Below, piece after piece: positions 1 through 51,697 of a stretch of 51,697 nucleotides of DNA (within the stretch, counting starts at the first letter, position 1; every line of letters starts with the position of its first letter). Made by a program: the position numbers and the translations under genes. The stretch is from an uncultured Acholeplasmatales bacterium (lineage in GTDB: Bacteria > Bacillota_I > Bacilli_A > Acholeplasmatales > Anaeroplasmataceae): positions 1-51,697 of the forward strand of contig CALUQZ010000010.1 of assembly GCA_944323055.1 (NCBI GenBank), read 5' to 3'. Under the pieces are notes generated by a model. That model did not search any database. It worked only from the letters and a program-made list of their open reading frames with translations, and was not told the origin of the DNA.

Positions 1-9
1 TAAATAAAA

Positions 10-46
10 AAGTGATTTTGATGGGTAAAAAGGTTCAAAACCACTT
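10..46. repeat. Imperfect 12-bp inverted repeat upstream of the polysaccharide promoter
   Basis: The arms at 10-21 and 35-46 are complementary at 11 of 12 positions, around a 13-nt loop. No T-tract follows, so this is not a convincing terminator. It could be a protein-binding site upstream of the -35 box, or chance in AT-rich DNA. Confidence 0.3.
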
Positions 47-94
47 AATATAGTAAAAAGTGTATGCGTAATCACTAATTTACTAGTATTGCTT

Positions 95-123
95 TTGACA
101 TGTGAATGTTTTAATAGTATAAT
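95..123 (+). promoter_or_regulatory. Consensus sigma-A promoter of the polysaccharide operon
   Basis: A perfect TTGACA -35 box (95-100) and a perfect TATAAT -10 box (118-123) are separated by the ideal 17 nt. Transcription should begin near 130, giving a leader of about 60 nt before the first start codon. The downstream genes overlap or nearly touch, so this promoter probably drives most of 189-14491. Confidence 0.88.
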
Positions 124-144
124 ACGCTTGTAAATTTTGTCTTC

Positions 145-164
145 CGTAAAGGTATACCTTTACG
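145..164. promoter_or_regulatory. Perfect 20-bp palindrome in the operon leader
   Basis: The sequence CGTAAAGGTATACCTTTACG is its own reverse complement. It lies between the predicted transcription start and the Shine-Dalgarno of the first gene. It could be an operator for a dimeric repressor acting as a roadblock, or an RNA hairpin in the leader. No T-tract follows, so it is not an intrinsic terminator. Whether a regulator binds here is inference. Confidence 0.6.
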
Positions 165-188
165 AACAATGAGTTGGAGAAATGCTAT

Positions 189-833
189 ATGAAAGAACAA
201 TATAAGAAAAAACCTGTTTATGAATTTGTTAAACGATTATTTGATATATGTGCTTCTACTTTAGGAATAATACTAATATCTTGGTTACTAATAATTGTAG
301 CAATAATTATTAAATGTACTTCTAAAGGGCCAGTTTTCTTTAAAGATAAAAGAGTCGGAAAAGGTGGAAAAGAAATTCACGTCTATAAATTTAGATCAAT
401 GTATGTTGATGCTGAATCTAGACTTAAAGAATACTTAACACCTGAACAATTAGAACAATGGTATAAAGAAAGAAAAATAGATAATGATCCAAGAATAACA
501 AAAGTTGGTAAATTTATAAGGAAAACCTCAATTGATGAATTACCTCAAATGTTTAATATCTTTATAGGTAATATGTCTATTTTTGGTAATAGACCAATAA
601 CTAAAAAGGAACTTGATGAATGGTATACACCTGAACAAAAAGAACTCCTATATAAAATAAAGCCAGGTCTTACAGGCTACTGGCAAGCTTATGGTAGATC
701 TGATGTAACATTTGCTTCAGGTGAGAGGCAAAAGCTAGATTTAATCTATGTTTACAAAAGATCTACTTGGTTAGACATCAAAATATTCTTTAGAACTATC
801 TATGTAGTTCTATTTGGTAAGGGGGCAAAGTAA
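189..833 (+). CDS. Bacterial sugar transferase (undecaprenyl-phosphate sugar-phosphotransferase)
   Basis: This is a membrane enzyme that moves a sugar-1-phosphate from a nucleotide sugar to undecaprenyl phosphate, the priming step of repeat-unit synthesis. The 214-aa protein has one N-terminal membrane helix (about residues 22-41). The conserved catalytic core of the PF02397 family follows, including KFRSM (67-71), the DELPQ block, GNRP, and KPGLTGYWQ near the C-terminus. The short form with a single hydrophobic segment fits PglC/WcaJ-core enzymes rather than the long five-helix version. I chose the ATG at 189 because GGAG at 176-179 is ideally spaced; the TTG at 174 has no Shine-Dalgarno. 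The next gene overlaps by one base. The donor sugar cannot be told from sequence. Confidence 0.92.
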   Translation: MKEQYKKKPVYEFVKRLFDICASTLGIILISWLLIIVAIIIKCTSKGPVFFKDKRVGKGGKEIHVYKFRSMYVDAESRLKEYLTPEQLEQWYKERKIDNDPRITKVGKFIRKTSIDELPQMFNIFIGNMSIFGNRPITKKELDEWYTPEQKELLYKIKPGLTGYWQAYGRSDVTFASGERQKLDLIYVYKRSTWLDIKIFFRTIYVVLFGKGAK

Positions 834-1969
834 TGAAAATATTACAAATTTCTAATTACTATAAACCTCATATTGGTGGTATTGAGCAAACATCACACGA
901 TATTTCAGACTCACTGAAAAAGATGAACGACATTATGGTTCTTTGCTTTTCTGAGGATAAAAAAGATAAAGATGAAAATATAGATGGTGTTAGAGTCATA
1001 AAATGTGGAGTCAACGTAAAAGTCTCTAGTCAAGCCATATCTACATCTTATGGAAAAAAACTAAAGATGGTATTAAATGAATTTAAACCTGATATTGTTA
1101 TATTTCATTTTCCCAATCCTTTTGTTTCACATTACTTACTTAAGTATAAGAAAAGAAACTTTAAATTAGTTGTTTGGTTTCACGCTGATATAGTTAATCA
1201 AAAGATACTAGGTAAATTTTTTGTTAATCAAACTAATAAATTATTAAAAAGAGCCAATAGCATTATTTGCACATCTCCAAATTATCGTGATGAAAGCAAG
1301 ACACTTCAAAACTTTAAAAACAAAGTACAAGTTATTCCATCTTGCATAAATGAAAAAAGACTTGTTAAAACTAAAAGTACAAATAAAAAAGCTATAGAAA
1401 TTAAGAATACTTATTCGAATAAAACTATAGTATTTGCTATTGGAAGACATGTTAAGTATAAAGGTCTAACATATCTTGTTGAAGCTGCTAAACATTTAGA
1501 TGATAGTTATCAAGTATTAATAGCTGGAAGTGGCCCATTAACGAATGAATTGAAAGAGCAAGCTAAAGGTTTAAACAATGTACAATTTTTAGGGCGTATT
1601 AGTGATGAAGATATTGTAAGTTATTTAAGCGCTGCAGATATTTATACTTTCCCATCTATAACAAAAAATGAAGCGTTTGGCATATCTTTAGCTGAAGCAA
1701 TGTATTTTGGTTTACCATGTGTTACATTTAAAATTCCAGGTTCAGGTGTTAATTATGTTTCACTAAATAATGTAACAGGTATTGAAGTTGAAAATAGTAA
1801 TGCTGAAGCCTTTGCTATGGCTATTAAGAAATTAGCAGGTGATAAAGTTTTAGCAAATGAATTTGGCACTAATGCTAAAAAGCGCGTTAATGATTTATTT
1901 ACGTTTACCATTTTTTCTCAAAGAATTAATAAATTGTTGGAGGATTTAGAAAATGATAGTAAGGAGTAA
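833..1969 (+). CDS. Glycosyltransferase family 4
   Basis: This is a cytoplasmic GT-B fold enzyme (378 aa) that probably adds a sugar to the lipid-linked repeat unit. The N-terminal domain has the glycine-rich loop HIGGIEQ, and the C-terminal domain has the FAIGRHVKYKG segment that starts the nucleotide-sugar domain. The GT4 signature EAFGISLAEAMYFGLP has the two glutamates separated by seven residues. The start codon overlaps the stop codon of the preceding transferase, indicating translational coupling. Acceptor and donor are unknown. The following heptose genes make a heptosyl or mannosyl type transfer possible, but that is a guess. Confidence 0.9.
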   Translation: MKILQISNYYKPHIGGIEQTSHDISDSLKKMNDIMVLCFSEDKKDKDENIDGVRVIKCGVNVKVSSQAISTSYGKKLKMVLNEFKPDIVIFHFPNPFVSHYLLKYKKRNFKLVVWFHADIVNQKILGKFFVNQTNKLLKRANSIICTSPNYRDESKTLQNFKNKVQVIPSCINEKRLVKTKSTNKKAIEIKNTYSNKTIVFAIGRHVKYKGLTYLVEAAKHLDDSYQVLIAGSGPLTNELKEQAKGLNNVQFLGRISDEDIVSYLSAADIYTFPSITKNEAFGISLAEAMYFGLPCVTFKIPGSGVNYVSLNNVTGIEVENSNAEAFAMAIKKLAGDKVLANEFGTNAKKRVNDLFTFTIFSQRINKLLEDLENDSKE

Positions 1970-2987
1970 AACACCTCTAAGATTAGGGTTAGCTGGTGGA
2001 GGAACAGATGTATCACCTTTTTGTGATCTATATGGTGGTTGTGTCTTAAACGTAACAATTAATATGTTTTCATATTGCACAATTATCCCTAAAGATAATG
2101 GAAAAATAGTGTTTATTTCGCCAGATAGGAATATAAGATTAGAATTTGATTCAAAAGATGTATTAGACATAGATAAGACGTTACCACTTCATTGCGGTAT
2201 TTATAATCGAATTATTAAAGATTTTAATAATAATAAACCACTATCATTTGAAATGACTACTTATAGTGATGCTCCAGCAGGTTCAGGATTAGGTACATCT
2301 TCTACCATGGTTGTAACTATATTAAAGGCTTATCAAGAATGGCTAAACTTACCTTTAGGTGAATATGATATGGCTAAATTAGCATACGACATTGAAAGAA
2401 AAGACCTTGGTTTTAGTGGTGGAAAACAAGATCAGTATGCCGCTACTTTTGGTGGTTTAAACTATATGGAATTTTACGATAATGATAGAGTAATTGTTAA
2501 TCCACTTAGAATGAAAAAATGGATTAGAAACGAGATTGAGAATTCGTTAGTCTTATTCTACACTGGAACTTCTAGAGATTCAGGAAAAATTATAGAAGAA
2601 CAGACTAAATCTACAAAAAATGAAAAATCACTTGAAGCAATGTTTGAAATAAAAAAACAAACTACAATAATGAAAGAAGCTATCCTAAAGGGTGAGTTCA
2701 ATAAAATTGCTGAATCATTACACCAAAATTGGTTAGCTAAGAAAAAGACGGCCTCTGTGATTTCTAATCCTTATATAGAGGGAACTTACAACTTTATTAT
2801 GGAAAACGGCGGTATATCAGCAAAAATAAGTGGCGCCGGTGGTGGTGGATTCATGATGATATGGTGTGATCCTAAGGATAGATATCAATTAATAAAAGCA
2901 TTAAAGCAAAGACAAGAAGGAAAAACTAAAATAGTCAATTTTGTTGATTATGGAACGCAGGCGTGGACACTATATGATGAAGAATAG
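1953..2987 (+). CDS. hddA: D-glycero-D-manno-heptose 7-phosphate kinase (HddA-type GHMP kinase)
   Basis: It phosphorylates D-glycero-D-manno-heptose 7-phosphate at C1 to the alpha-1,7-bisphosphate, the second step of GDP-heptose synthesis. The 344-aa protein shows the N-terminal RSKTPLRLGLAGGGTD block typical of HddA. It also has GHMP motif 2 PAGSGLGTSS (108-117) and a C-terminal KISGAGGGGF motif 3. A fucose or mannose kinase of the same superfamily would be the alternative. The adjacent gmhA and hddC/gmhB genes decide in favour of heptose. It overlaps the previous gene by 17 nt, with GGAGG at 1939-1943 placed for this start. Confidence 0.88.
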   Translation: MIVRSKTPLRLGLAGGGTDVSPFCDLYGGCVLNVTINMFSYCTIIPKDNGKIVFISPDRNIRLEFDSKDVLDIDKTLPLHCGIYNRIIKDFNNNKPLSFEMTTYSDAPAGSGLGTSSTMVVTILKAYQEWLNLPLGEYDMAKLAYDIERKDLGFSGGKQDQYAATFGGLNYMEFYDNDRVIVNPLRMKKWIRNEIENSLVLFYTGTSRDSGKIIEEQTKSTKNEKSLEAMFEIKKQTTIMKEAILKGEFNKIAESLHQNWLAKKKTASVISNPYIEGTYNFIMENGGISAKISGAGGGGFMMIWCDPKDRYQLIKALKQRQEGKTKIVNFVDYGTQAWTLYDEE

Positions 2988-3609
2988 TTTAATTTATATT
3001 GAAGAGTTAATTAATAGATATCCAGCACTAAAGGTGTGTGAAGATAGCATAATTCAATCTACACAACTATTAACCAAATGTTTTTCAAACAAAAATAAAC
3101 TTTTATGTTGTGGTAATGGTGGAAGTGCTGCAGATTGTGAACATATTGTTGGTGAATTAATGAAAGGTTTTATTTTACCTAGAAAACTATCACTTGAATT
3201 AAAAGCAAATATTGATGACGAGGTATTAAGTGGCTCACTTCAATATGGTCTACCTGCCATTTCATTAGTTTCGCAAGTAGGATTATCAACAGCCTTCATA
3301 AATGACCAATTACCAGCTGCAGTCTTTGCTCAACAAGTGTTAGGTTATGGAGTAAAAGGTGATGTTCTTTTATGTATATCTACTTCTGGCAATTCATTAA
3401 ATTGTGTATATGCCGCTAAAGTAGCTAAAGCATTAGGATTACACGTAATATCTTTAACAGGACAAAAAGATTCTAAACTTAGTAATTTAAGTGACATTAC
3501 TATTAAAGTTCCTGCTGTAGAAACGTTTAAGATTCAAGAATATCATTTGCCAGTTTATCATGCCATATGTTTAGCACTGGAAAATGAGTTTTTTGGCAAT
3601 AGGGAGTGA
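2974..3609 (+). CDS. gmhA: Sedoheptulose-7-phosphate isomerase (phosphoheptose isomerase)
   Basis: It converts sedoheptulose 7-phosphate to D-glycero-D-manno-heptose 7-phosphate, the entry step of heptose synthesis. The roughly 211-aa protein is a SIS-fold sugar isomerase with the family hallmark CGNGGSAADCEH near residue 50. STSGNS follows at the phosphate-binding loop. It overlaps hddA by 14 nt. Two ATG codons (2974 and 2977) are possible starts, and only a weak GTGG lies upstream, so translation is probably coupled to hddA. Longer in-frame upstream starts lie deeper in hddA and are unlikely. Confidence 0.9.
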   Translation: MMKNSLIYIEELINRYPALKVCEDSIIQSTQLLTKCFSNKNKLLCCGNGGSAADCEHIVGELMKGFILPRKLSLELKANIDDEVLSGSLQYGLPAISLVSQVGLSTAFINDQLPAAVFAQQVLGYGVKGDVLLCISTSGNSLNCVYAAKVAKALGLHVISLTGQKDSKLSNLSDITIKVPAVETFKIQEYHLPVYHAICLALENEFFGNRE

Positions 3610-3613
3610 TTTT

Positions 3614-4774
3614 ATGGAAGCAATTATATTAGCTGGTGGTTTTGGCACTAGACTACAGTCTGTTGTTAAGGATGTACCAAAACCAATGGCTGATGTTCTT
3701 GGAAGACCATTTTTAACTTATATTTTAGATGAACTAGTAAAATACAATTTTACTAAAGTAGTTTTAGCTGTTGGATATAAAAAAGAAATAATTGAAGATT
3801 ATTTTGGAGACAGCTATAAAAGTCTTAAGATAATCTATTCAATTGAAGATGAACCTCTAGGAACAGGTGGATGCGTAAAAAAAGCATTATCTTATGTAAG
3901 TGATAAATTTGTTTTTATAATTAACGGAGATACTTTATTTAAAATAAATTATGAAGATATGTCCTCTATCAAATCTACTTCTATTGCTTGTAAATATTTA
4001 GAAAATTTTGATAGATATGGTGAAGTTATTATTAATGATAATGGCGTTATCACAAGCTTTTTAGAAAAGAAACATGTAGATAAAGGATATATAAATGGTG
4101 GAATATATTATTTACCTAAAAATATATTTGATAATTATCAACTACCTAAGAAATTTTCACTTGAAAAAGACTTTTTTGAAAAATATATTGTCGATCTACA
4201 AATTAAATCATTTAAGTCTACTGATTATTTTATAGATATAGGTATCCCATCAGATTATCAAAAAATACAAAAAGATTTAGCTAAACCCAAAGCATTATTT
4301 TTAGATCGTGATGGCATTGTAAACATTGATTTTGGTCATGTATATAAAATAAAGGACTTTAAATTTACTGATTTTATCTTTGATTTATGCAAAAAATATC
4401 AATCTAATGGCTATTTAATTTTTATTATCACAAATCAAGCTGGAATAGGGAAAGGTTTATATACTGAAAAAGATTTCTTAATATTAACAGAATATATGCT
4501 TAATGAATTTAAAAAACATGATATTAGTATTACAAAAGTATACTATTGCCCTCATAAGCCTGAAGATAATTGTGACTGTAGAAAGCCAAAACCAGGTATG
4601 TTTTTAAAGGCTATTAAGGAATTTAATGTTGATGTAGAAAATTCAGTAGCTATTGGTGATAAAATGAGTGATTTAGAAGCAGCTCATTTAGCTGGCATAA
4701 AAAACTTATTCTTTAAATACACAAAATATGAAAAATATAATGTTAATTTTAGATATATTGCATTAACAACATAA
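3614..4774 (+). CDS. Bifunctional heptose-1-phosphate guanylyltransferase / heptose-1,7-bisphosphate phosphatase (HddC-GmhB fusion)
   Basis: This single 386-aa chain carries the last two enzyme types of the GDP-D-glycero-D-manno-heptose pathway. Residues 1 to about 220 are a nucleotidyltransferase with GGFGTRL (8-14), KPM, and NGDT (104-107) at the metal site. Residues about 226-386 are a HAD phosphatase with the DRDG nucleophile motif (231-234) and the IITNQ motif around T273. It also has a GmhB-type zinc site (C312, H314, C320, C322) and the acidic motif GDKMSD (348-353). Both domains keep their key residues. I chose the ATG at 3614 because GGGAG at 3602-3606 is well placed. The specificity for GDP rather than ADP is inferred from the HddA partner. 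Confidence 0.87.
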   Translation: MEAIILAGGFGTRLQSVVKDVPKPMADVLGRPFLTYILDELVKYNFTKVVLAVGYKKEIIEDYFGDSYKSLKIIYSIEDEPLGTGGCVKKALSYVSDKFVFIINGDTLFKINYEDMSSIKSTSIACKYLENFDRYGEVIINDNGVITSFLEKKHVDKGYINGGIYYLPKNIFDNYQLPKKFSLEKDFFEKYIVDLQIKSFKSTDYFIDIGIPSDYQKIQKDLAKPKALFLDRDGIVNIDFGHVYKIKDFKFTDFIFDLCKKYQSNGYLIFIITNQAGIGKGLYTEKDFLILTEYMLNEFKKHDISITKVYYCPHKPEDNCDCRKPKPGMFLKAIKEFNVDVENSVAIGDKMSDLEAAHLAGIKNLFFKYTKYEKYNVNFRYIALTT

Positions 4775-4793
4775 GAATATGGAGGATAATATT

Positions 4794-5969
4794 TTGAAAA
4801 TACTACTAGTTTGCCCTGAATTTTTCTATCCTGCAAATACAGGTGGGAAAGTTGGAATTTTACAAAAATTTGAGATATTATCAAAAAGTCATGAACTATA
4901 TTTATTTTGTGTTGATAAAGTAATACCTAGCAACGATAGTATCCAATATATAAAGAAAAAAGCAAAAAGCATTAAAATAGTTAAACGGAGAATAGACTTT
5001 AGTGTAATAATAAAATTGTTTAAATATCCGTATTGCATAGCATCTAGAAGTTCAAAAAAAATATTAACTGAGTTTAACAATTTTCTTAGGTACGTTAATC
5101 CAGATTTAATATTATATGAATTTCCACAAATGGCTCAATTAGGTAAAAAATATAATTATAATAAGATTATTGAATTTCATAATGTTGAATATTTAACATT
5201 GAATAGCATTAGCAAATCTATAAAGAATCCATTTATAAAGCTATTATATAAAATAGAATCTTATAGATTATTCTTATATGAAAAAAAAATTTATAAAGGA
5301 AAGTTCAACGCTTTCACATATGTATCAACTAGTGATATTGTTTTTTATAGAAAAAAATTTAATCCAAAAAACATAAAGGCTTTTGGTATCTTTCCACCAC
5401 TTTTAAAAGCTAAATTTGTAAATGAATCTCAGCTGTTCTCACCAAAATTGAACATGATTTTTGTTGCTAATTATTCATATCTACCTAACTTGGATGGTGC
5501 TTTTTGGTTAGTAGATAAGATTATGCCAAAAATAATAGAAAAATATAACTTTGCACAACTATATATAGTTGGTAAGAATCCTTCAAATGAATTAATAAAA
5601 AAATCAAATAATAATGTAATAGTTACTGGTGAAGTTTACTCACTAAATTCTTACTATGAACTTGCTGATATAATACTTGTTCCGATTTTTCTTGGGGGCG
5701 GTATAAAAATTAAACTTTTAGAAGCATCATCTTTTGGTAAGCTTATCCTCTCTACTACTTTTGGAATAAATGGTACTTATTTCGATTCAAATTCTATATT
5801 AATAGCTGACACAGAAGACGATTTTATAAAAAAAATAATTGATGTGTATAACAACAAAGTTAAATACTTAAAATATATATATACGTCTAGAGAAATTTTT
5901 AAATGTCATTATGACTATGAGACCAATTATGTAAATTACACCCATTTCATAGAGGAAAATACGAAATGA
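4794..5969 (+). CDS. GT-B glycosyltransferase
   Basis: This 391-aa cytoplasmic glycosyltransferase probably acts in repeat-unit assembly. The N-terminus has the CPEFFYPANTGGK loop common in GT4-like enzymes. The C-terminal domain has FVANYSYLPNLDGAFWL and the donor-binding segment LGGGIKIKLLEASSFGK, with its conserved glutamate. I prefer the TTG start at 4794 because a full GGAGG (4781-4785) lies 8 nt upstream; the ATG at 4779 overlaps that Shine-Dalgarno. The gene is strongly A-rich. It ends in an ATGA overlap with the polymerase gene that follows. Confidence 0.85.
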   Translation: MKILLVCPEFFYPANTGGKVGILQKFEILSKSHELYLFCVDKVIPSNDSIQYIKKKAKSIKIVKRRIDFSVIIKLFKYPYCIASRSSKKILTEFNNFLRYVNPDLILYEFPQMAQLGKKYNYNKIIEFHNVEYLTLNSISKSIKNPFIKLLYKIESYRLFLYEKKIYKGKFNAFTYVSTSDIVFYRKKFNPKNIKAFGIFPPLLKAKFVNESQLFSPKLNMIFVANYSYLPNLDGAFWLVDKIMPKIIEKYNFAQLYIVGKNPSNELIKKSNNNVIVTGEVYSLNSYYELADIILVPIFLGGGIKIKLLEASSFGKLILSTTFGINGTYFDSNSILIADTEDDFIKKIIDVYNNKVKYLKYIYTSREIFKCHYDYETNYVNYTHFIEENTK

Positions 5970-7276
5970 AAAAAATAAATATAAAGTACTTACTATACTT
6001 AACATTAGTTATATTGGCAATTTATCAAAATTGTATATTTGGCAAATTTATGGGAGAATATGGAAAATATCCAATATTATATATTTCATTAATTTTATGC
6101 TTTCTTATGCTATGTTTTCGTAAAATTAAAATAAATAAAACTATTATAAACCTGTTTTTTCTAGGTATTATGTTATTTATTATTAGCATTGTATCTAACG
6201 TGATATATTTGCTTATTAATCATGATATTATACTATTGAGAGAAAACATTTTTATAAAATCTATATTTGGATTTATTACATACTATTCATATTTATCAAT
6301 TTTGGTCTTATTCTATAATTTGACCAAAAACATGCCAAAAAAATTTGTATTTAAACCTTTTTTTATAGCTTCTATATTGTTGTGCATAATAGGATTAATT
6401 GAATTATTTACTATTCCTTATGCGTTCACATTCATACCGACCATAAATACATATCCGTACTATAGAGTAAGACTCCTAACTACCGAATCATCGTTAACAA
6501 GTCTATTAATAATAACATATTCCGCTCTTTCATTAATTTATTCACTAATTAGTAGAAAAAGAACTAATATAATTATCTCATCACTTTCAACACTATTTTT
6601 AATATTAACTAGTGAATCCAAAGGAATTTATGTACTTATTATTTTTATGGTTATTATACTATTTATAAACATTAGAAGTAAGTTATTACGTTCAAAATCT
6701 TTGATTATTTTAATATTATTAATAGCATCCATATGTGTGCTTTTTGGAGTAAAATTTTTTTCTGCATTAAATCAAGATTTAAGAAACTATACTTCTTTTA
6801 TCACAAGAAGTTATACAATAGTTGTTGCTTTTATATTATCAATTATTTACCCATTTGGAATCGGAAATGCTGTCTATATGAGTGTTTTCCCACAGGCATT
6901 GGAAAAATACTTGCCGTTTGTCAAAGAACTTGCACCTAATCTTAATTTTAGTGAGATTTTAAGTTATATTAATGCAACTACTGATGTAGCCGTAACCCCA
7001 AAGTCTGGATTATCAGCCTATTCAATATATTGGGGAATATTTGGAACATTATTATTTTTAAATATTATGTTCAGTTTAAAACCTAGACATAGCGATGCTT
7101 TATCCATTATATTACGTTTATTGTTCTATGTATCAATTTTATCCATCACTTTTTTAAATGATTTTAAATGCGAATTTTGGATATTTTGCTCAATCTTAAT
7201 ATATTATAAGGAAACAAACTTTACAACTAATGTGGAGGAAAATTGTAATGAAAGGAATAATTTTAGCAGGAGGTAG
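5966..7276 (+). CDS. Wzy-like O-antigen/capsule polymerase (polytopic membrane protein)
   Basis: This 436-aa protein consists almost entirely of hydrophobic helices, about ten or more. A larger loop in the last third (around 290-340) and the conserved-type segment [13 protein letters not shown] fit the O-antigen polymerase/ligase superfamily, in which sequence conservation is low. Its likely role is polymerising flipped repeat units at the outer face of the membrane. It starts at an ATGA overlap with the glycosyltransferase and runs 29 nt into rmlA. It is clearly different from the second polymerase at 20364-21782, so the locus contains two unrelated Wzy-like proteins. Confidence 0.75.
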
Positions 7277-8132
7277 TGGAACAAGATTATATCCACTAAC
7301 TACCGTAACAAGTAAACAATTATTACCAGTATATGATAAACCAATGATTTATTATCCATTGAGTGTATTAATGCTTGCTGGTATTAGAGATATTTTAATT
7401 ATTTCTACACCTGAAGATACACCTAGATTTGAAACATTATTAGGTGATGGTAAACATTTTGGACTAAATTTATCTTATAAGGTTCAACCTTCACCAGATG
7501 GTTTAGCTCAAGCTTTTATCCTAGGTGAAGAATTTATAGGTAATGATTCAGCTTGTATGATTTTAGGAGATAATATCTTCTATGGTGATGGTTTAAAAAG
7601 AAGATTAAGACAAGCTTGTGAAAATGTTGAAAATGGTAATGCGACTATATTTGGTTACTATGTACAGGATCCAGAAAGATTTGGCATAGTCGAATTAGAT
7701 GAAAACTATAATGCCATTTCAATCGAAGAAAAGCCTAAAAATCCTAAATCCAATTTTGCTGTTGTGGGTCTATATTTTTATGACAATAGTGTAGTAAATA
7801 TTGCTAAAAATATAAAACCTTCTTCTCGTGGTGAATTAGAAATTACAAGTGTTAATCAAGAATACTTAAAACAAAAAAGATTAAACGTTATTACATTTGG
7901 GCGTGGTTTCACTTGGCTTGATACTGGAACTCACGAATCACTTGCTGAAGCTACTGCTTTCGTTAAGATGATTGAAGATCACCAAGGTCTTAAAATATCT
8001 TGTCCAGAAGAAATTGCCTATACAAATGGTTGGATTACTAAAGAAGAATTATTAAAGATAGCTGAACCAATGAAGAAAAATCAATATGGTCAACATTTAA
8101 TTAATGTAGCTGAAGGGAAGATTAGATACTAA
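7248..8132 (+). CDS. rmlA: Glucose-1-phosphate thymidylyltransferase
   Basis: It makes dTDP-glucose from dTTP and glucose-1-phosphate, the first step of dTDP-deoxysugar synthesis. The 294-aa length is normal for the family. The N-terminal [16 protein letters not shown] contains the nucleotide-binding loop, with [19 protein letters not shown] following. [12 protein letters not shown] holds the metal aspartate, and [12 protein letters not shown] is the late signature. I chose the ATG at 7248 because GGAGG at 7234-7238 is 9 nt upstream. The start lies inside the end of the polymerase gene. It is less AT-extreme than its neighbours, as expected for a conserved pathway gene. Confidence 0.96.
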
Positions 8133-8701
8133 TGGAAAAGATAGTTGGAAATTTTAAATTTATTGAAACTGAAATTAAAGATGTTTATATTATCGAACCT
8201 AAATTGTATGGAGATAATAGAGGCTACTTTATGGAAACTTATAAGGAAGAATCTTTTAAAGAAGCTGGCTTAAATTATACATTTGTTCAAGATAATCAAT
8301 CTAAATCTAAAAAAGGGGTATTAAGAGGCTTACATTTTCAAAAGACTCATCCGCAAGCTAAACTTGTTAGAGTTCTTGAAGGTGAAGTATTTGATGTTGC
8401 TGTTGATTTAAGAAAAGATAGTCCCACATATGGTAAATGGGTTGGTGTTATTTTATCAGCTGAAAACAAAAAACAATTTATGATTCCACGTGGTTTTGCG
8501 CATGGTTTTGTCGTATTAAGTGATACTGCTACTTTTTGTTATAAGTGTGATGAACTATATCATCCTGAAGATGAAGGTGGCATTATGTGGAATGATAAAG
8601 ATATTAATATAAAATGGCCTTATGACGGGGAAATATTATTATCTGAGAAAGATAAAAAACATCCAACATTTAAAAAAATCTATCCCAATTTTGAGGTATA
8701 A
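8132..8701 (+). CDS. rmlC: dTDP-4-dehydrorhamnose 3,5-epimerase
   Basis: It epimerises C3 and C5 of dTDP-4-keto-6-deoxyglucose to give dTDP-4-keto-L-rhamnose. The 189-aa cupin has GLHFQ with the catalytic histidine region (GVLRGLHFQ). It also has the Asp of DVAVDLRKDSPTYGKW, the active-site tyrosine segment ATFCYKCDELYHPEDEGG, and IPRGFAHGF. Length and motifs are those of a normal RmlC. It overlaps rmlA by one base. The product is the substrate for a 4-keto reductase, and the only candidate nearby is the SDR protein at 9542-10384. Confidence 0.95.
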   Translation: MEKIVGNFKFIETEIKDVYIIEPKLYGDNRGYFMETYKEESFKEAGLNYTFVQDNQSKSKKGVLRGLHFQKTHPQAKLVRVLEGEVFDVAVDLRKDSPTYGKWVGVILSAENKKQFMIPRGFAHGFVVLSDTATFCYKCDELYHPEDEGGIMWNDKDINIKWPYDGEILLSEKDKKHPTFKKIYPNFEV

Positions 8702-8702
8702 T

Positions 8703-9545
8703 ATGATTGGAATAGTAATAGTAAATTTTAATGGTGCGAATTATCAAAATGAGTGCATCAATTGCATTCTAAATTCAAAATATCAAAGTTTTAAAATTAT
8801 AATAGTTGATAATGGTTCCAAGGACAACTCTATGAAGTTACTTGATATATTTGATGATAGACGTATAATAAAAATTTATAATAATGACAATCTTGGCGTT
8901 GCTGCTGGTAACAATATTGGAATTAAAAAATCCATTGAGTTAGGCTGTGAATATACTTTACTATTAAATAATGACACTGTTTTTGATGATAATATGATAA
9001 ATAATTTAGTTAGTGAAAAAAAGAATGTAGTTAGTCCTAAAATTTTTTACTACAACTCAAAAAAAATATGGTTTTTTGGTGGCAAAATATCTTTAATAAA
9101 AGGAAATGGTATCCACTATTATTTTAAAAAAGAAAAGTATAAAATTAAAAAAACAACTAAATATGCACCAACATGTTGTTTACTAATAAAAAATACGATT
9201 TTTGAACAAGTTGGATTATTTGACGAAAAGTACTTCCTATATTTTGATGATACAGATTTTATATATCGTCTCAATAAGGAAAAAATTAAAATATATTTAG
9301 CCAATGATTCAGTAGTCTATCATAAAGTAGGTTTATCTAGTGGTGGAGAACTATCAAATATTCAAATTTATTATTCTACTAGAAATAGGTTCTATTTTAT
9401 ATCAAAACTTCCTTTATTGAAAAGGATTATTCCATATTTATTTACTTACTTTACAAGATTAATAAGAAAAAAACGATTTCCTATAATTGAAAAAGGAATG
9501 AAAGATTACAAAAATAATATTTTAGGGAGATGTGACAGCTTATGA
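8703..9545 (+). CDS. Glycosyltransferase family 2 (rhamnosyltransferase-like)
   Basis: This 280-aa GT-A fold transferase probably adds a deoxysugar or similar residue to the repeat unit. The N-terminal IGIVIVNFNG and VDNGSKDNS segments bind the nucleotide, LLLNNDTVF carries the acidic metal-binding motif, and FDEKYFLYFDDTDFIYRL is the typical late acidic motif. That arrangement is common in rhamnosyltransferases encoded beside rml genes, but the substrate is not proven. I chose the ATG at 8703, preceded by GAGG at 8693-8696; an upstream in-frame start would lie deep inside rmlC. Codon use is more A-rich than in the rml genes. Confidence 0.85.
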   Translation: MIGIVIVNFNGANYQNECINCILNSKYQSFKIIIVDNGSKDNSMKLLDIFDDRRIIKIYNNDNLGVAAGNNIGIKKSIELGCEYTLLLNNDTVFDDNMINNLVSEKKNVVSPKIFYYNSKKIWFFGGKISLIKGNGIHYYFKKEKYKIKKTTKYAPTCCLLIKNTIFEQVGLFDEKYFLYFDDTDFIYRLNKEKIKIYLANDSVVYHKVGLSSGGELSNIQIYYSTRNRFYFISKLPLLKRIIPYLFTYFTRLIRKKRFPIIEKGMKDYKNNILGRCDSL

Positions 9546-10384
9546 AAATACTTGTAACAGGAGCCAATGGATATATAGGTTCATATGTTGTTAAACACTT
9601 GTGTGATTTAAATCAAGATGTGATAGCTACAGATATTAACAACAATCAAATAGATAATAGGGCAACTTTCATAAAAGCCAATATTTTTGAATCAAATAAT
9701 AACTGGTTTGAGTATTTTAATAAACCAGATGTATGTATACACTTAGCATGGCGAGATGGTTTTAAACACAACTCTAATGCTCATATGCATGACTTATCTT
9801 CGCATTATGATTTCATTACTAATCTAATAGATAATGGTTTAAAGCATATTGCTATAATGGGTACTATGCATGAGGTTGGTTATTACGAGGGAGCCATAGA
9901 TGAAAATACTCCTTGTAATCCACTCTCTCAATATGGCATTGCTAAAAATGCCTTAAGAAAATCAATTGAGTTATATTCTAAAGAACATAATTGTGTATAT
10001 CAATGGTTAAGAGCTTTCTACATTTTTAGCGACAATGATAATGGTAACTCAATATTTGCTAAAATTAGGCAAGCTGAATCTAATGGTCAAAGCGAGTTTC
10101 CATTCACTTCTGGAAAAAATAAATACGACTTTATCAATGTAGAAGATTTGTCTAAACAAATAAGTGCCTGTATTCTACAAGATAAGATTAATGGAATTAT
10201 AAATTGTTGTTCAGGTAATCCTATATCATTAGCTGATAAAGTAGAATGGTATATAAAAAAATATAATTTAAATATTAAGTTAGCATATGGTAAATATCCT
10301 GATAGACCCTATGATTCACCTTGTATTTATGGTAACAAAAAAAAGATTTGTGAGGTTTTTAAAAATACCAATGAGAAGTATTAA
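9542..10384 (+). CDS. NAD(P)-dependent SDR reductase/epimerase, candidate dTDP-4-keto-sugar reductase
   Basis: This 280-aa extended short-chain dehydrogenase has the Rossmann loop TGANGYIG (6-13). The catalytic tyrosine and lysine are Y131 and K135 (YGIAK), with T108 as a likely third active-site residue. It does not look like a canonical RmlD. Because rmlA, rmlC and rmlB flank it and no rmlD is in the window, it may reduce dTDP-4-keto-L-rhamnose. The product could be rhamnose, or the C4 epimer 6-deoxy-L-talose as with Tll-type enzymes. It could equally act on another nucleotide sugar. It starts at an ATGA overlap with the GT2 gene. Confidence 0.75.
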   Translation: MKILVTGANGYIGSYVVKHLCDLNQDVIATDINNNQIDNRATFIKANIFESNNNWFEYFNKPDVCIHLAWRDGFKHNSNAHMHDLSSHYDFITNLIDNGLKHIAIMGTMHEVGYYEGAIDENTPCNPLSQYGIAKNALRKSIELYSKEHNCVYQWLRAFYIFSDNDNGNSIFAKIRQAESNGQSEFPFTSGKNKYDFINVEDLSKQISACILQDKINGIINCCSGNPISLADKVEWYIKKYNLNIKLAYGKYPDRPYDSPCIYGNKKKICEVFKNTNEKY

Positions 10385-10964
10385 AAGTATTAAATTAGCT
10401 GTTGCAAGGAGATTCAACATATTTTTCGCAAGAAATTATGGTCAAATTGGAACAAAAAGCATCATTTATAAGCCAATCTCTATTTGTGGAAAAAAGAATA
10501 TTTTCCTAGGAGATAATATTTTAATTAGAGAAAATGCAAGAATAGATGTATTATCTAATTGGAATGGTGATACCTTGTTTCCCAAACTAAAAATTGATTC
10601 TAATACTTCTTTTGAACAAGGTGCAAAAATAATATGCACAACAAATTTAGAAATAGGTAACAATTGTGTCTTTTCTTACAATGTATTTATTTCTACTGCT
10701 CATCATGAGTATAAAGAAATAAGCAAAAATGTTTTAAAACAACCTCTAATCAATAAACCTATAAAAATTGGTAACTATTGCTTTATTGGAATGGATGTTA
10801 AAATATTTCCTGGCGTCACAATAGGAGACAATGTGATCGTAGGAACAAATTCAATTGTCATAAACAATTTACCAAGTTATACAGTTTGCACTGGAATACC
10901 TGCTAAACCAATTAAAAAATACAATTTCACAACAAAATGCTGGGAGAAGATTAATGAATACTAA
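10371..10964 (+). CDS. Left-handed beta-helix (hexapeptide repeat) acyltransferase
   Basis: This 197-aa protein is probably an acetyltransferase that decorates the polysaccharide or a sugar precursor. Hexapeptide repeats run through the middle and C-terminal part, for example IGNNCVFSYNVFIS and IGDNVIVGTNSIVI. A histidine in STAHHEY is placed like the catalytic histidine of the maltose/galactoside acetyltransferase group, and the C-terminal GIPAKPIKKY block is typical. The start at 10371 overlaps the SDR gene by 14 nt. Only a distant GAGG (10352-10355) lies upstream, so the exact start is uncertain. The acceptor is unknown. Confidence 0.83.
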   Translation: MRSIKSIKLAVARRFNIFFARNYGQIGTKSIIYKPISICGKKNIFLGDNILIRENARIDVLSNWNGDTLFPKLKIDSNTSFEQGAKIICTTNLEIGNNCVFSYNVFISTAHHEYKEISKNVLKQPLINKPIKIGNYCFIGMDVKIFPGVTIGDNVIVGTNSIVINNLPSYTVCTGIPAKPIKKYNFTTKCWEKINEY

Positions 10965-11913
10965 TATAAAATATACATTCATAATTCCTGTCTACAATAC
11001 ACCTACAAAATTATTGGATAGATGTATATCAAGTTTAATTAACCAAAATGTAACTCATCAAAACTATGAGATTATAATTGTTGACGATGGTTCAAGTAAT
11101 CGTGAAACATTAGACTATTTAAATAAAATTAAAAATGAAAAATGCACAATATATTATGAACCGAATCATGGTGTATCATATGCTAGAAATTATGGGATTA
11201 GGAAAGCAAATTCTAACAATATAATATTCATTGATTCTGACGACTATATTTTAGATAGTTTAATTTCAAAACTTGAAGAAATACAAATAGAAAATTATGA
11301 CATAGTATACTTTAAAAACTATATTAATAATGAAAATTCATCAAGGTTATTCAAAGCAAAAAATTTTAATCTTGGCGTCGTATGGGCAAAAGTATTCAAA
11401 AAAAATATAATAATTGAAAATAATATTACATTTAATACATATTTAAAATTTTGTGAAGACTCAATTTTTTTACATCAATATCTAAAATGTGTGAAAAATA
11501 TTTATAAACTATATAACTACGAATACGTATATTTTATTAATAAAAAAAGTGTTGGTCACAAATATAATGATAAAAATTATATATATTTTAATGACTCAAT
11601 AAATTACCTTAAACTATATTTATCAGAAACAGAGTTAGATATGGTAATACTGCTTTTTTTTATAAACTATGTTTTACCAACGACAATTTTTCACAAAGAA
11701 TCAAGTTTATCATATTTGGAAAAAAAACATAAAGCTATCTCAATATTACATAATAGCGAGTTAAATTATCAAAAAATATTATCATTCAATTATAAACAAT
11801 ATAAATTAATACAAAAAATTGATATTTTTTTGATTAAAAAATATAGATTTAAACTATTATTAATGTTTAATAAAATATTAAATATTATAAAATATATAAT
11901 AAGGAGAAATTAA
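10954..11913 (+). CDS. Glycosyltransferase family 2
   Basis: This 319-aa GT-A transferase has FIIPVYNTPTKLLDRCISSL at its N-terminus. VDDGSSN binds the nucleotide, YARNYGIRKA follows, and FIDSDDYI is the DxD-type metal site. The C-terminal half is lysine- and tyrosine-rich and poorly conserved. GGGAG at 10942-10946 sits 7 nt before the ATG. This is one of the most AT-rich genes of the operon, which fits a horizontally exchanged, serotype-specific gene. Substrate unknown. Confidence 0.85.
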   Translation: MNTNIKYTFIIPVYNTPTKLLDRCISSLINQNVTHQNYEIIIVDDGSSNRETLDYLNKIKNEKCTIYYEPNHGVSYARNYGIRKANSNNIIFIDSDDYILDSLISKLEEIQIENYDIVYFKNYINNENSSRLFKAKNFNLGVVWAKVFKKNIIIENNITFNTYLKFCEDSIFLHQYLKCVKNIYKLYNYEYVYFINKKSVGHKYNDKNYIYFNDSINYLKLYLSETELDMVILLFFINYVLPTTIFHKESSLSYLEKKHKAISILHNSELNYQKILSFNYKQYKLIQKIDIFLIKKYRFKLLLMFNKILNIIKYIIRRN

Positions 11914-11914
11914 T

Positions 11915-12937
11915 ATGGCAGTATTTTTAATAACTGGTGGTGCTGGTTTTATCGGTGGTAATTTTTGCCACTATATGGTAAATACTTACCCTAACGATAA
12001 TTTTGTATGTCTAGATGCCCTAACTTATGCTGGTAATCTAGAAACCTTAGAACCAATTAAAGATAAACCTAACTTTAAATTTGTTCATGGTAATATTTGT
12101 GATAGAGAATTAGTTTATAAACTATTTGAAAAAGAAAAGTTTGATTATGTAATTAACTTTGCTGCTGAATCACATGTTGATAGGTCAATTGAAAATCCAA
12201 CTATCTTTTTAGAAACTAATATTATTGGTACTAGTGTTTTAATGGATGCTTGTCGTAAGTATGGTATTAAAAGATATCATCAAGTATCTACCGATGAAGT
12301 ATATGGTGACCTACCTTTAGATAGACCAGACTTATTATTTACCGAAAATACCCCAATTCACACATCTAGTCCTTATAGTGCCTCTAAAGCTTCAGCTGAT
12401 TTACTTGTTTTAGCCTATCATAGAACCTTTAAATTACCAGTAACTATTTCAAGATGTTCTAATAACTATGGTCCTTACCATTTCCCAGAAAAATTAATAC
12501 CTTTAATGATTAAAAAAGCCTTAGCTAATGAACCATTACCAGTTTATGGTAATGGGGCTAATGTCCGTGATTGGTTACACGTTCATGATCATTGTACAGC
12601 TATTGATTTAATAGTAAGAAAAGGGCGTGATGGCGAGGTTTATAATGTTGGTGGTCATAATGAAAAGAGTAATTTAGAGGTTGTTAAAACAATACTAAAA
12701 GCTTTAGATAAACCTGAAAGTTTAATTCATTATGTCAAAGATAGACCAGGTCATGATTTAAGGTATGCGATGGACCCAACTAAACTAATGACTGAACTTG
12801 GCTGGAAACCACAATACACTTTTGAAACCGGCATAAAAGAAACAATCAAATGGAATCTAGATAATCAAGATTGGATTAATCATATTATTAGTGGTGAATA
12901 TCTTAGATTTATGGATAAAAATTATAAAAATAATTAA
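11915..12937 (+). CDS. rmlB: dTDP-glucose 4,6-dehydratase
   Basis: It converts dTDP-glucose to dTDP-4-keto-6-deoxyglucose using bound NAD, the second step of the pathway started by rmlA. The 340-aa extended SDR has TGGAGFIGGNF (NAD loop) and the catalytic segment STDEVYGDL. The YSASKASADL motif carries the active-site Tyr and Lys, and SNNYGPYHFPEKLIPL is strongly conserved. Length is normal. AAGGAG at 11901-11906 precedes the ATG. Base composition is closer to rmlA and rmlC than to the AT-rich genes between them, suggesting the rml genes are a stable frame around swapped transferase genes. Confidence 0.96.
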   Translation: MAVFLITGGAGFIGGNFCHYMVNTYPNDNFVCLDALTYAGNLETLEPIKDKPNFKFVHGNICDRELVYKLFEKEKFDYVINFAAESHVDRSIENPTIFLETNIIGTSVLMDACRKYGIKRYHQVSTDEVYGDLPLDRPDLLFTENTPIHTSSPYSASKASADLLVLAYHRTFKLPVTISRCSNNYGPYHFPEKLIPLMIKKALANEPLPVYGNGANVRDWLHVHDHCTAIDLIVRKGRDGEVYNVGGHNEKSNLEVVKTILKALDKPESLIHYVKDRPGHDLRYAMDPTKLMTELGWKPQYTFETGIKETIKWNLDNQDWINHIISGEYLRFMDKNYKNN

Positions 12938-12958
12938 CATCAATATTGGAACCTAAAT

Positions 12959-14491
12959 ATGGATAAAAGAAAATCAATACAAAACATTGTAACGGCCATC
13001 TTTTTTAAGATAATTTTATTAGCATTAACAATATTTACAAGAAGATTTTTAATTAAATATGTTGGCAATGAGGCTAATGGTGTTTTTAGTCTTTACACCT
13101 CTATTATTGGATTTTTAGCAATTGCTGATTTAGGTATTGGGACAGCTATAACTTTTTCAATGTATAGACCAATTGTTGAGGGAGATAATTATAAAGTATC
13201 TGCCCTTTATAAACTCTTTATTAAGGTTTACCGAATTATAGGTGCTATTATTTTAGTAGCTGGTTTATGTATATTACCCGTTCTACCTTATTTAGCTAAA
13301 GATTATAATGCCAGCTTTAATTTATACTACACTTTTCTTTTAATGTTAGCCTCTGTCGTTGTAACTTATTTCTTTAGTGCTAAAACGTCACTTATTAATG
13401 CTTATAAAAATAATTATATAACAACAACCTTTAACTCAGTAGCTATCTTAATCTCTAATGTTTTACAATTATTAGTTTTGTATTTATTTAAATCATTTGA
13501 ACTCTATCTTATTTGTAAGATAATTGCTGGCTTAATTGAATGGATTTTAACAGACATCTATTTTAGAAAACATCATAAAAAGCTACTTGACCTTAGTGCT
13601 AAATTAGACGATGGTACTAAACGAGAAGTTATGCAAAAAACTAAAGCGATGTTTATGCATAAGATTGGTAGTTTACTAGTAAATACTTCTGATAGTATTA
13701 TAATTTCAGCCTTTATTAGTGTTGTTATTCTTGGCAAATATTCTAACTACACAACGATTGTCGTTTCTATGAATAGCGTCCTAACTTTAGTTTTCATTCC
13801 TTTAACTTCCGTAATCGGTCATTTATGTGTTGGAGATAATAATAACTTAAAGCTCAAATACTTTAATTTCTTTTACGGCATTAACTTTGTTATAGGTATT
13901 ATCTTTTACCTAGGTTATTACGCTGTTATTGATGATGTTATTACTATTTGTTTTGGCGAAGGACTAGAACTAAGTAAAGATATATCAATAGTTATTACCA
14001 TTAACTATTTTATTCAGTTTATGCGGCAAAGTGTCTTAACCTTTAGAGACGCGACAGGCACCTTCTATAATGATCGTTATAAACCAATCGTAGAAGGTAT
14101 AATAAACATTATCCTGTCAATTTCCTTAGTTTATGTTTGCGGGGTAACTGGCGTCATTATAGCAACTATTATTACTAATCTTCTAATTTGTCATACTGTA
14201 GAACCTTATGTTTTATTTAAAGACGGGTTAGAGATGAGTCCTAAAAAATATTATTTAGAAAACTATTTCTTTATTATAATTTTTGGTATAGCTTTAACTG
14301 CTCTTCACTTTGCTCACATTGATATTGCTAATGTTTGGTTAAGTTTTGTTGTTAATGGTTTTATAGCAGTAGGAATAAGTATAATACCAGTTATTATAAT
14401 GTTTATTTATAATAAAGACTTTAGAACGGAAACAAATACCATTATTAGAAAACTACTAGTTAAAATTAAAATAATCAAAACAACAAATTAG
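12959..14491 (+). CDS. Wzx-like polysaccharide flippase (MOP/MATE superfamily)
   Basis: This 510-aa membrane protein probably flips the undecaprenyl-linked repeat unit to the outer face. Its roughly 12-14 hydrophobic segments are spread over the whole length. The opening matches the polysaccharide-transporter pattern, with FTRRFLIKYVGNEANGVFSL followed by LGIGTAITFSMYRP. The Shine-Dalgarno is weak (TTGGA at 12946-12950), and 21 nt separate it from rmlB, so it is probably still in the same transcript. No terminator is visible after it before the next promoter begins at 14493. Confidence 0.88.
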   Translation: MDKRKSIQNIVTAIFFKIILLALTIFTRRFLIKYVGNEANGVFSLYTSIIGFLAIADLGIGTAITFSMYRPIVEGDNYKVSALYKLFIKVYRIIGAIILVAGLCILPVLPYLAKDYNASFNLYYTFLLMLASVVVTYFFSAKTSLINAYKNNYITTTFNSVAILISNVLQLLVLYLFKSFELYLICKIIAGLIEWILTDIYFRKHHKKLLDLSAKLDDGTKREVMQKTKAMFMHKIGSLLVNTSDSIIISAFISVVILGKYSNYTTIVVSMNSVLTLVFIPLTSVIGHLCVGDNNNLKLKYFNFFYGINFVIGIIFYLGYYAVIDDVITICFGEGLELSKDISIVITINYFIQFMRQSVLTFRDATGTFYNDRYKPIVEGIINIILSISLVYVCGVTGVIIATIITNLLICHTVEPYVLFKDGLEMSPKKYYLENYFFIIIFGIALTALHFAHIDIANVWLSFVVNGFIAVGISIIPVIIMFIYNKDFRTETNTIIRKLLVKIKIIKTTN

Positions 14492-14492
14492 A

Positions 14493-14522
14493 TTGACACA
14501 CATAATACTATAAATGTAAAAT
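14493..14522 (+). promoter_or_regulatory. Promoter upstream of the truncated polymerase copy
   Basis: TTGACA (14493-14498) and TAAAAT (14517-14522) are separated by 18 nt. The -35 box begins two bases after the flippase stop codon. The start at 14555 is preceded by GGAG. Confidence 0.65.
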
Positions 14523-14554
14523 AGACACAAAGTTATATTTATGGAGATGTATTT

Positions 14555-15061
14555 ATGTTCCCTAAAATTAAAGAAAAATTAATACCAATAGTAAATGATA
14601 AATATTTTAATGAGTTTTATGCTGCTATCTTTATGTTTATAGCATTATTTAGTTGGCGTTTTGATACAATAGTTGGTATGTCTATAATGTTAGTGCTATC
14701 AGCTATAATATTAATATTACTAGATGATTTTAATTATATTTTGCCACCTGTTATATATTTATTATTTACTATAAGTACAGGCTTTTCTAATAATGAAATA
14801 CCTATACCAATTATTATTTTTGTAGCGGTATTTATAGTTGTTTTATTAATATTTTTAATTAAGACTATTAAACAAAATGGCATTAAATTTAAACGAATGT
14901 GTTCATTTTGGGGTTTATTAGGTCTTGCTATTATGAATGTTATACCAATATTTTGGTGTAACACTATTGAAAGTGGCTATGAAGTGTTTTACTTCTTCTT
15001 TGCTGATTTAGCCTATTTATTATGGTGCAACAAATTTAGCGGAGTAGAATTAATTCTCTAA
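14555..15061 (+). pseudogene. Truncated Wzy-like polymerase, copy 1 (N-terminal third)
   Basis: The 168-aa reading frame is a close paralogue of the intact polymerase at 20364-21782. Alignment begins at KYFNEFYAAIFMFIALFSWR and continues to about nucleotide 15025 (FADLAYL). After that the sequence becomes unrelated and stops within 36 nt. About 300 residues of the intact protein are missing, so function is unlikely. Promoter and ribosome binding site are intact, so a short membrane protein of about five helices may still be made. The break lies just upstream of a terminator and of unexplained DNA, as expected for a deletion or element-mediated rearrangement. Confidence 0.85.
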
Positions 15062-15083
15062 CTTCCAATTTGGCGGTGTAAAT

Positions 15084-15131
15084 AAGGGTGCTAAGTAGTC
15101 GGAATTACAGACACTATAAAGCACCCTTTTT
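15084..15131 (+). terminator. Rho-independent terminator-like hairpin
   Basis: A 9-bp stem, AAGGGTGCT (15084-15092) with AGCACCCTT (15120-15128), is followed by TTTTT at 15127-15131. The loop is long (27 nt). It may end transcription after the truncated polymerase, or it may be a scar of the rearrangement at that point. Confidence 0.55.
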
Positions 15132-15233
15132 GCGTGACATTATTTAGTATACGTCTTATATTACACGCTTACATTAGTTCAATATGTAGGAATGTGTATT
15201 TCGGCAATTGTAGGCCATTATTTCTAAACTTTA

Positions 15234-15277
15234 TTGACATATAATATTAGCACTTTAAACTAGAATTATAATTCTAG
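15234..15277 (+). promoter_or_regulatory. Promoter plus perfect 18-bp palindrome before the PLD-like gene
   Basis: TTGACA at 15234-15239 has a plausible -10 (TAAACT, 15256-15261) 16 nt downstream. It is followed at once by the perfect palindrome CTAGAATTATAATTCTAG (15260-15277), which overlaps the transcription start region. The layout suggests an operator. GAGGTGATA before the ATG at 15292 is the ribosome binding site. Confidence 0.5.
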
Positions 15278-15291
15278 AATGAGGTGATAAT

Positions 15292-15705
15292 ATGTTTAGT
15301 ATTAGATTAAAAAAATATAAAGAATTAAATTACCAAATAGAAGAAAATACTAAAGAAGAAATCTTATATGAAATTGATAATTATAAAGACATATTATTAG
15401 AAGATTTAGGGCTTGCTGATGAAGTTATATTTATTATTAATTATGGTATTAATAATATTATTGAAGAACTAGCAGCTAATGTAACTAATTTAACTATTAT
15501 TACTAATATAGATTTAGAAAATATTAATGTAAGAGTTATTAAAAAAGAAGTAAAAACAAATGTTATAATTATAGATCATAAATTAATTTGGCATGGGGAG
15601 ATTAATCCTTTTAGTTATAATTATAAAGATTCTTTTAGTATAATTAGACTAGAAGATAGAGAATATGCAGATACTATTATAAAAGAAGTTGATGTTTTTA
15701 GATAA
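15292..15705 (+). CDS. Small protein with degenerate phospholipase D-like domain
   Basis: The 137-aa protein is not firmly recognised. Residues about 35-130 read like one PLD-type repeat: ADEVIFIINYG, then TIITNIDLENINVRV, then the VIIIDHKLIWHGEINPF segment, which resembles the KxxxxD...GSxN core. The catalytic histidine of the HKD motif is not evident, so catalysis is doubtful. Similar domains occur at the C-terminus of some helicase-like proteins, so it could be a fragment-derived gene. It has its own promoter, a palindrome and a good ribosome binding site. A broken DUF4143 ATPase gene follows. Confidence 0.45.
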   Translation: MFSIRLKKYKELNYQIEENTKEEILYEIDNYKDILLEDLGLADEVIFIINYGINNIIEELAANVTNLTIITNIDLENINVRVIKKEVKTNVIIIDHKLIWHGEINPFSYNYKDSFSIIRLEDREYADTIIKEVDVFR

Positions 15706-15761
15706 ATATTGCAATTTTTGAAATTTTACGTAAAAATAATCATACTAGGATGTGATAATCT

Positions 15762-17097
15762 ATGTTTAAACGTAAAGTTATGGCAAAACTTTTATTGTGG
15801 AAAAAAGTATGCAGGTAAATATGCCGTACTTCTTGAAGGCGCTAGACGTGTAGGCAAAACCACAATTGCTGAAGCTTTTGCAAAGGAAAATTATAAATCA
15901 TATATTATGATTGATTTTTCTAATATTTCAAAAGAAATGAAAATGGTGTTTGAGGATTTTTCAAACTTAGATATTTTTTTCTTGCGGTTACAAACACTTA
16001 CATCTACTAAACTATATGAGCGAGAATCTGTAATTATTTTTGATGAAATTCAGTTAATGCCAACTGTTAGACAAGCAATTAAACATTTAGTTAAAGATGG
16101 TAGATATGATTATATAGAAACTGGTTCCCTTATTAGTATTGAAAAAAATATAAAAAACATTCTTATTCCATCAGAAGAAATGAAAATTAATGTTTATCCA
16201 TTAGATTATGAAGAGTTTTGTTGGGCATGCAATAAAGACTATTCATTTCTTGAAAAAATTGTAGAATATAATAAACCGGTAGGGCAAGCAACTAATAGGG
16301 TATTAATGCGTGATTTCAGAATTTATATGGCTGTTGGAGGTATGCCTCAAGCAGTAGAAGCGTATATAGAAAAAAAGACTTTTCAAGAAATTGATATTAT
16401 AAAGAAATAAATAATTGAATTATATAAAGATGATTTTAGAAAAATTGATAGAAGTGGTCGTATTTCAACAATTTATGATTCAATACCAGCTCAACTAGCT
16501 TTAAGTAAAAATAAATTTAGTTTAAATAAAGCAATTAATAAAGAAGCTAGTAATAAAGATAAAGCGTTATTATATGATTTATTAGATTCTAAAACAGTAT
16601 TAATTTGTTATAATGTAAATCAACCGAGCTTAGCTTTGAATTTAACTAAAAATATTGATCGGTTTAAATTATATCTATCAGATATAGGGCTATTTACTAC
16701 AATGTTATTTAATGATAAATCTATAATTTCTGAAAATATATATAGTAAATTATTAAGTGATAAGTTAGAGGCTAATTTAGGGTATTTATATGAAAATGCT
16801 ATAGCACAAATTATTAAATCTAATGATAGAAACCTTTACTATCATATGTGGTATGATTCAAATAAGACAAGACCATATGAAGTTGATTTCCTACTTTCTG
16901 AAGGAAATAAGATAGTTCCAATTGAAGTTAAATCATCTAATTACAACAATCATAAATCAATTAATGAATTGGCTAAAAAATACTCATCTAGTATTTCAAG
17001 AAGAATATTATTTTCACAAAAAGATATAGGCAATGAAGGCATGTTAGAATTAAAACCTCTTTATTTAGCATCTATAATTATTAGCCAAATAAATTAA
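15762..17097 (+). pseudogene. Broken AAA+ ATPase gene of the DUF4143 family (copy A)
   Basis: Intact relatives are single proteins of about 430 aa with an N-terminal P-loop domain and a C-terminal DUF4143 nuclease-like domain. Here the start MFKRKVMAKLLLWKK (ATG 15762) is in a different frame from the continuation YAGKYAVLLEGARRVGKTT, with a frameshift near the A-run at 15801-15809. The frame is broken again by a TAA at 16408-16410 after FQEIDIIKK, and then continues in the same frame to 17097 with YEVDFLLSEGNKIVPIEVKS near the end. Walker A (GARRVGKTT) and Walker B (VIIFDEIQLM) are visible. These ATPases are widespread and mostly uncharacterised. Confidence 0.85.
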
Positions 17098-17245
17098 TCT
17101 TTAATATTTATTGATTATCTATTTATTTGTTTATTTATTTCTATTACTAGATTATATTTACCTATACTGGTAAAAGAGTAAATAGAGCTGTGAAACATAA
17201 GATTTCTTGTTATCATTTTAGATGACAGAACATACTATTCAAATT

Positions 17246-17296
17246 AAAAACTAATCTCAAATTATATAGTGATATAAAAAAGAGATTAGTTTTTTT
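17246..17296. terminator. Intrinsic terminator between two convergent pseudogenes
   Basis: A stem of about 13 bp, AAAAACTAATCTC (17246-17258) with GAGATTAGTTTTT (17282-17294), has a T-run on one side and an A-run on the other. It can therefore work in both directions, serving copy A (+) and copy B (-). The segment 17098-17245 shows nothing else. Confidence 0.75.
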
Positions 17297-17312
17297 GTGT
17301 TATGATAAATAT

Positions 17313-18562
17313 TTAAATAGATGCTATAGGTATAGCATAAGTATCATTACCTAAACTATAAATACTATTTGTTAAACAAATAATACATTTAAAACCAATA
17401 GGCATATTAGTTTTATTAGCTAAAGTATTAAATCCTTTAATATCATTTAAACTATAGCTTATACCAGACTTACATTCTACAAAATTAAGCTTACCATAGA
17501 TATTTATTACTAACTCAATTTCTTTTTGATCAATATCACGATAATAATAAAAGTAAGCTAGTGTACCACTATTTTTATAGGATTTTATTATTTCATTAAT
17601 AATATAAGTTTCAACAAAACGACCAGATAAATAGCTTTTTTGTAGAAGAAGAGGATTATTAATTCTAGCTAAATAACAAGCTAATCCAGTATCATAAAAT
17701 ATATTTTAGGCCTTTTGACCAATCTCTTTAAAGTACTTCTTTCGTTATATGGTTCAAGAAGATAAATGATATCGCTAACTAATAAAGTACTTAAATAATT
17801 ATTTAAGTACTTTATTAGTTAAACCTAAAGATTAGCTAGATTATCAACTATTAGTTCTTCACCAGTTAAGGAAGCTAACACTTCCATAAACTGTTGAGAT
17901 TTATATTTTTCATTAATATTTACTATTTGTGATATATCTCTATCTATGTAAGTTGATACATAATTAGCACAAAAATCTTCTATTTTCAAATTATAATTAT
18001 CATATAAAGAAGGATAAAATCCTTTATAAATATAATTAAACAATTCGTTTTTATTAATGTTAATTATATTTAATTTATTTCTTATAGCAGCTAAATCTAA
18101 ATTAAATGGTTTATCATTTAGATTATTTATTTCATTAAAACTTAATGGCTTTACATTAATTATAGCTACTCTACCAGCCATTAACTGTGTTACACCTTGT
18201 ATCAAATTATATGATTCAGAACTAGTTAAAATATACATTCCATTATTATTGCCTGTTTGTTTTTTTGCTCATTGACAATACCTTCAATTACATCAAATAA
18301 GCCAGGCACATATTGCACCTAGTATAATTAAAGGCCAAGGATGAGTTTCTAAAAAACCATCTGGGTCATTTAAAGCATCAAACCTATTTCTGGTGTTGTC
18401 TAAAGAAATGTAATTATAATCTAGTTCTTTTTCTAAAATATTACAGATAGTTGTTTTACCTACTTGTCTAGCTCCCGTAATTAAAACAACAGGCCAGTTC
18501 TTTAAATAATCGGTAATTTTATACGTATTTTTTTCAAAAGTCATCAAAAAAACATGATACAT
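17313..18562 (-). pseudogene. Broken AAA+ ATPase gene of the DUF4143 family (copy B, reverse strand)
   Basis: Reading the minus strand gives an N-terminus (18562 downward) with VVLITGARQVGKTTICN. The frame is lost near 18320 (where an LDEIQ-type Walker B would be expected) and again at the A7 run near 18260. A middle part follows, from MYILTSSESYNLIQGVTQLM to IVDNLANL (18238-17825). The gene breaks again at the 46-bp palindrome. The C-terminal part runs from about 17770 to 17313 (for example YNERSTLKRLVKRPKIYF and KLNFVECKSG). At least four lesions are present. The natural start is probably the internal ATG at 18544. The fragments should not be annotated as separate genes. Confidence 0.82.
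17776..17821. repeat. Perfect 46-bp palindrome with no spacer
   Basis: The left half at 17776-17798 and the right half at 17799-17821 are exact reverse complements. It sits within copy B, just after the codons for IVDNLANL. The outer parts on each side look like native coding sequence of the family (GLTNK on one side, YLSTLLVSD on the other). The symmetry has probably replaced the original codons between them. Confidence 0.9.
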
Positions 18563-18584
18563 TTACAAAGTTTATAATATGAGT

Positions 18585-18660
18585 TGGAAAAATGCAAAAT
18601 TATAAAATATTTAGGGTGGAAAAATGCATAAATAGTGGTATATTTAGGGTGGAAAAATGC
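18585..18660 (+). repeat. Three direct repeats with core TGGAAAAATGC, phased at 32-33 bp
   Basis: The cores are at 18585-18595, 18617-18627 and 18650-18660. The last two share a 20-bp unit, TATTTAGGGTGGAAAAATGC (18608-18627 and 18641-18660). Spacing of 32 and 33 bp is about three helical turns, so the copies face the same side of the DNA. They lie just upstream of the DUF4143-type stub at 18674 and downstream of the divergent copy B start. A cooperative binding site for a regulator is plausible. Nothing else is seen in the 18563-18878 gap except the stub and the promoter listed below. Confidence 0.75.
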
Positions 18661-18673
18661 GAGGTGTAATTGT

Positions 18674-18766
18674 ATGCTAGAGCGTAAAATATATAAAAAA
18701 TTAGAAAATTTAATTAAAGAAGATTTGTTAAAAAAAGAAATAGTTGTAAAACTACATATTATTTAA
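18674..18766 (+). pseudogene. N-terminal stub of a third DUF4143-type ATPase gene
   Basis: The 30-codon frame begins MLERKIYKKLENL, the usual opening of this family, and then loses similarity and stops at 18764-18766, before any P-loop. GAGGTG upstream is the remnant ribosome binding site. It could also be a genuine small protein, but the family-like start and abrupt end argue for a deletion remnant. Confidence 0.5.
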
Positions 18767-18824
18767 CAAATAATGATTTAGTTTCATTAAAATAAAGAAC
18801 TTATTTACTTAAATAATTCAAAAA

Positions 18825-18853
18825 TTTACATATTAAAAAATATGTGGTATAAT
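18825..18853 (+). promoter_or_regulatory. Extended -10 promoter of the wzz-wzy transcript
   Basis: TTTACA (18825-18830), a 17-nt spacer and TGGTATAAT (18845-18853) form a strong extended -10 promoter. It is followed by AAGGAGG and the ATG at 18879. Confidence 0.8.
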
Positions 18854-18878
18854 TTCCTAAATCGATAAGGAGGCTCTT

Positions 18879-20303
18879 ATGAATAATAATGAAAATACAA
18901 CAATAGTAGAAGATGAAGGCGTAAGCTTAGGTGAAATATTTTCTTGGATTTGGCGTAAAAAAATCTTAGGATTAATTGTGTTTTTAGCTGTAGCTTTAGT
19001 TTCTTTTCTAGCTATTTATTTTATAGGTAATAGAAGTGTACAATATACTGTATCATTTGATTATGGTAATACTCCACGTTTAGAAGAAGGTTCTCATTTA
19101 GATGGTTCTACTTTTAATTATTTAAGTTTAATAAGTAGAGAAAGCTTAAATGAAGTAAAATCTAATGAAGAATTTGCATCTATTGATGTTAATGAGTTAT
19201 TAAAATCAATAAGCATTACAGAAACAAATGTTTATGATAGTACTAATACAACACAATTAGTAGATAATTATTATATTTTATCAGCAAATGTAAGTAATTT
19301 TTCATCTGATGAACAAGCTAGAAACTTCTTTTTAGCTTTAATTAATTCACCTATTGATTACAATCAAACTTATTTAACAGCTTTAAATTTTGAATCTGGT
19401 TTTTCATTAATTGAACAATCTAGAACATATGAAGATGAATTAACTTATATTAATAATCAAGTTAACTTAATTATTAATGGATATAATAGTTTAATTGGTG
19501 AATTTGGTGATGTAAGTGTTCTGTTATCAAATGCTAATGGTAACTACATTATGTCTTCTTATGAAGAAGCTACAAGTTACTTTACCTTATCACAAATTCA
19601 AAGTAACATTAATATTACTTTAAATTCTTATAACTATAATTATTTATCAGATATTTTAGCTTCAAATAACTATATTAAGATTTCTGATACATCTGATTTA
19701 ACAGCTAATAATCCTGATATTATTTATTATCAAACAATGTATAATTCACGTGTAAATGCCTTAATAAAAGCAAATAAAGAATTACAAGCTCAAGTAGATG
19801 CGTTGACACAACAAATTAATGAAGTATTAAATTCTGGTAATGGTAATATTATTGATTCTGCTGCTTTACAATCATTAATTGAAAGACGTAGTAATTTTCA
19901 AGAACAAATTGTTAATAACAAGAATGATTTAAAGATCATTCAAGGTGAAGATGGACTAGGTGGTATTTTAAATCATATCACAGACGAATTAGCTAAAGGA
20001 GAAGAAGCTTTTAAAGCTGATATAGCTTTTGGCACGACTTTAGATGAAATAGTAACATTACTTGAAAATGAAACTAGTACTTATACATCTATTTATAAGT
20101 CTTTATATGCTAATAGATTTAATGTAAATTATCGTAATGCTGGTATTATAGATACAACAGGTGGTATTTCTTTAATAATCAATTTAGCTATTAGTGTTGT
20201 ATTAGGTTTAATTGTAGGGGCAGTTGTAGCTGGTATAGTTGGTTATAACGATACTAAAAAAGATAAACCTAAAAAAATTAAAGAAGTAGAATTAAAGGCA
20301 TAG
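18879..20303 (+). CDS. Wzz-like polysaccharide chain-length determinant / capsule co-polymerase
   Basis: This 474-aa membrane protein probably sets chain length together with the polymerase. It has a short cytoplasmic N-terminus with VSLGEIFSWIWRKK, a first membrane helix (about 33-50), and a long extracellular region rich in Asn, Ser and Leu with coiled-coil character (about 280-400). A second helix follows near residues 428-452 with the glycine-rich pattern LIINLAISVVLGLIVGAVVA, then a basic cytoplasmic tail. No tyrosine-kinase domain is fused or adjacent. It has its own promoter, and the intact Wzy-like gene follows after 60 nt. Confidence 0.82.
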   Translation: MNNNENTTIVEDEGVSLGEIFSWIWRKKILGLIVFLAVALVSFLAIYFIGNRSVQYTVSFDYGNTPRLEEGSHLDGSTFNYLSLISRESLNEVKSNEEFASIDVNELLKSISITETNVYDSTNTTQLVDNYYILSANVSNFSSDEQARNFFLALINSPIDYNQTYLTALNFESGFSLIEQSRTYEDELTYINNQVNLIINGYNSLIGEFGDVSVLLSNANGNYIMSSYEEATSYFTLSQIQSNINITLNSYNYNYLSDILASNNYIKISDTSDLTANNPDIIYYQTMYNSRVNALIKANKELQAQVDALTQQINEVLNSGNGNIIDSAALQSLIERRSNFQEQIVNNKNDLKIIQGEDGLGGILNHITDELAKGEEAFKADIAFGTTLDEIVTLLENETSTYTSIYKSLYANRFNVNYRNAGIIDTTGGISLIINLAISVVLGLIVGAVVAGIVGYNDTKKDKPKKIKEVELKA

Positions 20304-20319
20304 TTTTATGCCTTTAATT
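20290..20319 (+). promoter_or_regulatory. Perfect 13-bp hairpin across the wzz-like stop codon
   Basis: The arms 20290-20302 and 20307-20319 pair perfectly around a 4-nt loop, and the loop begins inside the stop codon. No T-tract follows. It is more likely an mRNA-processing or stabilising hairpin between the two cistrons, or a weak attenuator, than a true terminator. Confidence 0.6.
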
Positions 20320-20363
20320 AATGTAAATAGGAAAATGTATATTAAGATTTAAAGGAGATTATT

Positions 20364-21782
20364 ATGTCTATAAGTGTTAAAACAAGTTGGCAAAACTTGC
20401 AAAATAAACTACATAATTTGACTAAGTGGAAGTATTTTAATGAATTTTATGCAGCTATTTTTATGTTTATAGCTTTATTTAGTTGGCGTTTTAATTCTTT
20501 AGTTGGAATGTCTATTGTTTTAGTATTAGCCGCTATTATATTAATTTTATTAGATGATTTTAATTATATATTACCACCATCTATCTATTTTATTTTTATG
20601 ATAAGTGAAGGATTCTCTAGTGAACAAATACCTATTCCAATTATTGTTGTTGCATCAATTTTTGTTTTAATTGCCCTATTTTTTGTTATAAAAAATATTA
20701 AACAAAATGGTTTTAAATTTAAAAAAATGTCTTCTTTTTATGGATTACTTGGTTTAGCTATTATGAATTTAATACCTATTATTTGGTGTAATACTATTGA
20801 AGCTGGTAATGAAGTATTTTATTTCTTTTATATTGCGGATTTAGGTTATTTAATCATTTATTTATTATTTATAAATGGTATGAAAAAACTAGATTTAAAA
20901 TTAATTGCAGTTTCTTTTACCTATTTATCTTTACTTATTACTTTTGAATGTACCTATAAAGTAATAGAATTAAAAGACACCGTTTCAAGTATATTTGATC
21001 TATGGTATTACATGGGATGGGGTTTATGTAATGAAGCAGGTATTATGATTTGCTTTAGTGTGCCTTTTATCTTCTATTTAATGAGTCAAAGTACAACATT
21101 AAAAGACTTAATATTTCAAAGCTTAAAAATAGCTATAAGTGTTGTTGGTGTTTTATTTACTACATCAAGAGGATCATATTTATGTTTAGCCGTAGAGATT
21201 ATTGTATTAGCTATAGCTTTAATATTTACAACTAAATTAAGAAAACAATATATAATATATATTTCATCTATTTTAGTTGTTTTAATAGCTTTATTCTTTA
21301 TTATGCATGATTACACTTTCCCTTTAGTAAATAAGGTTATCGATAGTGTATTTACTATGGGTCTAGATGATAATGGTAGAGTAGAATTATGGGAAATGGC
21401 CTTTAATGAATTTAAACAATCACCTTTAGATATTATACTTGGGCCTGGTATCTGTTGTGTAATAGACTTTAGAACAACGGCAGCTGGTTATCAACTAACT
21501 CCAATTGTATTCCATTCAACGATTGCTCAAACGATTGCTATGGGTGGTATATTTGGTATGTTAATGTTATTACTACATTTATTTGAAAAATACCGAAATG
21601 TAATTAAAATAGGTTTACCTTTTATTTTATCAATAGGTTTAGGCTATTTAATTGTTGATTTATATGGTTTAATTGATAATACTTATCATATGTTTTATTA
21701 TATGATACCACTTGTTATAACTTTAGCAGCTATAGATAATACTATATATTATAAGGAAATAGAAAATGATAGTATTAAGTAA
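20364..21782 (+). CDS. Wzy-like O-antigen polymerase/ligase, intact copy
   Basis: This 472-aa polytopic membrane protein of the O-antigen ligase superfamily probably polymerises repeat units on the outside of the membrane. Ten or more hydrophobic helices are spread over the protein. The TTSRGSYLCLAVEI segment and the later extracellular loop with DNGRVELWEMAFNEF and ILGPGICC resemble the conserved region of that family. AAGGAG at 20352-20357 precedes the ATG. Two truncated paralogues, at 14555 and 21766, share its N-terminal block. It is unrelated at sequence level to the polymerase at 5966-7276. Confidence 0.82.
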   Translation: MSISVKTSWQNLQNKLHNLTKWKYFNEFYAAIFMFIALFSWRFNSLVGMSIVLVLAAIILILLDDFNYILPPSIYFIFMISEGFSSEQIPIPIIVVASIFVLIALFFVIKNIKQNGFKFKKMSSFYGLLGLAIMNLIPIIWCNTIEAGNEVFYFFYIADLGYLIIYLLFINGMKKLDLKLIAVSFTYLSLLITFECTYKVIELKDTVSSIFDLWYYMGWGLCNEAGIMICFSVPFIFYLMSQSTTLKDLIFQSLKIAISVVGVLFTTSRGSYLCLAVEIIVLAIALIFTTKLRKQYIIYISSILVVLIALFFIMHDYTFPLVNKVIDSVFTMGLDDNGRVELWEMAFNEFKQSPLDIILGPGICCVIDFRTTAAGYQLTPIVFHSTIAQTIAMGGIFGMLMLLLHLFEKYRNVIKIGLPFILSIGLGYLIVDLYGLIDNTYHMFYYMIPLVITLAAIDNTIYYKEIENDSIK

Positions 21783-21930
21783 TATTAAAAATAGATTTTT
21801 AAATATTACTAAAAGCCCTTATTTTAATGAAATTTATTGTTTAATTTTAATGTTTATCGCTTTATTTAGTTGGCGCTATAACACTTTAATAGGTTTAAGT
21901 ATAAGGGGCTGTGAAAAAATAAATTTCTAA
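21766..21930 (+). pseudogene. Truncated Wzy-like polymerase, copy 3 (first ~46 codons)
   Basis: This 54-codon frame overlaps the end of the intact polymerase by 17 nt. It aligns with the family start (YFNEIYCLILMFIALFSWRY, then LIGLSI), and the similarity ends at about nucleotide 21902. The remaining codons, RGCEKINF, come from the inverted-repeat sequence that follows. The ATG at 21766 has AAGGAA upstream. The arrangement indicates that a further wzy paralogue once followed in the operon and was cut off here. Confidence 0.8.
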
Positions 21931-21963
21931 TATTTAATTAGAGGCTTATTTCACAGCCTTTTT
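21907..21963 (+). terminator. Terminator-like inverted repeat at the polysaccharide/defence boundary
   Basis: GGCTGTGAAA (21907-21916) pairs with TTTCACAGCC (21949-21958) and is followed by TTTTT (21959-21963). It can end the polysaccharide transcript. The arms also resemble the terminal repeats of some insertion sequences, and the left arm begins 5 nt after the break in the third polymerase copy. An element scar is therefore an alternative reading. Confidence 0.6.
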
Positions 21964-22012
21964 ATTTTTAGTCAAATCAAACTTCTTAGATATACTGTAG
22001 TGGATATTATTA

Positions 22013-22021
22013 TGGTATAAT
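22013..22021 (+). promoter_or_regulatory. Extended -10 promoter of the KAP operon
   Basis: TGGTATAAT forms an extended -10 element. No good -35 hexamer is visible 16-18 nt upstream, so strength is uncertain. The leader to the ATG at 22056 is short. Confidence 0.55.
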
Positions 22022-22055
22022 TAATCATATAATTACTATGAAAGTGGGTGAGAAT

Positions 22056-24212
22056 ATGATTGATATAAATGCCGATAAACCAATAAGTTCAATAGAAGAT
22101 GATATTCTAGGTAGAAGCAAAATTGTAAATACTTTAGTAAAAGTAATATCTTCATACAATCATAAAGATTCGTTGACGATTGGTTTGTATGGAAAATGGG
22201 GAAGTGGTAAAACATCCATTATAAATTTATCTGTAGAAGAATTAAAAAAATTAAAATATAAAATAATTAATTTTAATCCTTGGAATTTTAAAGGAGAAGA
22301 TGATTTAATTAAGTGTTTTTTTAAAGATTTACATTATCAAATTAAGTTTAGATATTATAGTAGAATTACTAGGTTTTTTGCAAAAGTTTTTAGAATACTT
22401 TCGCTAATAATATCAGTAGGTCATTATATACTGCCTATTTTCCCTTTTTTAAATATTATTGCACCACTTATTAAAGAATATGGAAAGGTCTTAGAAAATG
22501 CATCATATAACAAATCATTAGATGCTATAAAAGAGAAGATTTCAAAAAAACTATTAAAATTAGATGAAAAAATTGTTGTATTTATAGATGATGTCGATAG
22601 ACTAACAGATATAGAAATCTGTCAAATATTTAAATTAGTAAAGCTATTAGGTGATTTTAAGAATGTAATATATATTTTGGCAATGGATAAAGATGTTGTG
22701 CTTTCTGCTTTAAAAAATTCACAAAAAGATTATTCTGAATTGTATATGGAAAAAATAATTCAACTACCAATAGAAGTTCCGACTGTTTCTCCTTTGAAAA
22801 TTCAAGGTGCCTTAATTGATAAATTGAATATGTTTTGTAAAGATTTACGTGAGTTTTTGCCAAATAGAAATTATGAACTAAGCAAAACAAATTTTTGGTT
22901 GCAATTTAAAAATTTAAGAGATGTTAATAGATATTTAAATTTATTTACTATTAAATTTGATTTTTTAAAACGTAATGTAGATTTCCATGATTTTTGCATA
23001 GTAACTCTTTTAGAAATAAAATTTCCTAAGATTAAAGAATTTATTCTAAAAAATAAGAGTAAATTTACTGGATATTGTAGCCATGATCTGGATGAAGATA
23101 GAAAAAAAGAGATAAAAGAAATTATGAAGAATTTCCTTGACAAATTAAAAGTAGATTCTCAAGAAATGATATTTATTAAAGAAGCACTATGTTTCTTATT
23201 CCCTAAAATTTATTATGCGCTCGATTTGTCGAGTAGATACACATTACATAAGTATGAAGATATGAGAATTAGAGGATTCATTTGTATTGCTGATAACTTT
23301 GATTATTATTATCAATTCGATGATGAAAATATCATATATAATAATACAGATATAGACAATATAATAACTAATTACAAACAAGATGACTTTCTAAAGTTAA
23401 TAAATAAATTAAATGAAAAAAGGGAACTTTTTGTTTTTCTAACACACATATCATTTTACATCGATAATAACTTAAAGGATGATAGAATAAAAGATTTGTT
23501 ATATTGGTTGGTTGAATTTTCTGATAATATTGATCCTGAAATTTCGGATAATGATGTATTTAAATATCCATGCGATAAGAAAATAGCAAGAATGATTAGA
23601 GATTATCTATTGAAAAAATCTGATAAAATAGATATCTTCAGTTTCTTAATGGAGATTTATTCAAGAGGAAAACTTAATATCACGAAAGTATATTTATTAA
23701 GGTCGTTACAATTTTCTTCTAGAAAAGTCGCAAAAACTGGAGATGTTGATGAAAAGAAGTTAATTTTAAAAAGGCCAGAGGTTGAAAAAATTGAATCTAC
23801 GATAAAAAATGAATTATTTAACTATGTTGTTGATACGAACAACTTAATAGACAATAATTATGTACAGTATTATTACTTAATGAAATATATAGACGATAAA
23901 TGTTGTAAGTCATTAGTTGATAAAGCAATTAAAGATAATTCAATGATAGGTAGTTTTATTAAGAATTTTTGTATTGTTGGCAAAATTATTAGTGAACCAG
24001 TTGAAAAGACATATCAGTATGAAAAAACTATTAATGATGAATTTGATACAAAAATAATGTATAACAAGCTAGTTGGCAATATAGGTGATATGTTAGATTT
24101 AGATATAGATTATAACCTTTTCAAAGTGTGTTATATAATGTGCTATGAAAAAGATTTTAATACTGAAGGTTTCACTAGGAAAGAAATAGAGAAATATATA
24201 AAAGATAAATGA
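22056..24212 (+). CDS. KAP family P-loop NTPase with membrane segments
   Basis: This 718-aa NTPase is probably the energy or sensor component of a membrane-linked defence module. The typical KAP opening NADKPISSIEDDILGR is followed by Walker A GKWGSGKTS (46-54). A hydrophobic insert of two probable membrane helices lies at about 111-140. Walker B is IVVFIDDVDRL (173-183). A helical C-terminal region of nearly 500 residues has no recognised domain. Inserted membrane helices between Walker A and B are a family hallmark. KAP proteins are known from phage exclusion (PifA) and other defence contexts. I prefer the ATG at 22056, with GGTGA just upstream, over the ATG at 22038. Four further genes follow closely on the same strand. 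Confidence 0.85.
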   Translation: MIDINADKPISSIEDDILGRSKIVNTLVKVISSYNHKDSLTIGLYGKWGSGKTSIINLSVEELKKLKYKIINFNPWNFKGEDDLIKCFFKDLHYQIKFRYYSRITRFFAKVFRILSLIISVGHYILPIFPFLNIIAPLIKEYGKVLENASYNKSLDAIKEKISKKLLKLDEKIVVFIDDVDRLTDIEICQIFKLVKLLGDFKNVIYILAMDKDVVLSALKNSQKDYSELYMEKIIQLPIEVPTVSPLKIQGALIDKLNMFCKDLREFLPNRNYELSKTNFWLQFKNLRDVNRYLNLFTIKFDFLKRNVDFHDFCIVTLLEIKFPKIKEFILKNKSKFTGYCSHDLDEDRKKEIKEIMKNFLDKLKVDSQEMIFIKEALCFLFPKIYYALDLSSRYTLHKYEDMRIRGFICIADNFDYYYQFDDENIIYNNTDIDNIITNYKQDDFLKLINKLNEKRELFVFLTHISFYIDNNLKDDRIKDLLYWLVEFSDNIDPEISDNDVFKYPCDKKIARMIRDYLLKKSDKIDIFSFLMEIYSRGKLNITKVYLLRSLQFSSRKVAKTGDVDEKKLILKRPEVEKIESTIKNELFNYVVDTNNLIDNNYVQYYYLMKYIDDKCCKSLVDKAIKDNSMIGSFIKNFCIVGKIISEPVEKTYQYEKTINDEFDTKIMYNKLVGNIGDMLDLDIDYNLFKVCYIMCYEKDFNTEGFTRKEIEKYIKDK

Positions 24213-24255
24213 TTTTTATAGTGATTTTTCTTTTAATATTAAAATAGAGGTTAGT

Positions 24256-24954
24256 ATGGAAGAAACCGATTTAATTAGTCAATATAAAAATTTAAATGAG
24301 GATGTTAAAAATAAAAAGATAGAATTGTTTGAAAAAATAAAAGAAGAAGGGAAAGATATTGTTAGTGATCATGAAGGCGTAAAGAATTGTTGTTTCATTT
24401 TATCTTGTCCCGGAGAAGATGAACTGATTAATGGACAACTAGCTAGTGGACAAACTGGTAGAAATATTTGTACTTTTATGAATACAGTAAAAGAAGTTTT
24501 GAGTTATCATGAAATAAAAAGCGATATTGAATTTCATGATAAAAATCAATATGATTATTCTATTTGCAATTCGGATACACATGTGTATTTTAGATTAGTA
24601 AATAAGTCAGAACCTGATTTTGATGAAATCAATACAGATGAAAATATAAAAAGATTTATTGACTTTATAAAAACAATAAATAAGAAGTACATTTTTGTAT
24701 GTGGCGATAATGCTGAATATATTGTTAAATTAGCAAAGAATAAAGAGAGTGATTTATTTGAAAATTGTGTCATGATTGATAAGATTCCACACTTGGGATT
24801 TGTTGGATTAAGAAATTTATACAAAAATAATTGTATTTATAAAGATAAAGAATTAAGTGAATATCCTCAAGCTGAAAGAGATAAAATTAGGTTTAAAATT
24901 CTTGCAGAAGAAAAAGTTCTTATTAAATTTAAAGATAGTAGCAAGAACGATTAA
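24256..24954 (+). CDS. Uracil-DNA glycosylase superfamily-like protein
   Basis: I do not recognise this 232-aa protein outright, but its layout resembles the UDG fold. CFILSCPGEDELINGQ followed by SGQTGRNICTF looks like the GExPGxxE...G...G motif of family 4/5 enzymes. A mid-segment DYSICNSDTHVYF resembles the strand after motif A. KYIFVCGDNAEYIV resembles the late Rossmann-like strand, and IPHLGFVGLRN could be the region of the catalytic-loop histidine. Whether it cuts uracil or modified bases, or only binds DNA or nucleotides, is unknown. GAGG at 24247-24250 precedes the ATG. It is the second gene of the KAP operon. Confidence 0.55.
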   Translation: MEETDLISQYKNLNEDVKNKKIELFEKIKEEGKDIVSDHEGVKNCCFILSCPGEDELINGQLASGQTGRNICTFMNTVKEVLSYHEIKSDIEFHDKNQYDYSICNSDTHVYFRLVNKSEPDFDEINTDENIKRFIDFIKTINKKYIFVCGDNAEYIVKLAKNKESDLFENCVMIDKIPHLGFVGLRNLYKNNCIYKDKELSEYPQAERDKIRFKILAEEKVLIKFKDSSKND

Positions 24955-24997
24955 TTTTAAAAGTTTTTTTATTCATAATGAGAAGGGAGACTTTTTT

Positions 24998-25417
24998 GTG
25001 AATTTTGAAGAATTTAAAATAAAGTATGCTGAAACAATGCTTAATTATCAAGCAATTGAGCATGACATCAAGTTTATATATGCATATATGAAGGCTGGAG
25101 ATGTTGATAGACATTTTGATGAAATAGAAAATAAAACATTAGGACAAATGATTAGAAAACTAAAAGTTTTAGATAATTCAGATGGTAAACCATATATTGA
25201 CTCTGGAGATTATAATTTTTTGGAACAAATTTGTGATAATAGGAATTATTGGGCACACAGTGTTTTTGTTGAATTTATATATAAGAAAAATTGGATAAAT
25301 TCGAAAGAATATAAAAAGCAGTGTTTAAAACTAGAAAAAGATTTTAATAGAGTAAAGAATGCTTCAGATATACTTGAAAATATAAGAGTTGAATATTGTA
25401 AAAGCATTAGAAGGTAA
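24998..25417 (+). CDS. HEPN-like small protein (candidate RNase toxin)
   Basis: This 139-aa, mostly helical protein has a clear R-x4-H signature at R82-H87 (RNYWAH), with the usual polar residue after the arginine. This is the catalytic motif of HEPN ribonucleases found in toxin-antitoxin and abortive-infection systems. I chose the GTG at 24998 because AAGGGAG (24983-24989) lies 8 nt upstream. The longer reading from 24857 would run through the end of the previous gene and has no ribosome binding site. The family call rests on motif, size and helical composition. A non-catalytic HEPN-like helper is possible. Confidence 0.55.
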   Translation: MNFEEFKIKYAETMLNYQAIEHDIKFIYAYMKAGDVDRHFDEIENKTLGQMIRKLKVLDNSDGKPYIDSGDYNFLEQICDNRNYWAHSVFVEFIYKKNWINSKEYKKQCLKLEKDFNRVKNASDILENIRVEYCKSIRR

Positions 25418-25425
25418 ATAAAAAT

Positions 25426-26019
25426 ATGAATTGGGAACATGAAATTAAAAGTATAAAATGTCCTTGTGGTGAAGGTACAATCGAAAAAGATACTAAAAGT
25501 GATGATTGGGGTAGATACGAAGAAAGTGAGCCTTACATAAAATGTCCAAAGTGTAATGACAAATATAAGTTGATTACAATTTCTTATAGTTCACCATTTA
25601 GTTGGAAGGGTGGAAATACTGCTCATTTTTTGGTTGATAAAAATATTGATTTACCAGTTAAATATAATAATAAATATCCAAGAATAGATAAGTATGAATT
25701 GCAAAAGACGGATTTTTCGCATTATTTAATAGTAGAATATAGATTACCTGATTTAATATTTTGTCAAAACGAACTGAATCAAAAAACAAGTGTAGCATCT
25801 TTAAAAGGTCTAGCATCAAAAATTGCTAAGGATAGAAAAAAATATGTTGGAAGTGCAAAGATTAATGATATTAGAAGTGATGTTACTATAGCAGTTGAAG
25901 AATATAATCAGTTTATTGTAAATAGAGAACAATTGGATGAGCAAGAAAAACTTGATAAAAAAGCAAGAGAAGAATGGGAAGATAAAGTAAGAAAGAATGC
26001 TATTTTGCTAGATATCTAG
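25426..26019 (+). CDS. Zinc-ribbon protein of unknown function
   Basis: This 197-aa protein has two cysteine pairs, C12-x-C14 and C40-x2-C43 (CPKC), that should bind one zinc ion as an N-terminal ribbon. A middle region of about 100 residues has no recognised fold. The C-terminal third is charged and probably helical or coiled-coil, ending in KAREEWEDKVRKN. Such ribbons often bind nucleic acids or partner proteins. It starts 8 nt after the HEPN-like gene and 13 nt before the nuclease-like gene, so it almost certainly belongs to the same module. Function is unknown. Confidence 0.65.
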   Translation: MNWEHEIKSIKCPCGEGTIEKDTKSDDWGRYEESEPYIKCPKCNDKYKLITISYSSPFSWKGGNTAHFLVDKNIDLPVKYNNKYPRIDKYELQKTDFSHYLIVEYRLPDLIFCQNELNQKTSVASLKGLASKIAKDRKKYVGSAKINDIRSDVTIAVEEYNQFIVNREQLDEQEKLDKKAREEWEDKVRKNAILLDI

Positions 26020-26032
26020 AAAGGAGAATCGA

Positions 26033-27559
26033 ATGATAATTAATTCTAAAAATATATTAGAAGATATAAATAATAAGATTCGAAATAGAGAGATATTTAA
26101 ATTAAATAGAGCATTTTTGGTAAAGTCACTTGTTATTGCATCTACAAAAGTTCAATATATGTCATTTATTTATTCACAAAATATGAATATGGTTGACCAA
26201 GTAATCGAACAATTTAGAACAATTTTGAAGTTCATATTTTCGGTTGATAATGAAAATGGAATGATTCCAAATAGTGATGAAGAAACAATAATAGAATTTT
26301 CAAAAATGATTTTAGAATTTGTTTATAATTATACTCCGATTAGAAATTATCTAGATCAATGTATTATTGGAACAAGAGAAATTCAGTTTGATGAAGATAA
26401 TAAAATATACTTTGAAGAAAAATACGATGCTTATTCAAATTATGCGAGAATGCTAGATCAAGTAAAAGAATATCCAAATGAAGAACTTAAACACAATATT
26501 TTAAATAGTGTCGGAAGTTATTTATCAGCTAATAAATTTAAACCAAGATTATTTAAAGATAGATTTTTTAATGGGTTAATGAAAGATTACAAAGAAATTT
26601 GTTGGTTAGATTCTGAGATAAAGTTTGACCATGATTTTGGTGATTTTACTTATGAAGAATTGATTTCATTTTGTGCTGCTCTAAAATTGATGGCAGATTA
26701 TTATTCATTTATGCAAACGAAACAATATTGTCCTACAATCGAATATGAATCTTTAGTATATGGAATTTCAAAACTAAGTAATTTATCAAAAGATAAGGTT
26801 AGATCTTTTCTAAAGTACCAAACGTATGATTATGAATACCAAAAAGATAAACTTACTTTAATACAAGCGTTAATCAGATGTGCTAATAACTACTATTTCT
26901 ATCCAACAACTTTATCAATTGGAATGTTACCCGTAAAGATGTATAGGTTAATTGTTGATTATGATAAAGAAAAATATAAAAAGGATATTTCAGTTATAGC
27001 TAATCAAAAGGAGAGACAAATGACTGAAGAGATAGTTGAACAATTTAATAAATATGATTTAAATATTGTGTTAAATCATAAAATTAAGGAAGAAAATAGA
27101 GATTTAGCAGAATATGACATGTTGGTGTTTGATAATAAAACTAATAATTTATATATTTGTGAATTCAAATGGTATTTTATTGGAGATGGTGAGAAAGAAC
27201 ATAAGAAAATTGATGATAAAATTGAAGATGCGATTAAACATAGAAAAGACAAGGATAAGTACATTTTAGATAATCCACAGGGTATAAGCGATGAATTATT
27301 TGGTGGTAAAAAGATAAATAAGATGTATGAGATTTTAATTTCACAAAATTTTAGTGGAAGCACTAAACATGATATGTCAGTTATTGATTTTGAAACACTT
27401 AAATGTAGTGTTGAAAAACACGAGACTTTTGAAGAACTGATGAACTATTTTTTGACTGATAAATTTAGAGAATCAATTCAGGTGGAAAATGTGATTAGAG
27501 ACTATGTAATTGAAGGATGTAAGTTTAGGTTTTATTGTATGGTTATGAAACAAGATTAA
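26033..27559 (+). CDS. Large protein with C-terminal PD-(D/E)XK nuclease-like domain
   Basis: This 508-aa protein is probably the effector of the operon. Residues 1 to about 330 are helical and not recognised. The C-terminal part has D362 (EYDMLVFD) followed by E377-F-K379 (YICEFKW), the spacing and hydrophobic context of a PD-(D/E)XK restriction-type nuclease core. A following lysine-rich helix (ending in AIKHRKDKDKY) fits the fold. It could cut DNA or RNA after activation by the KAP NTPase. AAGGAG at 26021-26026 gives a strong ribosome binding site. It is the last gene of the operon; decayed genes and a transposon remnant follow. Confidence 0.68.
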   Translation: MIINSKNILEDINNKIRNREIFKLNRAFLVKSLVIASTKVQYMSFIYSQNMNMVDQVIEQFRTILKFIFSVDNENGMIPNSDEETIIEFSKMILEFVYNYTPIRNYLDQCIIGTREIQFDEDNKIYFEEKYDAYSNYARMLDQVKEYPNEELKHNILNSVGSYLSANKFKPRLFKDRFFNGLMKDYKEICWLDSEIKFDHDFGDFTYEELISFCAALKLMADYYSFMQTKQYCPTIEYESLVYGISKLSNLSKDKVRSFLKYQTYDYEYQKDKLTLIQALIRCANNYYFYPTTLSIGMLPVKMYRLIVDYDKEKYKKDISVIANQKERQMTEEIVEQFNKYDLNIVLNHKIKEENRDLAEYDMLVFDNKTNNLYICEFKWYFIGDGEKEHKKIDDKIEDAIKHRKDKDKYILDNPQGISDELFGGKKINKMYEILISQNFSGSTKHDMSVIDFETLKCSVEKHETFEELMNYFLTDKFRESIQVENVIRDYVIEGCKFRFYCMVMKQD

Positions 27560-27578
27560 TTGTTATAGGATGAAGATT

Positions 27579-27809
27579 ATGAAAAAACAGTTAAAAAACC
27601 TTGTTAAATTATACGAAGGGAAAGATTATTTATATCTAACCAAATAAGAGAATTATCTGAAAAAAATTAAAATCATCAAAAAAATTAAAAAAATCGAATA
27701 TGTTTTTGTTGTAGATAATCCAGGTAAAAAAGAAGTATTAGATAAAAATAACATCATTTATCTAAATCCAAAGTGGCAAGCAGGAAAAAACTTAAAGAAA
27801 TTGACATAA
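27579..27809 (+). pseudogene. Broken fragment of a possible second UDG-like gene
   Basis: From ATG 27579, the frame reads MKKQLKNLVKLYEGKDYLYL, meets TAA at 27645-27647 and continues in frame through IEYVFVVDNPGKKEVL to a second stop at 27807-27809. The FVVDNPGKKE segment resembles motif A of UDG-type proteins, but the fragment is short, so this is tentative. AGGA upstream is a usable ribosome binding site. Similarity ends where a helix-turn-helix transposase fragment begins. Confidence 0.4.
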
Positions 27810-27820
27810 AAGAACATGTT

Positions 27821-28303
27821 ATGAACAATAAACCAGTTAGAGTATTAGTTAAAGAATATAATATTAGTAAATCTACTATATATAAATGGTTAAAAGAAAA
27901 TAATAGTGTAGCTTTTTCTAGTTATGTAGATGTTTTATAAAATTATCAAGCATATCTTAACGAAAAACAAGCAGGAGCTTTATTAATTATAGATAATAAC
28001 TATCAAATCAAATTAAATTTAATTTAAATAATTTAAGTTTCGTATTGGAGACAATTGATGATGTTAAGAATAGAAGACACTCCTAAAGTCAATTTATTTA
28101 ATGGCATTACCGACTTTAGATTAGGAATAAACGTTCTTTGTTTAAAAATATATATAGCTTATGGATAAGCTGATCGAGAAAATATATTATTTGTCTTTTG
28201 TTCTAAATTAAAGAAACAAATTAAGATATTAGCACTAACAAGCGACAGGGCAAGGATTGAAAACGAGATAACAAAGCTAGATAGTATTGCAGTAAACCTC
28301 TGA
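27821..28303 (+). mobile_element. Decayed IS66-type insertion sequence remnant
   Basis: The frame from ATG 27821 to 27940 encodes a transposase-type helix-turn-helix (LVKEYNISKSTIYKWLKEN). From ATG 28058, MMLRIEDTPKVNLFNGITDF followed by RLGIN and, beyond an in-frame TAA, NILFVFCSKLKKQIKIL matches the IS66 Orf2 (TnpB) pattern and ends at 28301-28303. No full TnpC follows. Terminal repeats were not found. The HTH part could instead come from an IS3-type OrfA. The rest of the gap to 28481 shows nothing I can name. Confidence 0.6.
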
Positions 28304-28481
28304 TGCCAGAAAAGAAAAATTGGTGTTAAATTAAAAAAATGAAAATTTCAAGAGTGGAAAATGATTGCAAAACATTGATTTTATAGAGTTTTTAAGAAAA
28401 ACAAAAAAATATTAGCACTCATGTCTAGTCAAAACTTTTAGGTAAAAACAGCCTTATATAGATATCATTAATCAAAAAAAG

Positions 28482-28510
28482 TTGACAATTTTTTTGTTTA
28501 AGTATAAAAT
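28482..28510 (+). promoter_or_regulatory. Promoter of the secreted-protein/ABC gene pair
   Basis: TTGACA (28482-28487), a 17-nt spacer and TAAAAT (28505-28510) are followed by a G-rich ribosome binding site (GGGGGG) and the ATG at 28546. Confidence 0.78.
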
Positions 28511-28545
28511 ATTATTACAAAAACAATTGATTTAGGGGGGATATA

Positions 28546-29415
28546 ATGAATAAAATTAAATTGTTATTTGTAACTTTATTATTAGGTACTATTTTACTCC
28601 TTTCTTTTAATGTTAAAGCAAGCAGTAATGAAGTGTGGAAAATAATAGGTTTACAAACGCGCATTTACGAAAAAGATGGTAAGTATGGCTCATTAGAGTT
28701 GCAAGTTACTAACTATAAGTTAAATGACTCTTATAATCAAGATTCAACTTATGATTATTTTGCTGTTAAAGCAGTGGCATACTTAAACCTTTTTGAACAA
28801 TATAGAAAAGAAGTTGATAAATTCTTTGGCGGTATTAAGTATCTATGGCTTAATGCAGGAATTGAATTTAAATGTTATATTGATGGTTATGATGAAGGAA
28901 ATCTAGAATTGGTATCATATTCACCGTCTACGCAATTTAATGATGTTACATATAATACTTCTGTTGGTATTAATCTAGGCTTTTCAGGTAGGGATTTACA
29001 AGCTGGAATTAATGCAGCATTTGGTGAGAGCTATACGACAGACTTTAAAAAACTTATTAATAATTCTAGTATGACCGATGAAATTGTTGATATTAATTTT
29101 ATTTATGAAGGATTTTATATTCATGATATACCAAATTATCAATATCTAATTAGTGCATTAGTTTCAGGTGTAGGTACAATATTACTGGGTTTAGAAGATG
29201 GTGCGGTAAGACATATTGATGATTCATATCAAACATTTCAACAAGAAGTTAGTGATTCAGTCGTATTTGTATATAGAAGACCCAAATCAGTTACAGGTGG
29301 CTTCCCTTTAAATGTTTTTTGTTATGGAAGACAATTATATATAGATTACGATTGGAAAAACTCACATGATTTTGATGAAATTATGCTTTCAACAGGTATG
29401 ATGACTATAGCCTAG
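28546..29415 (+). CDS. Secreted protein of unknown function
   Basis: I do not recognise this 289-aa protein. It has a classic Sec signal peptide: NKIK at the start, a hydrophobic core LLFVTLLLGTILLLSF, and a cleavage site after the VKA of FNVKAS. No lipobox cysteine and no LPXTG-type anchor are visible, so it should be released or loosely bound. The mature part is rich in aromatic and acidic residues. One moderately hydrophobic stretch (YLISALVSGVGTILLGL) lies near residue 200. The gene for a fused ABC transporter starts 21 nt downstream, so export of, response to, or immunity against this protein is possible but unproven. Confidence 0.7.
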   Translation: MNKIKLLFVTLLLGTILLLSFNVKASSNEVWKIIGLQTRIYEKDGKYGSLELQVTNYKLNDSYNQDSTYDYFAVKAVAYLNLFEQYRKEVDKFFGGIKYLWLNAGIEFKCYIDGYDEGNLELVSYSPSTQFNDVTYNTSVGINLGFSGRDLQAGINAAFGESYTTDFKKLINNSSMTDEIVDINFIYEGFYIHDIPNYQYLISALVSGVGTILLGLEDGAVRHIDDSYQTFQQEVSDSVVFVYRRPKSVTGGFPLNVFCYGRQLYIDYDWKNSHDFDEIMLSTGMMTIA

Positions 29416-29436
29416 TAGTAATGGATTGGTGATATA

Positions 29437-31497
29437 GTGCTAGAACTAGTAAATGTTTCTAAATATTATGGTAAGCAAAAAGTATTAGATAATATTTCTT
29501 TAAAATTACCTAGTAAAGGTCTATTTTTAATAAAAGGTAAAAGTGGAGTTGGTAAAACAACTCTCTTTAATCTATTAAGTAATCTTGATACTCCAACAAC
29601 AGGTGAAATTTATTATAATGGTAAAGCTTACACTAAAATGAATGATAAAGATGTAGCTAATTTAAGAAGAGAAATAGGTTTTGTCTTTCAAGATAGTACA
29701 TTAATTAATCACTTAACTATTAAAGATAATTTAGAATTAGTTAAATTAATAGCTAAAACAAACATAGATATTTCAGCTATTTTAAAACAATTAGATATAG
29801 AAAATACTATAAATAAATATCCTAATGTTTTATCTGGTGGAGAAAAACAAAGAGTAAGTATTGCGATATCTTTAATAAAAGATGCCAAAATCATTTTAGC
29901 AGATGAGGTAACTAGTAATTTAGATAAAGATACAAAAGAAGAAGTCTTTAATATACTAAAAGATATAGCTAAAGATAGGCTAGTTTTAATAGTTAGTCAT
30001 GATGAATATTTAATTAATAATATAGATAACAATATTCTATTAACTGATTTATTTAATAAAAATACCGATTTAACAAACAATGATATTAATAACAATATTT
30101 CTTATAATAAAGCCAAAAATAATCCATTTAGCTATTTGAAATATGAATTTAAATTAATTAAAAAATCTAAAATATTATATTCGTTTAACGCTTTAATTTT
30201 ACTTATCATATCTTTTATTTCATTAATAATATTTTCTTTAGCCTTTACAACTAAAGGTAGTGTTATTTATGATATTAATAACTATTATAATTTAGATACA
30301 ATTATAGTTTATGATAAACTATATAGTCGAAATGAAAATAGTGTTAATAATAGTATAGATATCAATTATTATATTAATCTTTATCCTAATACTAAAATAA
30401 ATAAAGTTTATTATACTTGTTTAGATCAACATAATGTTTATGTTGGTATCATCATAGATGACAGTTTAGCTGATTTTGAAGTTAATGTTGATGAAGGATT
30501 TTTAGATGTTTATGATGCAACTATTAATAATAATATAATCTCTATATTAGGTATTGATTTTAAAGTTAAAGATATTAAAAAAAGAACTAATGTCGATAAT
30601 TATAATTTTTCTTTAGCTTATAACCATGCTATTTATATGAATACTACATCTTTTAATAAATTAAATGATATTGAAGTATTACATGATTATTATGGTGCTT
30701 ATTACATCAATCAAAAAGATAGAACAGATTTAGATAATTTTGCTATAGGAACAGGCATCTATTATGATGATAGTTTAAAAGATAATGAAATAATTATTCA
30801 TGAAAAAATGGCAACAGAAGGAACAACACTTAATTCTAATATAATACATAAAGGTATAGAATATAAAGTAGTAGGTTTTACTTCTGGTGATGAAGTTTTA
30901 TTTAGTCATAATAGATTTAATGAATTAATAAATAAATATTCTTATACACCTATAAATATGTTAAGGTATTTTGGTTTAGAGTTTAGTATTAATAAAGAAA
31001 TGTTATCTATTTTTAATGAAAATTATGAGTATGATACTATAATATCTACTCAAATTGGTAATATTGAAGATTTTTATGATATTACAATTAATAATATTTT
31101 ATCTATAATATATCCGTTAGTTATAGTTATCTTAGTTATTTTCTTAATGTTTGTCTTTTATAATTTTTATAAACACTTTAAAAAAGATATGGGCTATGTC
31201 TTATCTTTAGGAGCTAGTAAATTTGTTTTAGTTTCATTATATTTTACACCTATCTTATTAGCTATAATTATTATGTCTTTACTAAGTTTAATATTAGTAT
31301 TACCTATCTTAAATCCATTTAATAATGTTTTATTAAATTTATTAAATATAGAAGCAACTATTAATATTTTACATATTAATATTTTAGCTATAATTACTAC
31401 ATTAGGTATTTTACTTGCTTGTTATTTAATAGCTGTTACTATAATATATTTGTTATTTAAAAGACAAAAGACAATTAATATTATTTATGATAGATAG
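29437..31497 (+). CDS. Fused ABC ATPase / FtsX-type permease (MacB-like)
   Basis: This 686-aa protein starts with a LolD/MacB-type ATPase. Walker A is GKSGVGKTT (34-42), the Q-loop FVFQDS is near 83-88, the signature is LSGGE (132-136), Walker B ends in LADEVTSNLD (154-163), and the switch histidine is in VSHDE. A first membrane helix lies near 247-270, a long extracellular domain near 275-550, and three more helices in the last 140 residues, as in FtsX-like permeases. Such mechanotransmission transporters act on peptides, lipoproteins or antibiotics rather than moving small solutes. The GTG start has GGTGAT at 29428-29433. It is co-transcribed with the secreted protein gene. Confidence 0.88.
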   Translation: MLELVNVSKYYGKQKVLDNISLKLPSKGLFLIKGKSGVGKTTLFNLLSNLDTPTTGEIYYNGKAYTKMNDKDVANLRREIGFVFQDSTLINHLTIKDNLELVKLIAKTNIDISAILKQLDIENTINKYPNVLSGGEKQRVSIAISLIKDAKIILADEVTSNLDKDTKEEVFNILKDIAKDRLVLIVSHDEYLINNIDNNILLTDLFNKNTDLTNNDINNNISYNKAKNNPFSYLKYEFKLIKKSKILYSFNALILLIISFISLIIFSLAFTTKGSVIYDINNYYNLDTIIVYDKLYSRNENSVNNSIDINYYINLYPNTKINKVYYTCLDQHNVYVGIIIDDSLADFEVNVDEGFLDVYDATINNNIISILGIDFKVKDIKKRTNVDNYNFSLAYNHAIYMNTTSFNKLNDIEVLHDYYGAYYINQKDRTDLDNFAIGTGIYYDDSLKDNEIIIHEKMATEGTTLNSNIIHKGIEYKVVGFTSGDEVLFSHNRFNELINKYSYTPINMLRYFGLEFSINKEMLSIFNENYEYDTIISTQIGNIEDFYDITINNILSIIYPLVIVILVIFLMFVFYNFYKHFKKDMGYVLSLGASKFVLVSLYFTPILLAIIIMSLLSLILVLPILNPFNNVLLNLLNIEATINILHINILAIITTLGILLACYLIAVTIIYLLFKRQKTINIIYDR

Positions 31498-31547
31498 GTT
31501 AGAGAACTAGTTAAGTGCTAGTTCTTTTTTTTTACTAAATTATTAGT
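31450..31547 (+). repeat. Direct repeat, left copy (ABC gene 3' end plus terminator)
   Basis: These 98 bp, covering the last codons of the ABC gene and its terminator, recur at 32844-32939 almost exactly; the main difference is the T-run length (9 versus 7). A more diverged match continues upstream of the right copy (32815 onwards against about 31389 onwards), with a roughly 30-nt deletion. The two copies bracket the ATPase gene at 31633-32769. Confidence 0.92.
31503..31533 (+). terminator. Intrinsic terminator after the ABC gene
   Basis: AGAACTAG (31503-31510) and CTAGTTCT (31518-31525) form a perfect 8-bp stem with a 7-nt loop, followed by a run of nine T. It lies within 10 nt of the stop codon. 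Confidence 0.9.
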
Positions 31548-31562
31548 TTATAAAACTGTTTA

Positions 31563-31619
31563 TTTACTAAGAGATAAATTAATGGTATAATTGCATTAGT
31601 TCAAAAACCCTGAACTAAT
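31563..31619 (+). promoter_or_regulatory. Extended -10 promoter and leader hairpin of the solitary ATPase gene
   Basis: TTTACT (31563-31568), a 17-nt spacer and TGGTATAAT (31583-31591) form a good promoter. Directly at the expected start, ATTAGTTCA (31595-31603) and TGAACTAAT (31611-31619) form a perfect 9-bp inverted repeat with a 7-nt loop. This could be an operator or a leader hairpin. AGGTGGTG precedes the ATG at 31633. Confidence 0.65.
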
Positions 31620-31632
31620 AGGTGGTGTAGTT

Positions 31633-32769
31633 ATGATTTTAATGAATTTAGAATTAGAAAATATAATGTGTTTTAATGATTTTAAAATAAACTTATCATA
31701 TCCTAAAAAAATAGTAAATTCAGCTTTAGATTTTGAATATCTAAAAGATTTTCCTAATTTTAGATATAGAAAGATAAATATAATATATGGAGCCAATGCT
31801 ACAGGTAAAACTTCTATAGCTAAAGCTCTTTTATATATTGTTAATTTTATATCTAATAAAAATATTAATAATATTAATGAATTAAAAGGTAATTCTTGCC
31901 AGTCATATTTTTTAATTGATTTTTTAGTTCAATCTAATCTATATAGGGTTGAGTGCTTAATAGAAAATAATACTTATACAATTAATATGCAAAAACATAG
32001 ATTGCTTAAATCTGATACTTATGAAAAAGCTATTAGTGATTTTACAAAGAAAAAATTTGTTGAAGCTAAAAATAACATTGAAATTTTAGATGAGTTTTCT
32101 AATAAAATTGGTATTGGTTGGTTTTTCTCTTTTTCAAATGATTTGTTAATGCAAACATTTAAAGTTTATAGTGAAAGTGAAACAAAAAAATATCAGTTAA
32201 AAATATTAAAAAATATATTAACTTCATTAGATTCTAATATTAGAGATGTTAGACCACTGATTGATGTCAAAAATGAAGAAATTAAAGATGCATATGTGAT
32301 AGAATTGCGTTCTAATAAACTTATTATCTGCCAAAATGGGAAAATTATTGACAATAATATATTATCTTCAGGAACATTATCGGCTTTTAATTTTGCTGTT
32401 TGTTTAACATCTATGTTATTTAATTTTCATCAATTTTATTATTTAGATGAATTATTTAGTTATTTAAATACAGATGTAGAAAAATCAATTATCTCATTAA
32501 TTTCCCAATATGTTAATGATAAGGATGAACAGGTTTTTATAACTACTCATAATTTAGATATTTCTGAGATAAATCTTCCTAAACATTCTTTTTGGTTTTT
32601 AAGAAAAGAAGTTAATGAAGATGAACAAGCTGATATAAATATTATTTCAGCTAGTGATATCATAATAAAAAATAATGTTAATTTACGTAATGCTATTGAA
32701 AATGATGTTTTTAATGGGACCCCAAGATTAGAAAAAATAGATGAGTTAGAAAGTTTGTTGGAGAATTAG
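31633..32769 (+). CDS. Solitary AAA/ABC-type ATPase (OLD/RecF-like)
   Basis: This 378-aa protein has an SMC/OLD-type ATPase layout. LENIMCFNDF at the start and Walker A GANATGKTS (53-61) open it. A helical middle region follows, then a signature-like LSSGTLSAF, Walker B FYYLDELFSYL, and a switch histidine in FITTHN. No TOPRIM nuclease domain follows, unlike full OLD proteins. Similar ATPases act with a nuclease partner in defence systems such as Septu, or alone as abortive-infection proteins. Here no partner gene is adjacent. It has its own promoter with an inverted repeat and sits between direct repeats, so it looks like an inserted accessory gene. Confidence 0.72.
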   Translation: MILMNLELENIMCFNDFKINLSYPKKIVNSALDFEYLKDFPNFRYRKINIIYGANATGKTSIAKALLYIVNFISNKNINNINELKGNSCQSYFLIDFLVQSNLYRVECLIENNTYTINMQKHRLLKSDTYEKAISDFTKKKFVEAKNNIEILDEFSNKIGIGWFFSFSNDLLMQTFKVYSESETKKYQLKILKNILTSLDSNIRDVRPLIDVKNEEIKDAYVIELRSNKLIICQNGKIIDNNILSSGTLSAFNFAVCLTSMLFNFHQFYYLDELFSYLNTDVEKSIISLISQYVNDKDEQVFITTHNLDISEINLPKHSFWFLRKEVNEDEQADINIISASDIIIKNNVNLRNAIENDVFNGTPRLEKIDELESLLEN

Positions 32770-32843
32770 GAATATCAACAAGACAGTCATTTAATTAAGA
32801 TAAAAAGGACATAAATAATTACTACATTTAGTGTTTTATTTGC

Positions 32844-32939
32844 TTGTTATTTAAAAGACAAAAGACAATTAATATTATTTATGATAGATAGGTTAGAGAA
32901 CTAGTTAAGTGCTAGTTCTTTTTTTACTAAATTATTAGT
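32844..32939 (+). repeat. Direct repeat, right copy, with second terminator
   Basis: This repeats 31450-31547. It contains a non-functional end of the ABC gene and a copy of the terminator (stem 32897-32904 with 32912-32919, T-run 32919-32925). That terminator can now end transcription of the solitary ATPase gene and insulate the purine promoter. It shows that a second ABC-gene 3' end once stood here. Confidence 0.9.
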
Positions 32940-33009
32940 GATTATTTAAATTTTTAATAAAATAGAAAGCACTTTTTCATTTTTATATATAGGCTTTTTT
33001 TAAGTTTTA

Positions 33010-33018
33010 TGCTAGAAT
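33010..33018 (+). promoter_or_regulatory. Extended -10 promoter of the purine operon
   Basis: TGCTAGAAT (TG-N-TAGAAT) is an extended -10 element placed just before the riboswitch aptamer. The -35 region is poor, so the call rests on position and the TG motif. Confidence 0.55.
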
Positions 33019-33023
33019 ACTTA

Positions 33024-33096
33024 TGTCTTATATAATAGCTATGATATGGTTAGCAAGTCTCTACCCTAAAACCGTAAAATTTAGGACTATAAGACA
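33024..33096 (+). ncRNA. Purine riboswitch aptamer, guanine class
   Basis: The conserved core of the purine riboswitch is present. P1 is formed by 33024-33030 and 33090-33096. The J1-2 element TATAA is present, with ATATGG and GTCTCTACC around P2. CCTAAA and TTTAGG form P3, with CCGTAA in its loop. GGACTATAAG closes the junction. The specificity base in GACTAT is C rather than T, which marks the guanine/hypoxanthine class. The gene set downstream, de novo purine synthesis, fits repression by guanine or hypoxanthine. Confidence 0.95.
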
Positions 33097-33125
33097 AGAT
33101 ATACGAGAGTATATTTTTTTGTGTT

Positions 33126-33151
33126 GTAGAGACGACTTTTGTCGTCTTTTT
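33126..33151 (+). terminator. Riboswitch expression platform (antiterminator arm and terminator)
   Basis: AGACGAC (33130-33136) and GTCGTCT (33141-33147) form a terminator with a TTTT loop and T-run. GTAGAGAC (33126-33133) is perfectly complementary to GTCTCTAC (33057-33064) inside the aptamer and overlaps the left terminator arm. Without ligand the antiterminator forms. With ligand the aptamer holds 33057-33064 and the terminator folds, so this is an OFF switch. Confidence 0.92.
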
Positions 33152-33171
33152 CTATTTTAAGGAGCTTTATT

Positions 33172-34254
33172 ATGATTATTGGTATTATTGGTGGTGGCCA
33201 ACTTGGCATGATGATTTGTCAAAGTGCAAAATTAAAGGGTCATAAAACAATCTGTTTAGACCCTAATCCCTTATGTAGTGCAGCGAAGTATTGTGATAAG
33301 GTTATTGTAGGGTCTTTTAATGATGTGAATAAGTTAAAAGAATTAGGAAGCTTAGTAGATGTTTTAACTTATGAGTTTGAAAACATTGACGCAAATAATT
33401 TAACTTATATTAATGAACATTTTAATTTAAAAGCGGGGACGTTACCACTTTATTTATCACAAAATAGATTAAGAGAAAAAGCTAATGCTTTAAAATGTGG
33501 TTTAAGACCGGTACCATATTTTAAAGTATTAACAGAAGCTGATTTAATAGAGGGAATAAAACAATTAGGGTTACCTGTTATTTATAAAACAACAACTTTA
33601 GGATATGATGGTCATGGTCAATATTTTATAAAAGATATGAATGATATAAATAAAGTTAAATTAGCTAGTGAAGGTATTTTAGAGAAATATCTACCTTTTG
33701 ATTATGAGTGTTCTATAATTATGATAAGAGATAAGAATAAAATTGTAAGTTTACCTATAAGTAAAAATATCCATAAGAATGGTATTTTAGATTTATCTAT
33801 TGTTACTAAGGAAGAAGAAATATTTAAAGAAATAAAAGAGGCTTCTTATAATTTTATGATTAAGTCTAATATATACGGAATATTATGTATTGAGTATTTT
33901 GTTAAAGGAAATGATTTTTATTTTAATGAAATGGCTCCCCGTCCTCATAATAGTGGTCATTATTCAATTGAAGGATGTAGTTTAAGTCAATATGATTTAT
34001 TAGTTGATTATTTGACGGAAAATGAATTAGAAGAACCGGTTTTAAAATATGATACTATTATGAAAAATATTTTAAGTGAAGATTATGATAAATTAGTTTT
34101 ATTTAAGAATAAAGAGAATGTTTATATTCATGATTATTATAAAATAGAATTAAAGCCTAGAAGAAAGATGGCGCATATTACTTTTACTAATTTGACCTAT
34201 AAAGATTATCAAAATAAATATCAAAAAATATTTGAAGGAGAAGGCAATGAATAG
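33172..34254 (+). CDS. purK: N5-carboxyaminoimidazole ribonucleotide synthase
   Basis: It carboxylates AIR with ATP and bicarbonate to N5-CAIR. The 360-aa ATP-grasp enzyme begins MIIGIIGGGQLGMMICQSAK, typical of PurK, and has YKTTTLGYDGHGQ for ATP binding. FNEMAPRPHNSGHY is the late signature containing metal and substrate residues. I chose the ATG at 33172 with TAAGGAG at 33158-33164; a start further upstream would lie in the riboswitch terminator. It is the first gene under the guanine riboswitch. Its normal partner, the mutase PurE, is not found in the window. Confidence 0.95.
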   Translation: MIIGIIGGGQLGMMICQSAKLKGHKTICLDPNPLCSAAKYCDKVIVGSFNDVNKLKELGSLVDVLTYEFENIDANNLTYINEHFNLKAGTLPLYLSQNRLREKANALKCGLRPVPYFKVLTEADLIEGIKQLGLPVIYKTTTLGYDGHGQYFIKDMNDINKVKLASEGILEKYLPFDYECSIIMIRDKNKIVSLPISKNIHKNGILDLSIVTKEEEIFKEIKEASYNFMIKSNIYGILCIEYFVKGNDFYFNEMAPRPHNSGHYSIEGCSLSQYDLLVDYLTENELEEPVLKYDTIMKNILSEDYDKLVLFKNKENVYIHDYYKIELKPRRKMAHITFTNLTYKDYQNKYQKIFEGEGNE

Positions 34255-37200
34255 ACGAATCTATGTAGAAAAGAAATTGGGTTTTGAGGTAGAAACCAAA
34301 AGCTTATTAGTTGATTTAAATTTAAATTTGAGTTTAGATTTAAAAGAACTAAGACTATTAAATGTCTATGATATCTTTGATTGTGATGATGATTTATTAG
34401 AAAAAGCTAAGTGGCAAGTATTAGGAGAAAAAGTTACTGATAATATTTATGATGAACTTGATTTGAGTGATTATAAAGCTTTAGCTATTGAATATTTGCC
34501 AGGACAATTTGATCAAAGAGCGGATGCGGCTATAAGTTGTTTTAAATTAATTGATCCGAATACTAATGTTAAGATTAAAAGTGCTAAATTGTATTTATTT
34601 AATAAAGAATTATGTGATAAAGATCTTCTTAAAATTAAACATTATTTAATTAATAAAGTAGAAGCTAGAGAAAAAGATTTAAGTGTTTTAAATTATGATA
34701 TTAATACAAAAATTGAAGATGTTAAAGTTTTAACAGGATTTAGAGAAATTAAAGATTTTGATTATTATGTTAAATTATATGATTTAGCGATGTCTTCTAG
34801 CGATTTAGAAACGGTAGTAAATTATTTTATTAAAGAAGGTAGAGACCCTTATGAAACAGAAATAAGGATTTTAGATACTTATTGGTCTGACCATTGTAGA
34901 CATACTACTTTTACAACTGTTTTAGATAATATTTATTTTTTAGATGCTGACTTAAAAAAAGAAGTAAAGAATGCTTATCGTTTATATAAAAAAGTAAGAT
35001 GTGAATTAAATAGGGAAGATAAACCGATGACTTTAATGGATTTAGCTACTATTGGGGCGCGTAAATTAAAGGCTAATGGTTATTTAAATGATTTAGAAGA
35101 ATCAGAAGAAAATAATGCTTGTTCTATTTATGTGGATTTAAAGAATAAAGGTAAGAAAGAAAAATGGTTGGTTCAATTTAAAAATGAAACTCATAATCAT
35201 CCGACTGAAATTGAACCATTTGGTGGAGCTTCAACTTGTTTAGGCGGAGCTATCAGAGACCCGCTAGCTGGTAGAGCTTATGTTTATCAAGCTATGAGAG
35301 TAACTGGAGCTGGAAATATTTATGCCGAAGTAAAAGACACAATGCCTAATAAGTTGCCTCAAAGAGTTATCTCTTTAAAGGCGGCTAGTGGTTATTCATC
35401 TTATGGCAATCAAATTGGACTTGCTACTACACATGTCAGAGAAATATATCACCCGGATTATGTTGCTAAAAGACTAGAAGTAGGAGCGGTAGTCGGGGCT
35501 TGTAAGGCTAGTGATGTTAAAAGAGAAAGACCAGTAGCTGGTGATTTAGTTTTATTACTTGGTGGTTTAACTGGTCGTGATGGTATAGGCGGGGCTACTG
35601 GTTCTAGTAAAGAACATAATGAATTATCTTTAGAAAAATGTTTTTCTGAAGTTCAAAAAGGTAATGCTTTAGAAGAAAGAAAATTAGAACATTTATTTAG
35701 AAGAAAAGAAGTAACTAAATTAATTAAAAAATGTAATGATTTTGGTGCTGGGGGTGTCAGTGTTGCCATAGGTGAATTAGCTTCAGGTCTTGATATTTAT
35801 TTAGATAGAGTTCCGGTTAAATATTTAGGTTTAAACGCTACTGAATTAGCTATTTCGGAATCACAAGAACGTATGGCTGTCGTTATAGATAAAAAGGATT
35901 TAGAAGAATTTAATAAATATTGTACCGAAGAAAATGTCTTAGCTACTAATGTGGCAGTAGTAACTGATACTAATAGACTTAAAATGTATTATCATGATAA
36001 GTTAGTAGTAGATATTAGTAGAGATTTTATTGATAGTGCGGGCGCTAAACATACAACTAATGTAGTTGTTAATGCTAAATTAAATGAAATAGCTAATGAT
36101 TATAAACCAGGTTCAAATGTTAAAGAAAGCATGACAAAAATCTTGACTAACCCTAATGTTACAAGTCAAAAGGGTTTGATTGAAATGTTTGATTCAACAA
36201 TTGGTCGTAGTACAATTTTAATGCCTTTTGGTGGTAAAACTCAAAGGACAGAAACTCAAGTTAGTTGTGAACTCATTCCTACTAACACCCAAACAGCTAC
36301 TGTTATGTCTTATGGTTATAATCCTTATTTAGCTTCAAGTAATCCGTATTTAGGTAGTATATATGCTATTATTGAATCAATTGCTAAAATTGTAGCTAGT
36401 GGAGCTTTTTATAAAAAGATTAGATTCTCTTTCCAAGAATATTTTAAAAAGATGTCATCTCCAGAAGACTTTGGTTTACCATTTATGGCTTTATTAGGCG
36501 CTTTAAAGATGCAGGTAGAGTTTAAATTACCATCTATTGGTGGTAAAGATTCTATGAGTGGTTCATATAAAGAATTAAATGTACCACCAATGTTAATGAG
36601 TATAGCTTTAGCTACAGTTAATGCTAAAAATATTATTTCTCCTGAATTTAAAGAAGCTAATAATTATATATATTTAATTAAACATCATCCAAAAAGTAAT
36701 AATTTACCAAATATTAAAGAATTAAAGACTAACTTTAAATTAATTAATAAATTAATTAAAAATAAAACTATTGTTTCTGCTTATGCTTTAGGCTTTGGTG
36801 GCTTAGGTGAAGCTTTAGCTAAGATGTCTTTTGGTAATAATATTGGTTGTGATATTAAATATGATTTAAATAAATTAGGTAGCTATGACTATGGTTCTAT
36901 TGTTGTTGAAAGTAAAGAAGAGATTGAAGGAGCTATCTTATTAGGTAAAACTACTAATAATAAGTTTATTATTAATAAAGAAGAACTAGCTATTGATGAA
37001 TTATACAATATAAATTTAACACCTTTTAATACTATTTATAAAGATAAAGTAACTGAAAATAGTCCACTTGAAGATTTTAAATTTTATCATACCGATAAAG
37101 AATTTAAAAATTATAAAGATGGTAATGTTTTAGTATATATTCCTGTATTCCCAGGAACTAATTGTGATTATGATACACGTGATGCTTTTATAGAAGCGGG

Positions 37201-37924
37201 GGCTTTAGTAAAAGTTGAAGTATTTAACAATTTAAATAGTGAAGCTATCTTAAAATCTATTGAACAAATGGCATCAAATATTGATAAAGCCGATATTTTA
37301 GCTTTAGCTGGTGGTTTTAGTGCTGGTGATGAACCTGATGGTTCTGGTAAGTTTATAGCTAGTATTTTAAATAATACGTTAGTTAAAGAAGCTATCTTAC
37401 GTTTATTAAAACGTAAAGGTTTAATCCTTGGTATTTGTAATGGTTTCCAAGCTTTAATTAAAGCCGGTCTTTTAAATGTGACAGAACCGTTTGATGTTAG
37501 TGAAGATAACCCAACTTTATTTAGAAACGATATTAATAGACATATTTCTTTAATTGCTAAAACAAAAGCTATGTCTAATAATTCACCTTGGTTAGCTAAT
37601 ATGGGTGAAGATGATATTTATAATATTGCTTTTTCACATGGTGAAGGTAAATTTGTTTGTGATGAAAATACATTTACTAAATTAAAAGACAATGGTCAAA
37701 TTGCTTTTGTTTATGTTGATGATAATAATAAGATAACTAATGTTTCACCATATAATCCTAATGGCTCATATTACGCAATTGAAGGTATAGTAAGTAAAGA
37801 TGGTTTAATTTTAGGTAAGATGGGTCATAGCGAAAGATATAAAAAAGGTTTATATAAAAATATATATGGTAATAAAGAACAACTTATATTTAAAAATGCA
37901 GTAAACTATTTTAAAAAGGGGTAA
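34247..37924 (+). CDS. purL: Phosphoribosylformylglycinamidine synthase, single-chain with fused glutaminase
   Basis: It converts FGAR to FGAM using ATP and glutamine. The 1225-aa protein joins a PurL synthase with a C-terminal PurQ-like glutaminase. [13 protein letters not shown] and [15 protein letters not shown] mark the synthase. The glutaminase (about the last 260 residues) has PGTNCDYDT, the nucleophile cysteine in GICNGFQ, and a histidine/glutamate pair in FSHGEGKF. A separate purS or purQ is therefore not needed. Bacillus-type relatives usually use three separate proteins, so the large form is notable in a Gram-positive. The ATG at 34247 has AAGGAG at 34235-34240 and overlaps purK by 8 nt. 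Confidence 0.95.
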
Positions 37925-37929
37925 AAAAC

Positions 37930-38640
37930 ATGGAAAAGAAAGAACAATTATATGAAGGAAAAGCTAAAATTATTTATGCTACAGATGATCCTAATTTAAT
38001 CATCATGCATTATAAGGATGACGCTACTGCTTATAATGGTATTAAGAAAGCTCAAATTAAAGATAAAGGGGAATTAAATAATAAGATTACAACTATTATT
38101 TACAATTATTTAGCTCAAAATAATATTCCTACTCATTATGTAAAAACTTTAAATGATAGAGATGAGTTATGTAAAAAAGTTAAAATTTTTCCATTAGAAG
38201 TAATAGTTAGAAATTATATAGCTGGTTCAATGTCTAAAAGATTAGACATTAAAGAAGGAACTAAGCCTAATAATGTAATATATGAATTATGTTATAAAAA
38301 TGATGCGTTAGGTGACCCGCTTATAAATGATCATCATGCTGTAGCTTTAAATGCTTGTACTTATGATGATTTAGCAGTTATTTATGATTTGACAGCTAAA
38401 ATCAATAAATTGTTAATTGAACTTTTTAAAAAAGTAGGCATTATTTTAGTTGATTTTAAAATTGAATTTGGTAGAACTAGTGATGGAGAAATTGTCTTAG
38501 CTGATGAAATTTCACCAGATACAGCTCGTCTATGGGATGAAAAAACCCATGATAAATTAGATAAAGATCGTTTCAGACGTGATTTAGGTCATGTTAGTGA
38601 AGCATATCAAGAAATATATGCACGTTTAGGAAGATTATAA
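37930..38640 (+). CDS. purC: SAICAR synthase
   Basis: It joins CAIR and aspartate using ATP to form SAICAR. The 236-aa length is typical of the short bacterial form. The opening [19 protein letters not shown] is a PurC hallmark. [20 protein letters not shown] and [12 protein letters not shown] are the conserved catalytic and binding segments. It lies 5 nt after purL and its stop overlaps purF by one base. The substrate CAIR needs a PurE-type activity that must be encoded elsewhere. Confidence 0.97.
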
Positions 38641-40040
38641 TGATACTTGATAAGAACATCCATGAAGAATGTGGTGTCTTTGGCGTTTATGGTTGTCATA
38701 ATGCTAGTGATTTAGTTTATTATGGTTTGCATAGTTTACAACACCGCGGGCAAGAAGCTTGCGGTATTGTAGCTTGTGAAGATAAAAACTTTAACATAGC
38801 TAAGGGATTAGGCTTAGTAACAGAAGTGTTTAATGAACAAAATATGGCTAAATTAAAAGGTCTTAATGCTATTGGTCATGTTAGATACAGCACGGCTGGT
38901 GGCGGAGGTCTTGAGAATGTACAACCGATGTATTTTAGACATCATACAGGTGATTTTGCTTTAGCTCATAATGGTAATATTGTTAATTCTAATGAGTTAA
39001 AAAGATATTTAGAAGATTTAGGTTCAATTTTTCAATCTACTTCTGATACAGAAATATTAGCCCATTTAATAAAAAAAGATAAACGAGATAGTGAACGCAT
39101 CTTAGCAATATCTGAAGCTTTAAATATGTTAGAAGGGGCTTTCTCATTCTTAATATTAACGGCAGACAAGTTATATGCGTGTCGTGATAAATATGGTTTA
39201 AGACCATTATCTTTAGCTAAATTAAATGGCGGGTATGTCGTAAGTAGTGAAACTTGTGCATTTGAAGTTATCGGTGCTAAATATATTAGAGATATTGAAC
39301 CAGGGGAAATTGTTGTTATTGATAGTAGTGGAGTTAAGTCTTATTACTTTAGTAAATATCAAAAACATAAGATGTGTGCGATGGAATATATTTATTTTGC
39401 CCGTCCTGATAGTGATATTGAAGGTGCTAATGTTCATACATTTAGAAAAGAAAGTGGAAAGTTGTTATATAGACAACACCCTATTAAAGCTGATATTGTA
39501 GTCGGGGTTCCGGACTCAAGTTTATCAGCGGCTATTGGGTTTGCAGAAGAATCAGGGATACCTTATGAAATGGGCTTAATTAAAAATAAATATATTGGTA
39601 GAACATTTATTCAACCTAGCCAAGAATTGCGAGAACGGGGAGTAAAAATGAAATTAAGTGCCGTTTCTTCAATTATTAAAGGCAAAAAAGTTGTCTTAAT
39701 TGATGATTCTATTGTTAGAGGTACAACCTCTAAAAGAATAGTCAAAATGTTAAAAGAAGCAGGTGCTTTAGAAGTACATGTCTATATCGCAAGTCCCCCT
39801 ATTACTTCTCCTTGTTTTTATGGGGTTGATATTTCTACTTATGAAGAATTAATTAGTGCTTTTCACAAAATAGAAGAAGTAAAAGAGTTAATTGGGGCAG
39901 ATAGTTTAGTATTTTTAAATGAAGATAAACTATATGAAGCAAGTAAAAGAAAAGAACTTTGTACGGCTTGTTTTTCTGGTAAATACCCAACTGCTTTATA
40001 TCAAAGTTTTAAAGAAGCTAATAAAGATGGCAAATTTTAG
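38640..40040 (+). CDS. purF: Amidophosphoribosyltransferase
   Basis: It catalyses the committed step, transferring glutamine nitrogen to PRPP. The 466-aa protein has a short propeptide before the nucleophile cysteine in EECGVFGVYG (Cys11), indicating B. subtilis-type self-processing. Cysteines in KMCAMEYIY, SPCFYG and ELCTACFSG match the iron-sulphur ligands of that class, so an oxygen-sensitive 4Fe-4S cluster is likely. VVLIDDSIVRGTTSKRI is the PRPP-binding loop. Feedback inhibition by purine nucleotides is expected from the family, in addition to riboswitch control. Confidence 0.97.
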   Translation: MILDKNIHEECGVFGVYGCHNASDLVYYGLHSLQHRGQEACGIVACEDKNFNIAKGLGLVTEVFNEQNMAKLKGLNAIGHVRYSTAGGGGLENVQPMYFRHHTGDFALAHNGNIVNSNELKRYLEDLGSIFQSTSDTEILAHLIKKDKRDSERILAISEALNMLEGAFSFLILTADKLYACRDKYGLRPLSLAKLNGGYVVSSETCAFEVIGAKYIRDIEPGEIVVIDSSGVKSYYFSKYQKHKMCAMEYIYFARPDSDIEGANVHTFRKESGKLLYRQHPIKADIVVGVPDSSLSAAIGFAEESGIPYEMGLIKNKYIGRTFIQPSQELRERGVKMKLSAVSSIIKGKKVVLIDDSIVRGTTSKRIVKMLKEAGALEVHVYIASPPITSPCFYGVDISTYEELISAFHKIEEVKELIGADSLVFLNEDKLYEASKRKELCTACFSGKYPTALYQSFKEANKDGKF

Positions 40041-40049
40041 GAGGATATT

Positions 40050-41072
40050 ATGGGATCTATTGAGTATATGAAAGCTGGCGTTGATTTAGAGGCTGGTTAT
40101 GATGTAGTTAAAAGAATCAAAAAACATGTAGCTAAAACAAATAGAACAGGTGTTATGTCTGGTATCGGCTCTTTTGGTGGTTTATTTGATTTAGCAAGTT
40201 TAGGATATAAAGAACCTGTTTTAGTATCAGGAACAGATGGGGTTGGTACTAAATTAAAATTAGCTTTTGCGATGGATAAACATGATACAATTGGTGAAGA
40301 TGTAGTAGCTATGTGTGTTAATGATGTTTTAGCTCAAGGTGCTGAACCACTATTTTTCTTAGATTATGTAGCAGTAGGTAAAAACCATCCTGCTAAAATT
40401 GAACAAATTGTAGCTGGAGTAGCTAATGGTTGTGTTAAAGCTAATTGTGCTCTTATTGGTGGTGAAACAGCTGAAATGCCAGGACTATATGATATAGAAG
40501 AATATGATTTAGCCGGTTTTTGTGTTGGTTGTGCCGAAAAGAAAGAATTAATTGATACTTCTAAAGTTAAAGTAGGTAATGTTTTAATTGGTATTGCCTC
40601 TAGTGGTGTTCATTCTAATGGTTTTAGTTTAGTAAGAAAAATATTAAAAGATAATAATATAAATTTGAAAGAAAATTATGGTTTTAGTAAACCGATAGGT
40701 GAAGTTTTACTTGAACCAACAAGAATCTATGTAAAACCTGTTTTAAAAGCTATTAAAGCTGGCTTAGTTAATGGGGTTGCCCATATAACTGGTGGTGGCT
40801 TTGATGAAAATATTCCTAGAATGATACCAGAAGGGGCAGGTATTTTAATTGATGAAGGCACTTGGCCAATCCCTGATATTTTCCCATTTTTAGAAGAAAA
40901 AGGACATATTAATCATCGTGAAATGTTTAATATTTTTAATATGGGTATTGGTATGGTTCTAGCTTGTCAAGAAGATAAAGCTATCGATTTATTAACTTTA
41001 TTAATAGATGAAGGTGAAAAAGCTTATATCATTGGTCAAGTTATTAAAAATAGTGGAGTTGTTATTAAATGA
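40050..41072 (+). CDS. purM: Phosphoribosylformylglycinamidine cyclo-ligase (AIR synthetase)
   Basis: It closes the imidazole ring, turning FGAM into AIR with ATP. The 340-aa protein has [20 protein letters not shown], the metal and nucleotide segment [42 protein letters not shown] and [14 protein letters not shown], all in canonical order. AGGAGG before the ATG is a strong ribosome binding site. It overlaps purN by 4 nt (ATGA). Confidence 0.97.
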
Positions 41073-41638
41073 AAATAGCTATTTTTGCTAGTGGAAATGG
41101 TTCAAATTATGAAGCTATTGCTAAGGCATGCAAAGAGGAACGTATTAAGGCGGAAGTAGCTTTACTTATTTGTGATAAAAAGAATGCATATGTTTTAGAA
41201 AGAGCTAAAAAATATCAAACTAAGACTTATGTTTTTACTCTTAAAGATTATAAAGATAAAGAAGAATATGAAAAAACTATTATAAAAGTCTTAAAAGAAA
41301 ATAAGATAGACTTAATTTGTTTAGCTGGTTATATGAAAATTTGTGGTAGTACCCTATTAGAGGCCTACCCTAATAAAATTATTAATATTCACCCAGCTTT
41401 ATTACCAGCTTTTAAAGGAGCTCATGCAATACTTGATAGTTACAATTACGGGGTTAAAGTATTTGGAGTTACTATTCATTATGTGAGTGCTGAAATTGAT
41501 GGTGGTAAGATAATTGCTCAAGGTGTCATTGATTATAAAGAGGGAGATTCAATTGAGGTAGTTGAAGAAAAAATCCATCAATTAGAACATATTTTATATG
41601 TTGATACTATAAATAAATTAATTTTAAAAGGGGTTTAA
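41069..41638 (+). CDS. purN: Phosphoribosylglycinamide formyltransferase
   Basis: It transfers a formyl group from 10-formyltetrahydrofolate to GAR. The 189-aa protein begins [17 protein letters not shown], the phosphate-binding start. It carries the catalytic segment [15 protein letters not shown] (Asn and His) and the later [12 protein letters not shown] with the catalytic aspartate region. The folate cofactor can be supplied by FolD, encoded at the end of the same operon. It is coupled to purM by an ATGA overlap and to purH with one base between. Confidence 0.95.
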
Positions 41639-41639
41639 T

Positions 41640-43166
41640 ATGAAAGCTTTAATTAGTGTATCTGATAAAAGAAATGTTGTTGATTTTGCTAGAAATTTAA
41701 GTGAATTAGGTTATGAAATTATTGCGACCGGAGGAACTAAAAAAGTTTTAGATGCTAATGGTGTTAAAACAATTTATGTAGAAGAAGTAACTAATTTTAA
41801 AGAAATATTAGATGGTAGAGTTAAAACATTACATCCTAATATTCACGGTGCTTTATTAGCAAAAAGAGATGATAAAAAACATATGGATACTTTAAAAGAA
41901 TTAAATATTGATACAATTGATATATTATGTGTCAATTTATATCCTTTTAAAGAAACTATTAAAAAAGATGGTATTAGTTTAGAAGAAGCTACTGAACAAA
42001 TTGATATTGGTGGTCCTAGTATGTTAAGAAGTGCTGCTAAAAATAACGCCTCTGTTTATGCTATTTGTGATCCAGATGATTATGATTTAGTTATTAAACA
42101 TTTAAAAGAACATAAAGATGATAGAGAGTTTAGATTAAAATTAGCAGCTAAAGTTTTTGCCCATACGGCAAGTTATGATATTGCTATAGCTAATTATTTT
42201 GCTAAACAAATTAATTCTAATGAAAATTTATTTATAGAAGGTAAAAAAGTTAGTGATTTAAGATACGGAGAAAACCCTCATCAACAAGCAGCTTTTTATC
42301 AAGTAGGAGAAAAAGAAAGCTACAGTTTAGCTAATGCTAAAATATTACAAGGTAAAGAATTATCTTATAATAATATTCAAGATGCTAATGCGGCAATAAT
42401 GATAACTAGTGAATTTAATGAACCTTTTGTCGTAGGTTTAAAACATATGAACCCTTGTGGAGCCGCTGTTGGTAAAGATAATTTAGAAGCTTGGCAAAAA
42501 GCTTATGCTGCTGACCCTGTATCTATTTTTGGTGGTATTGTATGTACTAATAAAGAAGTTAATGAAGAATTAGCTTTAGCTTTAAAACCAGTCTTTTTAG
42601 AAGTTTTAATTGCTCCTAGTTATACAGAAGGAGCTAAAAAAGTATTAGCTAAAAAGAAAAATTTACGAGTTATTGAATTAGATATGACAAATATTAAACA
42701 AGAATTAATGTATACATCAGTTCACGGTGGTATTTTAGTTCAACAACAAGACTTAAATACAACCTTACCATTGACAAAAGATATGAATGTTTGTAAAGCG
42801 GAAGTTAGTGATGAAGTTTTAGCCGACCTAGATTTTGCGTGGAAGATTGTAAAACACACTAAATCTAATGCTATTGTTCTTGCAAGTAATAAAACTACTT
42901 GTGGCATTGGGGCAGGACAAATGAATAGAATTGGTTCTTTAGAAATAGCTTATAAAGAAGCTAGTGAATTTAAACATACTGATAACTTAGTTTTAGCTAG
43001 TGATGGTTTCTTCCCATTTGATGATTGTGTTACTTTAGCTAGTAAAATAGGTGTTAAAGGAATTGTTCAACCTGGTGGTTCAATTAGAGATGAAGATAGC
43101 ATAAATAAAGCTAATGAAAATAATATTCCTATGCTATTTACAGGAAGGAGACATTTTAAACACTAA
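41640..43166 (+). CDS. purH: Bifunctional AICAR transformylase / IMP cyclohydrolase
   Basis: It performs the last two steps to IMP. The 508-aa length is normal. The N-terminal MGS-like cyclohydrolase domain has SVSDKRNVVDFARNL, ATGGTKKVL, GRVKTLHPNIHG and IDIGGPSMLRSAAKN. The C-terminal transformylase has LRYGENPHQQAAFY, GLKHMNPCGAAVG, TKSNAIVLA, and GIVQPGGSIRDEDSI with FTGRRHFKH at the end. It uses 10-formyl-THF, linking it to folD. The stop overlaps the purD start by one base. Confidence 0.97.
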   Translation: MKALISVSDKRNVVDFARNLSELGYEIIATGGTKKVLDANGVKTIYVEEVTNFKEILDGRVKTLHPNIHGALLAKRDDKKHMDTLKELNIDTIDILCVNLYPFKETIKKDGISLEEATEQIDIGGPSMLRSAAKNNASVYAICDPDDYDLVIKHLKEHKDDREFRLKLAAKVFAHTASYDIAIANYFAKQINSNENLFIEGKKVSDLRYGENPHQQAAFYQVGEKESYSLANAKILQGKELSYNNIQDANAAIMITSEFNEPFVVGLKHMNPCGAAVGKDNLEAWQKAYAADPVSIFGGIVCTNKEVNEELALALKPVFLEVLIAPSYTEGAKKVLAKKKNLRVIELDMTNIKQELMYTSVHGGILVQQQDLNTTLPLTKDMNVCKAEVSDEVLADLDFAWKIVKHTKSNAIVLASNKTTCGIGAGQMNRIGSLEIAYKEASEFKHTDNLVLASDGFFPFDDCVTLASKIGVKGIVQPGGSIRDEDSINKANENNIPMLFTGRRHFKH

Positions 43167-44410
43167 TGATAAAGGTATTAATTATTGGTAGTGGTGGTCG
43201 TTGTGACGCTATTTGTAAAAAAATTAAAGAATCAGAACAAGTAGATTTAATATATTGTGCTCCTGGTAATGCTGGTATGGCTAGACATGGAATAAATATA
43301 CCTATTAAAGTTGATGAAGTAGATAAACTTTTAGATTTTGCTAAAGAAAATCAAATTGATTTAACAATCGTCGGACCAGAAGTAAGTTTATCACTTGGTA
43401 TAGTCAATAAATTTAAAGCAGCTAATTTAGCTATCTTTGGTCCTACTAAAGAAGCTGCCCAAATTGAAACTTCTAAAAGTTTTGCGAAAGAGTTAATGAA
43501 AAAATATGCTATTCCAACCGCGGCTTATGAAGTATTTACTAATTATGATGAAGCTTTAGCTTATATTAAAACAAAAAATTTACCAATTGTATTAAAATAT
43601 GATGGTCTTGCAGCTGGTAAAGGTGTTATAATAGCTAAGACATATGAAGAGGCAGAAAAGAATCTTTACGAAATGTTAGTAAATAAAGAATTTGGCGAAG
43701 CTAAAGTGGTTATTGAAGACTTTTTAGTAGGGGAAGAATTTTCTTATATGTGCTTTGTAAATGGCACTAAAGTATATAAAATGATTCCTGCTCGTGATTA
43801 TAAAAGAATTTATGATAACGATACCGGTTTAAATACAGGTGGTATGGGAGCTTTTACTAATTTGCCTTTCTTAACTAATGATGATATTTCTTATGCTTAT
43901 GATAATATTATGTGTAAAACAGCTGCGGCTTTAGTAAAAGAAGGTATTCCTTTTACAGGTGTTTTATATGGTGGTTTAATAAAAACAAGTGATGGTATTA
44001 AAGTAATTGAATTTAATGCTCGCTTTGGTGACCCAGAAACTGAAGTTGTTCTACACGCTTTAACAAGTGACCTTTATTTAGCTATTAAAGCTATCTTAAA
44101 TGATGAAGAACCTATTTTAACGTTTGATCCTCGACCTGTTTTAGGTGTTGTATTAACTAGTATTGGTTATCCTTCTAGCTATCAAAAAGGTTATGTCTTA
44201 GATATCCCTAATTTTAGTGATGGTTATGTGTATCATATGGGCACTAAAATTAAAGATGGTAGAGTCATAACTGATGGTGGTAGAGTTTTAATGGTAGTAG
44301 CTAGGGGTTATACGTTAGAAGAAGCTAGAATTAATGCTTATAATATGATAGAAGAAATAGATACTAAACATTTATATTATCGTAAAGATATTGGACTTAA
44401 ATTTATTTAG
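43166..44410 (+). CDS. purD: Phosphoribosylamine-glycine ligase (GAR synthetase)
   Basis: It ligates glycine to phosphoribosylamine with ATP, the second step of the pathway. The 414-aa ATP-grasp protein has VLIIGSGGRCDAI at the start; the usual third residue of GxGGREHA-type loops is altered to RCD. It also has LPIVLKYDGLAAGKGV for ATP binding, DNDTGLNTGGMGAFT, and FNARFGDPETEVVL with metal ligands. All catalytic blocks are intact. It follows purH by a one-base overlap. Confidence 0.96.
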   Translation: MIKVLIIGSGGRCDAICKKIKESEQVDLIYCAPGNAGMARHGINIPIKVDEVDKLLDFAKENQIDLTIVGPEVSLSLGIVNKFKAANLAIFGPTKEAAQIETSKSFAKELMKKYAIPTAAYEVFTNYDEALAYIKTKNLPIVLKYDGLAAGKGVIIAKTYEEAEKNLYEMLVNKEFGEAKVVIEDFLVGEEFSYMCFVNGTKVYKMIPARDYKRIYDNDTGLNTGGMGAFTNLPFLTNDDISYAYDNIMCKTAAALVKEGIPFTGVLYGGLIKTSDGIKVIEFNARFGDPETEVVLHALTSDLYLAIKAILNDEEPILTFDPRPVLGVVLTSIGYPSSYQKGYVLDIPNFSDGYVYHMGTKIKDGRVITDGGRVLMVVARGYTLEEARINAYNMIEEIDTKHLYYRKDIGLKFI

Positions 44411-44431
44411 CCTCAAGGAAAGAGGAAGAAT

Positions 44432-45292
44432 ATGACTAATATTATAAGTGGTACTAAATTAGCTAGTAAAAGAAAAGAAGTATTAAAAGAAGCTATTATT
44501 AAAGCTAATCAAAAATATCATAGATCTCCTAAATTAGCAGTTATTTTAGTAGGTAATGATGTTGGTTCTTTATCTTATGTTAAAGGTAAAGAAAAAGCAG
44601 CTTTAGAAGTAGGCATAACAATAGAAACATTTCATTATGAAGATAATATAACAGAAGAAATATTAGAAAATAAGATTAAAGAATTAAATTTAGATGATAA
44701 TGTTGATGGTATTTTAGTTCAATTACCACTTCCTAAACATATAGCTCAAGATAGAATTATTGATTTAATATTACCTAGCAAAGATGTTGATGGTTTCCAT
44801 CCTTATAATGTTGCTAGCTTATATTTAAAACATGAAGGTATTTTACCTTGTACCCCTAAAGGTGTAATAGCTATGCTAGATAGTGAAAATATTACAATTG
44901 AAGGAAAAAGAGCAGTAGTAGTTGGCAGATCAAATATAGTTGGTATGCCTCTTGCTAAAATGTTACTAGATAGAAATGCAACTGTTACTATTTGTCATTC
45001 ACGAACAAAAAATTTAAAAGATATAACTAAAGAAGCTGATATTTTAATAGCTTGTTTAGGAAAAGCTAAATTTATTACTAGTGATATGGTTAAAGATGGG
45101 GCTACAGTTATAGATGTTGGAGTAAATAGAGATAAAATAACTAATAAATTATGTGGTGATGTTGATTTTGACAATGTATCTTTAAAAACTAGTTATATAA
45201 CAAAAGTCCCTGGTGGTGTAGGCCCTATGACAATTTGTTGTTTATTAGAAAATACCTATATCGCTTATTTAAATCATTTTAATAATAAATAG
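44432..45292 (+). CDS. folD: Methylenetetrahydrofolate dehydrogenase / cyclohydrolase
   Basis: It makes 10-formyltetrahydrofolate, the one-carbon donor of PurN and PurH, from 5,10-methylene-THF using NADP. The 286-aa protein has the SYVKGKEKAA segment with the catalytic Tyr-x3-Lys, GILVQLPLPKH and KDVDGFHPYN. The Rossmann region is VVVGRSNIVGMPLAKML, and KVPGGVGPMT lies near the end. The position directly after purD fits a purine-dedicated copy. The operon's riboswitch-controlled part probably ends here, although no T-tract terminator follows. Confidence 0.96.
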   Translation: MTNIISGTKLASKRKEVLKEAIIKANQKYHRSPKLAVILVGNDVGSLSYVKGKEKAALEVGITIETFHYEDNITEEILENKIKELNLDDNVDGILVQLPLPKHIAQDRIIDLILPSKDVDGFHPYNVASLYLKHEGILPCTPKGVIAMLDSENITIEGKRAVVVGRSNIVGMPLAKMLLDRNATVTICHSRTKNLKDITKEADILIACLGKAKFITSDMVKDGATVIDVGVNRDKITNKLCGDVDFDNVSLKTSYITKVPGGVGPMTICCLLENTYIAYLNHFNNK

Positions 45293-45300
45293 GACAATTT

Positions 45301-45360
45301 CTTGATTTATTTAGTCATTAATGTTAATATTTAAATATAAATATGACCAAATAAATCAAG
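45301..45360. promoter_or_regulatory. 18-bp inverted repeat flanking the promoter of the AlbA_2-type regulator
   Basis: The arms at 45301-45318 and 45343-45360 are complementary at 17 of 18 positions. The 24-nt interval contains TATAAA (45336-45341) as a likely -10. The right arm contains GACCAAATAAAT (45345-45356), the same 12-mer that is repeated inside the gene it precedes, and the left arm contains it in reverse with one mismatch. The arrangement looks like a two-site operator, probably for autoregulation. GGAG at 45361-45364 serves the ATG at 45374. Confidence 0.68.
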
Positions 45361-45373
45361 GGAGTGAAGGAAT

Positions 45374-46729
45374 ATGAAGTATATTGAAGATATTACCCAT
45401 GAATTAAAAAGTGAACTTAATGATAGTGTTATTAAAGAGGTTATAGCTTTTTTAAATAGTAAAGGTGGAACTATTTATATTGGTGTTAATGACGATGGTA
45501 GTATTAATTTAAATTATACAAATAATATTGTGGTTGATGATGTTTATACTAAATTGCCTAATATGCTAGCAGATAATATTTATCCTTCATGTTATTCTTT
45601 AATTGATTTTCATTTTAATAATGATAATGTTTTAATAATCAATGTTAAAGAAGGAACAAAAAAGCCTTACTTTTTATCTAGTAAGGGACCTAGGCCAAGC
45701 GGAGTATATAAAAGAGTAGGATCAACAACAAGAAAAGCTAGTGAAGATGAAATTTTACAGATGGTTTTGAGTTCTAATAAATATATGTATGAAGATGAAG
45801 TATCTGAGGAACAAGAGTTAAATTTTACTTATTTAGGAAAAGTTTTTTCAGATAAAAACATTGAATTGTCAGAACATAATTTCTATTCATTTGGTTTAAA
45901 AAATAAAGATGATTATTACACTAATTTGGCTTATTTATTATCAGATGAATCTAATATTACTATTAAAATTGCCGAATATGATGAAAATTTAAATTTTAAA
46001 TTAAAAAAAGAGTTTACTGGTTCGTTAATTAAATTATTCTATTTAACTAAAGAGCAGTTAGATAGAATGAATGATAAAAAGGCAATTATTAATCTTAAAA
46101 CTTTTTCTCGAATAGAAACTTTATCATATCCAGAAATAGCAATTAGAGAAGTGTTATTGAATGCTTTTTGTCATGCTGATTATTTTATTAGGTCTAATAT
46201 AAAAATTGAATTTTTTGCTGATCATTTAAAAATTACAAATCCAGGCGGGGTTTATAATGCTACTTTAGCTGATGTTTTAAAAGGTATTCAAACATATAGA
46301 AACCCTCATTTAGTACATATTTTTGATAAATTAGGGTTAATAGAAAATTATGGAACTGGCATATCTAAAACTTTTTTAGCTTATCAAAATAGTGATAAAA
46401 AGCCTATATTTGAATCTTCTGAGAATTTCTTTTATGTTACATTACCTAATTTAAACTATAGCTCGAATGTTGACCAAATAAATGACCAAATAAACGACCA
46501 AATAAATGACCAAATAAATGACCAAATAAATGACGTTGGACTTGAGATTCTTAAGATTATCGCTGAATATCCAGGTTCTAAAACAAAAGATATTTATGAA
46601 AAACTACATGCTAAAGGGTTTAATGTTAGTTTAGATCAAATTAGGAATGCAATTAAGAGAGAATTAAAACCATATATAGAATTACGTGGTTCACGTAAAA
46701 CAGGTGGATATTATATTAATTTTAAGTAA
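45374..46729 (+). CDS. AlbA_2/Schlafen-type ATP-binding protein, putative transcriptional regulator
   Basis: The 451-aa protein has an N-terminal AlbA_2 (Schlafen-like) DNA-binding domain with THELKSELNDS and GGTIYIGVNDDG. GVYKRVGSTTRKASEDEI closes that domain. A HATPase_c_4 region follows, with PEIAIREVLLNAFCHADY, KITNPGGVY and LIENYGTGI. Five DQIN repeats (about residues 367-386) then link to a C-terminal winged helix with TKDIYEKLHAKG. Relatives are called RecG-like or divergent AAA-4 proteins and are thought to be regulators, some linked to defence. It has its own promoter region with a long inverted repeat. Target genes are unknown; itself is the best candidate. Confidence 0.85.
   Translation: MKYIEDITHELKSELNDSVIKEVIAFLNSKGGTIYIGVNDDGSINLNYTNNIVVDDVYTKLPNMLADNIYPSCYSLIDFHFNNDNVLIINVKEGTKKPYFLSSKGPRPSGVYKRVGSTTRKASEDEILQMVLSSNKYMYEDEVSEEQELNFTYLGKVFSDKNIELSEHNFYSFGLKNKDDYYTNLAYLLSDESNITIKIAEYDENLNFKLKKEFTGSLIKLFYLTKEQLDRMNDKKAIINLKTFSRIETLSYPEIAIREVLLNAFCHADYFIRSNIKIEFFADHLKITNPGGVYNATLADVLKGIQTYRNPHLVHIFDKLGLIENYGTGISKTFLAYQNSDKKPIFESSENFFYVTLPNLNYSSNVDQINDQINDQINDQINDQINDVGLEILKIIAEYPGSKTKDIYEKLHAKGFNVSLDQIRNAIKRELKPYIELRGSRKTGGYYINFK
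46472..46531 (+). repeat. Five tandem 12-bp repeats (GACCAAATAAAT) inside the regulator gene
   Basis: Units start at 46472, 46484, 46496, 46508 and 46520; only the second differs (last base C). They encode DQIN five times as a linker before the winged helix. The same 12-mer is in the gene's upstream inverted repeat. In-frame unit number could change by replication slippage. Confidence 0.93.
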
Positions 46730-46749
46730 GTTTTATGTTAAGAGTATTT

Positions 46750-46803
46750 AGACAAAAGTGGTACATATTTAATTAAATAATGTGTATAATTTTTGTCTTT
46801 TTT
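46750..46803 (+). terminator. Terminator-like hairpin after the regulator gene
   Basis: AGACAAAA (46750-46757) pairs with TTTTGTCT (46791-46798), the inner part (ACATATTTAAT with ATTAAATAATGTGT) can extend the stem, and the right arm runs into TTTTTT. It lies 21 nt after the stop codon. Confidence 0.65.
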
Positions 46804-46827
46804 ATATATTACAAGGTTATGATTTAG

Positions 46828-47287
46828 TTGATAAAGAAAATATACCTATTAATATTAACAACATTATTAACAGTAGTATTAAGTTCTTGTGCTTTTGATA
46901 GTTAATGAGGGCATATTATACATTTATAGAAGATGATTATTTCGTGTATGCTACTTATAATGATGTAGAAAACAGTTATATTTATATAATTATGAAGAGC
47001 CAAATGATGGATATTATTGGGTAGATAATTATGATAATAGTCTAATTGAATATATACCACCAGAACCTATAAGAGAAGGTTATGAATTTGCTAGATGGTA
47101 TAAAGAAGTAGAGTATATAAATAAGTGGGATTTTAGTAAAGATAAAACCAGTGATTTATATCGTCGTTATTATGAACCAGATGAAGATGATAGTGAAGAG
47201 TATAAAAAAGAATATTATGAATATATAAGTACACATACTTATGTAGAAACTAAGTTGTATGCTAAATGGATAAGTAAAATTAATTAG
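46828..47287 (+). pseudogene. Decayed lipoprotein gene with an InlB-type repeat
   Basis: From TTG 46828, the frame encodes a lipoprotein signal peptide (IKKIYLLILTTLLTVVLSSC) with the lipobox LSSC and stops after 25 codons. Another frame continues with DDYFVYATYNDVENSYIY. A third frame carries PPEPIREGYEFARWYKEVEY and ends ETKLYAKWISKIN, stopping at 47285-47287. The last part matches the InlB B-repeat (Listeria-Bacteroides repeat) pattern with GYxFxxWY and LYAKW. At least two frameshifts make it non-functional. An intact gene would have encoded a small surface lipoprotein. Confidence 0.72.
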
Positions 47288-47296
47288 AGGTGGATT

Positions 47297-50063
<2,767 letters not shown>

Positions 50064-50070
50064 GTATTTT

Positions 50071-51606
50071 ATGCAAAAAGAAAAAATATTAGTATTAGAT
50101 TTTGGGGGTCAATATAACGAACTTATAGCTCGTAGAGTTAGGGAACTTAGTGTTTATTGTGAAGTTCATCCTTATAATATGAGTTTAAATAAGATAAAAG
50201 AATATAATCCTAAAGGTATTATTTTTACTGGAGGGCCTAATTCTTGTTATGCTAAAGATGCCCCTACTATTGATAAAAAAATATTTGAATTAAATATTCC
50301 TATTTTAGGGATTTGTTATGGTTCACAATTAATGGCTAACCTTTTAGGAGGTACTGTTAGTAAAGCCAAAATATCAGAATATGGTAAAACAGAAATAAAT
50401 ATAATTGGTGAATCTAAATTATTTGATGATTGTCATAGACAAACAATAGTATGGATGAGCCATACTGATTATATATCTAAAGCTCCAGAAGGTTTTCAAG
50501 TAACAGCTTTTTCTAATGATTGTCCGGTAGCGGCTATGGAAAAAGATAACTTATATGCTGTTCAATTCCATCCGGAAGTTATGCACACAGTTGAAGGCAT
50601 GTTAATGTTAAAAAACTTTGTGACTTTAATATGCGGTTGTCACGGCGAGTGGCAAATGAGCGATTTTGTCAAAAATAGTGTTAAAGAATTAAAAGAAAAG
50701 ATTAAAGATGGTAAAGTATTATGTGCTTTATCAGGTGGAGTAGATAGTAGTGTAGCTGCGATACTATTATCAAAAGCCATCGGCAAACAATTAACCTGTG
50801 TTTTTGTTGATCACGGTTTACTTAGAAAAAATGAAGCTCAAGAAGTAGAAGAAGTATTTGGCCCTAATGGCCCTTATAAACTTAACTTTATTAAAGTTGA
50901 TGCTAGTGCAGAATTTTATCAAAAACTAAAAGGAGTAGTAGACCCAGAAGAAAAAAGAAAAATAATCGGTAAAGAATTTATTAGAGTTTTTGAAAGAGAA
51001 GCCAAAAAAATTGGTGAAGTTGATTATCTTGTTCAAGGCACCATATATCCAGATGTTATTGAATCTGGTTTAGGTAAATCAGCTACTATTAAATCTCATC
51101 ATAATGTTGGTGGATTGCCTGATGTTATTGATTTTAAGGAAATTATCGAACCACTACGCTTACTATTTAAAGATGAAGTAAGAAAAGTAGGTTTAGAACT
51201 TGGTATTCCAGAAAAACTAGTATATCGCCAACCTTTCCCAGGCCCTGGTTTAGGTATAAGAATAATTGGGGAAGTAACTAAAGAAAAAATAGAAATTTTA
51301 CAAGATGCCGATTATATCTATCGTGAAGAGTTAGAAAAAGCAGGTGTAGCTAAAAATTTAGGCCAATATTTTGCTGCTTTAACTAATATGCGTTCAGTTG
51401 GAGTTATGGGTGATGAAAGAACTTATTTATATGCTGTAGTATTAAGAGCTGTTAATACAAGTGATTTTATGACGGCAGATTGGGCTCAAATCCCATTTGA
51501 TGTTATGGATATAATATCAAGAAGAATTGTCAATGAAGTTAAAGGCATAAATAGAGTACTTTATGATTTTACCTCAAAACCACCAGCAACAATAGAGTTC
51601 GAATAG
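50071..51606 (+). CDS. guaA: GMP synthase (glutamine-hydrolysing)
   Basis: It aminates XMP to GMP. The 511-aa protein has an N-terminal class I glutaminase domain with the nucleophile cysteine in GICYGSQLM and a histidine/glutamate pair in VQFHPEV. The ATP pyrophosphatase domain carries the P-loop [10 protein letters not shown], and the dimerisation domain has [11 protein letters not shown] and KPPATIEFE at the very end. It follows guaB by 7 nt. With purB and guaB it forms the IMP-to-GMP/AMP branch of the locus. Confidence 0.97.
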
Positions 51607-51614
51607 TAGTAGTC

Positions 51615-51645
51615 GGCTTTGAGGTCGTCAAAAAGCCTTTATTTA
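51615..51645 (+). terminator. Weak terminator-like hairpin after guaA
   Basis: GGCTTT (51615-51620) pairs with AAAGCC (51632-51637), followed by TTTATTT. The stem is short, so this is tentative. The last 50 bases of the window show nothing else. Confidence 0.45.
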
Positions 51646-51697
51646 TCGGTGCTAGCCACGTGATTATTATTCTCCAGAGGATTTTTGCAACACTTTT

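Follow-up and report, generated by a model that had tools for sequence, protein, structure and literature searches.

Why should a short sequence that forms the candidate operator of a gene recur in tandem within the codons of the same gene? This question is raised by one locus of the window, i.e. the whole 51,697-nt stretch of DNA from an uncultured Acholeplasmatales bacterium that we analysed, in which a gene for a putative regulator of 451 aa (45374..46729, + strand) is situated in a chromosomal purine operon, in the order folD-gene-purB. The inverted repeat upstream of this gene (45301-45318 / 45343-45360) is complementary at 17 of 18 positions and starts nine bases past the folD stop codon. 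Its left arm, delineated by the inverted-repeat match (45301..45318, - strand), contains the core TTTATTTAGTCA at 45306-45317, and its right arm (45343..45360, + strand), with the core TGACCAAATAAA at 45344-45355, lies directly 5' of the ribosome-binding site; the 26-bp spacer between the two 12-bp cores (45318..45343, + strand) includes a weak -10 element, TTAATAT. The dodecamer GACCAAATAAAT is found exactly in the right arm (45345-45356) and as its complement, with one change, in the left arm (45305-45316). A scan of the window promoter found no sigma-70-like site, and the gene may be transcribed by read-through from the purine operon. In the 1.62-Mb genome, the operator pattern TATTTNGTCA-N18..34-TGACNAAATA has a single occurrence, at the regulator, and no further operators were recovered elsewhere by the inverted-repeat pattern.

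The second set of sites is a tandem array of five 12-bp units, GACCAAATAAA(T/C), which encode (DQIN)5 in the linker of the protein (46472..46531, + strand) and were delineated by tandem-repeat detection and codon fixation. The first-pass annotation had reported the dodecamer in both promoter arms and in five tandem copies within the gene, and this is indeed what the locus contains, with four of the in-gene units matching GACCAAATAAAT exactly and one, GACCAAATAAAC, differing by one change. The array is the strongest tandem repeat in the window (TRF score 121). All five exact copies of GACCAAATAAAT in the 1.62-Mb genome are located in the regulator gene. When up to two mismatches are allowed, the window contains 26 matches vs 17 +/- 4 in shuffled sequences, and the loose dodecamer is therefore only modestly enriched; its exact form is the informative one.

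The encoded protein comprises SLFN_AlbA_2 (residues 5-122) and HATPase_c_4 (residues 274-357) domains, followed by a disordered linker and a winged helix. Both Pfam domains score above the gathering thresholds (PF04326, 65.5 bits with a cut-off of 25.3; PF13749, 62.7 bits with a cut-off of 26), and beyond them Pfam returns just a sub-threshold match to Swi5, with no recombinase or transposase domain and no Rep domain, the latter placing the protein outside the iteron-type Rep initiators. In the AlphaFold2 model (mean pLDDT 72.6), residues 365-383 of the linker are disordered (pLDDT about 33), and residues 387-448 are modeled as a C-terminal winged helix with the H-H-H-E-E order of elements (46532..46717, + strand; pLDDT about 80-89), in agreement with the C-termini of two relatives, which match winged-helix families. 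This region is a likely candidate for the DNA reader, and the C-terminal similarity tracks the DNA motif only weakly (permutation p 0.07). The best solved structure matched by Foldseek is 3lmm (DIP2311 from C. diphtheriae; E 4e-16, TM about 0.4 over the full length), which is the best match of the regulator in both fold and sequence. Between the regulator and purB (46730-47296) there are about 570 bp with only a broken reading frame, whose sequence looks like the terminal part of a repeat-type surface protein; the folD-purB spacer measures 26-75 bp in members of the genus without the regulator.

The array codons are fixed. In the homologues with the same unit, Asp is encoded by GAC at 49/49 positions inside the arrays vs 62/311 outside (Fisher 9e-30), and Ile by ATA at 49/49 positions inside vs 156/421 outside; with one count per gene, the corresponding values are about 2e-9 and 1e-5. 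The array codons are identical among 11 genes that are mostly 50-60% identical. Wherever the promoter is readable, in nine DQIN and two DPIN genes, the operator is present, and thus none of these DQIN homologues lacks the motif at its promoter, the finding that the first-pass annotation had named as evidence against a shared site. L037, whose promoter is readable as well, brings the set to 12 clade members (9 DQIN, 2 DPIN, L037), all of which have arms of about 12 bp placed 24-26 bp apart, and nine of the 12 carry an exact TATAAT in the operator spacer at an offset of 5-8.

Operator and array change together repeatedly among homologues, in which the same annotation had suggested looking for co-variation of repeat number and operator sequence. 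In the DPIN genes L096 and L148, which are related and represent one evolutionary event, the array unit is GACCCAATAAAT and TGACCC appears in both operator arms. The SPNK gene L146, whose protein is nested inside the DQIN clade with support 99/99, has array units TCGCCAAATAAA / AATCGCCAAATA and TCGCC in both operator arms. A second clade behaves likewise: array and promoter both contain GTTGGG in L189, and both contain GTTGGT in L162, L164 and L166. The coding array has been lost from L037, which is the sister of the window gene and occupies the same place between folD and purB; instead, about six copies of the site follow its stop codon, ahead of purB. Among the 11 DQIN/DPIN genes, more operator mismatches go with fewer repeats (rho -0.80, p 0.003), a correlation confounded by relatedness.

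The wider family argues in the same direction. Tandem repeats with a period of 10, 11 or 12 are found in promoters of family members far more than in shuffled sequences, and wherever a gene copy is available for comparison its period equals that of the promoter: 12 in L194, L187, L075 and L048, 11 in L181, L163, L073 and L218, and 10 in L081. Units of 10 or 11 bp shift the frame from one copy to the next and therefore yield a peptide without a repeat matching the DNA unit. In L075, L187 and L194 the promoter copies are located upstream of the -10 element and are antisense to the gene copies, and are therefore read as DNA. Because the promoter and the array change together in related genes, the array very probably works as DNA and would supply further binding sites, embedded where the encoded protein is disordered. 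The comparisons establish, at the level of sequence, that the two sets of sites are identical, unique, co-varying and constrained as DNA.

A coding array with a 12-bp unit is present in 51 of the 190 family genes, which group into 33 unit clusters, and ten of these clusters match their own promoter, compared to 1.6 expected upon permuted pairing (p 2e-4); in a stricter set of 25 dissimilar proteins, the array-promoter match has a permutation p<=1.5e-4. In 25 of 136 non-redundant genes, a stretch of >=14 nt from the 200 bp upstream recurs exactly in the 3' region, and the controls give 1 (mid-gene), 1.6 (permuted pairs) and 3/95 (neighbouring genes). Some of these matches are within the linker and others are direct repeats past the stop codon, a few of them from tandem gene copies. 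The explanation of the 3' sites as a promoter of the next gene is not general, as in several cases no forward gene follows. Among 167 genes, tandem repeats in the linker have a period of 12 in 49, 11 in 4, 10 in 2 and 13 in 3, with none in the mid-gene control. No promoter match is seen for about half of the genes with an array (NDTI, NGEI, TTQE, GAEN and others), and in the distant members encoded in restriction or BREX operons arrays are present with no matching promoter or nearby site found. Coding repeats of 11 bp are also seen in the linkers of L180 (five perfect copies), L173 and L171, and of 10 bp in that of L228, none of them with a promoter match.

We favour, with moderate confidence, a scenario in which the product of the gene is a self-specific DNA-binding regulator whose site is present in two clusters, one serving promoter autorepression and the other acting as an auxiliary operator. 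The first cluster would be the one that overlaps the core promoter, as an inverted repeat here and as 10-12-bp tandem direct repeats in other members, and the second would be the one near the 3' end of the gene, either in the linker codons before the winged helix or just past the stop codon. The encoded protein is taken as the reader because the sites occur only at its own gene and differ between paralogues of the same genome (the window gene and L009). Autorepression is suggested by the overlap of the promoter sites with the -10 region, where the bound protein would block RNA polymerase. The second cluster, about 1.1 kb away, would most likely act as an auxiliary operator that raises the local concentration of the protein and joins the promoter site through a protein oligomer, with looping of the DNA; simple titration would be a milder form of the same effect. 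The first-pass annotation had envisaged a regulator that binds both places. Its claim of one DNA-level site in promoter and gene is upheld by the co-variation, the fixed codons and the family-wide relation, and the binding by the encoded protein, as well as the repression, looping and titration, are what we infer from these data.

The alternative that deserves most attention, though we consider it unlikely, is that the gene moves alone, as a mobile unit whose protein recognizes both ends of its own gene like a transposase, repression of the promoter being incidental. In about 25 pairs of family genes that are 72-96% identical and come from different genomes, the shared DNA is limited to the gene with roughly 30-135 bp of the 5' and 0-150 bp of the 3' flank (e.g. 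L096/L148), and a repeat common to the upstream and 3' flanks is found in 27/169 family genes vs 2/75 controls, in direct orientation in 26 of the 27. In the genus of the window, the folD-purB spacer is occupied in two genomes and empty in five, and in G003 (L303) it contains a lone site, TGACCAAACAAA / TTAAATGACCAAACAAATTAAG, with the regulator absent, possibly the scar of a lost copy. However, no recombinase domain was found, the coding arrays are about 200 bp inside the 3' end of the gene, and a clean target-site duplication is not defined. Moreover, tandem gene copies or fragments explain some flanking repeats (L189, L204, L264), the sharp limits of homology could reflect decaying non-coding flanks, and ordinary gene transfer with tandem duplication explains part of the pattern. 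The bolder version, in which single-gene mobile units carry the 3' recognition sites in their own linker, so that one sequence would be coding sequence, operator and element end at once, seems quite unlikely to us. An origin from viruses or phages was rejected, as no relatives were found in viral contigs. Direct repeats of 58-220 bp flank the family genes L138, L066, L264, L089 and L144; that of L138 corresponds to the 5' end of the host gene that follows.

The remaining explanations concern what the array itself does. It could be a relic without a function, left when a copy of the promoter unit entered the linker and multiplied there by slippage, and both the tolerance of a disordered linker for repeats and the variable presence and number of units (0 to 6) agree with such an origin. 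We regard it as decidedly improbable, given that the codons are fixed across the 11 divergent genes, that the promoter and gene copies of L075 and L187 agree in their cores but not at adjacent positions, and that the array and both arms change jointly on the tree. Control at the level of RNA, with the inverted repeat of a read-through mRNA forming a hairpin and the in-gene copies pairing with its left arm, draws on the predicted folding of the window inverted repeat as RNA (-21.2 kcal/mol, z -4.8). It is nevertheless very improbable: in relatives the arms flank the -10 box, which leaves the left arm outside the transcript, the promoter copies upstream of the -10 in L075, L187 and L194 are in tandem and do not form hairpins, and the in-gene array does not fold by itself. 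As a general mechanism, the RNA hairpin is ruled out by the position of the sites relative to the -10, and a sense-only mRNA motif by the antisense promoter copies in the same three genes. Finally, it is hardly credible that the peptide linker alone matters and that the promoter matches it by chance. The DQIN peptide is invariant in the clade, and ESRL arrays turn up on two plasmids, one cyanobacterial and one gammaproteobacterial, but the promoter matches are far above permutation; chance is ruled out by these permutations and the genome-wide uniqueness, and a pure peptide linker by the 10- and 11-bp arrays that encode no peptide repeat and by the post-stop sites of L037.

Our preferred scenario of an autoregulator with an auxiliary operator has partial parallels in well-studied systems. 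In the lac and gal systems, auxiliary operators within lacZ (O2) and galE pair a site in a coding sequence with one at the promoter and act by looping. The locus described here shares the pairing, and presumably the looping, but lac and gal have a single site in a target gene, whereas here a tandem array resides in the linker of the regulator itself and co-varies with the promoter. Plasmid Rep initiators (RepE, pi, RepA of pSC101) are winged-helix proteins with an inverted repeat at their own promoter and iterons elsewhere. The likeness lies in the combination of an inverted repeat at the own promoter with tandem direct repeats of the same core; in contrast to Rep systems, neither a replication origin nor a Rep domain was identified here, and the 10-12-bp repeats are in the gene itself. 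Transposases recognize subterminal repeats, such as the TnsB sites of Tn7 and the 12-bp TnpA motifs of En/Spm, and here too there are multiple short sites at both ends of the gene unit, one set overlapping the promoter; unlike in transposons, neither a recombinase domain nor a terminal repeat or a defined target duplication was found. Among characterized proteins, TrlG from Photorhabdus has the same two Pfam domains as the window regulator. It is described as a temperature-restricting protein from a three-gene operon, and the available part of that description does not mention repeats or operators (PMC7554251).

No earlier description of such arrays was found in the open-licence papers searched. 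They represent regulatory DNA sites within the codons of their presumed reader, placed at a disordered part of the protein and evolving with the promoter across a large bacterial family. They thereby offer a testable case of a coding sequence constrained as DNA, and a natural collection of protein variants with their matching operators and arrays, from which changes of specificity could be learned. They also provide candidate operators for a family that is otherwise poorly characterised and is encountered close to restriction and BREX genes. The genome of the window encodes at least four further family members or fragments (L007, L008, L009, L010), some of them with other linker repeats (GAEN, VNVG). 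The ESRL arrays of L309 (Pseudanabaena plasmid) and L311 (Azotobacter plasmid) have nearly identical 12-mers (GAGTCACGGCTA, GAGTCGCGGCTA), and these two genes sit inside restriction and BREX operons of different phyla.
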